NCBI RefSeq assembly: GCF_013184805.1
Contig: NZ_JAATNG010000001.1
Location: 1,860,001 to 1,924,000 of the forward strand
Direction of reading: 5' to 3'
Length of the DNA: 64,000 bases
Source: Pseudoruegeria sp. HB172150
Lineage (GTDB): Bacteria; Pseudomonadota; Alphaproteobacteria; Rhodobacterales; Rhodobacteraceae
The notes beneath the pieces are model-generated. The model was not told where the DNA came from. It did not search any database and worked only from the letters and a program-made list of their open reading frames with translations. A program made the position numbers and the translations under genes. Positions 1-64,000 of the stretch are shown here, piece by piece (the stretch's first letter is position 1; every line of letters starts with the position of its first letter).

Positions 1-392
1 GCCGTCTCCAGCAAGTCCTTGAACTTCACCCGCTCATTGCAGCGGATGCAGGGCACCGGCGTCGCCCCGGCCAGGTAGCTGTCGGCAAACTCGTCGATCA
101 CCGCGTCCTTGAAGATGTTCTCGTAGTCGAGGACGTAATGCGGGAACCCCATTTCCTCGGCCACGCGCCGCGCATCGTGGATATCGATACCGGCACAGCA
201 GGCGCCTTTCTTGGCCAGCGCCGCGCCATGATCGTAAAGCTGTAGCGTCACGCCGACCACGTCATAGCCCTCGCGCGCAAGCTCCGCGGCGACGACTGAC
301 GAGTCGACGCCGCCCGACATCGCAACGACGACGCGCGTGTCTGCCGGAGCCTTGGGCAGGCCCAGCGAATTCAGCTCTCGATCCAAGGGCAT
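1..392 (-). CDS. mnmA: tRNA-uridine 2-sulfurtransferase MnmA (C-terminal part missing)
   Basis: MnmA activates U34 of the tRNAs for Lys, Glu and Gln with ATP and inserts sulfur (2-thiouridine). Only the first 130 or so codons lie in the window; the gene runs off the left edge. The PP-loop SGGVDSS is seen at about residues 26-32. It is followed by [10 protein letters not shown], a CCAG segment, and [13 protein letters not shown], the segment around the first catalytic cysteine of the family. The start is the ATG at 392. The gene is read away from sciP. The protein has a short N-terminal extension before the PP-loop. The family call is secure; nothing can be said of the C-terminal domain. Confidence 0.95.
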
Positions 393-515
393 CTGAAAAT
401 CCTTACGGGGTCCGCCGGAATATAGGAAAATGCGAAGCACTCTCAACCCCCCGGCTTCACCCGTCCTTAAGCCGTGCCTAGCAGTCTGCGCCCGTCATAT
501 CTGAGGGGAACTGAC

Positions 516-788
516 ATGTATCTACGCAAAGTGAGCGGGCCTCGCACCGTCACCTTGCCGGACGGGACCACGATGAGCCGGGCGGACCTTCCCGACCCGA
601 AGACACGTAGATGGGTCGCAAGCCGCAAGGCCGCCGTCGTACGCGGCGTGTCGTCGGGTCTGATTTCGCACAAGGAAGCTCTGGAAATCTACGAGCTGAG
701 CGACGACGAACTCTCTTCCTGGCAACAGGCGGTCGAGATCCATGGCGAGGCGGCGTTGAAAGCGACGGCACTGCAGAAGTTTCGTTAA
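516..788 (+). CDS. sciP: SciP-type CtrA inhibitory protein (DUF1153)
   Basis: This 90-residue protein matches the DUF1153 family, whose Caulobacter member SciP binds CtrA and blocks activation of CtrA-dependent promoters in G1. The visible family features are the N-terminal proline and glycine loop (SGPRTVTLPDG), the segment LPDPKTRRWVASRKAAVV, a helix-turn-helix-like stretch (GLISHKEALEIYELSDDEL) and SWQQAVEIHG with a basic C-terminus. The ATG at 516 is preceded by GAGGGGA at 503-509 and gives the family length. An in-frame ATG at 474 would add 14 residues without support. The gene lies 287 bases upstream of ctrA on the same strand, which supports the identity. Confidence 0.9.
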   Translation: MYLRKVSGPRTVTLPDGTTMSRADLPDPKTRRWVASRKAAVVRGVSSGLISHKEALEIYELSDDELSSWQQAVEIHGEAALKATALQKFR

Positions 789-1075
789 CGGTAGCTGTTT
801 TTCGCCGGTCACTGGAACGGTCAAATCGAGCTACAACAGCGTTGAGCTCGGCCCGGGAAACCATTCAATAGGTTAACTGCAACGGAGCGGACTCAACTTT
901 ACGTTGGGTGAGGACGGTTTTCTGCGGTAAAGATGCGCGCAATTTACATCTAATCATTCAGTTCTTTTGCCATGTGTAAATTTGTGTGGCAGGATTCCTG
1001 TCGTGCGGTAACGTGTGATTAACCTTTCTTGGCCAGTGTTGCGGGCATCGGAAAGGTTGAGAGTGGAGAGTATAC
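789..1075 (+). promoter_or_regulatory. ctrA upstream control region
   Basis: This 287-base region holds no gene. It contains three CtrA-type half sites: GTTAAC overlapping the sciP end near 785, GTTAAC at 872-877, and ATTAACC near 1017-1023. No complete TTAA-N7-TTAA site is seen. One GANTC site, a CcrM methylation target in alphaproteobacteria, lies at 890-894 (GACTC). The region is locally AT-richer than its neighbours. In Caulobacter, ctrA transcription responds to GANTC methylation and to CtrA itself; transfer of that logic here is inference. The ctrA ribosome site TGGAGAG lies just before the ATG. Confidence 0.5.
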
Positions 1076-1789
1076 ATGCGCGTCTTGTTGGTAGAAGACG
1101 ATCCTGCCACGTCTCGGAGTATCGAGTTAATGTTGTCCCACGCCAACTTGAACGTCTACGCGACGGATCTTGGCGAAGAGGGGATAGATTTAGCGAAACT
1201 CTATGATTACGATCTTATCCTTCTTGATCTGAACCTTCCCGACATGAACGGCCACGACGTCTTGCGGCAGTTGCGGATCGCCCGGGTCGACACACCGATC
1301 CTGATTCTGTCCGGGGCAGACGACACCGAAAACAAGCTTAAGGGCTTCGGGTTCGGCGCAGACGATTATCTGACGAAGCCTTTCCATCGGGAGGAGCTTG
1401 TCGCACGGATCCATGCGATCATTCGCCGGTCCAAGGGGCATTCCCAGTCGGTTATTCGCACGGGGCTGGTCGAGGTGAACCTGGACGCCAAGACCGTGGA
1501 AGCCAACGGCAAGCCGGTGCACCTGACCGGCAAGGAATACCAGATGCTGGAACTTCTGAGCCTGCGCAAGGGCACGACCCTGACCAAGGAGATGTTCCTG
1601 AACCATCTCTATGGCGGCATGGACGAACCGGAACTGAAGATCATCGATGTCTTCATCTGCAAGCTGCGCAAAAAGCTGAGCCAAGCGACAGAAGGCGACA
1701 ATTACATCGAAACGGTTTGGGGTCGTGGCTATGTGTTGCGAGATCCGGAGCCCAGCGAAATGAACGACCCGGTTGCCATCGGCGCCTGA
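1076..1789 (+). CDS. ctrA: cell-cycle response regulator CtrA
   Basis: CtrA is the OmpR-family master regulator that binds TTAA-N7-TTAA sites and controls motility, division and, in Rhodobacterales, gene transfer agent and related functions. The receiver domain covers residues 1-120 with the acidic pocket VEDD and phosphoacceptor Asp51 in [11 protein letters not shown]. Lys in TKPF is present. The C-terminal winged helix (about 125-230) has [12 protein letters not shown] and the recognition region [11 protein letters not shown], then the wing WGRGYVL. The length of 237 residues is normal. Caulobacter CtrA ends in a double alanine needed for ClpXP turnover; this one ends Gly-Ala. The adjacent sciP strengthens the call. 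Confidence 0.97.
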
Positions 1790-1851
1790 AAGGCGCCCAC
1801 AGGCGACAGCCCGCCACTCACAGACTAGACCTCCTCCGGGAGCGCTCCTAA

Positions 1852-6233
<4,382 letters not shown>

Positions 6234-6261
6234 CTCGACTGAGCCACTTTTGTTCGCGAAT

Positions 6262-6282
6262 GTTCCTAAAAAGTTCTTTACA
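6262..6282 (+). promoter_or_regulatory. LexA-type SOS box with abutting -35-like hexamer
   Basis: GTTC-CTAAAAA-GTTC at 6262-6276 is an exact match to the alphaproteobacterial LexA box GTTC-N7-GTTC, established in Rhodobacter and relatives. A further GTTC lies at 6252-6255 but with the wrong spacing (N6). Directly after the box, TTTACA at 6277-6282 is one base off the -35 consensus; no convincing -10 is seen at the usual distance. The box lies between the recG stop and the small ORF at 6334, so LexA would repress that ORF. The match is read directly; regulation is inferred. Confidence 0.65.
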
Positions 6283-6333
6283 GTTTGGCGCGAATTTGAG
6301 AACAAAGAGGCAACAACACTATGGAGGTTCCCG

Positions 6334-6450
6334 ATGCTGGCCGATCTGAAAAACGTCTTGTCCCGCTCTTCGATGACGATTCTGCAGGATTTCGTGGGTG
6401 GTGCCGCGCTTATCGTGATGCTGGTCGCCGTTCTGAACCTGCCTGTCTGA
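6334..6450 (+). CDS. 38-residue single-span membrane peptide, possibly SOS-controlled
   Basis: This short reading frame encodes 38 residues: a polar, basic N-terminus (MLADLKNVLSRSS), then a hydrophobic segment from about residue 21 to the end (GGAALIVMLVAVLNL) that could cross the membrane once. The ATG at 6334 has a strong ribosome site, GGAGG at 6323-6327, at 6 bases spacing. A LexA-type box lies 58 bases upstream and a strong terminator ends at 6622. The frame is open further upstream to 6250, but that would place the start ahead of the ribosome site and inside the LexA region. I do not recognise a named family. Its layout recalls small SOS-induced inner-membrane proteins such as Caulobacter SidA, a comparison of architecture only. 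Confidence 0.7.
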   Translation: MLADLKNVLSRSSMTILQDFVGGAALIVMLVAVLNLPV

Positions 6451-6584
6451 GTTTCTGCCTGCGTCCTGTCATCGGCCGGTTCCTGCGCCTTGTCCCCTAC
6501 TTTCGCGCAAGCCGTTGTCCTGTCTGGCTCGGGGCTCGCCTCATTGCCCCGGCTCCGGCCAACCGCATGATCAGACGCTTCCTG

Positions 6585-6622
6585 CCGCCGCCTCCTTGTC
6601 CCGGGAGTGCGGCGGTTTTTTT
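6585..6622 (+). terminator. rho-independent terminator
   Basis: CCGCCGC at 6585-6591 pairs with GCGGCGG at 6609-6615, and CTCC at 6592-6595 pairs with GGAG at 6604-6607 with one bulged T. Seven T follow at 6616-6622. It ends the transcript carrying the 38-residue peptide, leaving a 3' untranslated part of about 135 bases, and separates it from the converging NifU-like gene. Confidence 0.9.
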
Positions 6623-6641
6623 GCGCGAGTGATGGGAGAGG

Positions 6642-7091
6642 TCAGGCGCAGGCGGCCTTTTCGGCCTCGGCGAAGGCTTCGGCGGCGGCTTCAAGCGTCA
6701 GCATGATCGAGGCGTGGCGGTTCTTGAAGTCGCGGGCGGGGAGGAGGACCTCGAGGCCGTCGAAGGGAGCGTCGGGGACCGGGCCGTTGTCTTTCAGCAT
6801 GGCCTTAAGCTGGTCGCGGGCGGTTTCGACCTGAGCGCGGGTGGCGCCGAGGATGTTGGCGCCGACGATTGAAGCGGCGGCCTGGCCGAGGGCGCAGGCC
6901 TTCACGTCCTGGGCATAGTCGACGATGCGGCCGTCTTCGGTGGTCAGGTCGACGGTGACGGTGGAGCCGCAGAGGGGGGAGCGTTTCTTGACGAAAGCCT
7001 GGGGCGCGTCGAGGCGGCCGAGATGCGGGATATCGGCCGCCAGCTCGAGGATGCGGCCTGAATAGAGTTTGATGAGATCGGAGTCGCTCAT
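6642..7091 (-). CDS. NifU/SufU-like protein lacking the third cluster cysteine
   Basis: The 149-residue protein has the NifU N-terminal/IscU fold pattern. Cys41 in SPLCGSTVTVDL and Cys66 in DVKACALGQAAASI match the first two cluster-binding cysteines of IscU and SufU. At the third position, where IscU has His-Cys, this protein reads KNRHAS: the His is kept and the Cys is replaced by Ala. A cysteine near the C-terminus (148) is outside the usual fold. It probably belongs to the iron-sulfur scaffold superfamily, but whether it still assembles clusters is uncertain. It is divergent from hisI, with 66 bases between the two starts. Confidence 0.8.
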   Translation of the reverse strand: MSDSDLIKLYSGRILELAADIPHLGRLDAPQAFVKKRSPLCGSTVTVDLTTEDGRIVDYAQDVKACALGQAAASIVGANILGATRAQVETARDQLKAMLKDNGPVPDAPFDGLEVLLPARDFKNRHASIMLTLEAAAEAFAEAEKAACA

Positions 7092-7157
7092 GGGTTTTCC
7101 CGGCTACCTGGACCCTCTACATAGGGCGGCGGTGGCGCTGAGGGAAGGACAAGTTCG

Positions 7158-7517
7158 ATGGCTTTCGATCCGGGCAGTCTGACATATGACGAGAAGGGGC
7201 TGGTGCCGGTCATCGCGCAGGAGGCGGGGACGGGCGAGGTGCTGATGCTGGCCTGGATGAATGCCGAGGCGGTGGCCAGGACGCTGGAGACTGGGCGGGT
7301 GACGTACTGGTCCCGGTCGCGGGCGGATTTCTGGGTGAAGGGCGAGACGTCGGGGCATGTCCAGGAGCTGGTGGAGATGCGGGTGGACTGCGACCGGGAC
7401 TGCCTGCTGGTGGTGGTGAACCAGACCGGGCCAGCATGCCATACGAACCGGAAAAGCTGCTTCTATACGGCCCTCCGGGAGGGGGAAGAAGTGGAGATCA
7501 TGAGACCCATGGAATAG
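7158..7517 (+). CDS. hisI: phosphoribosyl-AMP cyclohydrolase HisI
   Basis: HisI opens the purine ring of phosphoribosyl-AMP, the third step of histidine synthesis. The short single-domain form of 119 residues is seen, without a fused HisE domain. Family motifs present are [30 protein letters not shown] and the metal-binding cysteines in VDCDRDCLL and [13 protein letters not shown]. It stands apart from other his genes and is divergent from the NifU-like gene. A ribosome site AGGGAAGGA is placed at 7141-7149. The 112 bases to gluQ hold a perfect 14-base palindrome at 7520-7533 (GTCCCCATGGGGAC). Confidence 0.96.
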
Positions 7518-7629
7518 GCGTCCCCATGGGGACGGGGGGTCAAGCCATTGATTTCAGGTATGTTAGCGCAAACGTATGGGTGGGGACGGGTGTGCGGACC
7601 GGCCGAATGAGAGGCCACGTCGCATCCTG

Positions 7630-8478
7630 TCAGAGACCGACCATGGCCCGGAGATCCGCGGCGGTGGCTCCCTCTTCACGGAAGAGGCGGATCGCGCGGG
7701 CGTCGTCGCGCTTGGCGAGGCGTTTGCCGGTCTCGTCGCGGATCAGACGGTGGTGGTGGTAGTCCGGATGCGGCAGGCCAAGCAGCGCCTGCAGCAGGAC
7801 GTGGATCTGTGAAGCCTCGAACAGGTCGGCACCGCGTACAACCTCGGTGATCGCCTGCTCGGCATCGTCGACCACGACCGACAGGTGATAGGACGTGCCC
7901 ATGTCGCGACGCGCAAGGACCAAGTCGCCGACGCCGTGAACCAGCGTTTCGCGATCGAGTTGGTGCCGGCCTTCGTGCAGGGAGCCTGTCTCGTTGAAGG
8001 CGGGCAGGGTGGCGAGGTGGTCCACGGCCCGCGCCATGTCGAGACGGATACTGTCATTCGGCCCGGCGTCGGACATGGACCGCCCACGACAGTTGCCGGG
8101 ATAAACGAGGCCATCGGGGCCATGCACCGGTGCCCCTTCCTGCGGGGCGGAGAGTGCGGCACGGATGTCGGCGCGGGAGCAGCGGCACGGGTAGCAGAGA
8201 CCAAGAGCCGTCAGTGCCTCCAAGGCGGCGGCGTAGGCGGGCATCCTGTCCGATTGCCGTAACACCGGTTCGGGCCAGTTGAGGCCGAGCCAGTGCAGGT
8301 CCTCGTAGATCAGGGCCTCGTATTCCGCGCGGGATCGGTCGCGATCTATGTCCTCGATCCGCAGCAGGAACGTACCACCATGCTGACGGGCCCGGTCAAA
8401 GGCGGTCAAGGCCGAGAATGCGTGGCCTAGATGAAGCGGGCCGGTCGGGGAAGGCGCGAACCGGGTGACGTAATTCAC
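7630..8478 (-). CDS. gluQ: glutamyl-Q tRNA(Asp) synthetase
   Basis: GluQRS is a shortened glutamyl-tRNA synthetase paralog that attaches glutamate to queuosine 34 of tRNA(Asp). The 282 residues cover only the catalytic domain. The class I HIGH-type motif appears as PLHLGHA near the N-terminus. A zinc-type cysteine cluster (CYPCRCSRADI with a later cysteine) and the KMSKS-like GKRLAKRDDA near residue 260 are present. No anticodon-binding domain follows, which separates it from GltX. It overlaps the upstream methyltransferase by 4 bases, so the two are probably translated from one transcript. Confidence 0.93.
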   Translation of the reverse strand: MNYVTRFAPSPTGPLHLGHAFSALTAFDRARQHGGTFLLRIEDIDRDRSRAEYEALIYEDLHWLGLNWPEPVLRQSDRMPAYAAALEALTALGLCYPCRCSRADIRAALSAPQEGAPVHGPDGLVYPGNCRGRSMSDAGPNDSIRLDMARAVDHLATLPAFNETGSLHEGRHQLDRETLVHGVGDLVLARRDMGTSYHLSVVVDDAEQAITEVVRGADLFEASQIHVLLQALLGLPHPDYHHHRLIRDETGKRLAKRDDARAIRLFREEGATAADLRAMVGL

Positions 8479-9092
8479 GCCTTTTCAAGCACGTAGACGG
8501 TGGCCTTCAAGCCGATCTTGGGCAGGTGATCGCCATGTTCCTGGAACAGCACGTGCGCCTTACCCTCTTCGATCCAGCTGCGCATCCGGCCCTCGTATTC
8601 CGGGTCCGACAGGGTGTGATCGTTGAAGCTGAAGGCCAGAAGGCCCTGCGGAGCCAGGTTCTCCATCAGCAGGTCGAAGGTTTCCGGCGGCGCCGCGCCG
8701 GAGCCGATTACTCCGCTGGCGGTGATCGCATGATAGCGGCCGGGATCGAACGGCAGTTCGCCACCGGGATGCACCTGCCAGAGATCGCGGTAGACGCCCT
8801 TTTCGCGCGCCTCGGTCAGCATCTCGGCGGAAAGATCGGCGCCGTCGACAGTGGTGAAACCGGTCTGGATCAGCGCCGCGCCGGAAAGCCCTGTGCCGCA
8901 ACCGAAATCCAGAACCGCCCGGTCCAGATTCTTCACCTGTGCGGCAAGGGCCCGTGCGACACGGATCGGCGTCACATAGCCGTTTTCCAGCACCTCGTCG
9001 TCATAGCTGTCCGACCACTGGTCGTAGAGCGCCCGCGTCTCGTCGGGCGTGGAGAGGTCGTAGACCTTGTCGAGATATGTCTTGTCCGCCAT
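8475..9092 (-). CDS. class I SAM-dependent methyltransferase
   Basis: The 205-residue protein has the Rossmann methyltransferase motifs: motif I VLDFGCGTGLSG at about residues 60-71, the acidic end of strand 2 in VDGADLSAEMLTEAR, and motif IV-like YHAITASGVIGSGAAPPE. The N-terminal region (YDQWSDSYDDEVLENGY) resembles the TPR-associated or Williams-Beuren type methyltransferases. The substrate cannot be read from the sequence. The last four bases of the gene overlap the start of gluQ, hinting at a tRNA- or translation-linked role, but that is only context. Confidence 0.85.
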   Translation of the reverse strand: MADKTYLDKVYDLSTPDETRALYDQWSDSYDDEVLENGYVTPIRVARALAAQVKNLDRAVLDFGCGTGLSGAALIQTGFTTVDGADLSAEMLTEAREKGVYRDLWQVHPGGELPFDPGRYHAITASGVIGSGAAPPETFDLLMENLAPQGLLAFSFNDHTLSDPEYEGRMRSWIEEGKAHVLFQEHGDHLPKIGLKATVYVLEKA

Positions 9093-9160
9093 GCGCGGGA
9101 AGGTAGTGCAGCGCTGCGGGGTTGGAAAGCGGTTACCCGCTTATTCCTCATCTTGCGGGG

Positions 9161-10516
9161 TCATGCGGGAACGGCGTCGCCCTGCATGGCGAGCCAGCCC
9201 TGCCAGGCAGCCTTGGCGCGGTCGGTATAGGCCTTGTAGCGGGCCGGGCGGTTCCTGCGGCCGCCTTTCAGGTCGACGGGCGGGAACAGGCCGAAATTGA
9301 CGTTCATCGGCTGAAACGTCTTTGCCTCGGCGCCGCCGGTGATGTGGTGGATCAGGGCACCCATCGCGGTTTCGGGCGGTGGGGGCGGCAACGTCGCGCC
9401 CTGCAGTTCTGCCGCGGCCAGGCGGCCGGCGAGCAGGCCCATTGCCGCGGATTCGACATAGCCCTCAACCCCGGTGACCTGCCCGGCGAACCGGATATTC
9501 GGACGGGATTTCAGCCGCATATGGGCGTCAAGCAATGTAGGCGAGTTCAGGAACGTGTTCCGGTGGATACCGCCGAGCCGCGCGAAGCTGGCATTCTCCA
9601 GGCCCGGAATCATCCGGAATACGTCCGTCTGCGCGCCGTATTTCATCTTGGTCTGGAAGCCGACGATGTTGAACAGCGTGCCGAGCGCGTTGTCGCGCCG
9701 CAACTGGACGACGGCATAGGCCTTTTCATCGGGCTTATGGGCATTGGTCAGGCCAACGGGTTTCATCGGCCCGTGGCGCAGTGTTTCGCGGCCGCGTTCG
9801 GCCATGACCTCGATCGGCAGGCAGCCGTCGAAGTATTTTGCCGTTTCACCCTCGTGGAATTCTGTCTTGTCGGCGGCGAGGAGCGCGTCGATGAACGCCT
9901 CGTACTGCGCCTTGTTCATGGGGCAGTTGAGGTAGGCTTTCTGTTCCTCTTCGGTTTCGCCCTTGTCGTAGCGCGACTGCATCCAGGCGACGGTCATGTC
10001 GATGGAGTCCGCATAGACGATGGGGGCGATGGCGTCGAAGAAGGCGAGCGCCTGTGTGCCGGTTTCGGCGCGGATCGATTCTGCCAGCGCGCCAGAGGTC
10101 AACGGGCCGGTGGCGACGATCCAGTGGCCGTCTTTCGGCAGTTCGGTGATCTCGCCCTCGCGGATGGTGATGCGCGGGTGGTTTCTGAGCCGTTCGGTCA
10201 CGGCGCGGGCGAAAGGATCTCGGTCTACCGCCAATGCGCCGCCGGCGGGCAGGGCATGGGCATCGGCCATTTCCATGATCAGGCCGTTCGCCGCGCGCAT
10301 CTCCCAATGCAGGAGGCCGACGGCGCTCTGTTCGCTGTCGTCGGAGCGGAAGGAGTTGGAGCAGACCATTTCGGCGAGATCGCCGGTCTTGTGGGCGAAG
10401 GTGCCGACCTTTGGCCGCATCTCGTGGATGACCACGTCGATTCCGGCCTGCGCCGCCTGCCAGGCGGCTTCGGAGCCGGCCATGCCGCCGCCGACGATGT
10501 TGAGCTGTTCCGTCAT
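9161..10516 (-). CDS. trmFO: methylenetetrahydrofolate-tRNA (uracil-54) methyltransferase TrmFO
   Basis: TrmFO is a FAD- and folate-dependent enzyme that makes ribothymidine at position 54 of tRNA, replacing the SAM-dependent TrmA. The FAD-binding [14 protein letters not shown] is at the N-terminus. The family segments [23 protein letters not shown] (with the conserved cysteine) and, near the C-terminus, [19 protein letters not shown] and [14 protein letters not shown] are all seen. The 451 residues match the family length. Its presence fits alphaproteobacteria. It is transcribed alone or with the membrane protein 40 bases upstream. Confidence 0.96.
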
Positions 10517-10556
10517 GCGCCCGATCTAGGGGAGCGGGCGCGCGAAGGGAAGGGTC

Positions 10557-10958
10557 TTAGGCGAGACGATCGCGGGCCTGCGCCGTGGCGCGGCGCGGTT
10601 CCAGACGCGGCAGCGCCAGCAGGACCACCGTGGCGAAGAGCGCGACGTTGCCCCAGACCGCGGGCATCAGGCCGTGCCACGCATTGGCGAGGGCGGCGCC
10701 GATCAGGTAGGTGCAGAGCGCTGCGGCGGTGACGCGCGGCGCGAGGCTCATCAGGAATGCGCCCGAGATCAGGGCGAGCCCGGCGCCGATCGCCGGTGCC
10801 GCGTTGCCGAAAAGCAGCGTGGCGCTGTCCGGTTCGATCAGCATGGCGACGGCGGCAGCGAGGAAATAGGCGCCGACAAGGACGCGGACGGTGGACTTGG
10901 CAGACCGGAGAAACGCGGTTTCGGCAGAGCCATACTGGCTTTGAGTAATGTCGTTCAT
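10557..10958 (-). CDS. small multi-span membrane protein of unknown function
   Basis: The protein has 133 residues with about four hydrophobic spans: VRVLVGAYFLAAAVAML, a glycine/alanine-rich span with AIGAGLALISGAFL, then VTAAALCTYLIGAALA and GNVALFATVVLLAL. The C-terminus is basic (PRLEPRRATAQARDRLA). I do not recognise the family. The ATG at 10958 is chosen because AGGGGTGAAG sits just upstream on the minus strand; a start further upstream at 11063 has no such site. The gene lies between gyrA and trmFO in the same direction, 120 bases after gyrA. Confidence 0.7.
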   Translation of the reverse strand: MNDITQSQYGSAETAFLRSAKSTVRVLVGAYFLAAAVAMLIEPDSATLLFGNAAPAIGAGLALISGAFLMSLAPRVTAAALCTYLIGAALANAWHGLMPAVWGNVALFATVVLLALPRLEPRRATAQARDRLA

Positions 10959-11078
10959 AACTTCACCCCTGGGCAAATCAGCCGGGGATGAGTTTGGGGC
11001 GCCACCTTTGGCGTCCTTTTGGCCCGTTTGGGGCATAACTGCGGCAATTGCGCAGTCATGCAAGTAGTGCCTGCGGCG

Positions 11079-13832
<2,754 letters not shown>

Positions 13833-13877
13833 GTGCCTTTGGCCTTTTTGCTCAAGCGCTATATCTTGTTGTGGGTA

Positions 13878-13907
13878 AGTATACCCTACCGTTCATATGG
13901 GGTTCAA
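13878..13907 (-). promoter_or_regulatory. gyrA: probable gyrA promoter
   Basis: On the minus strand TTGAAC (13902-13907) and TATACT (13878-13883) are spaced by 18 bases, 46 bases before the gyrA GTG. Both hexamers are one or two bases from the housekeeping consensus. No other pair of this quality was seen in the 191 bases between gyrA and usg. Confidence 0.6.
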
Positions 13908-14023
13908 CAGCGACTTTTATTTGTGCAAGCAGCCACAAGGGGCGAGTGCTAACACACTGTTTTTGTTGCTTATTGACAATTCTCCGGCATGCTTTTTCCA
14001 ATGAGCAGTCAAGGAGCACAAGA

Positions 14024-14293
14024 ATGAGCCAGTCCGAGACGGAGCTTATGCTCAAGGGATACGGCCTGACGACCGCGGAGTTCTACTATCGGATGCCCGA
14101 TTACCAGAGCGTCCTGAACACCTTTATCTGGCAGGAATACGATCTGGCGCCGGATCATCCGAACCTCTTCAAGTTCATCGAGTTCTGGCAGGACTCCATC
14201 GAGGGGCCGCTGCATTCGGTGCGTTTCGTGCATCGCAAGATGATCTCGCCCGGAGAGTGGCGGAACGTAGTCGGCGAGTTCACCCTGCATTGA
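14024..14293 (+). CDS. usg: Usg-family protein
   Basis: The 89-residue protein matches the alphaproteobacterial Usg family of unknown function. Typical features are LKGYGLTTAEFYYRMPDY, the segment WQEYDLAPDHPNLFKFIEFW and the C-terminal IEGPLHSVRFVHRKMISPGEWR. Two-thirds of it is aromatic-rich and probably a compact soluble fold. The start at 14024 is set by AAGGAG at 14011-14016; the reading frame is open upstream to 13871 but with no ribosome site and unlike protein composition. It is divergent from gyrA and convergent with the SYLF gene. A TTGACA hexamer at 13973-13978 may be its -35, though the -10 is weak. Confidence 0.85.
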   Translation: MSQSETELMLKGYGLTTAEFYYRMPDYQSVLNTFIWQEYDLAPDHPNLFKFIEFWQDSIEGPLHSVRFVHRKMISPGEWRNVVGEFTLH

Positions 14294-14302
14294 GTTGGCG
14301 GG

Positions 14303-14318
14303 GGCAGGCGCCCCTGCC
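14303..14318. terminator. hairpin between convergent usg and SYLF genes
   Basis: GGCAGG at 14303-14308 pairs with CCTGCC at 14313-14318 around a CGCC loop. It lies in the 35-base gap between two converging stop codons. There is no T-run on either side, so it could slow polymerase in both directions but is not a textbook terminator. Confidence 0.35.
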
Positions 14319-14328
14319 GGAGCCGGTG

Positions 14329-14886
14329 TTACGGGATGATGCGAGTGTATTTGGTGCCCTTCAGCGTGGCACCGGCGATCAGGCCAGCCTGACCGAAGAT
14401 CACCGCGATCACCGGGGAGAGCGTGGTGGTTGTGTCGGCAGAGAGGTTCTCGCCATTTTCCTTGAGCACGTATTCGATATCGGCGCCTGCCACCCAGCCC
14501 GGCGAGCGGCGGAAGGCGGACAGCGCCTCTGGCGTCATGAAGAACAGCACATGGGAGTATTGCGCGGCGCCGATCTGGAAGCCCACGGTGCCGGAGGCGG
14601 CGGAGTAGTAATCCACCGTCGCGCCGTTCACGCGCAGTGCGCCGCGGCCATATGAGGCGCCGAAGCCAAGGCCCGCCTTGGTCACGACAGGCATCACCAG
14701 CATGCCGCTGGCCTTGTCGGCCAGATCGCGGGTGCCGGGATACTTGGAATACATGAAGTTCAGCGTCTGATCGACGCGCGCGTCGATCGTGGTTGCACCG
14801 GTGGAGCCGACGCCATTGCCACAGGCGGCCAGAAGCGATGCGCTGCCGGCACCAGCCAGGAATCCACGGCGGGGGAGGATGGTCAT
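14329..14886 (-). CDS. SYLF-domain (YSC84-type) lipoprotein
   Basis: The N-terminus has arginines, a hydrophobic core and the lipobox LLAAC, so it is probably lipidated on Cys21 and held in the envelope; RRGFLAG also resembles a Tat motif. The rest is the SYLF domain: MLVMPVVTKAGLGFGASYGRGAL, a middle part with YYSAASGTVGFQIGAAQYS and VLFFMTPEAL, and a C-terminal FGQAGLIAGATLKGTKYTRI. SYLF domains bind phosphoinositides in eukaryotes; the bacterial role is not established. The length of 185 residues is usual. The gene appears to be transcribed alone with its promoter in the 140 bases after hemB. Confidence 0.88.
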   Translation of the reverse strand: MTILPRRGFLAGAGSASLLAACGNGVGSTGATTIDARVDQTLNFMYSKYPGTRDLADKASGMLVMPVVTKAGLGFGASYGRGALRVNGATVDYYSAASGTVGFQIGAAQYSHVLFFMTPEALSAFRRSPGWVAGADIEYVLKENGENLSADTTTTLSPVIAVIFGQAGLIAGATLKGTKYTRIIP

Positions 14887-15026
14887 GAGTACTGCCCTTG
14901 TTCTACCGTCTTGCCTCTTGCGCCATTGTTTTCCGGCGCTCGCGCGGAACTTTAGCGGAATGTTTCCACGGTGTCACTTCTTCTATGCACGGTGGAATGG
15001 CAAATCGCTAGATGTTGAGGGGTGCG

Positions 15027-16052
<1,026 letters not shown>

Positions 16053-16152
16053 TTACAGGGCAGAAATCGCAGGGAATTGCAGGTAGCTCAAGTCTAGGAA
16101 TTGCCGCAGAAGGGGTCTAGGGTCCGCCTCAAAAGACGACTGGGCGAGCAGC

Positions 16153-16680
16153 GTGGACTGGTACAGCACCGTTTTCGAACTCATCGACATGCGATCCTTT
16201 TCCAATCTCTGGTACTGGATCGGGCTTGCTGTCATATGGTCTTCGGCCAGCCACTGGGTGCTTGGCGTGCCCTATGACCTTGTTCATAGCGCGGCGCGTT
16301 ACGGTGAGCAGCGGCAGCAGGACCTAGAGGACCTGGTGCGGATCAACACCAACCGGATGGTGCATATCGGCGAAGTCTCCGGCCTTTGGATCATGGGGAT
16401 TTCCTGTGCGATCCTGTCGGGGCTGGCGATCCTGGGATTTGCCTACTGGATCGAGTTCGCGCAGGCGCTGTTCCTGATCCTGTTTCCGCTGGCGATCGTG
16501 GGGGTGATGAGCCTGCAGACCGCGCGCGGCATCATGCGGCGCAGGCTGGAGGGCGAGGCGCTGCAACGGCGATTGCGGCTGCACAGGCTGTACGTGCAGA
16601 TCATCGGGCTGGTCGCGATCTTCGTCACGGCCATGTGGGGCATGTGGCAGAACATGACCACCGGCGCGCTCGGCGGTTGA
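16153..16680 (+). CDS. multi-span membrane protein of the family labelled 'component of SufBCD complex'
   Basis: The 175-residue protein has four likely membrane spans: WYWIGLAVIWSSASHWVLG near the start, then IMGISCAILSGLAILGFAYW, a third span with LFLILFPLAIVGVM, and a C-terminal span with IIGLVAIFVTAMWG. A basic cytoplasmic loop (RRRLEGEALQRRLRLHR) separates the last two. I recall this N-terminal pattern (DWY-TVFELIDMRSFSNLWYW) from Rhodobacterales proteins carrying the label given in the call; nothing in the sequence shows a link to Suf iron-sulfur assembly. The start is a GTG at 16153 with only a weak GGGCGAG upstream; an ATG at 16189 would remove the patterned N-terminus. Confidence 0.7.
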   Translation: MDWYSTVFELIDMRSFSNLWYWIGLAVIWSSASHWVLGVPYDLVHSAARYGEQRQQDLEDLVRINTNRMVHIGEVSGLWIMGISCAILSGLAILGFAYWIEFAQALFLILFPLAIVGVMSLQTARGIMRRRLEGEALQRRLRLHRLYVQIIGLVAIFVTAMWGMWQNMTTGALGG

Positions 16681-16964
16681 TCCACCTGACTTCTGTTTCG
16701 CCCGAATCGGCAGCAACCGCGCAGCGATTGCATTGACTGAAATCTCCCTCAATTAAGAAAACAAATACATTTCCGTGCAAAGCGCGGAGATGTGCCGACG
16801 AACAATTTCAAAATTACATCAACACAATAGAAGTATTTTTCACCAAATTATAATTAAGGATGACAAACTAACCTAGTTGAACAATAATATTCGCCGCAGA
16901 CCCCCGACTAAAAATTTGTCGATCACGGGAAGTAAATCCCTATCGGCGTCAGGGGAGGTTTGTT
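16681..16964. other. AT-rich intergenic patch upstream of the WecG-like gene
   Basis: From about 16740 to 16950 the sequence is far richer in A and T than the rest of the window, with runs such as CAAATTATAATTAAGG near 16845-16860 and ATAATATT near 16884. A TATAAT hexamer is at 16849-16854 but no good -35 is found 16-18 bases ahead. No coding frame is seen. The patch together with the next gene looks compositionally foreign. Confidence 0.5.
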
Positions 16965-17726
16965 TTGAGTATCTTTATCAGTAATCAAAAGATCTGCATT
17001 AATATCAAAAATGAGCATGATCTGTTAACGAATATCCGCAATCGCCTAGAGGCCGGTGACGGATTCACACTTGCTACCTTGAACACACATCATATTGCTG
17101 TCCTGAGGGGCGACCCAAGCTATTGCAGCGTAATTGCCGCGCAGGATCTGATCTGCGCCGATGGTAACCCTGTGGTGTGGCTTTCCCGGTTGGGGCGCAG
17201 TCCAGTTTCACTGGTTACTGGTTCCGACATGCTTTTGCCGATGGCGAAGATCGCGTCCGAACTCGGAATATCCATCGCGCTGGTCGGCTCGACGGATGCG
17301 GCGCTCAAATCGGCGGCCTGCAGTCTGGTTCAGAATTGTCCCGGTCTTCAGGTTGCACTTTGCCTTGCCCCGACGTTCGATTTTGACCCTATGGGTGCAG
17401 AGGCAGATGCCGTTCTGCGCGCAATTGCTGAATCAGGTGCCGGTCTTTGTTTCCTGGCTCTGGGTGTTCCGAAACAGGAGATTCTGGCCACACGCGGCCG
17501 AATGATCATCCCGGACGTTGGATTCGCCTCCATCGGTGCTGGAATTGACTACATCGCCTGGCCCCACCGACGCGCACCTGTGTGGATGCGAGCACTCGCA
17601 CTTGAATGGTTCTGGAGATTGATTTCTGAGCCTGGGCGCCTGTCTCGTCGGTATTTGCTTTGCGCACTCATCCTTCCGAGCGTCATAGCGCAAGTGCTCC
17701 GGCAGCGCCGATGGACATCGCAATAG
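16965..17726 (+). CDS. WecG/TagA/CpsF-family glycosyltransferase
   Basis: The 253-residue protein has the motifs of the WecG/TagA/CpsF family, which moves N-acetylmannosamine-type sugars from UDP donors onto lipid-linked acceptors for surface polymers: TLNTHHIAVL, LICADGNPVVWLSR, TGSDML, ALGVPKQE, and the C-terminal AGIDYIAWPHRRAPVWMRAL with EWFWRLISEPGRLSRRY. The start is TTG at 16965 behind a strong AGGGGAGG at 16951-16958. Its codon use and the flanking DNA are AT-richer than its neighbours, and no other polysaccharide gene is nearby, so it may have been acquired. The acceptor and polymer cannot be told. Confidence 0.88.
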   Translation: MSIFISNQKICINIKNEHDLLTNIRNRLEAGDGFTLATLNTHHIAVLRGDPSYCSVIAAQDLICADGNPVVWLSRLGRSPVSLVTGSDMLLPMAKIASELGISIALVGSTDAALKSAACSLVQNCPGLQVALCLAPTFDFDPMGAEADAVLRAIAESGAGLCFLALGVPKQEILATRGRMIIPDVGFASIGAGIDYIAWPHRRAPVWMRALALEWFWRLISEPGRLSRRYLLCALILPSVIAQVLRQRRWTSQ

Positions 17727-17773
17727 CAATTTGTCGTTGACATGCCCGGCCTGGCCTTTACCCGTCCGTCCGC

Positions 17774-20700
17774 ATGTCCCAGACAACCAATATCACCGTC
17801 GGCGGTGCGCCCGAGGGCTTTGACGCCCGGCTGCTGGTCCAGGAACTGGAGAAATCCGGCGGGCCGGTAATTCACGTGGCGCGCGACGACAAGCGGCTGG
17901 CAGCGATGCAGTCGGCGCTGGAATTCTTCGCGCCGCAGATGCCTGTGGTCGCCTTCCCGAGCTGGGACTGCCTGCCATATGACCGGGTTTCGCCGCATGC
18001 CGACATCGCGGCGATCCGGATGGCGACGCTGGCCGGGCTGGTCAAGGGGATGCCCGGCAACTTCATCCTGTTGACGACGCTGAACGCCGCGACGCAGCGG
18101 GTGCCGGCGCGGGGCGTGCTGGAGGAGGCGTCGTACACGGCACGGGTCGACAGCCGGGTCGATGAAAAGGCGCTGCGCGAATTCCTCGTTCGCATGGGCT
18201 TTACCCAGGCGCCTACGGTTATGGAGCCGGGAGATTACGCCGTCCGGGGCGGGATCATCGATATCTACCCGCCGGGCGAGGGCGGGCCGGTGCGGCTGGA
18301 CCTGTTCGGCGATGTGCTGGACGGGGCGCGGCGGTTCGACCCGATCTCGCAGCGGACGACCGAGAAACTGGAAACCGTGGAACTAGCGCCGGTGTCCGAG
18401 GTGATCCTCGACGAGGCCGCAATCACCCGCTTCCGGCAGAATTACCGCATCGAGTTCGGCGCGGCTGGTACCGACGATCCGCTTTACGAGGCGGTGAGCG
18501 CGGGACGCAAGCATCAGGGCATGGAGCACTGGCTGCCGTTCTTCCACGAGTCGCTGGAAACGCTGTTCGACTATCTGCCGGGTGCGTCCGTCTGCCTGGA
18601 CGATCAGGTCGGGCCGGCGCGAACCTCGCGCTGGGAGGGGATCGTCGACCAGTACGAGACCCGCGTTCATGCGATGCAGCAGAAGAACCGGATGGACACG
18701 GTCTACAAGCCGTGCCCGCCGGGATTGCTGTACCTCGACGATGCCGCTTGGGACGCGGCGCTGGGGGCGCGACGGGTGCTGCAGTTCAACCCGCTGCCGC
18801 AGGCGACGGGGCCCTCGGTCGTGGATGCCGGAGGGCGGATCGGGCGAAACTTCTCGCCGGAACGGCAACAGGAATCCATCAGCCTTTTCGGGGCGGTGGC
18901 CGACCATGTTCGCGCGCGGATGAAGGCAGGGCCGGTTGTTCTGGCCGCCTATTCCGAAGGTTCGGCGGAACGGCTGGGGCATCTGCTGCAGGATCACGAC
19001 ATTACCGGGACCGAGCATGTCGCGCGCGCCGGTGAACTGGTGGACCTGACCGGGCCGGCGCTGACCGTGTGGCCGCTGGAAACCGGGTTCACCACGTCGG
19101 ACATGACGGTGATCGCCGAGCAGGACATCCTGGGCGACCGGCTGATCCGCGCACCGAAGAAGAAACGACGGGCCGAGAACTTCCTGACCGAAGCGCAGTC
19201 TCTGTCGCCGGGCGACCTGATCGTGCACGTGGATCACGGTATCGGGCGCTACACCGGGCTGGAAGTGGTGACGGCGCTTGGGGCGCCGCACGAATGCATC
19301 GCGCTGGAATATTCCGGCGGTGACAGGCTGTTCCTGCCGGTCGAGAATATCGAACTGCTGTCCCGCTACGGCCACGAGGAAGGGCTGCTGGACCGGCTGG
19401 GCGGCGGGGCGTGGCAGGCGAAAAAGGCGAAGCTGAAGGAGCGGATCCGCGAGATGGCGGACCGGCTGATCCGGATCGCCGCCGAGCGGGAGCTGCGCCG
19501 CGCACCGATCATGGAACCGCCCGAAGGGATGTGGGACGCGTTCTCCGCGCGATTCCCGTATCAGGAAACCGACGATCAGCTATCGGCCATTGTCGATGTG
19601 CTGGAGGATCTTGGGGCAGGGCGGCCGATGGATCGGCTGGTCTGCGGCGATGTCGGATTCGGCAAGACCGAGGTGGCGATGCGCGCCGCCTTCGTCGCCG
19701 CGTTGTCCGGCAAGCAGGTGGCGGTGATCGCGCCGACGACGCTGCTGGCGCGGCAGCATTACAAGAGCTTTGCCGAGCGGTTCCGGGGCTTCCCTGTGGA
19801 GGTGCGGCAGCTGTCACGCTTCGTTTCCGCCAAGGACGCGGCGGCGGCGCGGGATGCTGTGTCGCGCGGGACCTGCGACATCGTCATCGGGACGCATGCC
19901 CTGCTGGCGAAGGGCGTGAGGTTCAAGGACCTGGGGCTGCTGGTCATCGACGAGGAGCAGCATTTCGGCGTGAACCACAAGGAACGGCTGAAGGAGCTGC
20001 GGTCGGACGTGCACGTGCTGACTCTGACCGCGACGCCGATTCCGAGGACGCTGCAGCTGTCGCTGACGGGTGTGCGGGATCTGAGCATCATCGGCACGCC
20101 GCCGGTGGACCGGCTGGCGATCCGGACCTATGTGAGCGAATTCGACGCGGTGACGATCCGCGAGGCGCTGTTGCGCGAGCATTACCGGGGCGGACAGTCG
20201 TTCTATGTGGTGCCGCGGATCTCCGACCTGCCGGAGATCGAGGAATTCCTGAAGGAACAGGTGCCGGAGGTGACATTTGTCACCGCGCACGGGCAGATGG
20301 CGGCCGGGCAGCTCGATGACAGGATGAACGCGTTCTATGACGGCAAGTACGATGTGCTGCTGGCGACGACGATCGTCGAGTCGGGGCTGGATATCCCGAC
20401 GGCGAACACGATGGTCGTTCACCGTGCGGACATGTTCGGGCTGGCGCAGCTGTACCAGATCCGGGGGCGCGTCGGACGGTCGAAGACGCGGGCCTATGCC
20501 TATCTGACGACGAAGCCGCGCGCGAAGCTGACCGCGACCGCCGAAAAGCGGTTGCGGGTGCTGGGGTCGCTGGATTCGCTGGGGGCCGGGTTCACCTTGG
20601 CCTCGCAGGATCTGGATATTCGTGGCGCCGGGAACCTGCTAGGCGAGGAGCAGTCGGGGAACATCAACGAGGTCGGGTACGAGCTGTACCAGTCGATGCT

Positions 20701-21226
20701 GGAAGAGGCGATTGCCAAGATCAAGTCTGGCGAGCTGGAGGGGCTGACCGATGCGGGCGGCGACCAATGGGCGCCGCAGATCAACCTTGGCGTTCCTGTC
20801 CTGATTCCAGAGGATTACGTGCCGGATCTTGATGTACGGCTCGGGCTGTACCGGCGGCTGTCGGAGCTGCACTCGAAGGTGGAGCTGGAAGGCTTCGCGG
20901 CGGAGCTGATCGACCGGTTCGGCAAGCTGCCGAAAGAGGTCAACATGCTGCTGCTGATCGTGCGGATCAAGGACATGTGCAAGCGGGCCGGGATCGCGAA
21001 GCTGGATGGCGGGCCGAAGGGGGCGACGATCCAGTTCCACAACGACAAGTACGCCAATCCCGCCGGGCTGGTGGACTTCATCAAGGCGCAGAACGGGCTG
21101 GCGCGGGTGAAGGACAACAAGATCATCGTGCGGCGCGACTGGAAGGGGACGAAGGACCGGATCCAGGGTGCTTATGCCATCGCGCAGGATCTGGCGAAGT
21201 TCGCTCAGGCGGAGAAGGCCGCCTGA
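17774..21226 (+). CDS. mfd: transcription-repair coupling factor Mfd
   Basis: Mfd removes RNA polymerase stalled at DNA damage and recruits UvrA. The N-terminal UvrB-like part (about residues 1-330) is followed by the RNA polymerase interaction domain (SPGDLIVHVDHGIGRYTGLE, near 477). The translocase core has Walker A GDVGFGKTE near 625, DEEQHFG near 726, TATPIPRTL and QIRGRVGRSK. The C-terminal TRCF domain follows (NLLGEEQSGNINEVGYELY and beyond). The length of 1150 residues is standard. ATG at 17774 is chosen; no strong ribosome site is seen. It converges on the first exporter gene with 7 bases between the stops. Confidence 0.97.
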   Translation: MSQTTNITVGGAPEGFDARLLVQELEKSGGPVIHVARDDKRLAAMQSALEFFAPQMPVVAFPSWDCLPYDRVSPHADIAAIRMATLAGLVKGMPGNFILLTTLNAATQRVPARGVLEEASYTARVDSRVDEKALREFLVRMGFTQAPTVMEPGDYAVRGGIIDIYPPGEGGPVRLDLFGDVLDGARRFDPISQRTTEKLETVELAPVSEVILDEAAITRFRQNYRIEFGAAGTDDPLYEAVSAGRKHQGMEHWLPFFHESLETLFDYLPGASVCLDDQVGPARTSRWEGIVDQYETRVHAMQQKNRMDTVYKPCPPGLLYLDDAAWDAALGARRVLQFNPLPQATGPSVVDAGGRIGRNFSPERQQESISLFGAVADHVRARMKAGPVVLAAYSEGSAERLGHLLQDHDITGTEHVARAGELVDLTGPALTVWPLETGFTTSDMTVIAEQDILGDRLIRAPKKKRRAENFLTEAQSLSPGDLIVHVDHGIGRYTGLEVVTALGAPHECIALEYSGGDRLFLPVENIELLSRYGHEEGLLDRLGGGAWQAKKAKLKERIREMADRLIRIAAERELRRAPIMEPPEGMWDAFSARFPYQETDDQLSAIVDVLEDLGAGRPMDRLVCGDVGFGKTEVAMRAAFVAALSGKQVAVIAPTTLLARQHYKSFAERFRGFPVEVRQLSRFVSAKDAAAARDAVSRGTCDIVIGTHALLAKGVRFKDLGLLVIDEEQHFGVNHKERLKELRSDVHVLTLTATPIPRTLQLSLTGVRDLSIIGTPPVDRLAIRTYVSEFDAVTIREALLREHYRGGQSFYVVPRISDLPEIEEFLKEQVPEVTFVTAHGQMAAGQLDDRMNAFYDGKYDVLLATTIVESGLDIPTANTMVVHRADMFGLAQLYQIRGRVGRSKTRAYAYLTTKPRAKLTATAEKRLRVLGSLDSLGAGFTLASQDLDIRGAGNLLGEEQSGNINEVGYELYQSMLEEAIAKIKSGELEGLTDAGGDQWAPQINLGVPVLIPEDYVPDLDVRLGLYRRLSELHSKVELEGFAAELIDRFGKLPKEVNMLLLIVRIKDMCKRAGIAKLDGGPKGATIQFHNDKYANPAGLVDFIKAQNGLARVKDNKIIVRRDWKGTKDRIQGAYAIAQDLAKFAQAEKAA

Positions 21227-21233
21227 GCATAGG

Positions 21234-22475
21234 TCATTCGGCGGGCGTGATCTCTGCCGGGATCGGTTCCGCACCGCTCGGCTCGGTGCCCTGGCGGGAC
21301 AGCAGCGAGAGGCCCATCGCGTAGCAGATCAGCGCGCCCATCGCCGGGGCAAGCGGGGTGCCGTTGAAGGCCTGGCCGATGGGAACGGCGATGATCACGG
21401 CGCCGATGGTGGCGAGCGCGCCGATGACAGAGGCGCCGAGGCCGGCCATGCGGCCCAGCGGCTCCATCGCCAGCGCGTTGAGGTTGCCGATGCAGAGGCC
21501 GCCCATCAGGAAGATCGACAGCATCCACACGATGAACGCCGCGAAATAGGCGTTGCCGGTAAGGGCGCCGGTCAGGATGATCGCGGTCATCGTGAAGGAC
21601 ATGACGCATTGCACCGCCATCGCCGTCATCGCGATGCGGCGCATGCCGAAGCGCATCACGAGGCGGGTGTTGAGGAAGCTTCCGCCCGCGGAGAGCAGGG
21701 CGAGCATGCCGAACCAGTAGGGGAAGGTGTCGCCGCGGTCGAAGACCTGGACAAAGATCGGCTCGGCGGTGGAGATCAGCGTGAACATGACCGCGAAGAC
21801 GAAGGCCTGCGCGCCGATGGTCAGGGAAACGAGGCGGTTGCCGAGGATCTCGCGCACGCCGGCAGCGAGGTCCCGGGGGCGCAGGTCGCGGCGGTTCTCG
21901 GGGATCAGCGTTTCGGGCTGGCGCAGGCCGAGCCAGAGCGCGACCACGCCAGCGAAGGCGACGTAGCCGAGGAAGATCGCGCGCCAGTCGGCGACGGCGA
22001 TGATCATCTGGCCGGTGAGAGGCGCTATGGCCGGGATCAGGGTGAAGACCATCATCGCGAAGGACATGATCTGCGCCATGCGGCGGCCTTCATAGGTGTC
22101 GCGTACAAGCGCCAGCGCGGCGACGCGCGGCGCGGAAGCACCCAGCCCCTGGATCACGCGGGCGGCGAGCAGGAGTTCGAGCGTGGGCGCGAAGTAGCAG
22201 AGAAGCGCGCCGGCGACGTAGAGTGTCATGCCCGCGAGGATCACTGGCTTGCGGCCGAAGGTGTCGCTGAGCGGGCCGCTGAACAGCGTGCCGATCCCCA
22301 TGCCGAAGACGAAGCTGGTGATGATCAGCTGCGCCCGGTTCGGGTTGTCCGGGGTCAGGGTGGCGGAAATCTCGGTGAGGGCGGGCAACATGGAATCGAC
22401 GGCAAAGGCCGCCGACGCGATCATCATCGCGATGAGGGCAATGAATTCGGGTTGTGAAAGCTTCTTACTGGTCAT
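21234..22475 (-). CDS. Bcr/CflA-type MFS drug exporter (copy 1)
   Basis: The protein is a 12-span major facilitator with the Bcr/CflA drug-resistance pattern. It has the loop 2-3 signature GPLSDTFGRKPVIL and the motif ARVIQGLGASAPRVAALALVRD, both typical of the family. About 413 residues. The start at 22475 is chosen by alignment with the next gene, whose first residues (MPTKPLPLPEF) match MTSKKLSQPEF here; the frame is open to 22526 but no ribosome site supports either start. The substrate is unknown. The two exporters are direct tandem paralogs in the same orientation. Confidence 0.88.
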   Translation of the reverse strand: MTSKKLSQPEFIALIAMMIASAAFAVDSMLPALTEISATLTPDNPNRAQLIITSFVFGMGIGTLFSGPLSDTFGRKPVILAGMTLYVAGALLCYFAPTLELLLAARVIQGLGASAPRVAALALVRDTYEGRRMAQIMSFAMMVFTLIPAIAPLTGQMIIAVADWRAIFLGYVAFAGVVALWLGLRQPETLIPENRRDLRPRDLAAGVREILGNRLVSLTIGAQAFVFAVMFTLISTAEPIFVQVFDRGDTFPYWFGMLALLSAGGSFLNTRLVMRFGMRRIAMTAMAVQCVMSFTMTAIILTGALTGNAYFAAFIVWMLSIFLMGGLCIGNLNALAMEPLGRMAGLGASVIGALATIGAVIIAVPIGQAFNGTPLAPAMGALICYAMGLSLLSRQGTEPSGAEPIPAEITPAE

Positions 22476-22641
22476 GGAGCCGGAGGTAACATGTCTTTGG
22501 CCGAATACCAGAAAAAACATGCGCAAAGCAGGTATTTGCTAAACGCATATTAATTTTCGCTTTGAAATTAGCCGTATTCCGGAATCGTGCAGGCGGGAAT
22601 CCGCGCGAGATGATAGTGGGCACGGCCCAAAACGGGGCCTG

Positions 22642-23871
22642 TCAGGCTGCGGGATCCGTCGTCGGCGCGGTGTGAGTCGATGGGCCCAGCAACTGCATCA
22701 GGGCCAGGCTTCCGGCGCAGCAGAGCGCCGTGCCGACGGCGAGCGAGATGGGCGTGCCATCGAAGCTGAGGCCGATGGGGGCGGCGACGGCGACCGCGGC
22801 GACCGTGGCGATTGCGCTGATCAGCGAGGCACCGAGACCGGCAAGGTGCCCGAGAGGTTCCATCGCCAGCGCGTTCAGGTTGCCGATGCAGAGCCCGGCC
22901 ATGAAGAAGATGCTCTGGATCCAGATCAGAAAGAGGATAAAATAGGCGGTGCCTTCGAATGCCCCGGTGAGTGCGATCACGGCAATGAGCGTGGATATGG
23001 CGAGCTCTGTCCAGAGCGTCCAGCGGATCACGGCGCGCATGCCGATCTGCACCACTATCCGGGCATTGAGGAAGCTTGCGCCCGCCGAGATCAGCGAAAT
23101 GCCACCGAACCATTTCGGAAAGCTCTCTTCGGCGCCAAAGGTCTGGGCGAAGATCGGCTGGACCGTGGAGAGCGTGCCGAACAGCACGCCGAAAACCAAC
23201 GCCAGGATCGCGATGGTGACGGTGACGGCCCTGATCGAGAGGATTTCAATGGATCCGCGAACGATCGTGTTCAGCCGAAACGGACGCCGGTCTTCGGGAT
23301 GAAGGGTCTCGCCTTGCCGCACGGCCACCCAGACGAGGATCGCGACCGCCCAGGCCATGTACGCCAGGAAAATGCCTCGCCAGCCTATGGCGTCGATGAT
23401 GAACGAGCCCATCAGCGGAGCAACCGCGGGAACGAGCGTGAAGACCATCATCGCGAAGGACATGACCTGCGCCATGCGGCGCCCCTCGAACTGGTCGCGG
23501 ACGATGGCGAGGATCGCGATGCGCGGGCCAGCGGCGCCGATGCCCTGAAACACACGGGCCAGGAGGACGAGTTCCAGCGTGGGCGCCGCCCAGGACAGGA
23601 ACGCGCCGAAGAAATAGAGGACGAAGCCGAACAGGACCACGGGCTTGCGGCCGAACCGGTCGGAGAGCGGGCCGGTGAACAGCGTACCGACGCCCATGCC
23701 GAGGACAAAGCTGGTGATGATCAGCTGCGCGCGGTTCGGGGCGTCGGGTGTAAGCTCCTCGGCAATGGCCGTCATCGCCGGGAGCATCGAGTCGATGGAG
23801 AATGCCACCGAGGCCATGATCATGGCCGTCAGGATGATGAATTCCGGAAGAGGGAGCGGCTTTGTCGGCAT
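22642..23871 (-). CDS. Bcr/CflA-type MFS drug exporter (copy 2)
   Basis: A 409-residue, 12-span major facilitator closely similar in pattern to the gene downstream: QLIITSFVLGMGVGTLFTGPLSDRFGRKPVVL, ARVFQGIGAAGPRIAILAIVRD and the C-terminal LCIGNLNALAMEPLGHLAGLGAS are shared almost word for word. This points to a local duplication followed by divergence. There are 166 bases between the two genes, AT-rich near 22540-22570, that could carry a separate promoter for copy 1. The exported compound cannot be told from sequence. Confidence 0.88.
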   Translation of the reverse strand: MPTKPLPLPEFIILTAMIMASVAFSIDSMLPAMTAIAEELTPDAPNRAQLIITSFVLGMGVGTLFTGPLSDRFGRKPVVLFGFVLYFFGAFLSWAAPTLELVLLARVFQGIGAAGPRIAILAIVRDQFEGRRMAQVMSFAMMVFTLVPAVAPLMGSFIIDAIGWRGIFLAYMAWAVAILVWVAVRQGETLHPEDRRPFRLNTIVRGSIEILSIRAVTVTIAILALVFGVLFGTLSTVQPIFAQTFGAEESFPKWFGGISLISAGASFLNARIVVQIGMRAVIRWTLWTELAISTLIAVIALTGAFEGTAYFILFLIWIQSIFFMAGLCIGNLNALAMEPLGHLAGLGASLISAIATVAAVAVAAPIGLSFDGTPISLAVGTALCCAGSLALMQLLGPSTHTAPTTDPAA

Positions 23872-24000
23872 GAGGGCCGTCTACCACATTGAATGGCAGC
23901 TGCCAGAGAAAGATGCCGGAGTCATGTAACTGGCCGGAACGGGCAGGGAGCGGCTGTTTCGGCGGGGTTGGAAAACCGCGAATTGCCGCCTGCGGCCTGC

Positions 24001-24636
24001 TTATTCTGCGGAAGTCTTGAGTTCCTCGATCACCTGCACCCAGAGTTCCGGCGGCTGCGCGCCGGGCACCGCGTGGCGCTGACCGACGACGAATGTGGGA
24101 ACGCCCGAGACGCCGTGTTCGCGAGCCCAGCGGTCGCGCGCGCGAATGTCTTCCCTGTCGGCGTCGCCCTGCAGAAGCTGGCGGATCATCGCGGCGTCGA
24201 GGCCGCAGCTGTCGGCGATGTCGGAGAGCACGTCGATATCGCCGATGTCGCGCGCCTCGGTGAAATAGGCCCGGAACAGCGAGGAGACGACGGCGGTCTG
24301 GCGGCCTTCGATCCCGGCCCAGTGGATCAGGCGGTGGGCGTCGACCGTGCTGGGCGTCCGCTGAATGCCGGCGAAGTCGATCTTGAGACCGGCTTTTTCG
24401 GCAGCGTCGACGATGGGCGCGTAGGCGTCGATGGCGCCCTGACGGCCGCCGAATTTCAGTTCCAGATACTCTTTCCGGTCCATGCCGCCCTCGGGCATGT
24501 CGGGGTTCAGCATGAACGGGTGCCATTCGATCTCGAACGGGTGGTCGGGCACCTGTTCCAGCGCGCGGTCGAGGTTGGTCTTGCCGATGTAGCACCACGG
24601 GCAGATCGGATCGGAGATGATATCAAGCTTGATCAT
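24001..24636 (-). CDS. DsbA-family (FrnE-like) thiol oxidoreductase
   Basis: The 211-residue protein has a thioredoxin-fold active site CPWC in SDPICPWCYIGK at residues 8-19, followed by the long helical insertion of the DsbA family and the cis-proline region HGVSGVPTFVVG near the C-terminus. It has no signal peptide, so it is likely cytoplasmic like FrnE. The ATG at 24636 has GGGAGG upstream on the minus strand. The first 14 bases overlap the end of the acyl-CoA synthetase gene, so the two are probably co-transcribed. The substrate is unknown. Confidence 0.88.
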   Translation of the reverse strand: MIKLDIISDPICPWCYIGKTNLDRALEQVPDHPFEIEWHPFMLNPDMPEGGMDRKEYLELKFGGRQGAIDAYAPIVDAAEKAGLKIDFAGIQRTPSTVDAHRLIHWAGIEGRQTAVVSSLFRAYFTEARDIGDIDVLSDIADSCGLDAAMIRQLLQGDADREDIRARDRWAREHGVSGVPTFVVGQRHAVPGAQPPELWVQVIEELKTSAE

Positions 24637-26149
24637 GTTCGGCCTCCCATTCGGCGCGAAGCTTCCGGCGCTGGATCTTGCCGTTAGGGTTTTTCGGCAG
24701 AGCCGCCACCCGGTGGTAGATGCGGGGGGCCTTGTAGCGTGCGAGGCTGCGAGAGGCAAACCGGTCGAGCTCTGCTGGGTCGAGGTCGCTGTCGGCAGTG
24801 TAGAAGGCGGCGATGACGGTCGTGTCGGATTTCACGCGCACCTCGGCGGCGGCGCATTCGTGGATGCCGGGATGCGCGTTCAGGGCGGTTTCGACCTCGA
24901 TGGGCGATACGCGGACGCCGCCGGCATTCATCATGTCGTCGGAGCGGCCGAGATAGGTGATGGCGCCGTCCGCGTTCATCGAGACGGTGTCGCCGGTCAG
25001 GAACCACCCGCCATTGTAGCGGGCGGCGGTTTCCTCGGGCTGGCCCCAGTAACCGAGCATCAGGCCGGGATCGCGGCTGGAGACGGCAAGGGTTCCGGGC
25101 TGGTCTGCTTCGACGGGGCCGTTTTCGCCGAGAACAGCGACGCGGCGGCCCGGCTGGGGGTAGCCGAGCGTGCCGTCCTGGGCGGGATGTGACGGGGCGC
25201 CGGAGACGAAGGTGGAGCATTCGGACATGCCGAAGGCCTCGTGGATCTGCGTGCCCGTGGCCTCCTGCCAGTGAGCGCGAGTGGTGTCGGGAAGCTTTTC
25301 GCCGGCAGAAAGGCCGTGGCGGAGCTTCGGAAGCTGCGGCACCGGGTGGCGCAGGAGCTGGCGGTAGACGCCGGGGGCGGCGGCGAAGATCGTCGCGTCG
25401 TGGCGTTTCAGGAGCAGCGGCAGCTGGGCCGGGGTGACGCCCTTGCCGGGGATCAGGGCGGTGGCGCCGATGGACCACGGGTCGAGGAGGCCGGTGCCGA
25501 GCGTGTAGGTCCAGTTGAACGCGCCGGCATGGAGCAGGCGGTCATCGGGGCGGAGACCGTACCAGCCGGACCACATCAGCCGCCGCGCCCAGATGGCGCG
25601 ATGCGCGTGGGTCACGGCGCGGGGGCTGCCGGAGGTGCCGGAGGTGTAGATGATGTAGCCGGGGCGGTTCGGGTCGCCGATGGCGTATTCGGCAGGCGGC
25701 AGGTCATGGAAGGTGGCGAGGGTGTCTGTGCCGATGACCGGGCAGGGGACCGGGTCAGGGAGAGACAGGCCGGGCTCGGCGACGATGAGGGCGGGGGCGA
25801 TCTCGTTGGCGATCTTGGTGACCTCGGGCGCGGTGAGGAGCGCGGAGGTGGGAACCGGGATCAGGTCGGCGGCGAGGGCGGCGAGGAAAGTGATCGGGAA
25901 CTCGACGGTGTTGCCGAGGCGCATGAAGACGCGGTCGCCGGGCTGCAGGCCGCGGTCGAGGAGGCCGGCGGCGGTGCCGCGGACCGCCGCTTCGAGTCTG
26001 GCGTAGGACCAGCGCTGCGCGCCGGAGGGGGACAGGACGGCGAGGGCGATCTTGTCGGGGATCTCGGGGGCCAGCGCGAGGACGTAGGCGGCGAGGTTGA
26101 ACCTGGCCGGGCAGGGAGGCGGCGGGCCCTGATCGAAGACGGCGTCCAT
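24623..26149 (-). CDS. AMP-forming acyl-CoA synthetase (benzoate-CoA ligase-like)
   Basis: The enzyme activates a carboxylic acid with ATP and joins it to CoA. The ATP-binding motif YIIYTSGTSGSPRAVTHAH, the middle motif HEAFGMSECS and the hinge GGWFLTGDT with YLGRSDDMMNAGGVRVSP are all present, and the catalytic lysine near the C-terminus is in KNPNGKIQRRKL. The length of 508 residues is normal. The overall pattern is closest to benzoate-CoA or short-chain acyl-CoA ligases, but the acid substrate cannot be assigned. No degradation gene lies nearby. It overlaps the DsbA-like gene downstream. Confidence 0.88.
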   Translation of the reverse strand: MDAVFDQGPPPPCPARFNLAAYVLALAPEIPDKIALAVLSPSGAQRWSYARLEAAVRGTAAGLLDRGLQPGDRVFMRLGNTVEFPITFLAALAADLIPVPTSALLTAPEVTKIANEIAPALIVAEPGLSLPDPVPCPVIGTDTLATFHDLPPAEYAIGDPNRPGYIIYTSGTSGSPRAVTHAHRAIWARRLMWSGWYGLRPDDRLLHAGAFNWTYTLGTGLLDPWSIGATALIPGKGVTPAQLPLLLKRHDATIFAAAPGVYRQLLRHPVPQLPKLRHGLSAGEKLPDTTRAHWQEATGTQIHEAFGMSECSTFVSGAPSHPAQDGTLGYPQPGRRVAVLGENGPVEADQPGTLAVSSRDPGLMLGYWGQPEETAARYNGGWFLTGDTVSMNADGAITYLGRSDDMMNAGGVRVSPIEVETALNAHPGIHECAAAEVRVKSDTTVIAAFYTADSDLDPAELDRFASRSLARYKAPRIYHRVAALPKNPNGKIQRRKLRAEWEAEHDQA

Positions 26150-26186
26150 GAACCTGTCCGATAGGGCCCGGGCGGCGGCGATGCAA

Positions 26187-26205
26187 GCGCCCCTGCGCGG
26201 GGCGC
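26187..26205 (-). terminator. hairpin after aqpS
   Basis: GCGCCCC at 26187-26193 pairs with GGGGCGC at 26199-26205 around a 5-base loop. It lies 9 bases beyond the aqpS stop on the minus strand and is followed by TTGCATC. The stem is strong but the T-tract is poor, so termination may be partial or Rho-aided. Confidence 0.5.
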
Positions 26206-26213
26206 GATCACAT

Positions 26214-26864
26214 TCAGGCGGGGCGGAACAGTCGCGCGCCGACCAGCCAGGCGAGCGTCGCGCCGATGCACTGGGCGACGATGAAGAGCGGCATGTGGCC
26301 GGGAAAGATGCCGGCGAAGGTGTCGGTCAGCGAGCGCGCGATGGTGACGGCGGGGTTGGCGAAGCTGGTGGAGGCAGTGAACCAGTAGGCGCCGGTGATG
26401 TAGAGGGCGACGATGGTCGGCACCGCCTCGGGCCGGTGACGGATGCCACCGAGGATGACGAAGACGAGGCCGAAGGTGGCGACGATCTCGGCGAACCATT
26501 GCGGCGGGCCGGTGCGGGCCTTTTGCGAGAGCTGCAGGATTTCGAGATCGAACATCATGTGCGCCATCCAGACGCCGAGGATGCCGCCGACGATCTGCAC
26601 CGCGACATAGGTCAGGGCGGCGCTGGTCGCGATCTCGCCCCGCAGCCAGAAGACCAGCGTGACCGCCGGGTTGAAATGCGCGCCGGAGATCGGGCCGAGG
26701 ATGGTGATGATCACGTAAAGGACGCAGCCGGTGGCGATGGCGTTCGCCAGCAGCGCCACGGCGATGTTCCCGCCGGCCAGCGCCTCGGCCATGATGCCGG
26801 AGCCGACGACGCCGATCAGGAGGAAGGCGGTGCCGATGAATTCGGCCCAGAGTTTCTGGCTCAT
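26214..26864 (-). CDS. aqpS: aquaglyceroporin AqpS of the arsenic operon
   Basis: The protein has the MIP channel pattern: six spans and the two NPA boxes, HFNPAVTL and FANPAVTI. In Sinorhizobium, an aquaglyceroporin encoded beside arsC (AqpS) lets arsenite, made by ArsC from arsenate, leave the cell down its gradient. Here the gene overlaps arsC by 4 bases, which supports the same role. No ArsB or Acr3 pump is present in the window. The length of 216 residues is typical. A glycerol or water channel is the alternative if the context is ignored. Confidence 0.88.
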   Translation of the reverse strand: MSQKLWAEFIGTAFLLIGVVGSGIMAEALAGGNIAVALLANAIATGCVLYVIITILGPISGAHFNPAVTLVFWLRGEIATSAALTYVAVQIVGGILGVWMAHMMFDLEILQLSQKARTGPPQWFAEIVATFGLVFVILGGIRHRPEAVPTIVALYITGAYWFTASTSFANPAVTIARSLTDTFAGIFPGHMPLFIVAQCIGATLAWLVGARLFRPA

Positions 26865-27337
26865 GCGACCTTGCCCACCCGGCCGATCAGCGCCTTCAGC
26901 TCGCCGGGATCCATCGTCTCGACCGGGTGGTCGAGGAAGGATTCGGCGCGGCGGCGCAGGGTGGCGTAGGCGTCGGAAAACGCCTGCGGCTGTTCGTCCG
27001 GTGTGGCGGCGGCGGGATCCTCCACGCCCCAGTGGCCGCGCACCGGGGCGCCGGGCCAGTAGGGGCAGGTCTCGTTGGCGGCATTGCCGCAGACGGTGAT
27101 GACCGCATCCATTTCGGGCGCGCCGGGTTCGGCGAATTCGTCCCAGCTTTTGGAGCGGAGGCCGGTGGCCGGATGCTCCTGCTGCTGCAGCAGGGAGAGC
27201 GCGCCGGGATGGACCTGGCCCGCCGGTTTCGAGCCGGCGGAATAGGCGGTCACCCGGCCCTGGCCGAGATCGTTGAGAAGCGATTCAAGCAGAATCGAAC
27301 GGGCGGAGTTGCCGGTACAGAGTACGAGTATGTTCAT
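26861..27337 (-). CDS. arsC: arsenate reductase ArsC (low-molecular-weight phosphatase type)
   Basis: ArsC reduces arsenate to arsenite. The phosphatase-like loop CTGNSARS with nucleophile Cys7 and Arg13 is at the N-terminus. The redox pair lies in the segment VCGNAANETCPYWPG, followed by HWGVEDPA, typical of thioredoxin-linked ArsC. From the ATG at 27337 the protein has 158 residues. An upstream ATG at 27373 would add 12 residues and sits against the operator palindrome, so it is less likely. It is first in the arsC-aqpS operon. No arsR gene is seen next to it. Confidence 0.93.
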   Translation of the reverse strand: MNILVLCTGNSARSILLESLLNDLGQGRVTAYSAGSKPAGQVHPGALSLLQQQEHPATGLRSKSWDEFAEPGAPEMDAVITVCGNAANETCPYWPGAPVRGHWGVEDPAAATPDEQPQAFSDAYATLRRRAESFLDHPVETMDPGELKALIGRVGKVA

Positions 27338-27376
27338 GCGGGCCGCGCTACAGGTCCTGTGTAACAAATTCATGTC

Positions 27377-27396
27377 ATATCAAGGATCGTTGATAT
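27377..27396. promoter_or_regulatory. palindromic operator of the ars operon (ArsR-type)
   Basis: ATATCAA at 27377-27383 and TTGATAT at 27390-27396 form a perfect inverted repeat with a 6-base spacer, 40 bases before the arsC start. The core ATCAA-N6-TTGAT matches the form of operators bound by ArsR/SmtB repressors. The position fits repression of arsC-aqpS. The repressor gene must lie elsewhere. Confidence 0.65.
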
Positions 27397-27435
27397 AACA
27401 GTGCGGCCTGTATCCTTGCCTGGCGCTTCAAATGC

Positions 27436-27463
27436 AAGAGGGCCCTCGCAAGGGCCCTCTTTT
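27436..27463 (-). terminator. strong hairpin terminator after the entericidin-like gene
   Basis: An 11-base-pair stem is formed by 27436-27446 and 27451-27461 (AGAGGGCCCT with its complement) around a CGCA loop. On the minus strand it follows the lipoprotein gene by about 40 bases and is trailed by TTGCATTT. On the plus strand it ends in TTTT, so it could act both ways and shields the ars promoter. Confidence 0.8.
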
Positions 27464-27502
27464 GTACGGATGGATCCGCGTTCCTGGCCGCTGACCGCGG
27501 CG

Positions 27503-27619
27503 TCAGAAGGTGTTTCTGACGGTCCGCGCGCTGGCCGAGATATCCTCGCCAACACCTTCGACGGTGTTGCAGGCGGCCAGCGCCGAAAGCAGCGCGACAA
27601 TCAACAGAGTGCGTTTCAT
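27503..27619 (-). CDS. entericidin-like small lipoprotein
   Basis: This 38-residue product starts MKRTLLIVALLSALAAC, a lipoprotein signal with the lipobox LAAC. The mature part, CNTVEGVGEDISASART, carries the entericidin A/B pattern (a short amphipathic helix after N-T-x-x-G-x-G-x-D-I). Entericidins are small membrane lipoproteins; in E. coli a pair forms a toxin/antidote system tied to stationary phase. Only one copy is present here. The start at 27619 lies 4 bases after the end of the yejA-like gene, so the two share a transcript. The strong terminator at 27436-27463 follows. Confidence 0.85.
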   Translation of the reverse strand: MKRTLLIVALLSALAACNTVEGVGEDISASARTVRNTF

Positions 27620-27623
27620 ATTC

Positions 27624-29441
27624 TTATTCTTCTTCCCACCACCAGACGAGCGGCTGCCAGTCCAGCCAGTCGCCATAAATCGGAACATGCTCCGGATAAT
27701 GCAGTTCCCTGGCATGCGCCAGACGGCTGGTGTTGAACTGATAGAAGGGGATCACGTAGCGGCCCGTGGTCAGGACCCTGTCCAGCGCCTTGGTCGCGGC
27801 GATGAAGCCGTCGGTGGACTCGGCGGTCAGGATCTCTCCGATCAGCGCATCGGCGGCGGGGGAATCCATGCCCATCCAGTTCTTGCTGTCGGGCTCGGTG
27901 ACGCCGGCGGACCCCCAGTAGCCATATTGCTCGTTGCCGGGGCTGAGCGAGACGCCGACCCGGTAGTAGGTCATGTCGAAATCGTAATTCCGCATACGCT
28001 CGTTGTACTGGGCCTTGTCGATGATGTTGATCGTGACATCGATGCCCAGACGCGACAGCGCCTCTGCATAGATATTGGCGAAGGCTTCCTCTTCGGAGGA
28101 TCCGATCGACAGCAGCAGTTCGAACTCGAAGGGATTGCCGCCCTCGTCAACCAGCACACCGTTTTCGACGGTCCAGCCTGCCTCGGCCAGCAGGTCCTGT
28201 GCTTTGGCGATGTTGGCGCGGTTGCGGACGGTGCCGTCGGATACGGGAAGTTCATAGCCTTCGAGCGCGCCGGGCAGCAGGCTGTCGGCGTAGGGCTCCA
28301 GGAACGCGCGCACCTGGCCCTCGGCGGGGCCGTGATCCATGCCGAGGATCGAGTTGGAGAAATAGGACGTGATCCGTGGCTGCTGGCCGCCGGTCTGGGT
28401 CTTGTTGATGAACTCGAAATTGAAGGCGTGGATCAGCGCGTCGCGAACTTTCCAGTCGGAAAACAGGTCGCGGCGGGTGTTCATGACGAAGCCGGTAATT
28501 CCCGAGGGCCGGCCATGCGGCACGACGGACTTGATCACATCGCCGGATGTGATGGCGGGGAAGTTATACTGATCTTCCCATTTCGCGGCGTTGAATTCGC
28601 GGTTGGAGTTCAGTTCACCGGCCTTGAAGGCTTCGAACTGGGCGGTGCCGTCGGAGAAGAACTCCATGCGCACCTCGTCCAGATTTGCGTGGCCGTTCCA
28701 GACCGGCAGGTCCCAGCCCCAGTAATCCGGGTTGCGTTTGAGCGATACGAAGCGGCCGGCCTCGAAATCGTCGATCCTGTAGGGGGACGAGGTGATCGGG
28801 ATCTCGTCGAGGCCCGACTCGGCGAAATCCTTGCCCTCCCACTGCGCCTTTTTCAGGATCGGGCGCAGGCCGAGGATGAGCGGAAGCTCGCGGTCCTCGG
28901 TGTTGAAGGTGAAGCGCACCGTGTGCTCATCGACGGCTTCGGCCTTTTCGATCTTGGTCCAGGCGCCGGCATAGCGGGGGTGACCGATTGTGCCGAGAGT
29001 CTCGAAGGACCACAGCACGTCTTCGACGGTTACGGGCGAGCCGTCGGAGAATTCCGCCTCGGGCCGGAGGGTGAATTCGACCCAGGTCCGCTCCGGGTCC
29101 GTCTCCACCGATTCGGCGAGAAGACCGTACAGCGTGAACGGTTCATCCCAATTCCGGGCCATTAGCGTGTCCGCGGTCAGGAAGCGGAGCTGCCAGGGAA
29201 CCGTTCCCTTGCGGATGTAAGGATTGAGGCTGTCGAAACTGCCGACTTCGCCCGTAATGATGCGGCCACCTATCGGTGCATCAGGGTTGGCATATGGAAA
29301 CGCCTCGAAATCTGGTGGCAGCGCAGGATCGCCGTACATAGCTATGCCATGCATTGGTTCGGCACTTATCTGGCCAATTGAAAGTAGCGCAGCCGAAACT
29401 GCCCCGAAGGCCAGTCCCAGGAGGTGGGGGTTACGTTTCAT
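27624..29441 (-). CDS. YejA-like peptide ABC transporter substrate-binding protein
   Basis: A family 5 extracellular solute-binding protein of 605 residues with a Sec signal peptide (residues 1 to about 27, ending ISA). The mature N-terminus HGIAMYGDPALPPDFEAFPYANPDAP is the YejA pattern; YejA serves a peptide (microcin C-type) importer in E. coli. SBP features such as FTLRPEAEFSDGSPVTVEDV and the KRNPDYWG segment follow. No permease or ATPase gene is adjacent, so it is an orphan or works with a transporter elsewhere. The start has only a weak ribosome site. It is followed within 4 bases by the entericidin-like gene. Confidence 0.9.
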   Translation of the reverse strand: MKRNPHLLGLAFGAVSAALLSIGQISAEPMHGIAMYGDPALPPDFEAFPYANPDAPIGGRIITGEVGSFDSLNPYIRKGTVPWQLRFLTADTLMARNWDEPFTLYGLLAESVETDPERTWVEFTLRPEAEFSDGSPVTVEDVLWSFETLGTIGHPRYAGAWTKIEKAEAVDEHTVRFTFNTEDRELPLILGLRPILKKAQWEGKDFAESGLDEIPITSSPYRIDDFEAGRFVSLKRNPDYWGWDLPVWNGHANLDEVRMEFFSDGTAQFEAFKAGELNSNREFNAAKWEDQYNFPAITSGDVIKSVVPHGRPSGITGFVMNTRRDLFSDWKVRDALIHAFNFEFINKTQTGGQQPRITSYFSNSILGMDHGPAEGQVRAFLEPYADSLLPGALEGYELPVSDGTVRNRANIAKAQDLLAEAGWTVENGVLVDEGGNPFEFELLLSIGSSEEEAFANIYAEALSRLGIDVTINIIDKAQYNERMRNYDFDMTYYRVGVSLSPGNEQYGYWGSAGVTEPDSKNWMGMDSPAADALIGEILTAESTDGFIAATKALDRVLTTGRYVIPFYQFNTSRLAHARELHYPEHVPIYGDWLDWQPLVWWWEEE

Positions 29442-29521
29442 TTCGGCAACAATCCTTCTGCTCCGCCGGTGCTTTTTGCGCGAATCTACCGGCAGGCGTC
29501 TGGCATTTCAAACTTTTACCT

Positions 29522-29549
29522 TTGACCCCAGCAGTTAAGCGCGTATAAA
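29522..29549 (+). promoter_or_regulatory. sigma-70-like promoter of the candidate small RNA
   Basis: TTGACC at 29522-29527 and TATAAA at 29544-29549, spaced by 16 bases, lie on the plus strand between the yejA-like gene and bdhA. The predicted start of transcription is near 29556. There is no reading frame between this promoter and the terminator at 29603. Confidence 0.6.
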
Positions 29550-29555
29550 GGGTGC

Positions 29556-29631
29556 ACTGCTCGATAGGTTTCTTGCCTGTATGAAACCTGCCTCAATAAC
29601 TTAACGCCCGCTTCGTGCGGGCGTTTTTTTT
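29556..29631 (+). ncRNA. candidate small RNA, about 76 nt
   Basis: Between a good promoter (29522-29549) and a strong terminator (29603-29631) there is an RNA of about 76 bases with no open reading frame. It has a first hairpin, AGGTTTC at 29566-29572 paired with GAAACCT at 29583-29589, whose 10-base loop TTGCCTGTAT is exposed. A single-stranded stretch CTCAATAACT follows, then the terminator stem. This promoter-hairpin-linker-terminator layout is that of a trans-acting bacterial small RNA. An alternative is a leader with an early terminator for bdhA 200 bases downstream. I do not recognise a known family. Confidence 0.55.
29603..29631 (+). terminator. rho-independent terminator
   Basis: A 9-base-pair stem (29603-29611 with 29617-29625, core ACGCCCGC/GCGGGCGT) with a 5-base loop runs into eight T at 29624-29631. 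It faces the plus strand, where no protein gene lies upstream; the yejA-like gene reads away from it. It is therefore best explained as the end of the candidate small RNA. Confidence 0.9.
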
Positions 29632-29832
29632 GGGCATTTCAGAAACGCGCCACCGGGAAGCTCCTTTGACTTCGAGAAGGAGAATCGCGGGCTTGCTATC
29701 AGGCTGGCGCAGTCTGAAAAACCGACCTTCGCAATCCGGCCCATCACTTGCGCGAGACTACGCAATCATTGCCGGTTTTCATCGCAAGGCCCGCCTGTAT
29801 GCTGCGCCGCAACGAAGCATGGGAGAGCTTTC

Positions 29833-30606
29833 ATGAGTCTGAAGGGAAAGACCGCCGTCGTTACCGGCTCGAACTCGGGTATCGGGCTGGGCGTGGCGCG
29901 GGCGCTGGCGGAGGCCGGGGCGGACGTGGTGCTGAACTCGTTCACCGACAACGAAGAAGATCACGCGCTGGCGGCGGAACTGGGCAAGGAATTCGGCGTC
30001 AACGCGCGCTATATAAAGGCGGACATGTCCAAGGGTGCGGAGTGCCGCGCGCTGATCGCGCAGGCCGGCACCTGCGATATCCTCGTCAACAACGCCGGCA
30101 TCCAGCACGTGGCGCCGATCGACGAGTTTCCCGAAGAGAAATGGGACGCAATCATTGCGATCAACATGAACTCTTCCTTTCATTGCACCGCCGCCGCGCT
30201 GCCGATGATGCGCAAGGCCGGGTGGGGCAGGGTAATCAACATCGCTTCGGCGCACGGGCTGCGCGCGTCGCCGTTCAAGTCGGCCTATGTCACCGCCAAG
30301 CATGGCGTTGTCGGCATGACCAAGGTGATTGGGCTGGAGACGGCGAAGGAGCCGATCACCTGCAACGCGATCTGTCCGGGTTACGTGCTGACGCCGCTGG
30401 TCGAGGCGCAGATCCCCGACACGGCGAAGGAATACGGGATCTCGGAAGACGAGGCGATCGAGAAGGTGATCCTGCTGAAGCAGCCGTCGAAGGAATTCGT
30501 GACGGTGGAACAGATCGGCGGCATCGCCCTGTTCCTGTGTTCGGACGCGGCCTCGCAGATCACCGGGACCACGATTTCGGCGGACGGGGGCTGGACCAGC
30601 CAGTAG
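29833..30606 (+). CDS. bdhA: 3-hydroxybutyrate dehydrogenase (short-chain dehydrogenase)
   Basis: The enzyme oxidises D-3-hydroxybutyrate to acetoacetate with NAD+, the last step of polyhydroxybutyrate breakdown. It has the SDR glycine motif TGSNSGIG near the N-terminus, NNAGIQHV, and the catalytic Ser, Tyr and Lys in IASAHGLRASPFKSAYVTAKHG. The segments NAICPGYVLTPLVEAQIPD and AASQITGTTISADGGWTSQ are typical of this family. The length of 257 residues is standard. GGGAGAG lies before the ATG at 29833. It converges with the DUF502 gene. Confidence 0.93.
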   Translation: MSLKGKTAVVTGSNSGIGLGVARALAEAGADVVLNSFTDNEEDHALAAELGKEFGVNARYIKADMSKGAECRALIAQAGTCDILVNNAGIQHVAPIDEFPEEKWDAIIAINMNSSFHCTAAALPMMRKAGWGRVINIASAHGLRASPFKSAYVTAKHGVVGMTKVIGLETAKEPITCNAICPGYVLTPLVEAQIPDTAKEYGISEDEAIEKVILLKQPSKEFVTVEQIGGIALFLCSDAASQITGTTISADGGWTSQ

Positions 30607-30646
30607 GCGGGGCACGCACTGTACAAGGTGGTGCCTCGGGACACGC

Positions 30647-31405
30647 TCAGGCGCTGAGTTTCTCGCGCTCTTTTTCCGGGAGCTTGGCGGGTTCCACCGG
30701 CGGCACGTGGCCGTTCGGATAGACGAGCCCTGCGGAGATCACCAGCTTTGCTGCGTCCTCCACCGTCATGTCCAGTTCGATGACGTCCTTGCGGGGCACG
30801 AAGAGCAGGAAGCCGGAGGTCGGGTTCGGCGTTGTCGGGAGGAACACGGACATCAGGGTGTCGTCTATCGGGATGCGGCTGTTGATCTCGCCCTTGGCGG
30901 TGGTCGAAATGAAGGCGATCGCCCAGATGCCCGGACGCGGATACTGCACGAGGCAGGCGGTTTCGAAGTTCGATTCCGTCTGGGAGAACACCGTTTCGGC
31001 GATCTGTTTGAGGCCGTTGTAGATCGAGCGGACGATCGGCATCCGGTCGACGAGGCTTTCGGCGTAGTTGATCATCGAGCGGCCGATGATGCCCTTGGCC
31101 ATCCAGCCGACGAAGACCGTGAAGATCAGGAACATCACCACGCCGACGCCGCGGATGTTCACCGGCGCGTCGATGCCGAAGACGGTGCGTAGGATGTTCT
31201 CTGGCTGATAAGCGTTCGGTACGAAGGGCAGAACGAAGCCGTCGACCCAGCCGATCACCGTCCAGAGCAGCCACATCGTCAGGCCGATGGGCGCGATGAC
31301 GACGAGACCCGTCAGAAACGAGGTGCGCAGGGCACCGAACATCCTGCGTCTTGGCCGGGGGGGAGGTAGGCTCTCTCCCGGGGGTGGCAATGGCGATTGG
31401 GTCAT
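30647..31405 (-). CDS. DUF502-family membrane protein
   Basis: The 252-residue protein matches the DUF502 family: a proline- and arginine-rich N-terminus, a first span LTGLVVIAPIGLTMWLLWTVIGWVD, a second span NIRGVGVVMFLIFTVFVGWM, then the motif IVRSIYNGLKQIAETVF and the C-terminal beta-rich part with IPIDDTLMSVFLPTTPNPTSGFLLFV. The function of the family is not established. It is probably in the inner membrane with most of its mass on one side. It stands alone, converging with bdhA, 83 bases downstream of psuG. Confidence 0.88.
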   Translation of the reverse strand: MTQSPLPPPGESLPPPRPRRRMFGALRTSFLTGLVVIAPIGLTMWLLWTVIGWVDGFVLPFVPNAYQPENILRTVFGIDAPVNIRGVGVVMFLIFTVFVGWMAKGIIGRSMINYAESLVDRMPIVRSIYNGLKQIAETVFSQTESNFETACLVQYPRPGIWAIAFISTTAKGEINSRIPIDDTLMSVFLPTTPNPTSGFLLFVPRKDVIELDMTVEDAAKLVISAGLVYPNGHVPPVEPAKLPEKEREKLSA

Positions 31406-31488
31406 GTCGCGTCAGCAGCTGCGTTTGTCGACCTGAAGATAGGCACTTTGCAGGGCGCTAACAATGTTCCGGCAGCACGGCTGTGTAA

Positions 31489-32403
31489 TTATCTGGCGGC
31501 AACGCACATTTCTTTGGCGATGGCGGCGGCGAGCCGTGCATTGTTGCGCACCAGCGCGATGTTGGCGGTCAGCGAGGCGCCTTCGGTCAGGTGGAAGATC
31601 CGATCCAGCAGGAAGGGTGTGACGGCCTTGCCGGTGATGCCCTGCTCGGCTGCCTCGGCATTGGCGGCGTCGATGGCGGTGCGCATGGTTTCGGCGGGGA
31701 TTTCGGCGTCTTCCGGGATCGGATTGGCGATGAGCTGGCCGCCCTTGAGGCCCAGGGCCGTGCGGGTGAGCTGGGATCTGGCGATGTCGGCGGGGCTGTC
31801 GAGGCGCAGCGGCGAAGTCAGGCCGGAACTGCGGGACCAGAAGGCGGGGAAATCGTCCTGCCCGCAGGCGATGACCGGGACGCCGAGGGTTTCGAGAACT
31901 TCGAGCGTCTTGGGAATGTCGAGGATGGCCTTGGCACCGGCCGCGACGACCGTGACGGGGGTTTCGGAGAGTTCGCGGAGGTCGGCTGAGATGTCGAAGC
32001 TGGTCTCGGCGCCCTTGTGGACGCCGCCGATGCCGCCGGTGGCGAAGACGGAGATCCCGGCGGCGTGGGCTGCGATCATCGTCGCGGCGACGGTGGTGGC
32101 GCCGGTGCGGCCCGTGGCGAGGGCGACGGCGAGATCGGCGCGGGACAGTTTCAGGACGTTTTGGGCTTGCGCGAGCGTTTCCAGCTGGCCCGGTGTGAGG
32201 CCGATGTGGAGCCTGCCGTCGAGGATCGCGATGGTGGCGGGCGTGGCGCCGGCCGCGCGGATGTCGTCCTCGACCAGACGGGCGGTCTCGACGTTCTGCG
32301 GATAGGGCATGCCGTGGGTGATGATCGTCGACTCAAGCGCGACGATGGGCGCGTTTTTCGCTTTGGCGTCCGAGACTTCCGGCGAGAAGTGAAGGTCGGT
32401 CAT
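31489..32403 (-). CDS. psuG: pseudouridine-5'-phosphate glycosidase PsuG
   Basis: PsuG splits pseudouridine 5'-phosphate into uracil and ribose 5-phosphate. Family motifs are VALESTIITHGMPYPQN at the N-terminus, ATVAILDGRLHIGLT-type segments, GATTVAATMIAAHAAGISVFATGGIGGVH and CGQDDFPAFWSRSSG. The length of 304 residues is normal. It overlaps the kinase gene upstream by 4 bases, giving a psuK-psuG operon for breakdown of pseudouridine from RNA turnover. No pseudouridine transporter is present nearby. Confidence 0.95.
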   Translation of the reverse strand: MTDLHFSPEVSDAKAKNAPIVALESTIITHGMPYPQNVETARLVEDDIRAAGATPATIAILDGRLHIGLTPGQLETLAQAQNVLKLSRADLAVALATGRTGATTVAATMIAAHAAGISVFATGGIGGVHKGAETSFDISADLRELSETPVTVVAAGAKAILDIPKTLEVLETLGVPVIACGQDDFPAFWSRSSGLTSPLRLDSPADIARSQLTRTALGLKGGQLIANPIPEDAEIPAETMRTAIDAANAEAAEQGITGKAVTPFLLDRIFHLTEGASLTANIALVRNNARLAAAIAKEMCVAAR

Positions 32404-33290
32404 CCGGCAGCGTCTCCTGAAATGTGGGCGGCGGCGGCCTGGAGGGCGCGGTCGAGCGCGTCGGTGCCAGCCGCGCCGTCGAGTTCGGCGGCGATATGGG
32501 CGGCCATGAAGGTGTCTCCTGCGCCGGTCACACGGGTCACCATGACCTCGGGCGGGCAGGCGGTGAGGATGCCTTCGGGCGCGGCCATGGCGGCGGGTTT
32601 GCCGCCGTTGGTTACCAGCACGCGGGCGGCACCGCGCTTTCGCATCGCCTGGGCGGCGGTTTCGGCATCGGCGAAGGGTTCGGCGCAGATCAGGCCGGCC
32701 TCTTCGAGATTGACGTAGAGCGTGGCACCCCGGACGCCGAGGAGCGGTAGCAGGCGTTCGGCCTTGCCGGGGCTGGCGGGGGCGATGCGCAGGTCGGCGG
32801 CGGCGAAGGCCGGGCTTTGCGCTATCTCGGCCAGCAGGTCGCGGGTCAGGTTGCCATCGAGCGCGATTGTGCCCTGGTATGGTGCGTCGCGCGATCCCAG
32901 CGGGCCGTCGGTCAGCGGCGCGAGGATCTTGGCACCGGCGGCTTCCAGTGAATGGGCATCGGCAATGGCAGCGATCAGGCCGTTGGAGCCTTCGATTGCC
33001 ATATAGCGGTCTGTCGGCAGGTCCTCGGACCGGTAGACATGGCTTGTATCGAGGCCGAGGCGGGCGCAGGCGGCAAGGAGTTCATCGCCCTCGGGGTCGC
33101 GGCCAATGGCGGTGAGCAGGGCAGGGGTCAGGCCGAAGCGGCGCAGTGTCATCGCGATGTTCATGGCGACGCCGCCGGGCAGCCGGGTGATCCGGCCCGG
33201 CACGTCGTTCGAGAGCTGCATGACGCGGGTGGCGCGGCCGATCACGTCCCAGAGGACGGCACCGATGCAAAGGATGTCTGGTTGGGCCAC
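32400..33290 (-). CDS. psuK: PfkB-family kinase, probably pseudouridine kinase
   Basis: The protein is a ribokinase-type (PfkB) sugar kinase: N-terminal ILCIGAVLWDVIGRA, the glycine-rich LPGGVAMNIAMTLRRFGL and the C-terminal anion hole and base motif VTGAGDTFMAA. Its overlap with psuG indicates that it phosphorylates pseudouridine, though a more general nucleoside or sugar kinase is possible. The start is taken as the GTG at 33290 (VAQPDILC), with AGGGAC just upstream; the frame is open to 33401 but that part is arginine-rich and unlike the family. This gives 296 residues. Confidence 0.85.
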   Translation of the reverse strand: MAQPDILCIGAVLWDVIGRATRVMQLSNDVPGRITRLPGGVAMNIAMTLRRFGLTPALLTAIGRDPEGDELLAACARLGLDTSHVYRSEDLPTDRYMAIEGSNGLIAAIADAHSLEAAGAKILAPLTDGPLGSRDAPYQGTIALDGNLTRDLLAEIAQSPAFAAADLRIAPASPGKAERLLPLLGVRGATLYVNLEEAGLICAEPFADAETAAQAMRKRGAARVLVTNGGKPAAMAAPEGILTACPPEVMVTRVTGAGDTFMAAHIAAELDGAAGTDALDRALQAAAAHISGDAAG

Positions 33291-33393
33291 GGTTGTCCCT
33301 GTACTGGCAGTCGCGTTTGCCTCTTTTGCCGTCTGCCGCGCGGGCGATGCAAGCCTTCTTGACCGGGGTTCGGCGAACGCGGGGCGCCGGGGC

Positions 33394-33422
33394 TTGCGCA
33401 ATGCTCAACCTTCGCTTATATC
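33394..33422 (+). promoter_or_regulatory. rpsB: probable rpsB promoter
   Basis: TTGCGC at 33394-33399 and TATATC at 33417-33422 are spaced by exactly 17 bases on the plus strand. Transcription would begin near 33429 and give a leader of about 110 bases before rpsB. Confidence 0.55.
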
Positions 33423-33428
33423 GCGCGA

Positions 33429-33538
33429 CACTTCACAGGCGGGGCTTGGGCCTTGCGGGGAGACATCCCGTAAGGTCCGCCGGTTGAGCGAAAGCTTCAA
33501 GTGGTCCCGCCGAGGCGCAAACCGGAAAGGAAACGAAC
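33429..33538 (+). promoter_or_regulatory. rpsB: structured rpsB leader, possible S2 autoregulation site
   Basis: The untranslated leader folds into at least two hairpins. CCTTGCGGG at 33451-33459 pairs with CCCGTAAGG at 33467-33475 (9 pairs, one G-U). A second hairpin with a GAAA tetraloop spans 33484-33500 (TTGAGC, GAAA, GCTTCAA, one bulge). The ribosome site GGAAAGGA lies after both. S2 represses its own mRNA in E. coli; whether this leader does the same is inference. Confidence 0.45.
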
Positions 33539-34357
33539 ATGGCGCTGCCTGAATTCACTTTGCGTCAGCTTCTGGAAGCTGGCGTACACTTCGGTCACCA
33601 GACCCAACGCTGGAACCCCCGTATGGGCGAGTTCATCTACGGCGAACGCAACGGCATCCACATCATGGACCTGACGCAGACCGTCCCGATGCTGGACGCT
33701 GCTCTGAACGTGATCCGCGAAACCGTCGCCAAGGGTGGCCGCATCCTGTTTGTCGGCACCAAGCGGCAGGCCGCGAAACCGGTGGCCGAAGCTGCCGAAC
33801 GCTGCGCACAGTATTACATGAACCACCGCTGGCTGGGCGGCACGCTGACCAACTGGAAGACCGTGTCGCAGTCCATCGCCCGTCTGAAGGCGATCGACGA
33901 GCAGATGGCGGAAGGCGCCGAGGGCCTGACCAAGCGCGAGCGTCTGTCGGTCGAGCGCGACCGCGAGAAGCTGGAAGCGTCGCTGGGCGGCATCCGCGAC
34001 ATGGGCGGCGTTCCGGACCTGCTGTTCGTGATCGACGTCAACAAGGAAGACCTCGCCATCGCCGAGGCGAAGAAGCTGAGCATTCCGGTGGTTGCGGTCG
34101 TCGACACCAACTGCTCGCCCGAAGGCGTTGACTACATCATCCCGGGCAACGACGACGCGGCCCGCGCCATCGCGCTTTACTGCGACCTGGCGTCGCGTGC
34201 GGCTCTCGACGGGATGTCGGCACAGCTTGACGCGGCCGGCGTCGATGTAGGCGCGCTGGAAGAGGGCATGGTCGAGGAAGGGCTGGACGACGAGGCCGGC
34301 GAAGAAGCCGCTGTCGAGGAAGCCCCGGCCGAAGAAGAGGCGAAGGCCGAGGCCTGA
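33539..34357 (+). CDS. rpsB: 30S ribosomal protein S2
   Basis: S2 sits on the head-body junction of the small subunit and is needed for S1 binding. The N-terminal [24 protein letters not shown] and the central [19 protein letters not shown] with [15 protein letters not shown] are diagnostic. The C-terminal [20 protein letters not shown] is followed by an acidic tail ([19 protein letters not shown]) that makes it 272 residues, about 30 longer than in E. coli, as is common in alphaproteobacteria. It is followed by tsf after 85 bases; the intervening DNA contains a hairpin near 34387-34415. Confidence 0.97.
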
Positions 34358-34442
34358 TCGGGCCCGACCGTCACCGAAACGTCATCGGGTGCGGCTATGG
34401 CCGCGCCCGGGACACTATCCGTTCGATTTGAGGAGAGCCGAG

Positions 34443-35318
34443 ATGGCAATCACCGCTGCACAGGTGAAAGAACTGCGCGAAATGTCCGGCGCAGGCATGA
34501 TGGACGCCAAGAAGGCGCTGGTCGAGACCGACGGCGACATGGAAGCGGCCGTTGACTGGCTGCGCACCAAGGGCCTGGCCAAGGCCGCGAAGAAATCCGG
34601 CCGCACCGCCGCCGAGGGCCTTGTTGCCGTCGCGGTCAAGGGTGGCAAGGGCGTTGCAGTCGAGGTGAACTCGGAAACCGACTTCGTCGCGAAGAACGCG
34701 GATTTCCAGACGATGGTGAAGGCGATTGCCGAGACCGCGCTGACCGTGTCGGACGTCGAGGCGCTGGCTGCGGCCAACCTTGGCGGCAAGACCGTTGCGG
34801 ACGTCGTGACCGACAAGATCGCGACCATCGGCGAGAACATGACCCTGCGCCGCATGGCCATGGTCGAGGGCGATACGATCGCGTCGTACATCCACAACGC
34901 GGCCGCCACCGACATGGGCAAGATCGGCGTCCTGGTTGCGCTGAAAGGCACCAACGAGGCGTTCGGCAAGCAGGTCGCGATGCACATCGCCGCTGCGAAC
35001 CCGGCTTCGCTGGGCGAGGCGGACCTGGATCCGGCCGTCGTCGAGAAGGAAAAGCAGGTTCAGATCGATATCGCGCGCGAGTCGGGCAAGCCCGAAGCCG
35101 TGATCGAGAAGATGATCGAAGGCCGGATGAAGAAATTCATGGCCGAGGTCACGCTGCTGGGCCAGCAGTTCGTGGTGAACCCCGACCTGACCGTCGCCAA
35201 GGCTGCGGAAGAAGCCGGCGTCGAGATCACCGGCTTTGTCCGGCTTGAGGTCGGCGAAGGGATCGAAAAGGAAGCGGAAGATTTCGCTGCCGAGGTCGCG
35301 AAGGTCGCCCAAGGCTGA
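34443..35318 (+). CDS. tsf: translation elongation factor Ts
   Basis: EF-Ts exchanges GDP for GTP on EF-Tu. The N-terminal UBA-like part [24 protein letters not shown], the hallmark segment [15 protein letters not shown] and the C-terminal dimerisation region are all seen. From ATG at 34443, with AGGAGAG at 34431-34437, it is 291 residues, the normal size. A frame open from 34389 lacks a ribosome site. It forms an operon with rpsB and ends at the terminator 35341-35378. In many proteobacteria pyrH and frr follow directly; here they are about 24 kb away. Confidence 0.97.
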
Positions 35319-35340
35319 TCGCCCGCACCGAACCAAGCTG

Positions 35341-35378
35341 AACGCCCTCCGCGGTATTGCGGGGGGCGTTTTTCTTTT
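35341..35378 (+). terminator. rho-independent terminator of rpsB-tsf
   Basis: AACGCCCTCCGC at 35341-35352 pairs with GCGGGGGGCGTT at 35359-35370 (12 pairs, one G-U) around a 6-base loop, followed by TTTCTTTT. It lies 22 bases after the tsf stop. Confidence 0.92.
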
Positions 35379-35430
35379 GGAACAGGCGACCAGCGCGAAC
35401 CATCCGAAAGTGGAAGCCAGACAGCAAAGA

Positions 35431-35460
35431 ACGGTGCAGTCCGGGCGTGGACTGCACCGT
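35431..35460 (-). terminator. 12-base-pair hairpin, terminator for a minus-strand transcript
   Basis: ACGGTGCAGTCC at 35431-35442 pairs perfectly with GGACTGCACCGT at 35449-35460 around GGGCGT. On the minus strand it is followed by TCTTTGCTGTCT. It comes about 360 bases after the end of the LuxR-type gene and just after the stop of the small reading frame 35462-35647, so it implies a transcript through that region. Confidence 0.6.
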
Positions 35461-35461
35461 C

Positions 35462-35647
35462 TTATCTAAAGGCGCCCGGACAAATGGGGATGAGGACGCG
35501 GCCACCTTTATTTCGTGCCGGGCCTGCCTGTGGACTATACACAGACAGACCGGCGTCCGGTTTCCCGGTGCCGAACCTTTCACCCAGCAATAACAGGGTT
35601 CCCCGGCCCAGCTGTTCCTTGGCTAATTGCCACCACTCACGGAACAC
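35462..35647 (-). other. structured minus-strand element with a doubtful 61-codon frame
   Basis: On the minus strand this stretch can form a 15-base-pair stem with one bulge between 35540-35554 and 35517-35532; two of its pairs are G-U on this strand and would be C-A mismatches on the other. Nearby is a CCGG-GAAA-CCGG tetraloop hairpin. The strand also carries a frame of 61 residues with a GTG start at 35647 (reading VFREWWQLAKEQLG) and a stop immediately before the terminator hairpin. There is no clear ribosome site and its codon use is mixed. It could be a non-coding RNA, a 3' tail of the LuxR-type mRNA, or a small gene. I do not recognise it. Confidence 0.35.
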
Positions 35648-35659
35648 GAAAAAGGTGCC

Positions 35660-35719
35660 TTTTAACGCTTGGTAAAGAAAGTATGGGATTCCCTACCTTT
35701 ACGGAAAGCAGCGTTAAAA
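35660..35719. repeat. 60-base composite inverted repeat
   Basis: TTTTAACGCT at 35660-35669 is the exact complement of AGCGTTAAAA at 35710-35719. Inside it GTAAAG (35672-35677) pairs with CTTTAC (35697-35702), and GTA-T-GGGA (35681-35688) with TCCC-TAC (35690-35696). The arms are separated by small unpaired bulges. It lies between the LuxR-type gene and the structured element. It may be a cruciform operator, a long RNA hairpin or a remnant palindromic repeat. Confidence 0.55.
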
Positions 35720-35821
35720 TTGCGTAAATTGCGCAGTGATTCCAGAGAGTTCCGGACTCACGCTCTCGCCCCGTCCCAGCCATGACACCGGGCCGCTACA
35801 CCTGACGGAAAAGCTCGAAAT

Positions 35822-36571
35822 CTAGCCTTCGATCCGAAAAATCTGATTCTGGAGACTTGCTTTCAATACCGCCTGGGCCGTCGTCTCGACATCCAGCGTC
35901 TCTCGAGCGAGGCGCAGGTGCTTTTCGACAGTGGCCGGAGTGAGGCCCATGATGACCCCGATATCCTGAGTCGTCTTACCTTCACCGACCCATTCGAGCG
36001 CTTCACGCTGGCGCTTTGTGAGCGGTTTGCGTGTGTTGGGGTAGGGCAGGGTCAGGATCTTGAGATGAAGAACGTGGTTCATCGCCTCGATTTCACTGCC
36101 TTTTACGGCCCAGATGGCATCCACATCGGACTGCGGCACACCTTCGTCAGGAATGAGCGCAATGGCGGCGATACCCCGTGCGCCAGTCTCGGCAAAGCTG
36201 ATCGACAGTCCTGCGGTCAGACCGTGGCGGGTGTTAAACTCGACGACCTCGCGTTCCTTGGAGGTTAGCGCCTCGGCATGTTCACGGATCCAGCTCCACG
36301 AGCAGGAACCGCTGTTTTCGGTGGCCCAGCGGACCATCGGCGCATGCAGGTAGAGACCGTCGTTGACGAAGGTATCCATGTAGTCGCCGACGATATTGGT
36401 CAAAATCAGAAAATCGTCACGCGCGCCGAGCGACGACCGCGACCGCGACGAAGCCATTCCGTAGAGCAGCCGCGTGAATCCGTAGGAAGCCATGGCATCA
36501 CAATGGTGCTGCCACAGCTCATCCATGTTTGTGGACGCGATTACGCCCTCGACATAGTCAAGCATTGTCAT
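35822..36571 (-). CDS. LuxR-type regulator with altered signal pocket
   Basis: The protein has an N-terminal autoinducer-binding-like domain and a C-terminal LuxR helix-turn-helix (LTKRQREALEWVGEGKTTQDIGVIMGLTPATVEKHLRLA). In the signal domain, the segment DYMDTFVNDGLYLHAPMV corresponds to the W-x3-Y-x8-D-P motif of AHL receptors. Here the key Trp, Tyr and Asp (TraR W57, Y61, D70) appear as Tyr, Phe and Ala. No luxI gene is nearby. The start is taken at 36571 (MTMLDYVEG, 249 residues); ATGs at 36595 and 36625 are in frame and possible, and none has a strong ribosome site. A full CtrA site lies upstream at 36724-36738. Confidence 0.85.
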   Translation of the reverse strand: MTMLDYVEGVIASTNMDELWQHHCDAMASYGFTRLLYGMASSRSRSSLGARDDFLILTNIVGDYMDTFVNDGLYLHAPMVRWATENSGSCSWSWIREHAEALTSKEREVVEFNTRHGLTAGLSISFAETGARGIAAIALIPDEGVPQSDVDAIWAVKGSEIEAMNHVLHLKILTLPYPNTRKPLTKRQREALEWVGEGKTTQDIGVIMGLTPATVEKHLRLARETLDVETTAQAVLKASLQNQIFRIEG

Positions 36572-37132
36572 CCCGTCGTTCCGCGGGGTCCTCATCCGAG
36601 GGCTGATTTTTATAAGTTCTATCATAAGGTCAACCGTTTTCCTGCATGTGCGCGATATCCGTGCGCGCACGAAGTTGACGTTGCGTCCGCTTGTATCGAT
36701 CCTAACTGGCGTAAATGTGGCAATTAACCCGATTTTAACCAGTTCGGGGTGTGGCCGTCGCGGTTTCGACGCGAGCGCTTGCTCACAAGATTGTGAAATG
36801 CTCATCCGTATGAATGCCTCGCCGCCGCGTCTCAGACACCGAAGACATCCGCAGTCCGGGGCTATCCATGGCCCAGGAGAGCGAAAACGAGTCTCTTTAC
36901 GGGCACTTGGCCATGGAAGCTTTGATGCCGGGCCGTGCAGCGTGGGGGGCACAAACAAGCAGAGGGACCATCGCGCAGACAACACCGGCCGCATCGATGC
37001 ACCTGGTTAAAAAGACCAAGGCAGCAATGGGTTACGGCGTAGCTCCACAGACCCTCATCATTTACATAATACCGATTATCGGATTAATGGATCTGACATC
37101 CGGCGCTATCGGCACGCCTCTCCCGTCGCCAA
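36572..37132. other. 561-base gap between phoB end and the LuxR-type gene
   Basis: I see no convincing gene here. The half next to the LuxR-type gene is its control region: AT-rich stretches, TTGACC on the minus strand around 36630 and the CtrA site. The half next to phoB has a short palindrome CCGATTATCGG at 37072-37082, in the position of an operator or weak terminator for the pho operon, but no T-tract follows. Open frames on the plus strand (for example 36814-37317) run into phoB antisense and look like shadows. Confidence 0.5.
36724..36738. promoter_or_regulatory. complete CtrA binding site TTAA-N7-TTAA
   Basis: TTAACCCGATTTTAA at 36724-36738, followed by CC, is an exact TTAA-N7-TTAA-C match to the CtrA consensus. 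It lies about 150 bases upstream of the LuxR-type start. It is the only exact full site I found in the gaps of this window. Direct control by CtrA is an inference. Confidence 0.6.
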
Positions 37133-37822
37133 TCAGCCGAGTGCGTAGCCTGCGCCTCGTACGGTTCGGATCGGGTCCTCGCCGCCATGCGCGCCGAGAG
37201 CCTTGCGCAGGCGTCCGATGTGAACGTCAACTGTGCGGGTGTCGACGTAGATGTCGCGCCCCCAGACACGATCCAGGAGCTGTTCCCGGCTCCAGACGCG
37301 GCCCGGCTTTTCCATGAAGGTGGTCAACAGACGGAATTCGGTCGGCCCCAGCTTCAGCTCCTGGCCGCAACGCGTGACCTTGTGGGTCTCCGAGTCGAGC
37401 ATGATGTCCGAGAATTCCAGCCGCTGGCCAACAGACGCAGGCCGCGTGCGGCGCAGCTGGGCGCGCACGCGCGCCATCAGTTCGACGACAGAGAACGGTT
37501 TGACGACATAGTCGTCGGCGCCAGTCTCGAGCCCCCTCACCCGGTCAACTTCCTCGGAGCGCGCCGACAGCATGATGATAGGCACGCCGCGTGTGTTGGG
37601 ACGTGTCTTGAGCCTGCGGCAGATCTCGATCCCGGAGACACCGGGCAGCATCCAGTCCAGCAGGATGATGTCCGGCGTGTCCTCTTCGACGAGGAGCAGC
37701 GCGTCGTCTCCTGTGCCGGCACGGGCGACGTCGAAGCCCTCTGCCTCCAGATTGTAGGCCAGCACTTCGCGCTGCGAAGGCTCGTCCTCGACGACCAGGA
37801 CTTTCGGTTGTGCAGCTGCCAT
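37133..37822 (-). CDS. phoB: phosphate response regulator PhoB
   Basis: PhoB binds Pho boxes and activates phosphate-starvation genes after phosphorylation by PhoR. Receiver domain: acidic pocket VEDEPSQRE, phosphoacceptor Asp in ILLDWMLPGVSGIE, and VVKPFSVVEL. The winged helix has LGPTEFRLLTTFMEKPGRVWSREQLL and the recognition helix RTVDVHIGRLRKAL, then VRGAGYAL. The length of 229 residues is standard. The start shares one base with the phoU stop, so it is the last gene of the pst-pho operon, opposite to the usual phoB-phoR pairing. Confidence 0.96.
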   Translation of the reverse strand: MAAAQPKVLVVEDEPSQREVLAYNLEAEGFDVARAGTGDDALLLVEEDTPDIILLDWMLPGVSGIEICRRLKTRPNTRGVPIIMLSARSEEVDRVRGLETGADDYVVKPFSVVELMARVRAQLRRTRPASVGQRLEFSDIMLDSETHKVTRCGQELKLGPTEFRLLTTFMEKPGRVWSREQLLDRVWGRDIYVDTRTVDVHIGRLRKALGAHGGEDPIRTVRGAGYALG

Positions 37823-38538
37823 CAGACTACCCCGTCAGCATCCATGTATGGCGTCTCGTCACTTTTCGGGCGGCGTTCCTCGGGCATTTCACCGGTCACC
37901 ATGTAGACCACCTGTTCGGCGATGGACGTGACGTGGTCGCCCATGCGTTCCATGTTCTTGGCAATAAAATGGAGGTGCATGCAGGCGGTGATGTTGCGAG
38001 GGTCTTCCATCATGTGAGTCAGCAATTCACGAAAAATCGCGTTGTACATCTGATCGACCTCGTCATCGCGTTCGATAACCTGTTCGGCCAGTTCGTTGTC
38101 GCGCTGCGCGAAGGCGTCGAGCGCGTCCTTCAGCATCGCCTCGACATCGCGGGCCATGCGGCGGATCGCCGGCGCGGCCTCTTCCACCGGCTGCAGCGTG
38201 GCTAGCACGGTGGTCCGCTTGGCGAGGTTCTTGGTGTAGTCCCCACAGCGTTCGAGATTGGCGCTGATCTTCATGACCGACAGCACGGTACGCAGATCGG
38301 TGGCCATCGGATTGCGGATCGCGATGACGCGCGCCGCTTCCTCGTTGACCTCGTTTTCCAGTGCGTCGATGCGCACATCCGTCTTGCGAACCATGTTCGC
38401 AAGATCCTCGTCACGGTCCAGGAAAGCTCGGACCGCCTGTTGGATGGACGCTTCGACGAGGCCCCCCATCTTCATGATGAGAGACTGAAGGGATTCAAGG
38501 TCGCGGTCGAAGGCAGAAGAGATGTGCTTGTCTTGCAT
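37822..38538 (-). CDS. phoU: phosphate transport regulator PhoU
   Basis: PhoU is a helical protein that links the state of the Pst transporter to PhoR and dampens the Pho response. The two repeated three-helix bundles are seen, with metal-binding-type motifs EVNEEAARVIAIRNPMATDLR and the second repeat with ERDDEVDQMYNAIFRELL. The start region FDRDLESLQSLIMKMGGLVE is typical. The length of 238 residues is normal. It lies 8 bases after pstB and touches phoB, confirming one transcript. Confidence 0.95.
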   Translation of the reverse strand: MQDKHISSAFDRDLESLQSLIMKMGGLVEASIQQAVRAFLDRDEDLANMVRKTDVRIDALENEVNEEAARVIAIRNPMATDLRTVLSVMKISANLERCGDYTKNLAKRTTVLATLQPVEEAAPAIRRMARDVEAMLKDALDAFAQRDNELAEQVIERDDEVDQMYNAIFRELLTHMMEDPRNITACMHLHFIAKNMERMGDHVTSIAEQVVYMVTGEMPEERRPKSDETPYMDADGVV

Positions 38539-38546
38539 TTATTTCT

Positions 38547-39353
38547 TTAACCGATACGGCCCGAAATATAGCTTTCGGTCCTCGGATCCTTTGGATTGGT
38601 GAAGATCTGATCGGTCTCACCATACTCCACAAGATTACCAAGGTGGAAGAAGGCCGTTTTCTGACTGACGCGGGCGGCCTGTTGCATCGAGTGGGTCACG
38701 ATGACCACCGAATACTGGCTGCGCAGTTCGTCGATCAGATCCTCCACCTGGTCGGTGGCGATCGGGTCCAGAGCCGAGCACGGCTCGTCCATCAGCAGGA
38801 CTTCCGGTTCCGTGGCAACTGCACGGGCGATGCAGAGACGCTGCTGCTGGCCGCCGGACAGGCCGGTGCCGGGCGCATGCAGACGGTCCTTCACCTCGTC
38901 CCAGATCGCGCCGCGGCGCAGGGATTTCTCGACGATTTCGTCCAGGTCCGCCTTGGATTTCGCAAGTCCGTGGATCCGGGGCCCGTATGCGATGTTGTCG
39001 TAGATCGACTTGGGAAACGGGTTCGGTTTCTGGAACACCATGCCGACCTTGGCACGGAGTTGCACCGGGTCGACCTTCTTGTCGTAGATGTCCTCGTTGT
39101 CGATCTTGATCGCACCTTCCACCCGGCAGATGTCGATCGTGTCGTTCATGCGGTTCAGGCAGCGAAGGAAGGTCGACTTGCCACAGCCCGACGGACCGAT
39201 GAAGGCGGTGACGGTGCGGTCCTCGATATCGACGTCCACATCCTTGATGGCGTGGGTATCCCCATAATAGACCTGCACGTCGCGTGCGGTGATCTTGGTG
39301 TTCTTCGTCGGCATGGTGGTGACGTTCTCGCTGGTCATGGGCATCTGATTCAT
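38547..39353 (-). CDS. pstB: phosphate ABC transporter ATP-binding protein PstB
   Basis: PstB drives phosphate import by ATP hydrolysis on the cytoplasmic side. Walker [10 protein letters not shown], the Q-loop [14 protein letters not shown], the ABC signature LSGGQQQRL and Walker [14 protein letters not shown] are all present. The length of 268 residues includes a short N-terminal extension (about 20 residues) before [12 protein letters not shown]. It follows pstA by 12 bases. Confidence 0.97.
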
Positions 39354-39365
39354 TGGCTCTTCTCC

Positions 39366-40727
39366 TTACCAGCGACGCTCGAACCGGCGACGCAGTATAA
39401 TGGCGATGATGTTCATGGTCATAAGGAACAGGAGCAGCACGATGATACCGCCCCAGGCGCGTTCGTAATAGGCCGGGTCGGCGCGCTTGGCCCATTCGTA
39501 GATCTGGGCGGGCATGGCCGAATTCGGCGCCAGGAAGCCATCGACGATCCCTTCGGGGTAGTTGGTGGCGATGTAGCCGACCATCCCGATCAGCAGCAGC
39601 GGCGCGGTTTCACCGAGCGCCTGCGCAAGGCCGATGATGGTACCGGTCAGGATGCCGGGCATGGCCAGGGGCAGCACGTGGTGGAACACGGCCTGGGTTT
39701 TCGAGGCCCCTACCCCCAGCGCGGCGTCGCGGATCGACGGCGGCACCGCCTTGAGCGACGCGCGGGTCGAGATGATGATCGTCGGCAGGGTCATCAGAGT
39801 CAGGACGAGGCCACCCACGAGCGGCGCCGATTGCGGCAGGCCGCCGAACTGGATGAACACCGCCAGACCGAGGATACCGAAGACGATCGACGGGACGGCC
39901 GCGAGGTTCGAGATGTTCACCTCGATCAGGTCGGTGAACCGGTTCTTCGCCGCGAACTCCTCGAGATAGATGGAAGCCGCGACGCCGATGGGCAGCGCCA
40001 GGACAAGGACCACGATCATCATGAAGAACGACCCAATCATAGAAACCCCGATGCCGGCCTGTTCCGGGCGGCTTTCCGACGCGTCGGCGCCGGTGATGAA
40101 GGCCCAGTTGAAGGTACGTTCGACTGCTCCCGCGTCTACCAGTTGGTCGACGATGTCAAGGTGCGCAGCGTCGAGGTTCTTGTCACGCTCGAGGTCCTCG
40201 CGCTGCACCCTGCCCTTCATGTAACCGTCGACGCGGCTAGAGGCGAGAACGCGGAACGTGACGGTTTCCCCAACCTGGTCCGGATTGGCGAGCGTATAAT
40301 CCCGGACCTGAGCCGGAACGGACGACGATAGCATCTTGCGCAGCGTCGGCCCATCCATGTCGGTTTCGATACCGTTGTCGGCCATGAGCTGAACCAGCGC
40401 ATCCTCGATCAACGGGTTGTAGCCGAAGGTCGACACCTTGCTCATCGCCGCCGGATCGCGGTTGCCGTCGGGATCGAGTTTTTCCTCGTTCAGGTAGATC
40501 GGCAGCTCGACGAACGTCTGCGTAAAGGCCGGAATGCCGTTGCGGACGATCGAGACCAGCAGGATTACCAGGAACGCCAGACCGACACAGACAGCGGCGA
40601 TCCCGTATGCCTTGAACCGGGCTTCGGCGGCATTGCGGCGCTTGGTACGCTTGTCCAGCGCGTAGAGCGACGAGCCACGAGACTTTTCCGGTCCCGACGG
40701 AACGGGTGTATTTGTCACGTCGGTCAT
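39366..40727 (-). CDS. pstA: phosphate ABC transporter permease PstA (long form)
   Basis: The C-terminal half (about residues 210-453) is a normal permease with six spans and the cytoplasmic EAA-type loop (DAALGVGASKTQAVFHHVLPLAMPGILTG). The N-terminal half is an extension typical of alphaproteobacterial PstA: a cytoplasmic segment rich in basic residues, one span (IAAVCVGLAFLVILLVSIV) and a periplasmic domain of about 150 residues. It is 453 residues, against 296 in E. coli. It overlaps pstC by 4 bases. Confidence 0.94.
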   Translation of the reverse strand: MTDVTNTPVPSGPEKSRGSSLYALDKRTKRRNAAEARFKAYGIAAVCVGLAFLVILLVSIVRNGIPAFTQTFVELPIYLNEEKLDPDGNRDPAAMSKVSTFGYNPLIEDALVQLMADNGIETDMDGPTLRKMLSSSVPAQVRDYTLANPDQVGETVTFRVLASSRVDGYMKGRVQREDLERDKNLDAAHLDIVDQLVDAGAVERTFNWAFITGADASESRPEQAGIGVSMIGSFFMMIVVLVLALPIGVAASIYLEEFAAKNRFTDLIEVNISNLAAVPSIVFGILGLAVFIQFGGLPQSAPLVGGLVLTLMTLPTIIISTRASLKAVPPSIRDAALGVGASKTQAVFHHVLPLAMPGILTGTIIGLAQALGETAPLLLIGMVGYIATNYPEGIVDGFLAPNSAMPAQIYEWAKRADPAYYERAWGGIIVLLLFLMTMNIIAIILRRRFERRW

Positions 40728-42187
40728 TCGTATTGCTCCCGGTATTTGCGCACGATGTAGAGTGCGAGAATGTTGAGGCCGAGGGTGATGACGAAGAGGG
40801 TCATGCCCAGGGCGAAGGCGACGAGCGCTTCGGGCGAGGAGAAGTCCGCGTCGCCGGTCAGCTGGCTGACGATCTTCGCGGTAACGGTGGTCATCGCCTC
40901 GAACGGGTTGAGCGAGAGCCTTGCCGCGGCCCCTGCCCCCATCACCACGATCATGGTTTCACCGATGGCCCGCGAGGCCGCCAGCAGCACGGCACCGACG
41001 ATGCCGGGCAGAGCAGCCGGCAGGACCACCTGTTTGACCGTCTCGGAATGGGTGGCGCCAAGGCCAAGCGAGCCGTCGCGCATCGCCTGCGGCACCGCGT
41101 TGATGATGTCGTCCGACAGTGAGCTGACGAAGGGGATCAGCATGATGCCCATGACAAGGCCCGCGGTCATGACCGAGGAAGCCGCACCCATCCAGCCCAC
41201 GCTGTTCGGTCCGAAGACCGACAGCAGCAGCGGACCAACGGTCAGCAGCGCGAAAAGGCCGTAGACGATGGTCGGGATGCCGGCCAGCACCTCGATCAGC
41301 GGCTTCGCGAAGGCGCGGATCCTCGGTGTCGCATATTCCGACAGGTAGACCGCCGCGAAGAGACCGATCGGCACCGCGACCACCAGAGCGATGAACGAGA
41401 TGTAGAGGGTGCCCCAGAGCAGAGGGATGATGCCGAGTTCCGATCCGCCACCGAAGCTCGGCGCCCAGGTGGTGCCGAAGAAGAAATCCCATGCGGGGTA
41501 GCGGTAAAAGAACTCGATCGTGTTGAAGATCAGCGAGAGGATGATGCCGACCGTTGTCAGAATGGCGATGGAGGCCGCGCCGATCAGCAGGTATCTGATC
41601 GACGTTTCCACGACATTCCGGGCACGGAAATCCTTGTGGGTGCGCATCAGGGCGAAGAGGAAACCGCCAAGCGCGATGGCAAGCACCACGATGGCCATCA
41701 ACAAGGCGCCAGTGGCAGACATCGTCCGGTAAAGCTGCGCCGCGCGGAGCGTGGAGGAGCCGACGTCCGAACCGAGGGCAACGCCGACCCCGGCGAGGCG
41801 GTCACGGACGTCCGTGAATTCCGTACGGATGCTCGAGGCGTAGTCTTCGGTCATTGCACCGCCTGCGACGGCAATGTCGAGCCCGTTCGCGACGCGGCGC
41901 ACGTCCGACATCACGAGTCCCAGTGTGCTTCCTTCCGGGATCGCCTCGGCCGGGATCGTCCCGGAAACCCGGTTCTCGATCACCAGGGGCTGAACAATCA
42001 GCCAGATTATCAGGACGAGCAGCGAGAAGACCGTCGTGAAGATGGCAACGCTGGTTCCGTAGTAGTTCGGGAGAGAGTGCAGTTTGCGGCTGTCGCCGCC
42101 GGCGCTTGCAATCGCCCTGTACCGTCCCATGAAATAGCCGATGACGGCCAGCGCCAAGATGATCGCGACGATCCAAAGCACGGGCAT
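40724..42187 (-). CDS. pstC: phosphate ABC transporter permease PstC (long form)
   Basis: The C-terminal part carries the permease spans and the EAA loop (DGSLGLGATHSETVKQVVLPAALPGIVGA). The N-terminal half has two extra spans (VLWIVAIILALAVIGYFMG and IFTTVFSLLVLIIWLIVQPLVI) and a periplasmic domain, as in PstA. From ATG at 42187, with GGGGGAAG upstream, it is 487 residues; an in-frame start at 42223 is less well supported. It follows pstS by 87 bases, which include the pstS 3' flank. Confidence 0.94.
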   Translation of the reverse strand: MPVLWIVAIILALAVIGYFMGRYRAIASAGGDSRKLHSLPNYYGTSVAIFTTVFSLLVLIIWLIVQPLVIENRVSGTIPAEAIPEGSTLGLVMSDVRRVANGLDIAVAGGAMTEDYASSIRTEFTDVRDRLAGVGVALGSDVGSSTLRAAQLYRTMSATGALLMAIVVLAIALGGFLFALMRTHKDFRARNVVETSIRYLLIGAASIAILTTVGIILSLIFNTIEFFYRYPAWDFFFGTTWAPSFGGGSELGIIPLLWGTLYISFIALVVAVPIGLFAAVYLSEYATPRIRAFAKPLIEVLAGIPTIVYGLFALLTVGPLLLSVFGPNSVGWMGAASSVMTAGLVMGIMLIPFVSSLSDDIINAVPQAMRDGSLGLGATHSETVKQVVLPAALPGIVGAVLLAASRAIGETMIVVMGAGAAARLSLNPFEAMTTVTAKIVSQLTGDADFSSPEALVAFALGMTLFVITLGLNILALYIVRKYREQYE

Positions 42188-42274
42188 GTGCGCTTCCCCC
42201 AGGGATTTCGTCAGATGTTTCAATTGAGCAGAGGCGGCACAAATGGCCGCCTCTGACGTTTGGCCGAGGCCTGA

Positions 42275-43315
42275 TTACATGGAGCTGCCCATGGTCTCCA
42301 GGTTCTGGACCTTTTCCTGGGTCGCCGAGAGTTCCGGGTCGGACACGAGGCCGTAGTTGGACAGCGGGCCGCTTGGGCCGGCGATCTCGTCAGACACGAA
42401 GAAGTCGGCGTATTCCTGCAGGCCGGGGATCACGCCGACATGCGCTTTCTTGATGTAGAAGAACAGCGGACGCGACACCGGGTATTCACCCGAGGCGATG
42501 GTGTCGGTCGACGGCTCGACGCCGGACATGGTCGCGACTTTGAGCTTGTCGGTGTTGTTCTCGTAGAACGCCAGACCGAAGACGCCCAGGCCATTCGGGT
42601 TCGAGTCGATCCGGGCCAGGGTTTCGGTGTAGTCGCCGTCGATGTCGACCGACTTGCCATCGGTGCGAACCGCCATGCAGGCGCCTTCGGCGTCGTCTTC
42701 GGACATGCCGGCATCCATCATGGCCTGCATCGCGCCGGTGTCTTCGCAGCCCTGCAGCAGGACCTTCTCTTCGAAGACTTCACGGGTGCCGTGCTTGGTG
42801 CCCGGGATGAAAGCGGCGATTTCGACGTCCGGCAGATCCGGGTTCACGTCGGCCCAGGTCATGTTCGGGTTGGCGGTCATCGCGCCATCAACCGGGATTT
42901 CGGCGGCCAGGGCGGAGAACCAGTCGGCCGGCTCGAACGCGGTGAAGGCCGGGCCGTCGATTTGCGAGGCGAAGACGATGCCGTCATAGCCGATGCGGAC
43001 TTCGACGATATCGGTGACGCCGTTGGCGGCACAGGTTTCGATTTCGCTGTCGCGGATCGCACGGGAAGCGTTCGCGATGTCGATGGTGTTTTCACCAACG
43101 CCTTCGCAGAAGCGCTTCAGGCCAGCCGACGAACCGCCCGATTCCACGACCGGGGTCGGGAAGTCGAAGTTCTCGCCGAAGGCTTCGGCGACGATCGACG
43201 CGTAGGGCAGAACGGTCGACGAGCCAGCCACCTGGACGTTGTCACGCGCAGCGGCAGCAGTCGCGGACACGGCAGCGATCGCCAGGGTGGAGGCGGTCAG
43301 TTTCGCAAAGGACAT
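42275..43315 (-). CDS. pstS: phosphate-binding periplasmic protein PstS
   Basis: PstS captures phosphate in the periplasm for PstCAB. A Sec signal peptide covers residues 1 to about 23 (ending AAAARDN). The phosphate-binding start VAGSSTVLPYASIVAEAF and the segment VVESGGSSAGLKRFCEGVGENTIDIANASRAIRDSE are family features. The form is the longer alphaproteobacterial type of 346 residues. It is the first gene downstream of the Pho box and probably the most strongly expressed of the operon. Confidence 0.95.
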   Translation of the reverse strand: MSFAKLTASTLAIAAVSATAAAARDNVQVAGSSTVLPYASIVAEAFGENFDFPTPVVESGGSSAGLKRFCEGVGENTIDIANASRAIRDSEIETCAANGVTDIVEVRIGYDGIVFASQIDGPAFTAFEPADWFSALAAEIPVDGAMTANPNMTWADVNPDLPDVEIAAFIPGTKHGTREVFEEKVLLQGCEDTGAMQAMMDAGMSEDDAEGACMAVRTDGKSVDIDGDYTETLARIDSNPNGLGVFGLAFYENNTDKLKVATMSGVEPSTDTIASGEYPVSRPLFFYIKKAHVGVIPGLQEYADFFVSDEIAGPSGPLSNYGLVSDPELSATQEKVQNLETMGSSM

Positions 43316-43794
43316 AGATAGCTCCTGATTGAGTTTCGCAGGGGGACCCCTGTCTCTCTCTAAATCCCCCTTCGTGCTGGGCTGCCTACGGCTGTGGTCA
43401 GAAGCTTTTGTGACAACTGGGTAACAGTTTCATGACACCCACAGACAACGCTTGGTGGCGGAACATGTGCTCCTGCATGTTTCAATTTATTTTCCGATAC
43501 TTAAGGTATATTCTCGCCAACTAGACAAATTACGGATACATGAAAAATCCATGGACTCCGCAGAAGGTTACGTTGGGTTGCCCGATAGCTGGACGGCCAA
43601 AGGTAACAGGTCAGGCCGCGCCGATAGAATCGATTTGTCACATACGTTTACCGGACGTAATGGAACGTTCCGAATCGTCCGGACCATTTCGAAGACTCGT
43701 TCCGGCAAGATCTCTGGAAAGAGCCGGGGAGTAGATCCAGCGGCATCACGCGCGGATACTCCGTTCGCCTGCGTCATGGCACTGATATTCGCCC
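43316..43794. other. 479-base gap between phoR and pstS
   Basis: No convincing gene is present. Short frames exist on both strands (43540-43734 plus, 43568-43777 minus) but neither has a ribosome site or recognisable features. The region holds the pstS control sequences, including the triple Pho box at 43410-43438; the part from 43450 to 43794 shows nothing else that I can name. Confidence 0.6.
43410..43438 (-). promoter_or_regulatory. tandem Pho box (three 7-mers) upstream of pstS
   Basis: On the minus strand GTGTCAT (43432-43438), CTGTTAC (43421-43427) and TTGTCAC (43410-43416) are spaced by exactly four bases each, giving an 11-base period. This matches the Pho box CTGTCAT-N4-CTGTCAT bound by PhoB dimers, with a third half-site. 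It lies about 95 bases before the pstS ATG and accounts for activation under low phosphate. Confidence 0.85.
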
Positions 43795-44814
43795 TCAGGA
43801 GGGTAGCACCACCACGAAGCGACTGCCCTGCCCGCGCGTGCTTTCAATCCTGAGCCGGCCGCGATGCCGGTTCACGATATGCTTCACGATCGCAAGGCCA
43901 AGGCCCGTCCCGCCCATCTCGCGCGAGCGGTGGCTGTCTATGCGGTAGAAGCGCTCGGTCAGCCGCGGAATGTGCAACGGATCGATGCCGTCGCCATTGT
44001 CGCGCACCTCGACCCGCACAGCCGGACCGCGCAACATCGGGTCGCGTTCCTGGCGGGTCAGCTCGACGGTGACTTCGCCGCCGCCGTATTTGATGCCGTT
44101 CTCCATCAGGTTGGTGAAGACCTGCAATAGCTGATCGGAGTCGCCCGGCACTTCCGCGGCATCGTCGGCTCCGATCACCGTCAAAGACACGCCGCGTTCT
44201 TCGGCCACGGCGCCGAGCGTCATCGAGGCAGAGGTGACAAGGCTGGCGACATCCACGCGTTCCGTCGGGCGTACGCGCTCTTCGCTTTCGACGCGCGAAA
44301 GCGACAGCAGGTCCTGGATGAGACGGCTCATGCGGCCCGCTTCACGTTCCATGATCTCGAGGAAGCGCGCCTGCGCGTCCGGGTCTTTGCGGGCCGGGCC
44401 CTGCAGGGTCTCGATGAAGCCGATGAGCGCGGTCAGAGGCGTGCGGAGTTCATGGCTGACATTGGCCACGAAGTCGCGGCGCATCTCGCCGGCGGCCTGC
44501 ACGTGGCTGATGTCTTCGAGGCTGAGCATGACGCCATCGCCGACCGGAGCGGCGACGGCATTGAAAGTCACGTCGCGTTCGCCATCACGGGTAAGGAACT
44601 GCGCCTCGCGCCGCTGTCCCGCCTTGAGCGCCGCTTCGACGCAATCCAGAAGAACCGGCTGCCGCAGGACGGTGATGTAGTGATATCCCGCGCCAGCAGC
44701 GCCGAAGAGCTGACCAGCGGCCGTATTGGCCGCGATCACTCGCTCGTCGCCACCGATCAGGACCAGTGGAAGCGGGATCGCGGCGAGGATAGTGGAGATG
44801 TCCTGCCCGGTCAT
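43795..44814 (-). CDS. phoR: phosphate sensor kinase PhoR, form without membrane spans
   Basis: PhoR phosphorylates PhoB when phosphate is scarce. Order: PAS domain (residues about 8-100, LAAIPLPLVLIGGDERVIAANTAA), HisKA with the phosphorylated His in FVANVSHELRTPLTALIGF, then the ATPase with N-box QVFTNLMENGIKYGGG, G1 DNGDGI, and G2 GGTGLGLAIVKHIV. E. coli PhoR has an N-terminal membrane anchor; here the PAS domain starts at once and no span is seen, so the kinase is probably soluble or docks through PhoU. The ATG overlaps metC by 4 bases. Confidence 0.93.
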   Translation of the reverse strand: MTGQDISTILAAIPLPLVLIGGDERVIAANTAAGQLFGAAGAGYHYITVLRQPVLLDCVEAALKAGQRREAQFLTRDGERDVTFNAVAAPVGDGVMLSLEDISHVQAAGEMRRDFVANVSHELRTPLTALIGFIETLQGPARKDPDAQARFLEIMEREAGRMSRLIQDLLSLSRVESEERVRPTERVDVASLVTSASMTLGAVAEERGVSLTVIGADDAAEVPGDSDQLLQVFTNLMENGIKYGGGEVTVELTRQERDPMLRGPAVRVEVRDNGDGIDPLHIPRLTERFYRIDSHRSREMGGTGLGLAIVKHIVNRHRGRLRIESTRGQGSRFVVVLPS

Positions 44815-45995
44815 GTGCCTGTGGCCGCGGCAATCGCCGCACGAAACTCCGCGACGAGCAGATCGACGTCTTCGACCCCCACGGAAACGCGGAAAAACCC
44901 TTCGGACATGCCGAGTTCGGCGCGTTCGTCACTGCTGAGGGCGCGGTGGGAGGAACTGGCGGGATGGCTGAGCGTGGTGCCGATATCGCCGAGCGTGGGG
45001 GCGAAGGCGATATTCGGCGCGGCCTGAACGAGCGCATTGGTCGCGTCGCGGCCGCCTTCGATTTCAAAGCTGACCATGTTGCCGCCGCGTTCCCCCAGCA
45101 GGGCCGCGGCGCGGTTATGGTCGGGGTGATCGGGCCGCGTCGGGTACAGGACACGTTTGACGCCGGGTGTTTCGGCGAAGGCATCGGCGAGGGTTCTGGC
45201 GTTCTGCTCTGCCCGGTCGTAGCGCAGTTCGAAAGAATAGAGGCCACGCTCTGCCAGCCAGCAGTCAAACGGGCTTGGCGTAAGGCCCAGCGTGACGGCG
45301 GTGTCATAGATGCGTTTGCGGTGGGCCGGGTCGCGCGCGGAAATGTATCCCAGCGTCGCGTCGGAGTGGCCGCCAAGCAGCTTGGTCACCGAGTGGAGCA
45401 CGATATCCGCGCCTTGATCGTAGGGCTGGAAGCCGCGCGGCGTGGTGAAGGTGTTGTCGATGGCCAGAAGGATGCCACGATCCTTCGCCAGTTTGGCAAT
45501 GCCCGTCACGTCGGATACGCGCAGTGTGGGGTTCGACACGACCTCCAGCAGGATCAGCCGGGTTTCGGGGCGGATCGATTGGGCGAAGCTGTCGGCGTCG
45601 GTCGGATCGGCGAGGGTCGCGTCGATGCCGAGACGCGGCAGTTCCTCGCGCAGCATCCGCATCGACCGGCCATACAGCTGGTTGCCGCCCAACACGTGAT
45701 CGCCCTTTCCCAGCAGACCGAACATCAGCGCCGTGATTGCGGCCATCCCGGAGCCGAGGATCAGCCCGCCGTCCACGCCTTCCATCCCGTCGATCTTGCG
45801 GGCCAGAACCGTCGCGTTGGGGTGGCCTTCGCGGGCATAGGTGTAACCCTGCGCCCTGCCCTCGTATTGCGCGTCAAGCGCGTCCGGGCTGTCCGACGCA
45901 TAAACCACCGAAGGCTGCAGAGGTGTCACGACGGGCCGGCTTGCGCTGTCGGGCCAGGATGTGCGGCGCACGAGGCTGTGTTTGGGTTCGGTCAT
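44811..45995 (-). CDS. PLP-dependent trans-sulfuration enzyme (cystathionine beta-lyase type)
   Basis: The protein is a Cys/Met metabolism PLP enzyme of 394 residues. The PLP lysine is in HSVTKLLGGHSDATLG, preceded by LLAIDNTFTTP (cofactor-binding Asp), and the N-terminal YAREGHPNATVLARKIDGMEG and SGMAAITALM bind phosphate. The family includes cystathionine beta- and gamma-lyases, gamma-synthase and methionine gamma-lyase, which cannot be separated reliably here; beta-lyase is a frequent label for this group. It overlaps phoR by 4 bases, so phoR is probably read from its promoter, outside the Pho box. Confidence 0.85.
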   Translation of the reverse strand: MTEPKHSLVRRTSWPDSASRPVVTPLQPSVVYASDSPDALDAQYEGRAQGYTYAREGHPNATVLARKIDGMEGVDGGLILGSGMAAITALMFGLLGKGDHVLGGNQLYGRSMRMLREELPRLGIDATLADPTDADSFAQSIRPETRLILLEVVSNPTLRVSDVTGIAKLAKDRGILLAIDNTFTTPRGFQPYDQGADIVLHSVTKLLGGHSDATLGYISARDPAHRKRIYDTAVTLGLTPSPFDCWLAERGLYSFELRYDRAEQNARTLADAFAETPGVKRVLYPTRPDHPDHNRAAALLGERGGNMVSFEIEGGRDATNALVQAAPNIAFAPTLGDIGTTLSHPASSSHRALSSDERAELGMSEGFFRVSVGVEDVDLLVAEFRAAIAAATGT

Positions 45996-46077
45996 TGTCT
46001 ATCCGTCTATTGGGAGTCCGTGAAACATTCCGGACGATACGCAACTGGCTGGTTGTGTTTGTGCCGCCAAGCCGTGG

Positions 46078-46605
46078 TCAGATCGGCCGCAGGCTTTCGC
46101 GAAACAGGCGCATGCGGTCACGGTAGTGGGCAGCCGAGGCGAGCAAGCCATTCAATGCCGCCTCGTCGAGCTGACGGATAACCTTGCCAGGCGCTCCCAT
46201 CACCAGCGAGCCCGGCGGGATCTCCTTGCCTTCGGTGATCAGCGCGCCGGCCCCGATCAGGCACCCTGCCCCGATCACCGCGTGGTTCAGTACCGTTGCG
46301 CCCATGCCGATCAGAGCCCCGTCATGGATCGTGCAGCCGTGCAGCATGGCCTTGTGGCCGATGGTGCAGTTGGCGCCGATCGTCAGAGGGCAACCGGGAT
46401 CGGTGTGCATGACCGTGTTTTCCTGCACGTTCGAGCCTTCGCCGATGACAATCGGCTCGTTGTCGCCGCGCAGCGTGGCGCCGAACCAGATGGAGGCGCC
46501 GGAGCGCAGGATGACATTGCCAATGACGTTCGCATCGGGCGCGACCCAGAAATCCCCATCCTCGGGCAGCTGTGGCTCTCTGTCGCCGAGCACATAGAGG
46601 GTCAT
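46078..46605 (-). CDS. gamma carbonic anhydrase-like hexapeptide-repeat protein
   Basis: The 175-residue protein is a left-handed beta-helix of the gamma carbonic anhydrase family. Repeats begin at [27 protein letters not shown] and carry the metal-site histidines in [19 protein letters not shown] and its surroundings. Members may hydrate CO2 or act as acyl carriers or structural partners; activity is not certain. It is the last gene of a yicC-gmk operon, overlapping gmk by 4 bases. Confidence 0.88.
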
Positions 46606-47246
46606 AGCGCCGTCTCCTCGTATTCGCGCTGCAGGCGGCGTACCACATCGGTCAGTCCAGGCTGGCGCGGGCGGCGCAGGCGTTCGGCGGTCACGATGGT
46701 TTTCAGCCGCTCCTCCGTCTCGTCGAGATCGTCGTTGACCAGCACGTAGTCGTAGCTGTCCCAGTGGCTGATCTCGTCCCAGCTGCGTTTCATCCGGCGT
46801 TCGACGGTGTCAGGGTCGTCCTGAGCCCGGCTGATGAGGCGGCGGTGAAGTTCGGCGATGGACGGCGGCAGGAGGAAGATCGACAGAACGCTGTCCTGCA
46901 GGGCGGAGTTTCGGATCTGCTGGGCACCCTGCCAGTCGATATCGAACAGAACGTCGGTGCCGCTGGTGATGGCGCTTTCGACCGGCTTGCGGGGCGAGCC
47001 GTAGAAGTTGCCGAAGACATGGGCGTGTTCCAGCATGTCGCCGTCCGAGACCATGCGCTTGAAGCCGGTTTCGTCCGTGAAATAGTACTCGCGCCCGTCC
47101 TGTTCGCCGGGACGTGGTTCCCGGGTCGTGGCGGAGACGGAGAACCTGATCGACGGGTCCCAGGCGCGAAGCCGTCCCGCGAGGGTCGACTTACCGGCCC
47201 CCGAGGGCGAGGACAGGATGATCAGAAGTCCGCGCCGCTCGGCCAT
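46602..47246 (-). CDS. gmk: guanylate kinase
   Basis: Gmk phosphorylates GMP to GDP. The P-loop [16 protein letters not shown] is near the N-terminus, followed by the GMP-binding [20 protein letters not shown] and [19 protein letters not shown]. The length of 214 residues is standard. It lies 3 bases after yicC, the typical pairing in alphaproteobacteria, and overlaps the carbonic anhydrase-like gene. Confidence 0.97.
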
Positions 47247-47249
47247 GTT

Positions 47250-48140
47250 CTACTCCACGTTCTGAACCTGCTCGCGCATCTGATCGATGGTGGCCTTGAG
47301 GTCAAGACCGACACGGGTCAGGTCCGTGGACTGCGACTTGGAACAGAGCGTGTTGGCTTCGCGGTTGAATTCCTGGCTGAGGAAGTCGAGCTTGCGGCCG
47401 ATGGGGCCGTCGGTTTCCAACAGTTCCCGGGCTGCCGTCACGTGGGCGCCGAGCCGGTCGATTTCCTCGGTCACGTCCGTCTTGACGGCGATCATCGCCA
47501 GTTCCTGTGCGACGCGAGCCTCGTCGGCGCCATCGGAATTCTCCAGGATGCGCGCAAGGTTCTCGCGCAGCCTGTCGGCCATCTGGTCCTTGCGTGCCTC
47601 GGCAAGCTCTGCGGCTTCGGTAGTCAGGTCCTGGATGGTGGCAAGCTGACCCAAAAGCACGTCTTTCAGTGCGGCGCCCTCGGCCTGCCGCATCTGGTCG
47701 AAGGCATTGACGAGATCCGGCAGGCCCGCCGTGATGGCCTTGGCCAGGGGGGCTACATCCGTCTCGGAGGCATTGCTTACGAGCACGCCCCGTGCGGCCA
47801 GTACGTCGGTCACGGTGGGTTTCGCGAAGCTGAGCCCTGCCTCGGCCGCCGCCGCCTCTACCTGCTTCAACTGGCCCAATATGCGTGCGAGTGCGGCCGG
47901 GTCGACTTCTTCGCACGCTGCCCCTTCGTCGCGCGCGAGCTTCAGGCCCACGGTCACATTACCTCGGGCTACGGTTTTTGAAACGGCAGCGCGGACCGGC
48001 TGGTCGAGCCCCTCGATCCAGTCGGGCAGCCGCGTGCGAATATCGAGCCCGCGTGCGTTGACCGAACGAATGTCCCAGTTCCAGCTATAGCCTACGGCAT
48101 TCCCCTTTGTTGCCGCAAAGCCCGTCATGGATTTAACCAT
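47250..48140 (-). CDS. YicC-family endoribonuclease
   Basis: YicC proteins are stress-related endoribonucleases that in E. coli cut certain small RNAs. The N-terminal MVKSMTGFAATKG and the core SVNARGLDIRTRLPDWIEGL, with the C-terminal DFLSQEFNREANTLCSKSQSTDLTRVGLDLK, are diagnostic. From ATG at 48140 it is 296 residues, the normal size; the frame is open to 48182 but the extra residues are unlike the family. No strong ribosome site is seen. Its start region overlaps TTAA motifs discussed separately. It heads the yicC-gmk-carbonic anhydrase operon. Confidence 0.9.
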   Translation of the reverse strand: MVKSMTGFAATKGNAVGYSWNWDIRSVNARGLDIRTRLPDWIEGLDQPVRAAVSKTVARGNVTVGLKLARDEGAACEEVDPAALARILGQLKQVEAAAAEAGLSFAKPTVTDVLAARGVLVSNASETDVAPLAKAITAGLPDLVNAFDQMRQAEGAALKDVLLGQLATIQDLTTEAAELAEARKDQMADRLRENLARILENSDGADEARVAQELAMIAVKTDVTEEIDRLGAHVTAARELLETDGPIGRKLDFLSQEFNREANTLCSKSQSTDLTRVGLDLKATIDQMREQVQNVE

Positions 48141-48280
48141 TGCTATTAACCATTTGGTAAGTTTTCGCCTCCATCTCGCCACATTCTGTGGCAGATTAAG
48201 GAAAGAGTAAGGAATCTGAAGTATCAGTTAACAAGCCGGGAGTCGGGCGGCAATGTCCGCGACCTGGCGGGGGTAAGAAG
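48141..48280. promoter_or_regulatory. divergent control region of yicC and the PAS gene
   Basis: The 140 bases include TTAA-N7-GTAA at 48146-48160, one base off a full CtrA site, next to a further TTAA at 48133-48136. GANTC sites lie at 48212-48216 and 48240-48244, and GTTAAC near 48227-48232. These are the sequence marks of CtrA/CcrM-type cell-cycle promoters, but none is a perfect CtrA site. Confidence 0.4.
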
Positions 48281-48961
48281 ATGGAGATGAGGCATGCCGG
48301 AAACGGCAACGTGGTGGCGTTGTTCGATGGAGCGGCTTCTTTGAAATATCAGGCAATTGGCCAGGTCGACGCCTATTGGGAGGCCCTGCGCGCCGGCCGG
48401 ATTATGCCGGATCGCGCCGAGGTGGATCCGCGCGGCCTCGGTTCGGCACTGGAATACACCTTCCTGCTGGAGCATGTGGCGCCGGGAATCGGACGAGTGA
48501 GAATCTCGGGTATGCACCTGCGGGACATCCTGGGCATGGAAGTACGCGGAATGCCGCTTACTGCCTTCTTCGTTCCGGATGCGCGAGACCGGATTTCGCG
48601 GGTGCTGGAAAGCGTGGTGACGACGCCGCAGGTGGCGGACATCTCTATTGCCGGTGAGCGCGGTATCGGGAAGCCCGTTCTGCCGGCACGGCTGCTGCTC
48701 GCTCCGCTTGCCAATTCGGGCCGCGGATCGCCACGGGTTCTGGCCTGCCTTGAGAGCCGTGGCGATATCGGTCGCGCGCCGCGCCGGTTCACCATCGAGC
48801 AGGTGCAGTTGCGGCGGATCGTCGAGACCAAGCGACCGGACGCCGAGGTATCAGCGAAAACGGCGGAACCGGTGGAGTTCGCAGAGCCGAAACCGGAGAG
48901 CTATGTGACGCCGCAACCTTCGGAGCGGCCCTATTTGCGGCTTGTGCGTACGGACGGCTGA
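48281..48961 (+). CDS. PAS-domain protein (PAS_5 family)
   Basis: The 226-residue protein matches a family of alphaproteobacterial PAS-like proteins of unknown function. Features are YWEALRAGRIMPDRAEVDPRGL near residue 32, the PAS-like core EYTFLLEHVAPGIGRVRISGMHLRDILGMEVRGMPL, and a C-terminal disordered tail rich in Glu and Pro (about 180-215) that ends in PYLRLVRTDG. No membrane span or catalytic domain is attached. The start may be ATG 48281 or 48287; GGGTAAGAAG precedes both. It is divergent from yicC and converges with lpxB. Confidence 0.82.
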   Translation: MEMRHAGNGNVVALFDGAASLKYQAIGQVDAYWEALRAGRIMPDRAEVDPRGLGSALEYTFLLEHVAPGIGRVRISGMHLRDILGMEVRGMPLTAFFVPDARDRISRVLESVVTTPQVADISIAGERGIGKPVLPARLLLAPLANSGRGSPRVLACLESRGDIGRAPRRFTIEQVQLRRIVETKRPDAEVSAKTAEPVEFAEPKPESYVTPQPSERPYLRLVRTDG

Positions 48962-49019
48962 TCGGAACTATGCGGCGCTTTGGCTAGCGTCGAAGATTTG
49001 TTTGTTCATCCGAGTATCA

Positions 49020-49049
49020 AAAGGCGCGCTGGTTTCCGGCGCGCCCTTT
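49020..49049. terminator. bidirectional terminator between the PAS gene and lpxB
   Basis: GGCGCGC at 49023-49029 pairs with GCGCGCC at 49039-49045. A-rich bases before and T-rich bases after (AAAGG and CCTTT) let it act in both directions. It touches the lpxB stop and ends the long envelope operon. Confidence 0.8.
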
Positions 49050-50212
49050 CAGTTCAGCCCATCGAGGACCGCGCGGGCGGCGCGGAGGCCGGGAGGCTCG
49101 TCGCCCTTGCCAAGGGCGGTCATCGTCTTTTCCATTGCCGCAAGCTGGGCGGCGCGCGCCTGTTCATCCTCGAGCAAGGCGATCAATGCGTCAGCGATCG
49201 GCGCCGGTTTGCAGGCTGGACCAAGATATTCGGGAACGGCGCGAGTCTCGCTGACAAGGTTCACCAGTGTCGCCGTGTCGATCTTGAGCATGCGGCTGGC
49301 AATCTGCCAGGTCAGCCAGTTCATGTCATAGGCGATGACCATCGGTGTGGCCGCCGCGGCGAGTTCCAGCGACACCGTACCGGAGGCGGCCAGCGCCGCA
49401 TCCGCCGCAGCAAAGGCGGCGCGCTTGCGGCGGGCGACATCAACACCGGCGCTATCACGGGAATCGAGGACGATTGTGTTACCGGGCCAATTGTGCGTTG
49501 CGTCGATGACCGCGCTTGCGACTCCGGGCGCTGCGGGGACGACAACGCGGGTTTCGGGCAACGCAGCCAGAACAGGACGCAGCGCTTCGCCGAAGATGGG
49601 GGCAAGGCGCGAGACCTCGCCACGTCTGGAGCCGGGCAGAACCAGCAGGATCGGCGCGTTGGACAACCCAGTCTCGGCACGGAATTCCGCAATCTCATCA
49701 GGGCTTGCCAGCGGGTCTTCGACGACGGGGTGGCCCACGAAGTCGCAGCGAACCCCTGCGGCCTCCATGTAGGGCGGCTCGAACGGCAGGAGCGCCAGAA
49801 CCTGATCGATGTAGCGCGCCATTTTCTGCGCACGGCCCTCGCGCCAGGCCCAGACGGAAGGAGCTACGTAGTGGACGCAGCGGATGTCACTGGACGCCTT
49901 CACCTGCGCTGCGACGCGAAGGCTGAAGTCGGGGCTATCGATGGTGATCATCACGTCCGGTTTGGTGTCCGCCACCCAATCCGCCGTCTGTGAGATCCGG
50001 CGCTTCAGATGCCGGATCTTCGGCAGCACCTCGGCGATGCCCATGACACTGAGTTCTTCCATGGGAAAGCGGGAGACAAGTCCTTCGGCCTGCATTTCGG
50101 CCCCGCCGATACCGTCGAACTGGACCTCCGGGCGCAATGCTTTCAGACCCCGCATGAGTGCGGCGCCAAGCCTGTCACCGGATGGCTCGCCCGCGAGGAT
50201 GAAGACGCGCAT
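49049..50212 (-). CDS. lpxB: lipid A disaccharide synthase
   Basis: LpxB joins 2,3-diacylglucosamine 1-phosphate with its UDP form to make the lipid A disaccharide. The N-terminal FILAGEPSGDRLGA, the segment GIGGAEMQAEGLVSRFPMEELSVMGIAEVLP and HYVAPSVWAWREGRAQKM are diagnostic, with LPGSRRGEVSRL in the C-terminal Rossmann half. The length of 387 residues is usual. It touches lpxI by one base and is the last gene of the cluster. Confidence 0.97.
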   Translation of the reverse strand: MRVFILAGEPSGDRLGAALMRGLKALRPEVQFDGIGGAEMQAEGLVSRFPMEELSVMGIAEVLPKIRHLKRRISQTADWVADTKPDVMITIDSPDFSLRVAAQVKASSDIRCVHYVAPSVWAWREGRAQKMARYIDQVLALLPFEPPYMEAAGVRCDFVGHPVVEDPLASPDEIAEFRAETGLSNAPILLVLPGSRRGEVSRLAPIFGEALRPVLAALPETRVVVPAAPGVASAVIDATHNWPGNTIVLDSRDSAGVDVARRKRAAFAAADAALAASGTVSLELAAAATPMVIAYDMNWLTWQIASRMLKIDTATLVNLVSETRAVPEYLGPACKPAPIADALIALLEDEQARAAQLAAMEKTMTALGKGDEPPGLRAARAVLDGLN

Positions 50213-51018
50213 CAGACGTCCTTTGCCAGCAGGAAAAGCCCGGCCTTTTCCGCAGCTTCGATGGCGGCCGGGCGGTCGATGATCATCACCTTTCCGGCTG
50301 CAATGACGATGCCGTTCAAGCCGGCCTTCTGAACCCCTTCGATTGTGCGGGGCCCGATTGTTGGCATGTCCACCCGCAGGTCCTGACCCGGTTTCGGAAC
50401 CTTCACAAGCACACCGCCCTGATGGCGCAGCTTGTGGCGCGTGTCGCCCACATATTGCAGCAAGGCATCGGTGCCCTGCACCGTTTCGATCCCGAAGCAG
50501 AGCGACTGCGCCACGACGGCGCCCTGCCCCACATCGAGCGGCCCGAGTGCGGTCAGGATTTCGATTGCCCGGTCGATATCGGCGTTATCCTTCGACGACG
50601 GCTTGCGTCCCGCGAGGCGTCCGGGTTTCGCCGTCAGGTCCGGCAGCAGCTCGTGGGCGCCGCGCACTGCAAACCCTTCTTCTTCGAATGCACTAACGAC
50701 GGTTCGCAGCAACTGGTCGTCGCCGCCCTGCATGGCCTTGAGGAAGCGGGGCGCGAGCATCATCGTCTTGGTATCGAAGCGCGCGGGGTTCAGAACAGGC
50801 CGGACCATCCCGCCCGCCATGACAACGTCGGTGGTCCCTGCCCCGCGGAGTGTGCGGAACAGTTGACCGAACCGTTCGTAGCTGATTTCGGCACTATCGA
50901 CCCCCTGCGGGGCATCGACATCCGTACCGGAGATCGACACGAACAAGGCTTCGGGATGCTTTTTCGCGATCTGGTGCGGCAGCGCGCCCCTGCCCGCGAT
51001 AATCGCCAGTCTTCCCAT
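50212..51018 (-). CDS. lpxI: UDP-2,3-diacylglucosamine hydrolase LpxI
   Basis: LpxI splits UDP-2,3-diacylglucosamine to the 1-phosphate, the step done by LpxH in E. coli. The N-terminal LAIIAGRGALPHQIAKK and the C-terminal GQDLRVDMPTIGPRTIEGVQKAGLNGIVIAAG, with VMAGGMVRP in between, are features of this family (formerly DUF1009). It replaces LpxH in alphaproteobacteria, and its place between lpxA and lpxB confirms the role. The length of 268 residues is standard. Confidence 0.95.
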   Translation of the reverse strand: MGRLAIIAGRGALPHQIAKKHPEALFVSISGTDVDAPQGVDSAEISYERFGQLFRTLRGAGTTDVVMAGGMVRPVLNPARFDTKTMMLAPRFLKAMQGGDDQLLRTVVSAFEEEGFAVRGAHELLPDLTAKPGRLAGRKPSSKDNADIDRAIEILTALGPLDVGQGAVVAQSLCFGIETVQGTDALLQYVGDTRHKLRHQGGVLVKVPKPGQDLRVDMPTIGPRTIEGVQKAGLNGIVIAAGKVMIIDRPAAIEAAEKAGLFLLAKDV

Positions 51019-51815
51019 CAGCGCGGCGTCAGGAAATGGCGGTCACTGTCGGTCAGGATGAATTCCACAACCTCTTTCACGTAGGCGCTGTCGGTTTCCT
51101 CCATCAGCCGCGCGGCGCGTTCCTGGAAAGATCCGTCGCCGTCGCCAAGCACCTTGTAGGCCGCCCGCAGCGCGGTGATCTCGGCCCGGTCGACCCCTTT
51201 TCGGCGAAGCCCGACCAGGTTCAGGCCGCGCAATTCTCCCGCGTCGGCATCGACCATGCCATACGGTATCACGTCTTTTGCGACCTTGGTGACACCGCCG
51301 ATGATGGCACCCTTTCCGATGCGAACCCACTGATGCACGCCCGAGACGCCGCCGATGATCACGTCGTCGCCGATCACGGCATGGCCCGCGATGCCGGACT
51401 GGTTCACGACGATCACGCGGCTGCCGATACGGCAGTCATGTGCAACGTGAACGCCGGCCATGAACAGGCAGTCGTCTCCGATGACGGTTTCTCCGCCGCC
51501 ATGTGCGGTGCCCGGGTTCATCGTGACATGTTCACGGATCGTGTTCCGGGCGCCGATGATCAGGCGCGTGTCCTCGCCCGAGAACTTCAGGTCCTGCGGA
51601 ATGTCACCGATGGAGCAGAACGGAAACACCTCGGTCTTTTCGCCGATTTCGGTCTGGCCGGTGATCACATTATGGCTCTTCACCCTGACGCCAGCCGAAA
51701 GCTTCACTTTGGATCCGATGACCGAGAAAGCTCCAACCTCTACATCCGGCCCGATCTCGGCCCCTTCCTCGACAATGGCGCTGTCATGGATGCGGGCGGT
51801 GGCGTGGATGCTCAT
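51018..51815 (-). CDS. lpxA: UDP-N-acetylglucosamine acyltransferase LpxA
   Basis: LpxA puts a 3-hydroxyacyl chain on UDP-GlcNAc, the first step of lipid A synthesis. The left-handed beta-helix starts at IHATARIHDSAIVEEGAEIGP, with the catalytic-His region in DDCLFMAGVHVAHDCRIG and NQSGIAGHAVIGDDVIIGGVSGVHQW; the C-terminal helical part follows (LRRKGVDRAEITALRAAYK). The length of 265 residues is normal. It is 3 bases after fabZ. Confidence 0.97.
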   Translation of the reverse strand: MSIHATARIHDSAIVEEGAEIGPDVEVGAFSVIGSKVKLSAGVRVKSHNVITGQTEIGEKTEVFPFCSIGDIPQDLKFSGEDTRLIIGARNTIREHVTMNPGTAHGGGETVIGDDCLFMAGVHVAHDCRIGSRVIVVNQSGIAGHAVIGDDVIIGGVSGVHQWVRIGKGAIIGGVTKVAKDVIPYGMVDADAGELRGLNLVGLRRKGVDRAEITALRAAYKVLGDGDGSFQERAARLMEETDSAYVKEVVEFILTDSDRHFLTPR

Positions 51816-51818
51816 GGC

Positions 51819-52280
51819 TCAACTCCCCGGTGTCAGATCGACCATCGCGGCGAATTCTGCCTCGGCCGCTTTCTGTCCGTCCACCTCTGCGACGCCGTGG
51901 AACTTCAGCACCTTGCCGCCGGTGCGCAGCCCGGTGATATGCAGCTTCAGCTGGTCGCCCGGCACAACCTTGCGACGGAACTTCGCCTTGTCGACGCTCA
52001 TCAGGTAGATCAGCAGGTTGGTATCGGTGATATCGTTCGCCACCCCGATCATGATGCCGGCAGTCTGCGCCATTGCCTCTATGATCGTCACGCCGGGCAT
52101 GATCGGCGTACCGGGAAAATGACCCTGGAAATGCGGTTCGTTGAAGGTGACGTTCTTGATGCCCGTGGCCGAGTTCGTGCCGTCGATATCCACCACGCGA
52201 TCTACCAGAAGGAACGGGTAGCGGTGGGGCAGGATCCGCTGGATCATGTCGTTATCGGCGGTCTTCAGGGCTTCGTTCAT
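51819..52280 (-). CDS. fabZ: 3-hydroxyacyl-ACP dehydratase FabZ
   Basis: FabZ removes water from 3-hydroxyacyl-ACP in fatty acid synthesis and competes with LpxA for the same substrate. The hot-dog fold motif [19 protein letters not shown] and the active-site [23 protein letters not shown] are clear. The length of 153 residues is standard. It follows skp by 86 bases. In many relatives lpxD lies between skp and fabZ; it is absent here. Confidence 0.97.
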
Positions 52281-52366
52281 TGGGCGGTCCTTGGTCTTCG
52301 GAAAGGCCAGCGTCTGGTAGCAGCGAAGACGCGGCTAAACAAGCGGTGGTGAGCGGCGATGCGGGT

Positions 52367-53008
52367 TCAATCGGTGGTGTCTGAGGTCTCGGGCTCGGAC
52401 GGTATCGTCACCTCCGGCTCCGGCGTGTCAGTTTCGGGCAACGTTGCTTCGCCGCCAGCTCCATCACCCTGTCCAGAGAACGTCGCATCGATGCGCTCTA
52501 TCGCTTCCTCGGTGATATCCACCGAGTCCGCAGAAAGCAGGACTGCGCGCCGGTCCATCACGACGAGAGCGCCGCGTTCGCGGGCGATTTCCGTCAGCAC
52601 GGGCGTGATCCGGCTCAGAAAGTTCTGCCGGGCCTCTTCGCGCATGCGCTGCAGGTCCCGTTCCTTGGCGTCCTGCTCTGTGCGGAGCCGCTGCACCTTG
52701 GCATCGAATGCATCGGCAAGAGCGCGGAATTCTTCCGGTGGCAGCGTTTTGCGCTTTTCGGTGAGATCGAGTTCCTCGGACGTCAGGTTTGCTTCGATGC
52801 TTCGATTCTCGGCGGCGAGTTCGTTTGCCCGCTGCTCCATTTCCTCGCCAATCCGCGCAGCCTCGCGGGATCCGGCAAACAGCTTTTCCTGGTCCAGGGT
52901 AAGAACCGGCGGAGGAACTGGTATCACGTCCTGCGCGGCGGCTGACCCTGCCGTCAGAGCCAGCGCCGCGAGGAAAGCGCGGAGCGGCACGAGGACGCGC
53001 CGCACCAT
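52367..53008 (-). CDS. OmpH/Skp-family periplasmic chaperone
   Basis: The Skp family carries unfolded outer-membrane proteins across the periplasm to BamA. A signal peptide (residues 1-26, ending AAAQ) is followed by VLTLDQEKLFAGSREAARIGEEMEQ and long charged helices of the coiled-coil tentacles (about 70-150), with LTRKR-like heptads KRKTLPPEEFRALADAFDAKVQ. The C-terminus has an acidic proline/threonine tail unlike E. coli. The length of 213 residues is at the long end. It is 3 bases downstream of bamA. Confidence 0.9.
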   Translation of the reverse strand: MVRRVLVPLRAFLAALALTAGSAAAQDVIPVPPPVLTLDQEKLFAGSREAARIGEEMEQRANELAAENRSIEANLTSEELDLTEKRKTLPPEEFRALADAFDAKVQRLRTEQDAKERDLQRMREEARQNFLSRITPVLTEIARERGALVVMDRRAVLLSADSVDITEEAIERIDATFSGQGDGAGGEATLPETDTPEPEVTIPSEPETSDTTD

Positions 53009-53011
53009 GGC

Positions 53012-55357
53012 CTAGAATCTCGTGGAGATCGTCAGGTCGAACTCACGCTCTTCGTCGTAGTCCTCTTTGACGAGGGCCTTCGAGAAGTTGAAGCGCAACG
53101 GTCCGATCGGCGTATCCCAGAAGATCGAGATGCCAGCAGCCGAACGCAGCGCAAAGTCGTCATCGACGGTGCTGGTCCCGGCCGTGTTGTCCAGCCCCCA
53201 AACCGAGCCGACATCGAGGAAGACACCGCCGTGGATGCCGTACTCTTCAGGCAGACCCAGCGGGAATTCCGCCTCGAATTTGGCGACCGCAAAGTAGTTG
53301 CCGCCGAGGGCGTCCTCGTTGGCTGCACCAAGGTCCCTCGGACCGACGCCGAAGTACTCGAAGCCGCGAATTTTGCCGTTCAAGGTGAAGCGATCGACGA
53401 TGCGGGAGTCGCCACCACTGACCGAGTTGAGCGCGCCGCCCTCGAAAATCGCGCGCAGAGTGACCTCGTCGTTCACAACCTTGGTTTCACCGACCAAGAG
53501 CGCCTCACTCTTCACGTAGGAAACATCGCCGCCAATACCGGCGAAGTCCTGGCTCCAACGGAACAGGATACCCGCGTCGGGGTTCAGGCCACGGCGAAGC
53601 GTGCGGTAGGTGTATTCGTACCCGGCGCCAATGGCCCATTCCTGACCGCGCGCAGCTTCAGCTGCGAGGATCGCCGAGGACTCGGCCGGCACGTCAGTGA
53701 TATCGGTAAGCCGTCCGAAGACGTTGAGACCAAGCCGCGAGTACTCGCCCAGCGGGAAATCGAAACCGGTGGTGACGCGGCCCAAGGTCGTGTTGTAGTC
53801 GGTCGAGTTCGCTTCTTCCGTCGTGGTGTAGGCGATGTTGAAGGAGTAAGCCACATCGCGTCCGAGGAAGGCTGGTTCCCGGAAGCCGAAGGAGTAGTTC
53901 TGCGTACCGGAACCGGTTGAGACATCGAAGCTGAGCGCCTGACCACGGCCGAGGAAGTTCCGCTCCGAGAAGTTGAATGTCAGACCGAACCCGGCAGACC
54001 CGCTATAGCTGGCGCCGAAGCCCAGCGAACCGGTCGGCTGCTCTTCGACATCGACATCGACGATGACCTGATCCGGCGAGGAACCTTCCCGCGGATTCAC
54101 TTCAGCCTTGGAGAAGAAGCCGAGCGCTTCGATCCTCGACGCCGCCTCGCGGATTTCACGCGGGTTGAAAGGATCGCCTTCCACCGCCGTGAACTGGCGC
54201 CGGATGACACGGTCCAGCGTGGTCGCGTTGCCTTCGATATCAATGCGTTCGACGAAGATACGCGGGCCACGGACGATGGCGAAATCGATGAACAGAAGCT
54301 GGTTGCGGTCGTCACGCGTCACACGCGGATCGACGCGGATGAAATCCAGGTCCTGCTGCACCGCCAGACGTTCCAGCCGGGCTATGGTGTTGTCGATATC
54401 GAGCGGGTTGTAGACCTGGCCGGAACGGATGGCCACTGCGTTCTGATAGGCGCTGACATCGATCTCCGGCAGGTCGCTGCTAACGCTGATATTGCCGTAC
54501 CGGTACTTGAGGCCCTCGCGGACCGTAAAGGTCACAAAGAAGGCGTTGCGTTCGCGGGAGAATTCGGATGCGACCGACAACACATCGAAGTCGACGTAGC
54601 CACGGGAACGATAGAAGTCCGTCAGAACCTGACGATCAAACTGCACCCGGTCGCCGATGAAGGTGTCGCGCTGGATCAACTGCCGGAACAAACCGGCCTG
54701 TTTCGATTCCAGCACGCGGCGGAGGCGGCGATCGGAGAAGTCTCGGTTTCCGACGAAGCTGATGCGTTCAACTTCGACGACTTTGCCTTCGGCAACCTCG
54801 AAGACGAGATCGACGCGGTTGTTGGACCGACGGATGATCACCGGTTCAACTGTCGCAGCAAGACGTCCTGCTTGTTCATACGCATCGACAATCGCGGCGG
54901 CATCCTGCTCGGCCACTGTCGGCGAGTAGACGCGGCGGGGCTGCGAACGGAGCAGGCCAAGAAGCGCTTCGTCCTTCAGCTTGCTGTTGCCCTCGATATT
55001 GATGCGGTTGATCGTCGGAAATTCCTGTACGACGATCACGAGCGTGCCGCCCCGTGGCTCGAATGCCACAGATTCAAACAGCCCGGAGCCGAGAACGTTC
55101 TGGTAAGCCTCGTTCAGCTGGCCGGCGGTGACTGTCTGGCCGGGCTCGATTCCCGCATACGACAACACCGTGCCGGGTTCGATACGGCCGCCACCTTCCA
55201 CCGTCACGTTCGAGAACGTGTAGCTTTGCGCGTCGGCGGCGCTAAGCGAAGCGCCAAAATAGGTTGAGATTGCAAGGAAAACGACAAGAGCGGCCCTGTA
55301 AATCGCTGTTGGGCTTCTGTGTCCCTTGTTCTGCTCGCTGATTGTTGCCCGCTTCAT
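53012..55357 (-). CDS. bamA: outer-membrane protein assembly factor BamA
   Basis: BamA inserts beta-barrel proteins in the outer membrane. After the signal peptide (residues 1 to about 44, ending ADAQS) come five POTRA repeats (for example VTVEGGGRIEPGTVLSYAGI and IDIEGNATTLDRVIRRQF) and a C-terminal barrel with the conserved loop 6 IRGFEYFGVGPRD-type segment. The last residue is Phe, as expected for outer-membrane proteins. From ATG at 55357 it is 781 residues; the frame is open to 55375. It lies between rseP and skp as in other proteobacteria. Confidence 0.97.
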   Translation of the reverse strand: MKRATISEQNKGHRSPTAIYRAALVVFLAISTYFGASLSAADAQSYTFSNVTVEGGGRIEPGTVLSYAGIEPGQTVTAGQLNEAYQNVLGSGLFESVAFEPRGGTLVIVVQEFPTINRINIEGNSKLKDEALLGLLRSQPRRVYSPTVAEQDAAAIVDAYEQAGRLAATVEPVIIRRSNNRVDLVFEVAEGKVVEVERISFVGNRDFSDRRLRRVLESKQAGLFRQLIQRDTFIGDRVQFDRQVLTDFYRSRGYVDFDVLSVASEFSRERNAFFVTFTVREGLKYRYGNISVSSDLPEIDVSAYQNAVAIRSGQVYNPLDIDNTIARLERLAVQQDLDFIRVDPRVTRDDRNQLLFIDFAIVRGPRIFVERIDIEGNATTLDRVIRRQFTAVEGDPFNPREIREAASRIEALGFFSKAEVNPREGSSPDQVIVDVDVEEQPTGSLGFGASYSGSAGFGLTFNFSERNFLGRGQALSFDVSTGSGTQNYSFGFREPAFLGRDVAYSFNIAYTTTEEANSTDYNTTLGRVTTGFDFPLGEYSRLGLNVFGRLTDITDVPAESSAILAAEAARGQEWAIGAGYEYTYRTLRRGLNPDAGILFRWSQDFAGIGGDVSYVKSEALLVGETKVVNDEVTLRAIFEGGALNSVSGGDSRIVDRFTLNGKIRGFEYFGVGPRDLGAANEDALGGNYFAVAKFEAEFPLGLPEEYGIHGGVFLDVGSVWGLDNTAGTSTVDDDFALRSAAGISIFWDTPIGPLRFNFSKALVKEDYDEEREFDLTISTRF

Positions 55358-55424
55358 CTGTCCCAGTCCCACCACAAGCTTGTTTTTTAATGTGGTTACC
55401 GCGAAAGCAGGGTCGTGTCAAAAG

Positions 55425-55491
55425 CGGAAAACAAAGCAAAAGCACCCACCGATATTCATCGAGCGGGTGCTACGCCACCAGATATGGTGGC
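55425..55491 (-). terminator. double-hairpin terminator after the 41-residue gene
   Basis: On the minus strand a first hairpin, GCCACCA (55474-55480) with TGGTGGC (55485-55491), is followed by AGCACCC (55441-55447) with GGGTGCT (55465-55471) with an inner CGAT/ATCG stem. The tail is TTTTGCTTTGTTTT. It follows the small gene by 33 bases and separates it from bamA. Confidence 0.85.
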
Positions 55492-55524
55492 CCTGTTACG
55501 ATGGCGCTTTGGGCGCCGGTGGTC

Positions 55525-55650
55525 TTAGAGCGAGATAATGTAGGCCGCAGCAAACAGCGCGGCGGCGGCGCCACCGGCGAAAAGCAGCCGGTCCCAGTTC
55601 AGGTCAGCCAGCAAAGACAGGCCGCGATATCCCGACCGAAGCGCATTCAT
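55525..55650 (-). CDS. 41-residue single-span membrane peptide
   Basis: This short gene encodes 41 residues: a hydrophilic start with basic residues (MNALRSGYRGLSLLADLN), then a hydrophobic span from about residue 22 (RLLFAGGAAAALFAAAYIISL) to the end. The ATG at 55650 has an ideal ribosome site, GGAGG with 8 bases spacing, and the stop is followed by a strong double hairpin with a T-tail. It lies between rseP and bamA, reading the same way. I do not recognise a named family. The combination of ribosome site and terminator makes it very likely to be expressed. Confidence 0.72.
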   Translation of the reverse strand: MNALRSGYRGLSLLADLNWDRLLFAGGAAAALFAAAYIISL

Positions 55651-55738
55651 GAGTTCTGCCTCCATTCACCCAAGCAAGATACTTGCGCAAATGACGTAGG
55701 GTCGAAATTGGGCGGAATTTGGGCGTGTCTACGCCGCT

Positions 55739-57076
55739 TCAAGGGCAGAACAGGTCGTTTGAGAGGGCAAAAGCCATAAGGCTCAACAGCATGAAAAGCC
55801 CCACACTCATCAGGACACGCAGGGCGCGGTCGCTGGGAGGGCGGCCGATCGCGGCTTCGTAGACGTGGAAGACCAGATGGCCCCCATCAAGCACCGGGAT
55901 CGGAAACAGGTTGAGGAAGCCGACCGCAGTCGAAAGCACCGCGATGAACCAGATGAAGGTTTCGATCCCCTGGCTTGCCGCTTCGCCACTGGTCTGAGCG
56001 ATTCCGATTGGGCCCCGGAGATTGCAGCTGGAGATCGCGCCAACGGCCATATGATACAGGCCGGAGACAGACGACTTCACGATGAATACCGTCTGGTTCA
56101 CGCCGTAGAGCAGTGACTGGCCAAGCCCGGGTGTTTCCGTCATCGGCTCGAAAATCATGCCGCCATTGACGCCAATCAGCCAGCGCGTCTCGAACCCGCC
56201 ATCCGCAAGCGGTAGATCCATGCGTTTGGGTGTCAGGCTGGCTTCGAACGTCTCGCCGTCGCGCCAGACCGTCATGACCATCTCGCCACCATCGGACTCG
56301 CCCACGGCAGTGCGCAGATCCTCGAAGGCCACTATTGGTTCGCCATCCACGGCGGTAATCACGTCGCCTTCCTGAATCCCGGCTTCGCTGGCCGCGGATC
56401 CCGGCGTAACGCCGACCACTGCCCCCGGATAGGGGTATGGGACGGACACAGTCATTTCCTGCCCGTCACGGCGGATGGTGAAGTCCAGCTCCGGCTGGAC
56501 CGGAAGCGTGTCGATGAAATCGCGGAATTCGGCGACGGGCGGCGTCGGTTCGCCTTCGACCGCCAGGATCTCGTCCCCCGGCTGCAATTGTCCCTGCAAG
56601 CCTGGCGCCGGGCGCAGATCGCCCACTGTCAGCGGGTCGCTCGCGACACCCGTGGCCATGATAATAGCGCCGAAGACGACGATCGAGAGAATGAAGTTGA
56701 ATACCGGCCCCGCGGCCACCGTCAGCATGCGCGCCCAGAGCGGCGCGCCATGCATTGTGTGCCGTCGGGTTTCCTCGTCCATCGCATCATAGGCGTCGCT
56801 CGCCTTGTCGCTGGCCGCACCGGCGTCGCCGAGGAACTTGACGAAACCACCGAACGGCAGCGCGGCAATCTGCCATTGCGTGCCACGCTTGTCGGTTCTG
56901 CTCCACAACACTGGCCCGAAGCCGACCGAGAACACCTCTGCCCGAATCCCGCACCAGCGGCCGACAATGTAGTGGCCGTATTCGTGAACCGCGACGATGA
57001 TGCTCAGCGCAACAACGAAGGCGCCGATCGTGTAAAGTGTATTCCCAAAGGTCGGGATGAGCTCGGTCAGTTCCAA
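55739..57076 (-). CDS. rseP: site-2 protease RseP
   Basis: RseP is an inner-membrane zinc protease that cuts anti-sigma factors and signal peptides. The zinc motif HEYGH is at residues 31-35 in the first span, and the second metal ligand in NLFPIPVLDGGHL near the C-terminus. Two PDZ domains lie in the periplasm (about 120-300, VVGVTPGSAASEAGIQEGDVITAVDGEPI being one). The 445 residues match the family. It is 11 bases downstream of dxr. Confidence 0.96.
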   Translation of the reverse strand: MELTELIPTFGNTLYTIGAFVVALSIIVAVHEYGHYIVGRWCGIRAEVFSVGFGPVLWSRTDKRGTQWQIAALPFGGFVKFLGDAGAASDKASDAYDAMDEETRRHTMHGAPLWARMLTVAAGPVFNFILSIVVFGAIIMATGVASDPLTVGDLRPAPGLQGQLQPGDEILAVEGEPTPPVAEFRDFIDTLPVQPELDFTIRRDGQEMTVSVPYPYPGAVVGVTPGSAASEAGIQEGDVITAVDGEPIVAFEDLRTAVGESDGGEMVMTVWRDGETFEASLTPKRMDLPLADGGFETRWLIGVNGGMIFEPMTETPGLGQSLLYGVNQTVFIVKSSVSGLYHMAVGAISSCNLRGPIGIAQTSGEAASQGIETFIWFIAVLSTAVGFLNLFPIPVLDGGHLVFHVYEAAIGRPPSDRALRVLMSVGLFMLLSLMAFALSNDLFCP

Positions 57077-57087
57077 AACACTGCCTC

Positions 57088-58260
57088 TTACTGTCTTTTC
57101 TCGATCGCCTCGCCCGCGCGAACACGGGCCAGATGATCCATTTGAAACACGTTATCAAGGTCGAATCGGGCGGAACTTAGACCCTCTTCGGTTGACATTC
57201 GCTCAAGAACCTCGCCGACGATCTCTGCCATCCCGGTGAACGCCAGACGCCTTTCCAGAAATGCGTCGAGCGCCTTTTCCTTTGCCGCGTTGAAAGCCGC
57301 GCCAGCCAGTCCGCCGATGCGCATTACCTCGCGGGCCAGCCCCAGCGCGGGCCAACGCTCCGGATCCGGCGCACGGAAGCTCAGGCTGGCAATCCGCGCC
57401 AGATCCAGCCGCTCCACCGGCAGATCCCGCCGTTCGGGCCAGTGCAGCGCATATCCGATGGCATGTCGCATATCCGGTGCGCCCATATGCGCCATAAGCG
57501 CCCCGTCGCGGAACCCAACAAGTGCGTGAACAAGGCTTTCGGGGTGGACAAGGACCTCGATCCTGTCCGGATCCAGGCCGAAATATTCCTTGGTCTCAAT
57601 CAGTTCCAGGGACTTGTTGAACATGGACGCGCTGTCGACGGTGATCCGCTGGCCCATGGCCCAGTTCGGATGACAGGCGGCCTGTTCCGGCGAGGCATAG
57701 GCAAGGTTCTCAAGCGGCCAGTCGCGGAAGGCGCCGCCGGAGGCTGTTATGATCACGCGCTCGATGCAGGCGGGGTCCTCACCGACCAACGCCTGAAACA
57801 CCGCGGAATGTTCGCTGTCCACCGGCAGGATCGTCGCGTTTTGCTTTCTGGCCTCGGCCATCAACAGCGGTCCCGCCGCAACGAGGCTTTCCTTGTTTGC
57901 CAGCGCGAGGGTTGTGCCGTGCCTCAAGGCCGCGAAGCCCGGCGCCAGCCCGGCCGATCCGACGATGGCGGACATGATCCAATCCGCCGGCCTGTCCGCC
58001 GCCTCGATGAGCGCCCCTGCCCCGGCGGCCGCCTCGACGCTGGTGCCGGCGAGTGCCTCGCGCAGTATCGGCAGTTGTTCTTCATGTGCCGTAACCGCGA
58101 TGTCAGCGCGGAAACGTTTCGCATCTTCCGCCAGCTGCGACACATTCGCGCCGCCCGTCAACGCGACGACATCATAAGCTTCGGGATCACGTGCGATAAG
58201 GTCGAGGGTGTTTTGCCCGATCGACCCGGTGGCGCCGAATATCGTTACCCGTCTCGTCAT
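57088..58260 (-). CDS. dxr: 1-deoxy-D-xylulose 5-phosphate reductoisomerase
   Basis: Dxr makes methylerythritol 4-phosphate, the committed step of the non-mevalonate isoprenoid pathway. The NADPH-binding IFGATGSIGQNTLDLI is at the N-terminus; NKESLVAAG, PVDSEHSAVFQAL and ITASGGAFRDWPLE mark the catalytic domain with its metal-binding acidic residues. The length of 390 residues is normal. It feeds uppS two genes upstream in the same cluster. Confidence 0.97.
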   Translation of the reverse strand: MTRRVTIFGATGSIGQNTLDLIARDPEAYDVVALTGGANVSQLAEDAKRFRADIAVTAHEEQLPILREALAGTSVEAAAGAGALIEAADRPADWIMSAIVGSAGLAPGFAALRHGTTLALANKESLVAAGPLLMAEARKQNATILPVDSEHSAVFQALVGEDPACIERVIITASGGAFRDWPLENLAYASPEQAACHPNWAMGQRITVDSASMFNKSLELIETKEYFGLDPDRIEVLVHPESLVHALVGFRDGALMAHMGAPDMRHAIGYALHWPERRDLPVERLDLARIASLSFRAPDPERWPALGLAREVMRIGGLAGAAFNAAKEKALDAFLERRLAFTGMAEIVGEVLERMSTEEGLSSARFDLDNVFQMDHLARVRAGEAIEKRQ

Positions 58261-58269
58261 ACCAGACTC

Positions 58270-59064
58270 TCAGAGTGTCAAATCCGGAACATCCACGATC
58301 AGCGCAGTCAGCAGCATGAAAAGCGAGGCCCCCAGCAATGCGTCAAAGCGGTCGAAGACTCCGCCGTGGCCCGGCAACAGGTTAGAACTGTCCTTTACGC
58401 CCATGCGGCGTTTCAAGGCACTTTCTGCGATGTCGCCCATCTGCGATGCGAAGCTCAGGAGGACCGCAATCCAGTACAGGTCTCGCCCGGCATCAGTGAT
58501 GTTCTTAAAGACCAGGCTGACAAGAAAAGCCGCGATCCAGCCGCTGATGATACCTGCCCAGGTCTTTTTCGGGCTGATCGAGGGCCAGAATTTCTTGCCT
58601 CCGATCATCCGACCGCCAAAGTAACCCGCTATGTCGGTCATAACGACGGTTATCACCAACCAGAACAGCCAGACGACGCCGTAGGTGTCGCGCGCCCAGG
58701 TCAGGCCATAACCCGCGACGAGGATGCCGACCGCGTAAACGGCAAAGATCAGCGGATGCCGACGTAGCAATGCGATGCCCGTCAGGGCCGGTGCAACCAG
58801 CAGCGGAAGCGTGAATACGGAGGGCAACCCCCGAGCCAGGAGGACCGCGGCGGCGGTCAGCACGCCGATCTGGATCGCTTCCGCCTTACGGTCCGGCGCG
58901 ACCATTGTGGCGAGTTCCCAAAGCATGATGCCGGTCACCAACGCGGCTGTTATCGCGAATGTCGTCCCGCCAATGGAGATCAGGATGATTCCGGCCGCTG
59001 TCAGGCTAAGTCCGGTAATGACCCGCGGGCGCAGATCGTCCCATCGGCGCCCACTGGACGTCAT
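58270..59064 (-). CDS. cdsA: phosphatidate cytidylyltransferase
   Basis: CdsA makes CDP-diacylglycerol from phosphatidate and CTP for phospholipid synthesis. The multi-span protein of 264 residues has the family signature SALKRRMGVKDSSNLLPGHGG followed by FDRFDALL near the C-terminus, with the metal-binding acidic residues. It overlaps the uppS stop by 4 bases and precedes dxr by 9. Confidence 0.95.
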   Translation of the reverse strand: MTSSGRRWDDLRPRVITGLSLTAAGIILISIGGTTFAITAALVTGIMLWELATMVAPDRKAEAIQIGVLTAAAVLLARGLPSVFTLPLLVAPALTGIALLRRHPLIFAVYAVGILVAGYGLTWARDTYGVVWLFWLVITVVMTDIAGYFGGRMIGGKKFWPSISPKKTWAGIISGWIAAFLVSLVFKNITDAGRDLYWIAVLLSFASQMGDIAESALKRRMGVKDSSNLLPGHGGVFDRFDALLGASLFMLLTALIVDVPDLTL

Positions 59065-59780
59065 GTAAGCACGGCACCGAAACGGCGTTCACGACCCGCG
59101 AAATTCTCGACGATCTCGGCGAAAATCCGCTTCGTGAAATCCGGCCAGAGCGTGTCTATGAACTCGTACTCGGAATAGGCGGATTGCCACAGCAGGAAAT
59201 TGGAGATGCGTGCCTCGCCAGAGGTGCGGATGACCAGGTCCGGGTCCGGCAAAACGTAGGTGTCCAAATACTTTGGCAGTGTCTCTTCATCCACATTCTT
59301 AGGATCCAGCTTGCCAGCCTTCACATCGTGCGCGAGCCGACGCGTCGCACGGGCAACCTCGTCCCGCCCGCCGTAATTCAGCGCGACGGTCAGATGTACC
59401 TTGTCGTTGTTCGAGGTCAGCAGTTCGAGCTCGTCCATCATCTGCACAAGCTTGTCATCCAGACGGATGCGGTCGCCGATGAAACGGACGCGCACGCCCT
59501 CTGCCAGCAGTTCCTGCGCCTCGCGCTGGATGTAGCGCCGGAACAGCGACATCAATCCGGCAACCTCGGACTGGGTGCGTTTCCAGTTCTCGGTGGAGAA
59601 TGCAAAGATCGTCAGATACTTGACGCCCAGTCCCGGGCAGGCGCGCACGATCTCCTTCACTCGGCGGGCACCAGCGTGATGGCCGAAGAGACGGGCCTTG
59701 CCGCGAGCCTGCGCCCAGCGACCGTTGCCGTCCATGATGATGGCCACATGGTCCGGCCCTTTTCCTGCGGTCTTCGTCAT
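59061..59780 (-). CDS. uppS: undecaprenyl diphosphate synthase
   Basis: UppS elongates farnesyl diphosphate to the C55 carrier for cell-wall and surface polymers. The catalytic motif HVAIIMDGNGRWAQARG and the segment VKYLTIFAFSTENWKR with the C-terminal PDLVIRTSGEARISNFLLWQSAYSE are diagnostic. The start is ATG at 59780, with GGGAG upstream; a longer frame from 59843 adds 21 residues without support. This gives 239 residues, the usual size. It overlaps cdsA. Confidence 0.96.
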   Translation of the reverse strand: MTKTAGKGPDHVAIIMDGNGRWAQARGKARLFGHHAGARRVKEIVRACPGLGVKYLTIFAFSTENWKRTQSEVAGLMSLFRRYIQREAQELLAEGVRVRFIGDRIRLDDKLVQMMDELELLTSNNDKVHLTVALNYGGRDEVARATRRLAHDVKAGKLDPKNVDEETLPKYLDTYVLPDPDLVIRTSGEARISNFLLWQSAYSEYEFIDTLWPDFTKRIFAEIVENFAGRERRFGAVLT

Positions 59781-59918
59781 GGCTCTGCTCCCGGCCTCAA
59801 TCGCCTCGCGGCTGACATGTCCAATTCTACAGTCCAGCGTCAAATCGGTTCAAACATATCCGCCTGTAACGCCCAAATGCGGCGGAAATAGTGCACAGAG
59901 CGTTTCCGCGCCGGCAGG

Positions 59919-60482
59919 TTATACCTGCATGATCTCACCCTGTTTCACTTCCAGTGCCTCGTCGACGGACTTAATGTGGCCGTCGGTCAGTTCCTGAATC
60001 TCGTCGTGCCAGAGTTTATGCTCGTCTTCTGACATGCCGGCGTTCTTGGCTTTCTTCAGCTGTTCCATGCCGTCACGCCGCACGTTGCGGATCGCGACCC
60101 GGGCACTTTCGGCATATTGGCCGGCAACCTTCGTCAGTTCCTTGCGGCGTTCCTCGTTCAACTCGGGGATGGGCAGCATGATGATGGTGCCGTTGAGCTG
60201 CGGATTGATGCCAAGACCGCTTTCACGGATCGCCTTTTCCACCTTGCCGACAAGGCCCTTGTCCCAGACGTTGATCGTGACCATCCGTGGTTCGGGCACG
60301 TTTACGGTGCCTACCTGGTTTATCGGTGTCACCGCACCATAGGCTTCCACCGTGATCGGCTCGATCATCGAGGCTGAAGCGCGACCGGTCCTGAGCGACG
60401 CGAATTCGTGGCGCAGCGCGGTCATTGCGCCGTCCATCCGCCGCTTGAGGTCATCAATATCGATTTCGATTTCGTCAGCCAT
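59919..60482 (-). CDS. frr: ribosome recycling factor
   Basis: RRF splits post-termination ribosomes with EF-G. The 187-residue two-domain protein has [26 protein letters not shown] at the N-terminus, [23 protein letters not shown] in domain II and the long third helix [23 protein letters not shown]. Standard length. It lies between pyrH and uppS as in most proteobacteria; 138 bases separate it from uppS. Confidence 0.97.
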
Positions 60483-60540
60483 CGCACCGCTCTTTTACTG
60501 TTATTCGGGCACCCCTCCCGAGGGCTGGGGCCTTATAGAC

Positions 60541-61281
60541 CTAGCTATGCACCGTTGTATAGGTGCCCTGCCCGGCCAGAATTCCCCGGAAGCCGCCAGG
60601 TTCGTCGAGGGAAAACACGATGATCGGCAAGTTGTTGTCCCGCGCCAGCGCAATGGCGGAGGCGTCCATGACGTTCAGGTGCTTTTGCAGCACCTCGTCA
60701 TAGGTGACCCGGTCGTATCTTTTGGCATCAGCGTGTTTCTTGGGGTCGCAATCATAGACACCATCGACTTTGGTCCCCTTGAAAATCGCTTCGCACGACA
60801 TCTCGTTGGCGCGCAACGTCGCCGCAGTGTCGGTCGTGAAATACGGATTGCCTGTCCCCGCGGCGAAGATACAGACGCGGCCCTTTTCGAGGTGACGCAC
60901 CGCGCGGCGGCGAATGTATGGCTCCGCCACCTCATCCATGCGGATGGCACTGATGACGCGGGTGAATACGCCGAGGCCCTCGAGCGATGACTGCATCGCG
61001 AGGGCGTTCATAACCGTTGCCAGCATACCCATGTAATCGGCGGTCGTACGTTCCATCCCCTGAGCCGAGCCTGCCAGCCCGCGGAAGATATTGCCGCCGC
61101 CAATCACCATGCAGATCTCGACGCCGAGGTCGTGAACGGATTTCACCTCGTGCGCGACTCGCTCCACCGTTGGCGGATGCAGGCCGAAACCCTGATCGCC
61201 CATCAGCGCCTCGCCGGAAATCTTCAGCAGGACACGCTTGTATTTGGTTTCCGGCAAGATCGCCGTCGCCACATCACTCAT
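60541..61281 (-). CDS. pyrH: UMP kinase
   Basis: PyrH phosphorylates UMP to UDP and belongs to the amino-acid kinase fold. The N-terminal [31 protein letters not shown], and the C-terminal [29 protein letters not shown] are diagnostic. The start is ATG at 61281 with AGGAAG upstream, giving 246 residues; an ATG at 61299 is in frame. It is divergent from miaA with 79 bases between starts. It opens the envelope cluster that runs down to lpxB. Confidence 0.96.
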
Positions 61282-61360
61282 CTTCCTGCCCTCGGCCACC
61301 GCTTTTCTTGCGCTGCAAAATGTCGGAAAAGGCCCGCATGTTCAATCCGGAAGCGACCAG

Positions 61361-62248
61361 ATGTGCACCAAAGCGCTGAAACGCCTGGATAGCGAGCGAC
61401 CGGTGCTGATCGCTGGCGCCACGGCGAGCGGAAAATCTGCGATGGCCCTCGAAATTGCCATTGGCGCCGGGGGAGTGATCGTCAATGCCGACGCGCTGCA
61501 GGTCTTCGCGAACTGGCGCGTGCTGACAGCCCGGCCGTCGCTGGACGAGGAAGCGCTGGCCCCACACCTTCTATACGGACATGTCGCGAAGGATTTTCCG
61601 TACTCTGTCGGTCAGTGGCTACGAGATGTCGAGCCGATCCTTACCGGCGACGCGCGCCCGATCATCGTTGGCGGAACCGGATTGTATTTCAGCGCCTTGA
61701 CAGAAGGACTGGCTGCCATTCCGGAAACGCCGAACCGCGTGCGTGAGGAAGCGATGGCGCGTATGGAAGCGGAAGGCGCGGACGCCCTTCTGGCCGAACT
61801 CGACAGAGCCACGACAGAGCGGATTGACCGAATGAACCCGATGCGGATCCAGCGCGCCTGGGAGGTCTTGCAGACAACCGGACGTGGACTCGCGCAATGG
61901 CAGGACGAGACACCGCCGCCGCTTTTGCCAATAGGCGAGTCGCAGACACTCCTGATCGACGCGAACCGAGACTGGCTGAACGATCGGATCGACCGCCGTT
62001 TCGATGCGATGATGGCGAACGGAGCGCTGGAAGAAGCCCGGCGGAATCTGGCCGAAGGGTGGGACCCAACGATGCCGTCAGCCAAAGCCATTGGAGCAAA
62101 AGAGCTTATCGACCACCTTTTGAGAAACCGTAGCTTGAAAGACGCAGTCTCTGCAGGAAAAACAGCTACTCGCCAATTCGCCAAGAGACAGCGCACCTGG
62201 TTTCGGTCCAAGATGAAAGGATGGGCGACGGTCGAGCTGCCAAAATAA
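61361..62248 (+). CDS. miaA: tRNA dimethylallyltransferase MiaA
   Basis: MiaA adds a dimethylallyl group to A37 of tRNAs reading codons with first-base U. The P-loop LIAGATASGKSA, the segment NADALQVFANWRVLTARPS, GGTGLYFSALTEGL and the C-terminal GAKELIDHLL with QFAKRQRTWFR are diagnostic. From ATG at 61361, with GGAAG upstream, it is 295 residues. The frame extends to 61238 but overlaps pyrH on the other strand. It uses the dimethylallyl diphosphate produced by the dxr pathway. Confidence 0.95.
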   Translation: MCTKALKRLDSERPVLIAGATASGKSAMALEIAIGAGGVIVNADALQVFANWRVLTARPSLDEEALAPHLLYGHVAKDFPYSVGQWLRDVEPILTGDARPIIVGGTGLYFSALTEGLAAIPETPNRVREEAMARMEAEGADALLAELDRATTERIDRMNPMRIQRAWEVLQTTGRGLAQWQDETPPPLLPIGESQTLLIDANRDWLNDRIDRRFDAMMANGALEEARRNLAEGWDPTMPSAKAIGAKELIDHLLRNRSLKDAVSAGKTATRQFAKRQRTWFRSKMKGWATVELPK

Positions 62249-62330
62249 TATTCGATCAATCGCACAAAAGCTGCAAATACACAGGCAATCTGTGTTAAAA
62301 AACCTGGGACAGTGATACTCAACTTATCCG

Positions 62331-63158
62331 ATGCGGATCTTCAGCGAGAACCGACCCGACATTAACATGGCGACTGGCGCTCGACGCTTTCGCGTCGAGA
62401 ATCTGCCGCGTGTGACACCGGAAAACCGGTGGCGGACCGAAGCGATGCGCTCCTACGCGCAGCCTTTGCTTCTGTGGTTCACGCGCGGCCAGGGCCGCAT
62501 CACCGTCGCCGGCGTCACACATGGTTTCGGCCCGCATCACGCGGTGTTCTTGCCCGCTGACACGATGCACGGATACGAGATGTCCGGCCAGGTATTCGGT
62601 ACAGCCGTCTACCTCCCGACCGACCGGTCCCTGAACCTGCCGGAGGAGCCGGTGCATCTGCGCTTCCGCGATGTACAGCAGCAGGCCGAACTCTCGGTCA
62701 TGATCGAAAACCTGCAGGCAGAGCTTCAGGCGAACCGGCCCGGCAAGGAACGGGCAATGCTAGCCCATGCAGGCCTACTGGCGGTCTGGCTTGATCGCGA
62801 AGTGGAAGCTGGGCATCGACAAGATCTGCACCCGGATGCAGCCCGCCGGATTGCCGCTGCGTATTCGGCGATGGTAGAGCGCGACTACAAGACCGGTCGC
62901 ACCATAAACTATTTTGCCTCACAACTGGGCGTGACACCGACACATCTTACCCGGTGCTGCAAGATCGCCTGTGGACGGTCGGCATCGGCTTTGCTGGCCG
63001 ACCGGATCCATTTCGAGGCACGGCGCCTGCTGACGGAAACCAGGCGCCCGGTGAAAGACATCGCGCAGGAGCTTGGTTTCAACTCTGCCGCGTATTTCAC
63101 CCGCGCGTTCCAGAAACATACCGGCGAAACGCCCACGGGCTTCCGTAAGCACGGCTGA
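62331..63158 (+). CDS. AraC-family transcription regulator
   Basis: The 275-residue protein has an N-terminal cupin-like ligand domain (residues about 30-120, GRITVAGVTHGFGPHHAVFLPAD) and a C-terminal double helix-turn-helix of the AraC/XylS family (INYFASQLGVTPTHLTRCCK and PVKDIAQELGFNSAAYFTRAFQKHTGETPTGFRK). The ligand is unknown. It stands upstream of a peptide-binding protein gene in the same direction, 270 bases apart, so it may control that gene, but the link is only by position. Confidence 0.92.
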   Translation: MRIFSENRPDINMATGARRFRVENLPRVTPENRWRTEAMRSYAQPLLLWFTRGQGRITVAGVTHGFGPHHAVFLPADTMHGYEMSGQVFGTAVYLPTDRSLNLPEEPVHLRFRDVQQQAELSVMIENLQAELQANRPGKERAMLAHAGLLAVWLDREVEAGHRQDLHPDAARRIAAAYSAMVERDYKTGRTINYFASQLGVTPTHLTRCCKIACGRSASALLADRIHFEARRLLTETRRPVKDIAQELGFNSAAYFTRAFQKHTGETPTGFRKHG

Positions 63159-63362
63159 CGCGTTCCGCCGATAAAAGCACGTGACTAGCGGCCCAGATTC
63201 CGGGATTCCGGTTGCATTGAAGGGTTATGTCGTTTTTCCTCAAAGCGCATGTCGCTTTCAGACCGTCATAAGACGGAAGCGGCGATTGACGCGACGCCAA
63301 AACGTGTGCGGAATGTCAAGCCAAGGGAGGGCGCCGTTCATCGGCAAAAAAATAACAGCTGC

Positions 63363-63380
63363 GTGCGGTGTCATTCGCAC
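63363..63380. repeat. inverted repeat GTGCG-N8-CGCAC
   Basis: GTGCG at 63363-63367 and CGCAC at 63376-63380 form a short perfect inverted repeat in the gap before the last gene, in the middle of an otherwise AT-rich promoter region. It could be an operator for the AraC-type regulator or another factor. The remaining part of this 270-base gap shows no gene. Confidence 0.35.
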
Positions 63381-63428
63381 GACATGCGCCACCAAAATAA
63401 AAAGATCATGTCTCACAGGGAGTAGACT

Positions 63429-64000
63429 ATGACGCTTCACACCGAAACTGGTCGGGTCCATCCGGCCGTGGAAATGTACGCCGAAGAGTACCGCGCGGGC
63501 CTGATGGACCGCCGCGAGTTCCTGACGCGCGCGACATCGATGGGCGTGGCCGCTGGCGCGGCTTATGGCCTGATCGGTGCCGTCCAACCTGCGCATGCCC
63601 AAGGCAATATGCAGGAAGGCGGAACCTTGCGGGTTCAGATGGTCGTTCACGACCTGAAGGACACCAGAACCTGGGACTGGTCGGAAATTGCCAACCAGTG
63701 CCGCGGCACCCTGGAGTACCTCGTTGAGTACAACAATGACGGCTCGATCCGCGGCATGCTGCTGGAGAGCTGGGAAATCAACGACGACGCCACCGAATAC
63801 ACGCTTAAGGTGCGTCCCGGTGTGACCTGGAACAACGGCGATCCGTTCACCGCAGACGATGTTGCCCGCAACATCGCGCGCTGGTGCGAGAAGGATGTGG
63901 AAGCCAACTCGATGGCCGGACGCGTCGGTGCGCTCATCGATCCGGACACTGGCGTCGCGATCGAAGGCGCCATCGAAGTCGCTGACGAGACGACCGTGCT
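63429..64000 (+). CDS. Tat-exported peptide ABC transporter substrate-binding protein (3' end outside window)
   Basis: The first 190 residues of a family 5 solute-binding protein are visible; the gene runs off the right edge. After about 25 cytoplasmic residues comes a twin-arginine signal [23 protein letters not shown] with cleavage near AHAQ. The mature part begins [15 protein letters not shown], with the SBP features [34 protein letters not shown]. This family binds peptides, nickel or similar. AGGGAG at 63417-63422 precedes the ATG. Permease genes are expected to follow outside the window. Confidence 0.92.

What the first reader, a model, noticed from the sequence alone, without database searches (positions are those of the whole stretch)
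6252..6622. LexA-box-controlled 38-residue membrane peptide after recG
Seen: an exact GTTC-N7-GTTC at 6262-6276, a -35-like TTTACA abutting it, a GGAGG ribosome site, a 38-codon frame with one hydrophobic span, and a strong terminator. Known: this box is the LexA operator in alphaproteobacteria, and Caulobacter's SidA is a very small SOS-induced membrane protein that blocks division. Inference: this unit is an independent SOS gene, placed after a DNA-repair helicase, that may act as a division inhibitor or membrane-active peptide. I know of no name for it.
Basis: partly seen in the sequence, partly recalled or inferred. Interest (0 to 1): 0.8.

Follow-up and report, generated by a model that had tools for sequence, protein, structure and literature searches.

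The report
SOS-controlled membrane micropeptide behind recG
A roughly 40-residue membrane protein, apparently switched by the DNA-damage repressor LexA, sits behind the repair gene recG in most of the Rhodobacteraceae genomes examined, and is a good candidate for the missing brake on cell division in this group.

Summary
The 38-aa frame (6334-6450 +) belongs to a conserved, unnamed protein family: a profile finds it in 171 of 198 genomes of the same bacterial family, and 13 of the 21 remaining loci that could be read have a LexA box plus a diverged small hydrophobic frame in the same place. Exact GTTC-N7-GTTC lies upstream in 135 of 138 loci, 66-115 nt before the start, usually with a third GTTC (116 of 135). 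Selection is purifying and the ribosome site conserved; a terminator follows in 122 of 138. All 27 lexA promoters that could be scored carry the same box. No database family matches convincingly. It is predicted to be one membrane-spanning helix with invariant D19 and G22. Outside the family no convincing homologue was seen in 289 class genomes sampled. Most likely it is a LexA-repressed checkpoint peptide that works like Caulobacter SidA by docking on a membrane partner, probably the septal wall synthase. That last step is inference: induction, translation, target and homology to SidA were not testable here.

The parts
4143..6233 (+). recG (696 aa); conserved upstream neighbour on the same strand, not part of the unit
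   Evidence: recG found in 133 of 139 loci
6252..6255 (+). third GTTC half-site, N6 from the next
   Evidence: exact GTTC-N6-GTTC-N7-GTTC in 116 of 135 boxed loci; one other place in the own genome
6262..6276 (+). LexA operator GTTC-N7-GTTC (GTTCCTAAAAAGTTC)
   Evidence: 135 of 138 loci
6277..6282 (+). -35-like element TTTACA
   Evidence: each base kept in at least 96 of 135 loci
6296..6303 (+). -10-like TTGAGAAC (fits the recalled Caulobacter form GCTANAWC at 5 of 8 positions)
   Evidence: for conservation; the consensus is recalled, not from a call
6300..6314 (-). near-consensus second LexA box GAAC-AAAGAGG-CAAC, resembling GAACAAGAGGCGAAC of recA
   Evidence: (GAAC-N7-CAAC in 116 of 138); complete GAAC-N7-GAAC in 7 of the 13 diverged loci (L154, L155, L156, L164, L165, L169, L170)
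6323..6327 (+). Shine-Dalgarno GGAGG
   Evidence: SD-like in 134 of 138 against 27 of 138 in a control stretch
6334..6450 (+). 38-aa predicted single-pass membrane peptide, MLADLKNVLSRSSMTILQDFVGGAALIVMLVAVLNLPV
6585..6622 (+). intrinsic terminator
   Evidence: (122 of 138 loci; shuffled 1.0)

Best explanation
A one-gene SOS unit. LexA sits on GTTC-N7-GTTC (helped by the third GTTC and perhaps by the GAAC-N7-CAAC site) and covers the -35 and -10, so the gene is silent. After DNA damage RecA makes LexA cleave itself, a short monocistronic mRNA is made that ends at the conserved terminator, and a protein of about 40 residues is made. Its N-terminal basic, amphipathic helix stays on the cytoplasmic face and one uncharged helix crosses the inner membrane with a tail of only a few residues, so it must act through helix-helix contact. 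The conserved face (D19, G22, A/S25, L26, G/A33, L34, P37) docks on a membrane partner. The most likely partner is the late divisome or septal wall synthase (FtsW/FtsI/FtsN), holding division until repair is done, as SidA does in Caulobacter. Shown by sequence: conserved gene, box, ribosome site, terminator, purifying selection, predicted single span. Inferred: LexA binding, induction, membrane insertion, partner, division arrest.
For: Peptide in 139 of 198 genomes by single sequence and 171 of 198 by profile; diverged forms with LexA box in 13 of 21 further readable loci. Box in 135 of 138 and in 12 of 13 loci not used for the profile. lexA and recA of this genome carry the box, as do 27 of 27 lexA promoters scored. 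Median pN/pS 0.30 over 24 pairs; SD-like site 134 of 138; residues 21-40 uncharged in 107 of 108. Conservation moment of residues 19-37, permutation p 0.009. Terminator 122 of 138; low conservation of leader and 3' region. SulA: 0 of 198 over cut-off. Absence of lexA and absence of the unit go together weakly (p 0.019; p 0.008-0.009 with diverged forms counted as present). SidA, DidA and YneA show that damage-induced small membrane proteins can stop division at FtsW/FtsN (passages).
Against: No expression, binding or phenotype data. The link to division rests on analogy and on the absence of SulA only. 8 of the 21 readable non-matching loci have neither box nor peptide behind recG, and 5 of those 8 genomes do have lexA, so LexA-bearing members live without it there. 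Of 13 genomes without a lexA match, 7 keep peptide and exact box and an eighth unit (L170) keeps a diverged frame with a box; many of these are incomplete assemblies, not all (G069, completeness 100). The N6 half-site is not a LexA arrangement known to me. The -10-like site overlaps the near-box, so its conservation may be promoter rather than operator. The residue range 19-37 was one of three tried (19-34 gave p 0.036).
Confidence: 0.55

Rival explanations
1. LexA-controlled small membrane protein that regulates a partner other than the divisome (transporter, respiratory complex, protease or envelope sensor) during DNA damage.
For: A conserved helix face and a very short tail fit binding to any membrane protein. 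Many small membrane proteins are such subunits or modulators (recalled).
Against: The promoter carries conserved SOS boxes, and no SulA was found in the family, so a division role has a vacancy to fill. This is weak evidence.
Confidence: 0.28
2. TisB-like SOS toxin: the peptide inserts in the inner membrane, lowers the membrane potential and makes dormant cells.
For: LexA box, short hydrophobic peptide, membrane span. TisB as a LexA-controlled membrane toxin is recalled; PMC11575346 was seen in a search listing only.
Against: Residues 21-40 carry no charge in 107 of 108 members, unlike the charged amphipathic TisB helix (recalled). Leader and 3' region are poorly conserved, so no conserved antisense target shows. 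A single match in 169 of the 171 matched genomes (G105 and G187 have two), fixed place behind recG and a conserved face are unlike type I toxins.
Confidence: 0.13
3. The conserved unit is an SOS-induced small RNA and the frame is incidental.
For: Short transcript with a strong terminator.
Against: Protein-level conservation with median pN/pS 0.30, conserved SD-like site, codon position 3 the most variable; DNA outside the frame and promoter is poorly conserved.
Confidence: 0.02
4. The box is a LexA site but serves another gene (recG or the iscU-like gene behind the unit).
For: PMC3323433 (section 7 read) says that recG of some alphaproteobacteria appears LexA-regulated.
Against: The box lies behind recG and 66-115 nt before the peptide start, with its own -35-like element, SD-like site and terminator; in the window the iscU-like gene is on the other strand, convergent.
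Confidence: 0.02

Closest known systems
SidA of Caulobacter (29 aa, LexA-controlled, targets FtsW)
   Same: Alphaproteobacterial, apparently LexA-controlled, tiny inner-membrane protein (SidA facts from PMC4211646 passages)
   Different: Longer (40 aa in 109 of 138 copies); conserved across a bacterial family at a fixed place behind recG; no convincing match outside the family, but the SidA sequence itself was not available for comparison; function untested
YneA, SosA, ChiZ and DidA: damage-induced membrane division inhibitors
   Same: Damage-linked small membrane proteins acting on late division proteins (PMC13396833 passages; PMC4211646 passages)
   Different: YneA has a LysM domain; DidA is not LexA-controlled; the present peptide has almost nothing beyond the membrane on the far side (prediction)
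TisB-type SOS toxins
   Same: LexA control and small membrane peptide (recalled)
   Different: Uncharged span with a conserved face, no sign of a conserved antisense target, fixed chromosomal place

Membership tests
LexA (SOS) regulon of alphaproteobacteria | GTTC-N7-GTTC operator over the promoter | tested here: met
   motif stated in PMC3323433 and PMC8565304 (passages)
LexA (SOS) regulon of alphaproteobacteria | host has LexA, and its lexA and recA carry this box | tested here: met
   27 of 27 lexA promoters scored in the family
LexA (SOS) regulon of alphaproteobacteria | LexA binding and damage induction | not testable with these tools
   needs EMSA or ChIP and RNA-seq
SidA-type division inhibitor | very small inner-membrane protein with one span | tested here: met
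   (prediction only)
SidA-type division inhibitor | sequence homology to SidA | not tested
   SidA sequence not obtained; a class-wide profile search gave no convincing match outside the family, with low power for so short a protein
SidA-type division inhibitor | blocks division through FtsW/FtsI/FtsN | not testable with these tools
   needs overexpression, two-hybrid and suppressors
SulA | SulA domain PF03846 | tested here: not met
   no SulA match for the peptide or the 84 alignment members; family genomes 0 of 198 over cut-off, one below it with two stops in frame
Type I toxin (TisB-like) | antisense RNA antitoxin or conserved structured leader | tested here: inconclusive
   leader and 3' region poorly conserved; no transcript data
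Type I toxin (TisB-like) | charged amphipathic membrane helix (recalled feature) | tested here: not met
   107 of 108 members have no charge in residues 21-40

The most novel reading that the evidence does not exclude
A previously unnamed, vertically inherited SOS checkpoint peptide, near-universal in the Rhodobacteraceae, fills the place of SulA/SidA. It is held silent by an unusual composite LexA operator (three GTTC half-sites before the -35 plus a reversed near-box over the -10) and stops division purely through a conserved transmembrane-helix face (D19, G22, A/S25, G/A33, L34) that docks on the septal synthase.
Probability: 0.45. Interest if true: 0.78.

Novelty: new member of a known kind. 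Interest (0 to 1): 0.68.

Why it matters
I found no SulA in 198 family genomes and no paper naming an SOS division inhibitor for this group, so how Rhodobacteraceae hold division during DNA damage looks open. A gene this small is easily missed by gene callers, yet it seems to be a consistently kept part of the SOS regulon in a large and ecologically important family. It gives a single short gene that can be deleted or expressed to test the question, and a large natural alignment that points to the helix face that matters.

Tried and rejected
Box alone as evidence: rejected, because the window count is near chance. Longer frames over the same DNA, a 66-aa read from TTG 6250 and a 103-aa frame from ATG 6321: rejected, because conservation follows the 38-aa frame and starts at or near its ATG. 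Homologues outside the family: 8 of 289 class genomes match at E up to 0.01; four are of the window's family, the other four (E 0.0016-0.0065) are pieces of 234-401 aa open frames and were set aside. LexA box after recG outside the family: 0 of the 28 recG loci given (the best-scoring ones of 55 matching genomes, exact boxes only, up to 420 nt downstream, 261 nt in L213). Pfam, NCBIfam and PHROGs gave only scattered weak matches of 1-2 members each, best E 0.0053, 0.0063 and 0.0089; PDB none. Small RNA reading rejected. Reading the GAAC-N7-CAAC element as a full second operator: left open, since it overlaps the -10-like site.

Rows dropped: L109 (no tblastn peptide match) from the 139 loci; the 3 loci without the box (L116, L124, L138) from the promoter alignment; L100 (CTG start), L135 (TTG start) and members not 40 aa long from the column, charge and pN/pS statistics (108 of 138 kept; 106 in the conservation bins, which also asked for a box); 3 of 30 lexA loci where my script did not find the start (L344, L347, L368). 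Of the 32 genomes matched only by the profile, 13 loci were fetched; the places of the rest were not listed.

Full report
What is there. Window 6252-6622 holds a compact one-gene unit behind recG: GTTC-N6-GTTC-N7-GTTC (6252-6276), TTTACA directly after it (6277-6282), TTGAGAAC (6296-6303), GGAGG (6323-6327), ATG at 6334, 38 codons, stop ending at 6450, and a terminator hairpin with a T-run at 6585-6622. The box alone is not significant in the window (3 found, 2.2 expected); genome-wide there are 199 matches against 62 for the reversed pattern.

Which family. The tools give the window's genome and its relatives no names. I take the family (f1) to be Rhodobacteraceae because titled records from the DNA scan share contig lengths with f1 genomes I had fetched, for example Seohaeicola saemankumensis 289467 = G005:C8 and Thalassococcus halodurans 1023017 = G161:C3. 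This is inference.

Conservation of the peptide. A single-sequence search matched 139 of 198 genomes of the family, nearly all from different genera. A profile of 84 members (alignment A1) matched 171 of 198 at E <= 0.001. For the 27 genomes without a match I looked for recG: its 3' end could be read in 21; 13 of these have a LexA box in either direction and a short frame with a hydrophobic C-terminal half in the same place (L154-L158, L160, L161, L164, L165, L169-L172), and 8 have neither (L152, L153, L159, L162, L163, L166-L168) ('hydrophobic' was judged by eye). In the other 6 genomes recG was missing, cut or not found. Across the class, 289 sampled genomes gave 4 convincing matches, all in the window's family, and none of 28 recG loci from other families has an exact box within the stretch examined.

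Conservation of the promoter. Of 138 loci with the peptide aligned, 135 have exact GTTC-N7-GTTC within 220 nt upstream; the reverse-strand form occurs in 7, CTTG controls in 0 or 1. The box nearest the start begins 66-115 nt before it, median 78. 116 of 135 have the third GTTC at N6 spacing. The consensus (capitals above 80%, lower case above 50%) is tttGTTCnCaaATGTTCTcAaAAAGTTCTTTACa, a variable stretch, then aataTGAGAACAAAgnggCAACAaa. GAAC-N7-CAAC occurs in 116 of 138 and GAAC-N7-GAAC in 7; the element resembles the recA box of this genome (GAACAAGAGGCGAAC), and 7 of the 13 diverged loci have the complete GAAC-N7-GAAC. In 13 loci found only by the profile, 12 have the forward box. Titles include Roseobacter, Sulfitobacter, Roseovarius, Celeribacter, Thioclava, Rhodovulum and Gemmobacter.

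LexA in this host. The genome has one lexA and one recA match; lexA has GAAC-N7-GAAC-N7-GAAC before it and recA GAAC-N7-GAAC. In the family 185 of 198 genomes have a lexA match, 182 over the cut-off. Of the 30 lexA loci given, 27 could be scored by my script and all 27 have the box. GTTC-N7-GTTC as the alphaproteobacterial LexA motif is stated in PMC3323433 and PMC8565304 (passages).

Does it go with LexA? Of 13 genomes without a lexA match, 5 have no profile match to the peptide (one of these, G033, has a diverged frame with a box, L170), 1 (G157, L138) has the peptide without a box and in a longer frame, and 7 keep peptide and box. Fisher p is 0.019 by profile match, over all genomes and over the better ones, and 0.008 or 0.009 if diverged forms count as present (all genomes, or readable ones). 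Of the 8 loci with neither box nor peptide, 3 are in genomes without a lexA match (G195, G167, G008) and 5 in genomes with one. This is weak evidence: genomes are related and several are incomplete.

Coding evidence. 24 pairs at 70% identity or more give median pS 0.64, pN 0.19, pN/pS 0.30; codon position 3 varies most; an SD-like site lies at -16..-4 in 134 of 138 against 27 in a control stretch. A perfect stem plus T-run follows within 250 nt in 122 of 138; single-base shuffles give 1.0. Conservation is low in the leader and after the stop. recG is present in 133 of 139 loci; the distance from its stop to the ATG has median 109 nt, range 47-312, n 132.

The protein. The consensus is M....K....RS..TL..D..GA.AL.V.L...LHLP. 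D19 and G22 are invariant in alignment A1 and in the 108 forty-residue members; M1, L26 and L34 are at 90% or more in A1, and P37 is 100 of 108. The basic residues lie in the N-terminal part, and 107 of 108 have no charge in residues 21-40, so by the positive-inside rule (recalled) the N-terminus is inside. The N-terminal part is amphipathic (moment 1.30; shuffled 0.73, sd 0.03), and the conservation of residues 19-37 lies on one face (p 0.009; for 19-34 p 0.036). AlphaFold2 gives helices 2-11 and 13-34 with mean pLDDT 86.8. No database family matches convincingly: scattered weak matches of 1-2 members in Pfam, NCBIfam and PHROGs, none among PDB sequences.

Mechanism. The operator position means that LexA would cover the promoter. 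The product has no room for an enzyme or a periplasmic domain, so it should act by helix contact. SulA was not found in the family (0 of 198 over cut-off, one below it with two stops in frame). Known damage-induced small membrane proteins that stop division act on FtsW or FtsN (PMC4211646 and PMC13396833, passages). I therefore rank a SidA-like checkpoint first (0.55), another membrane partner second (0.28) and a TisB-like toxin third (0.13). That step is inference.

In print. Searches of the held library listed no paper whose title or abstract start describes this peptide; most subscription journals are not held. PMC6473078 (passages and section 24) lists predicted LexA targets of Dinoroseobacter shibae; its main text does not contain 'recG', and its supplement was not seen. 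PMC3323433 (passages and section 7) says that recG of some alphaproteobacteria appears LexA-regulated, which I read as a site before recG, not behind it.

Noticed in passing
L140 about 1439-1540 (own genome, outside the window, contig C1 near 1718400): A cluster of GGAAC repeats between two open frames that look by eye like a primase/helicase and a serine recombinase; may be a mobile-element origin or a LexA-type promoter.
   Followed up: no
window 13891-13905: Second exact GTTC-N7-GTTC, before the gyrA-like gene (start 13832, minus strand) and just inside the start of a possible frame at 13871 plus; could be a LexA site of gyrA or chance.
   Followed up: partly
window 42054-42068: Third exact GTTC-N7-GTTC lies inside a pstC-like frame (40724-42223 minus, named by eye), probably chance.
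   Followed up: partly
L138 (genome G157): Peptide copy without the LexA box and in a 75-aa frame that runs past the usual stop, in a genome (80% complete) with no lexA match: possibly decay after loss of LexA.
   Followed up: partly
window 6252-6265: GTTC-N6-GTTC, a ten-base step, kept in 116 of 135 loci; a half-site spacing for which I know no LexA precedent.
   Followed up: partly
window 6321-6632: Out-of-frame 103-aa frame overlapping the peptide; a gene caller could pick it and hide the real gene.
   Followed up: no
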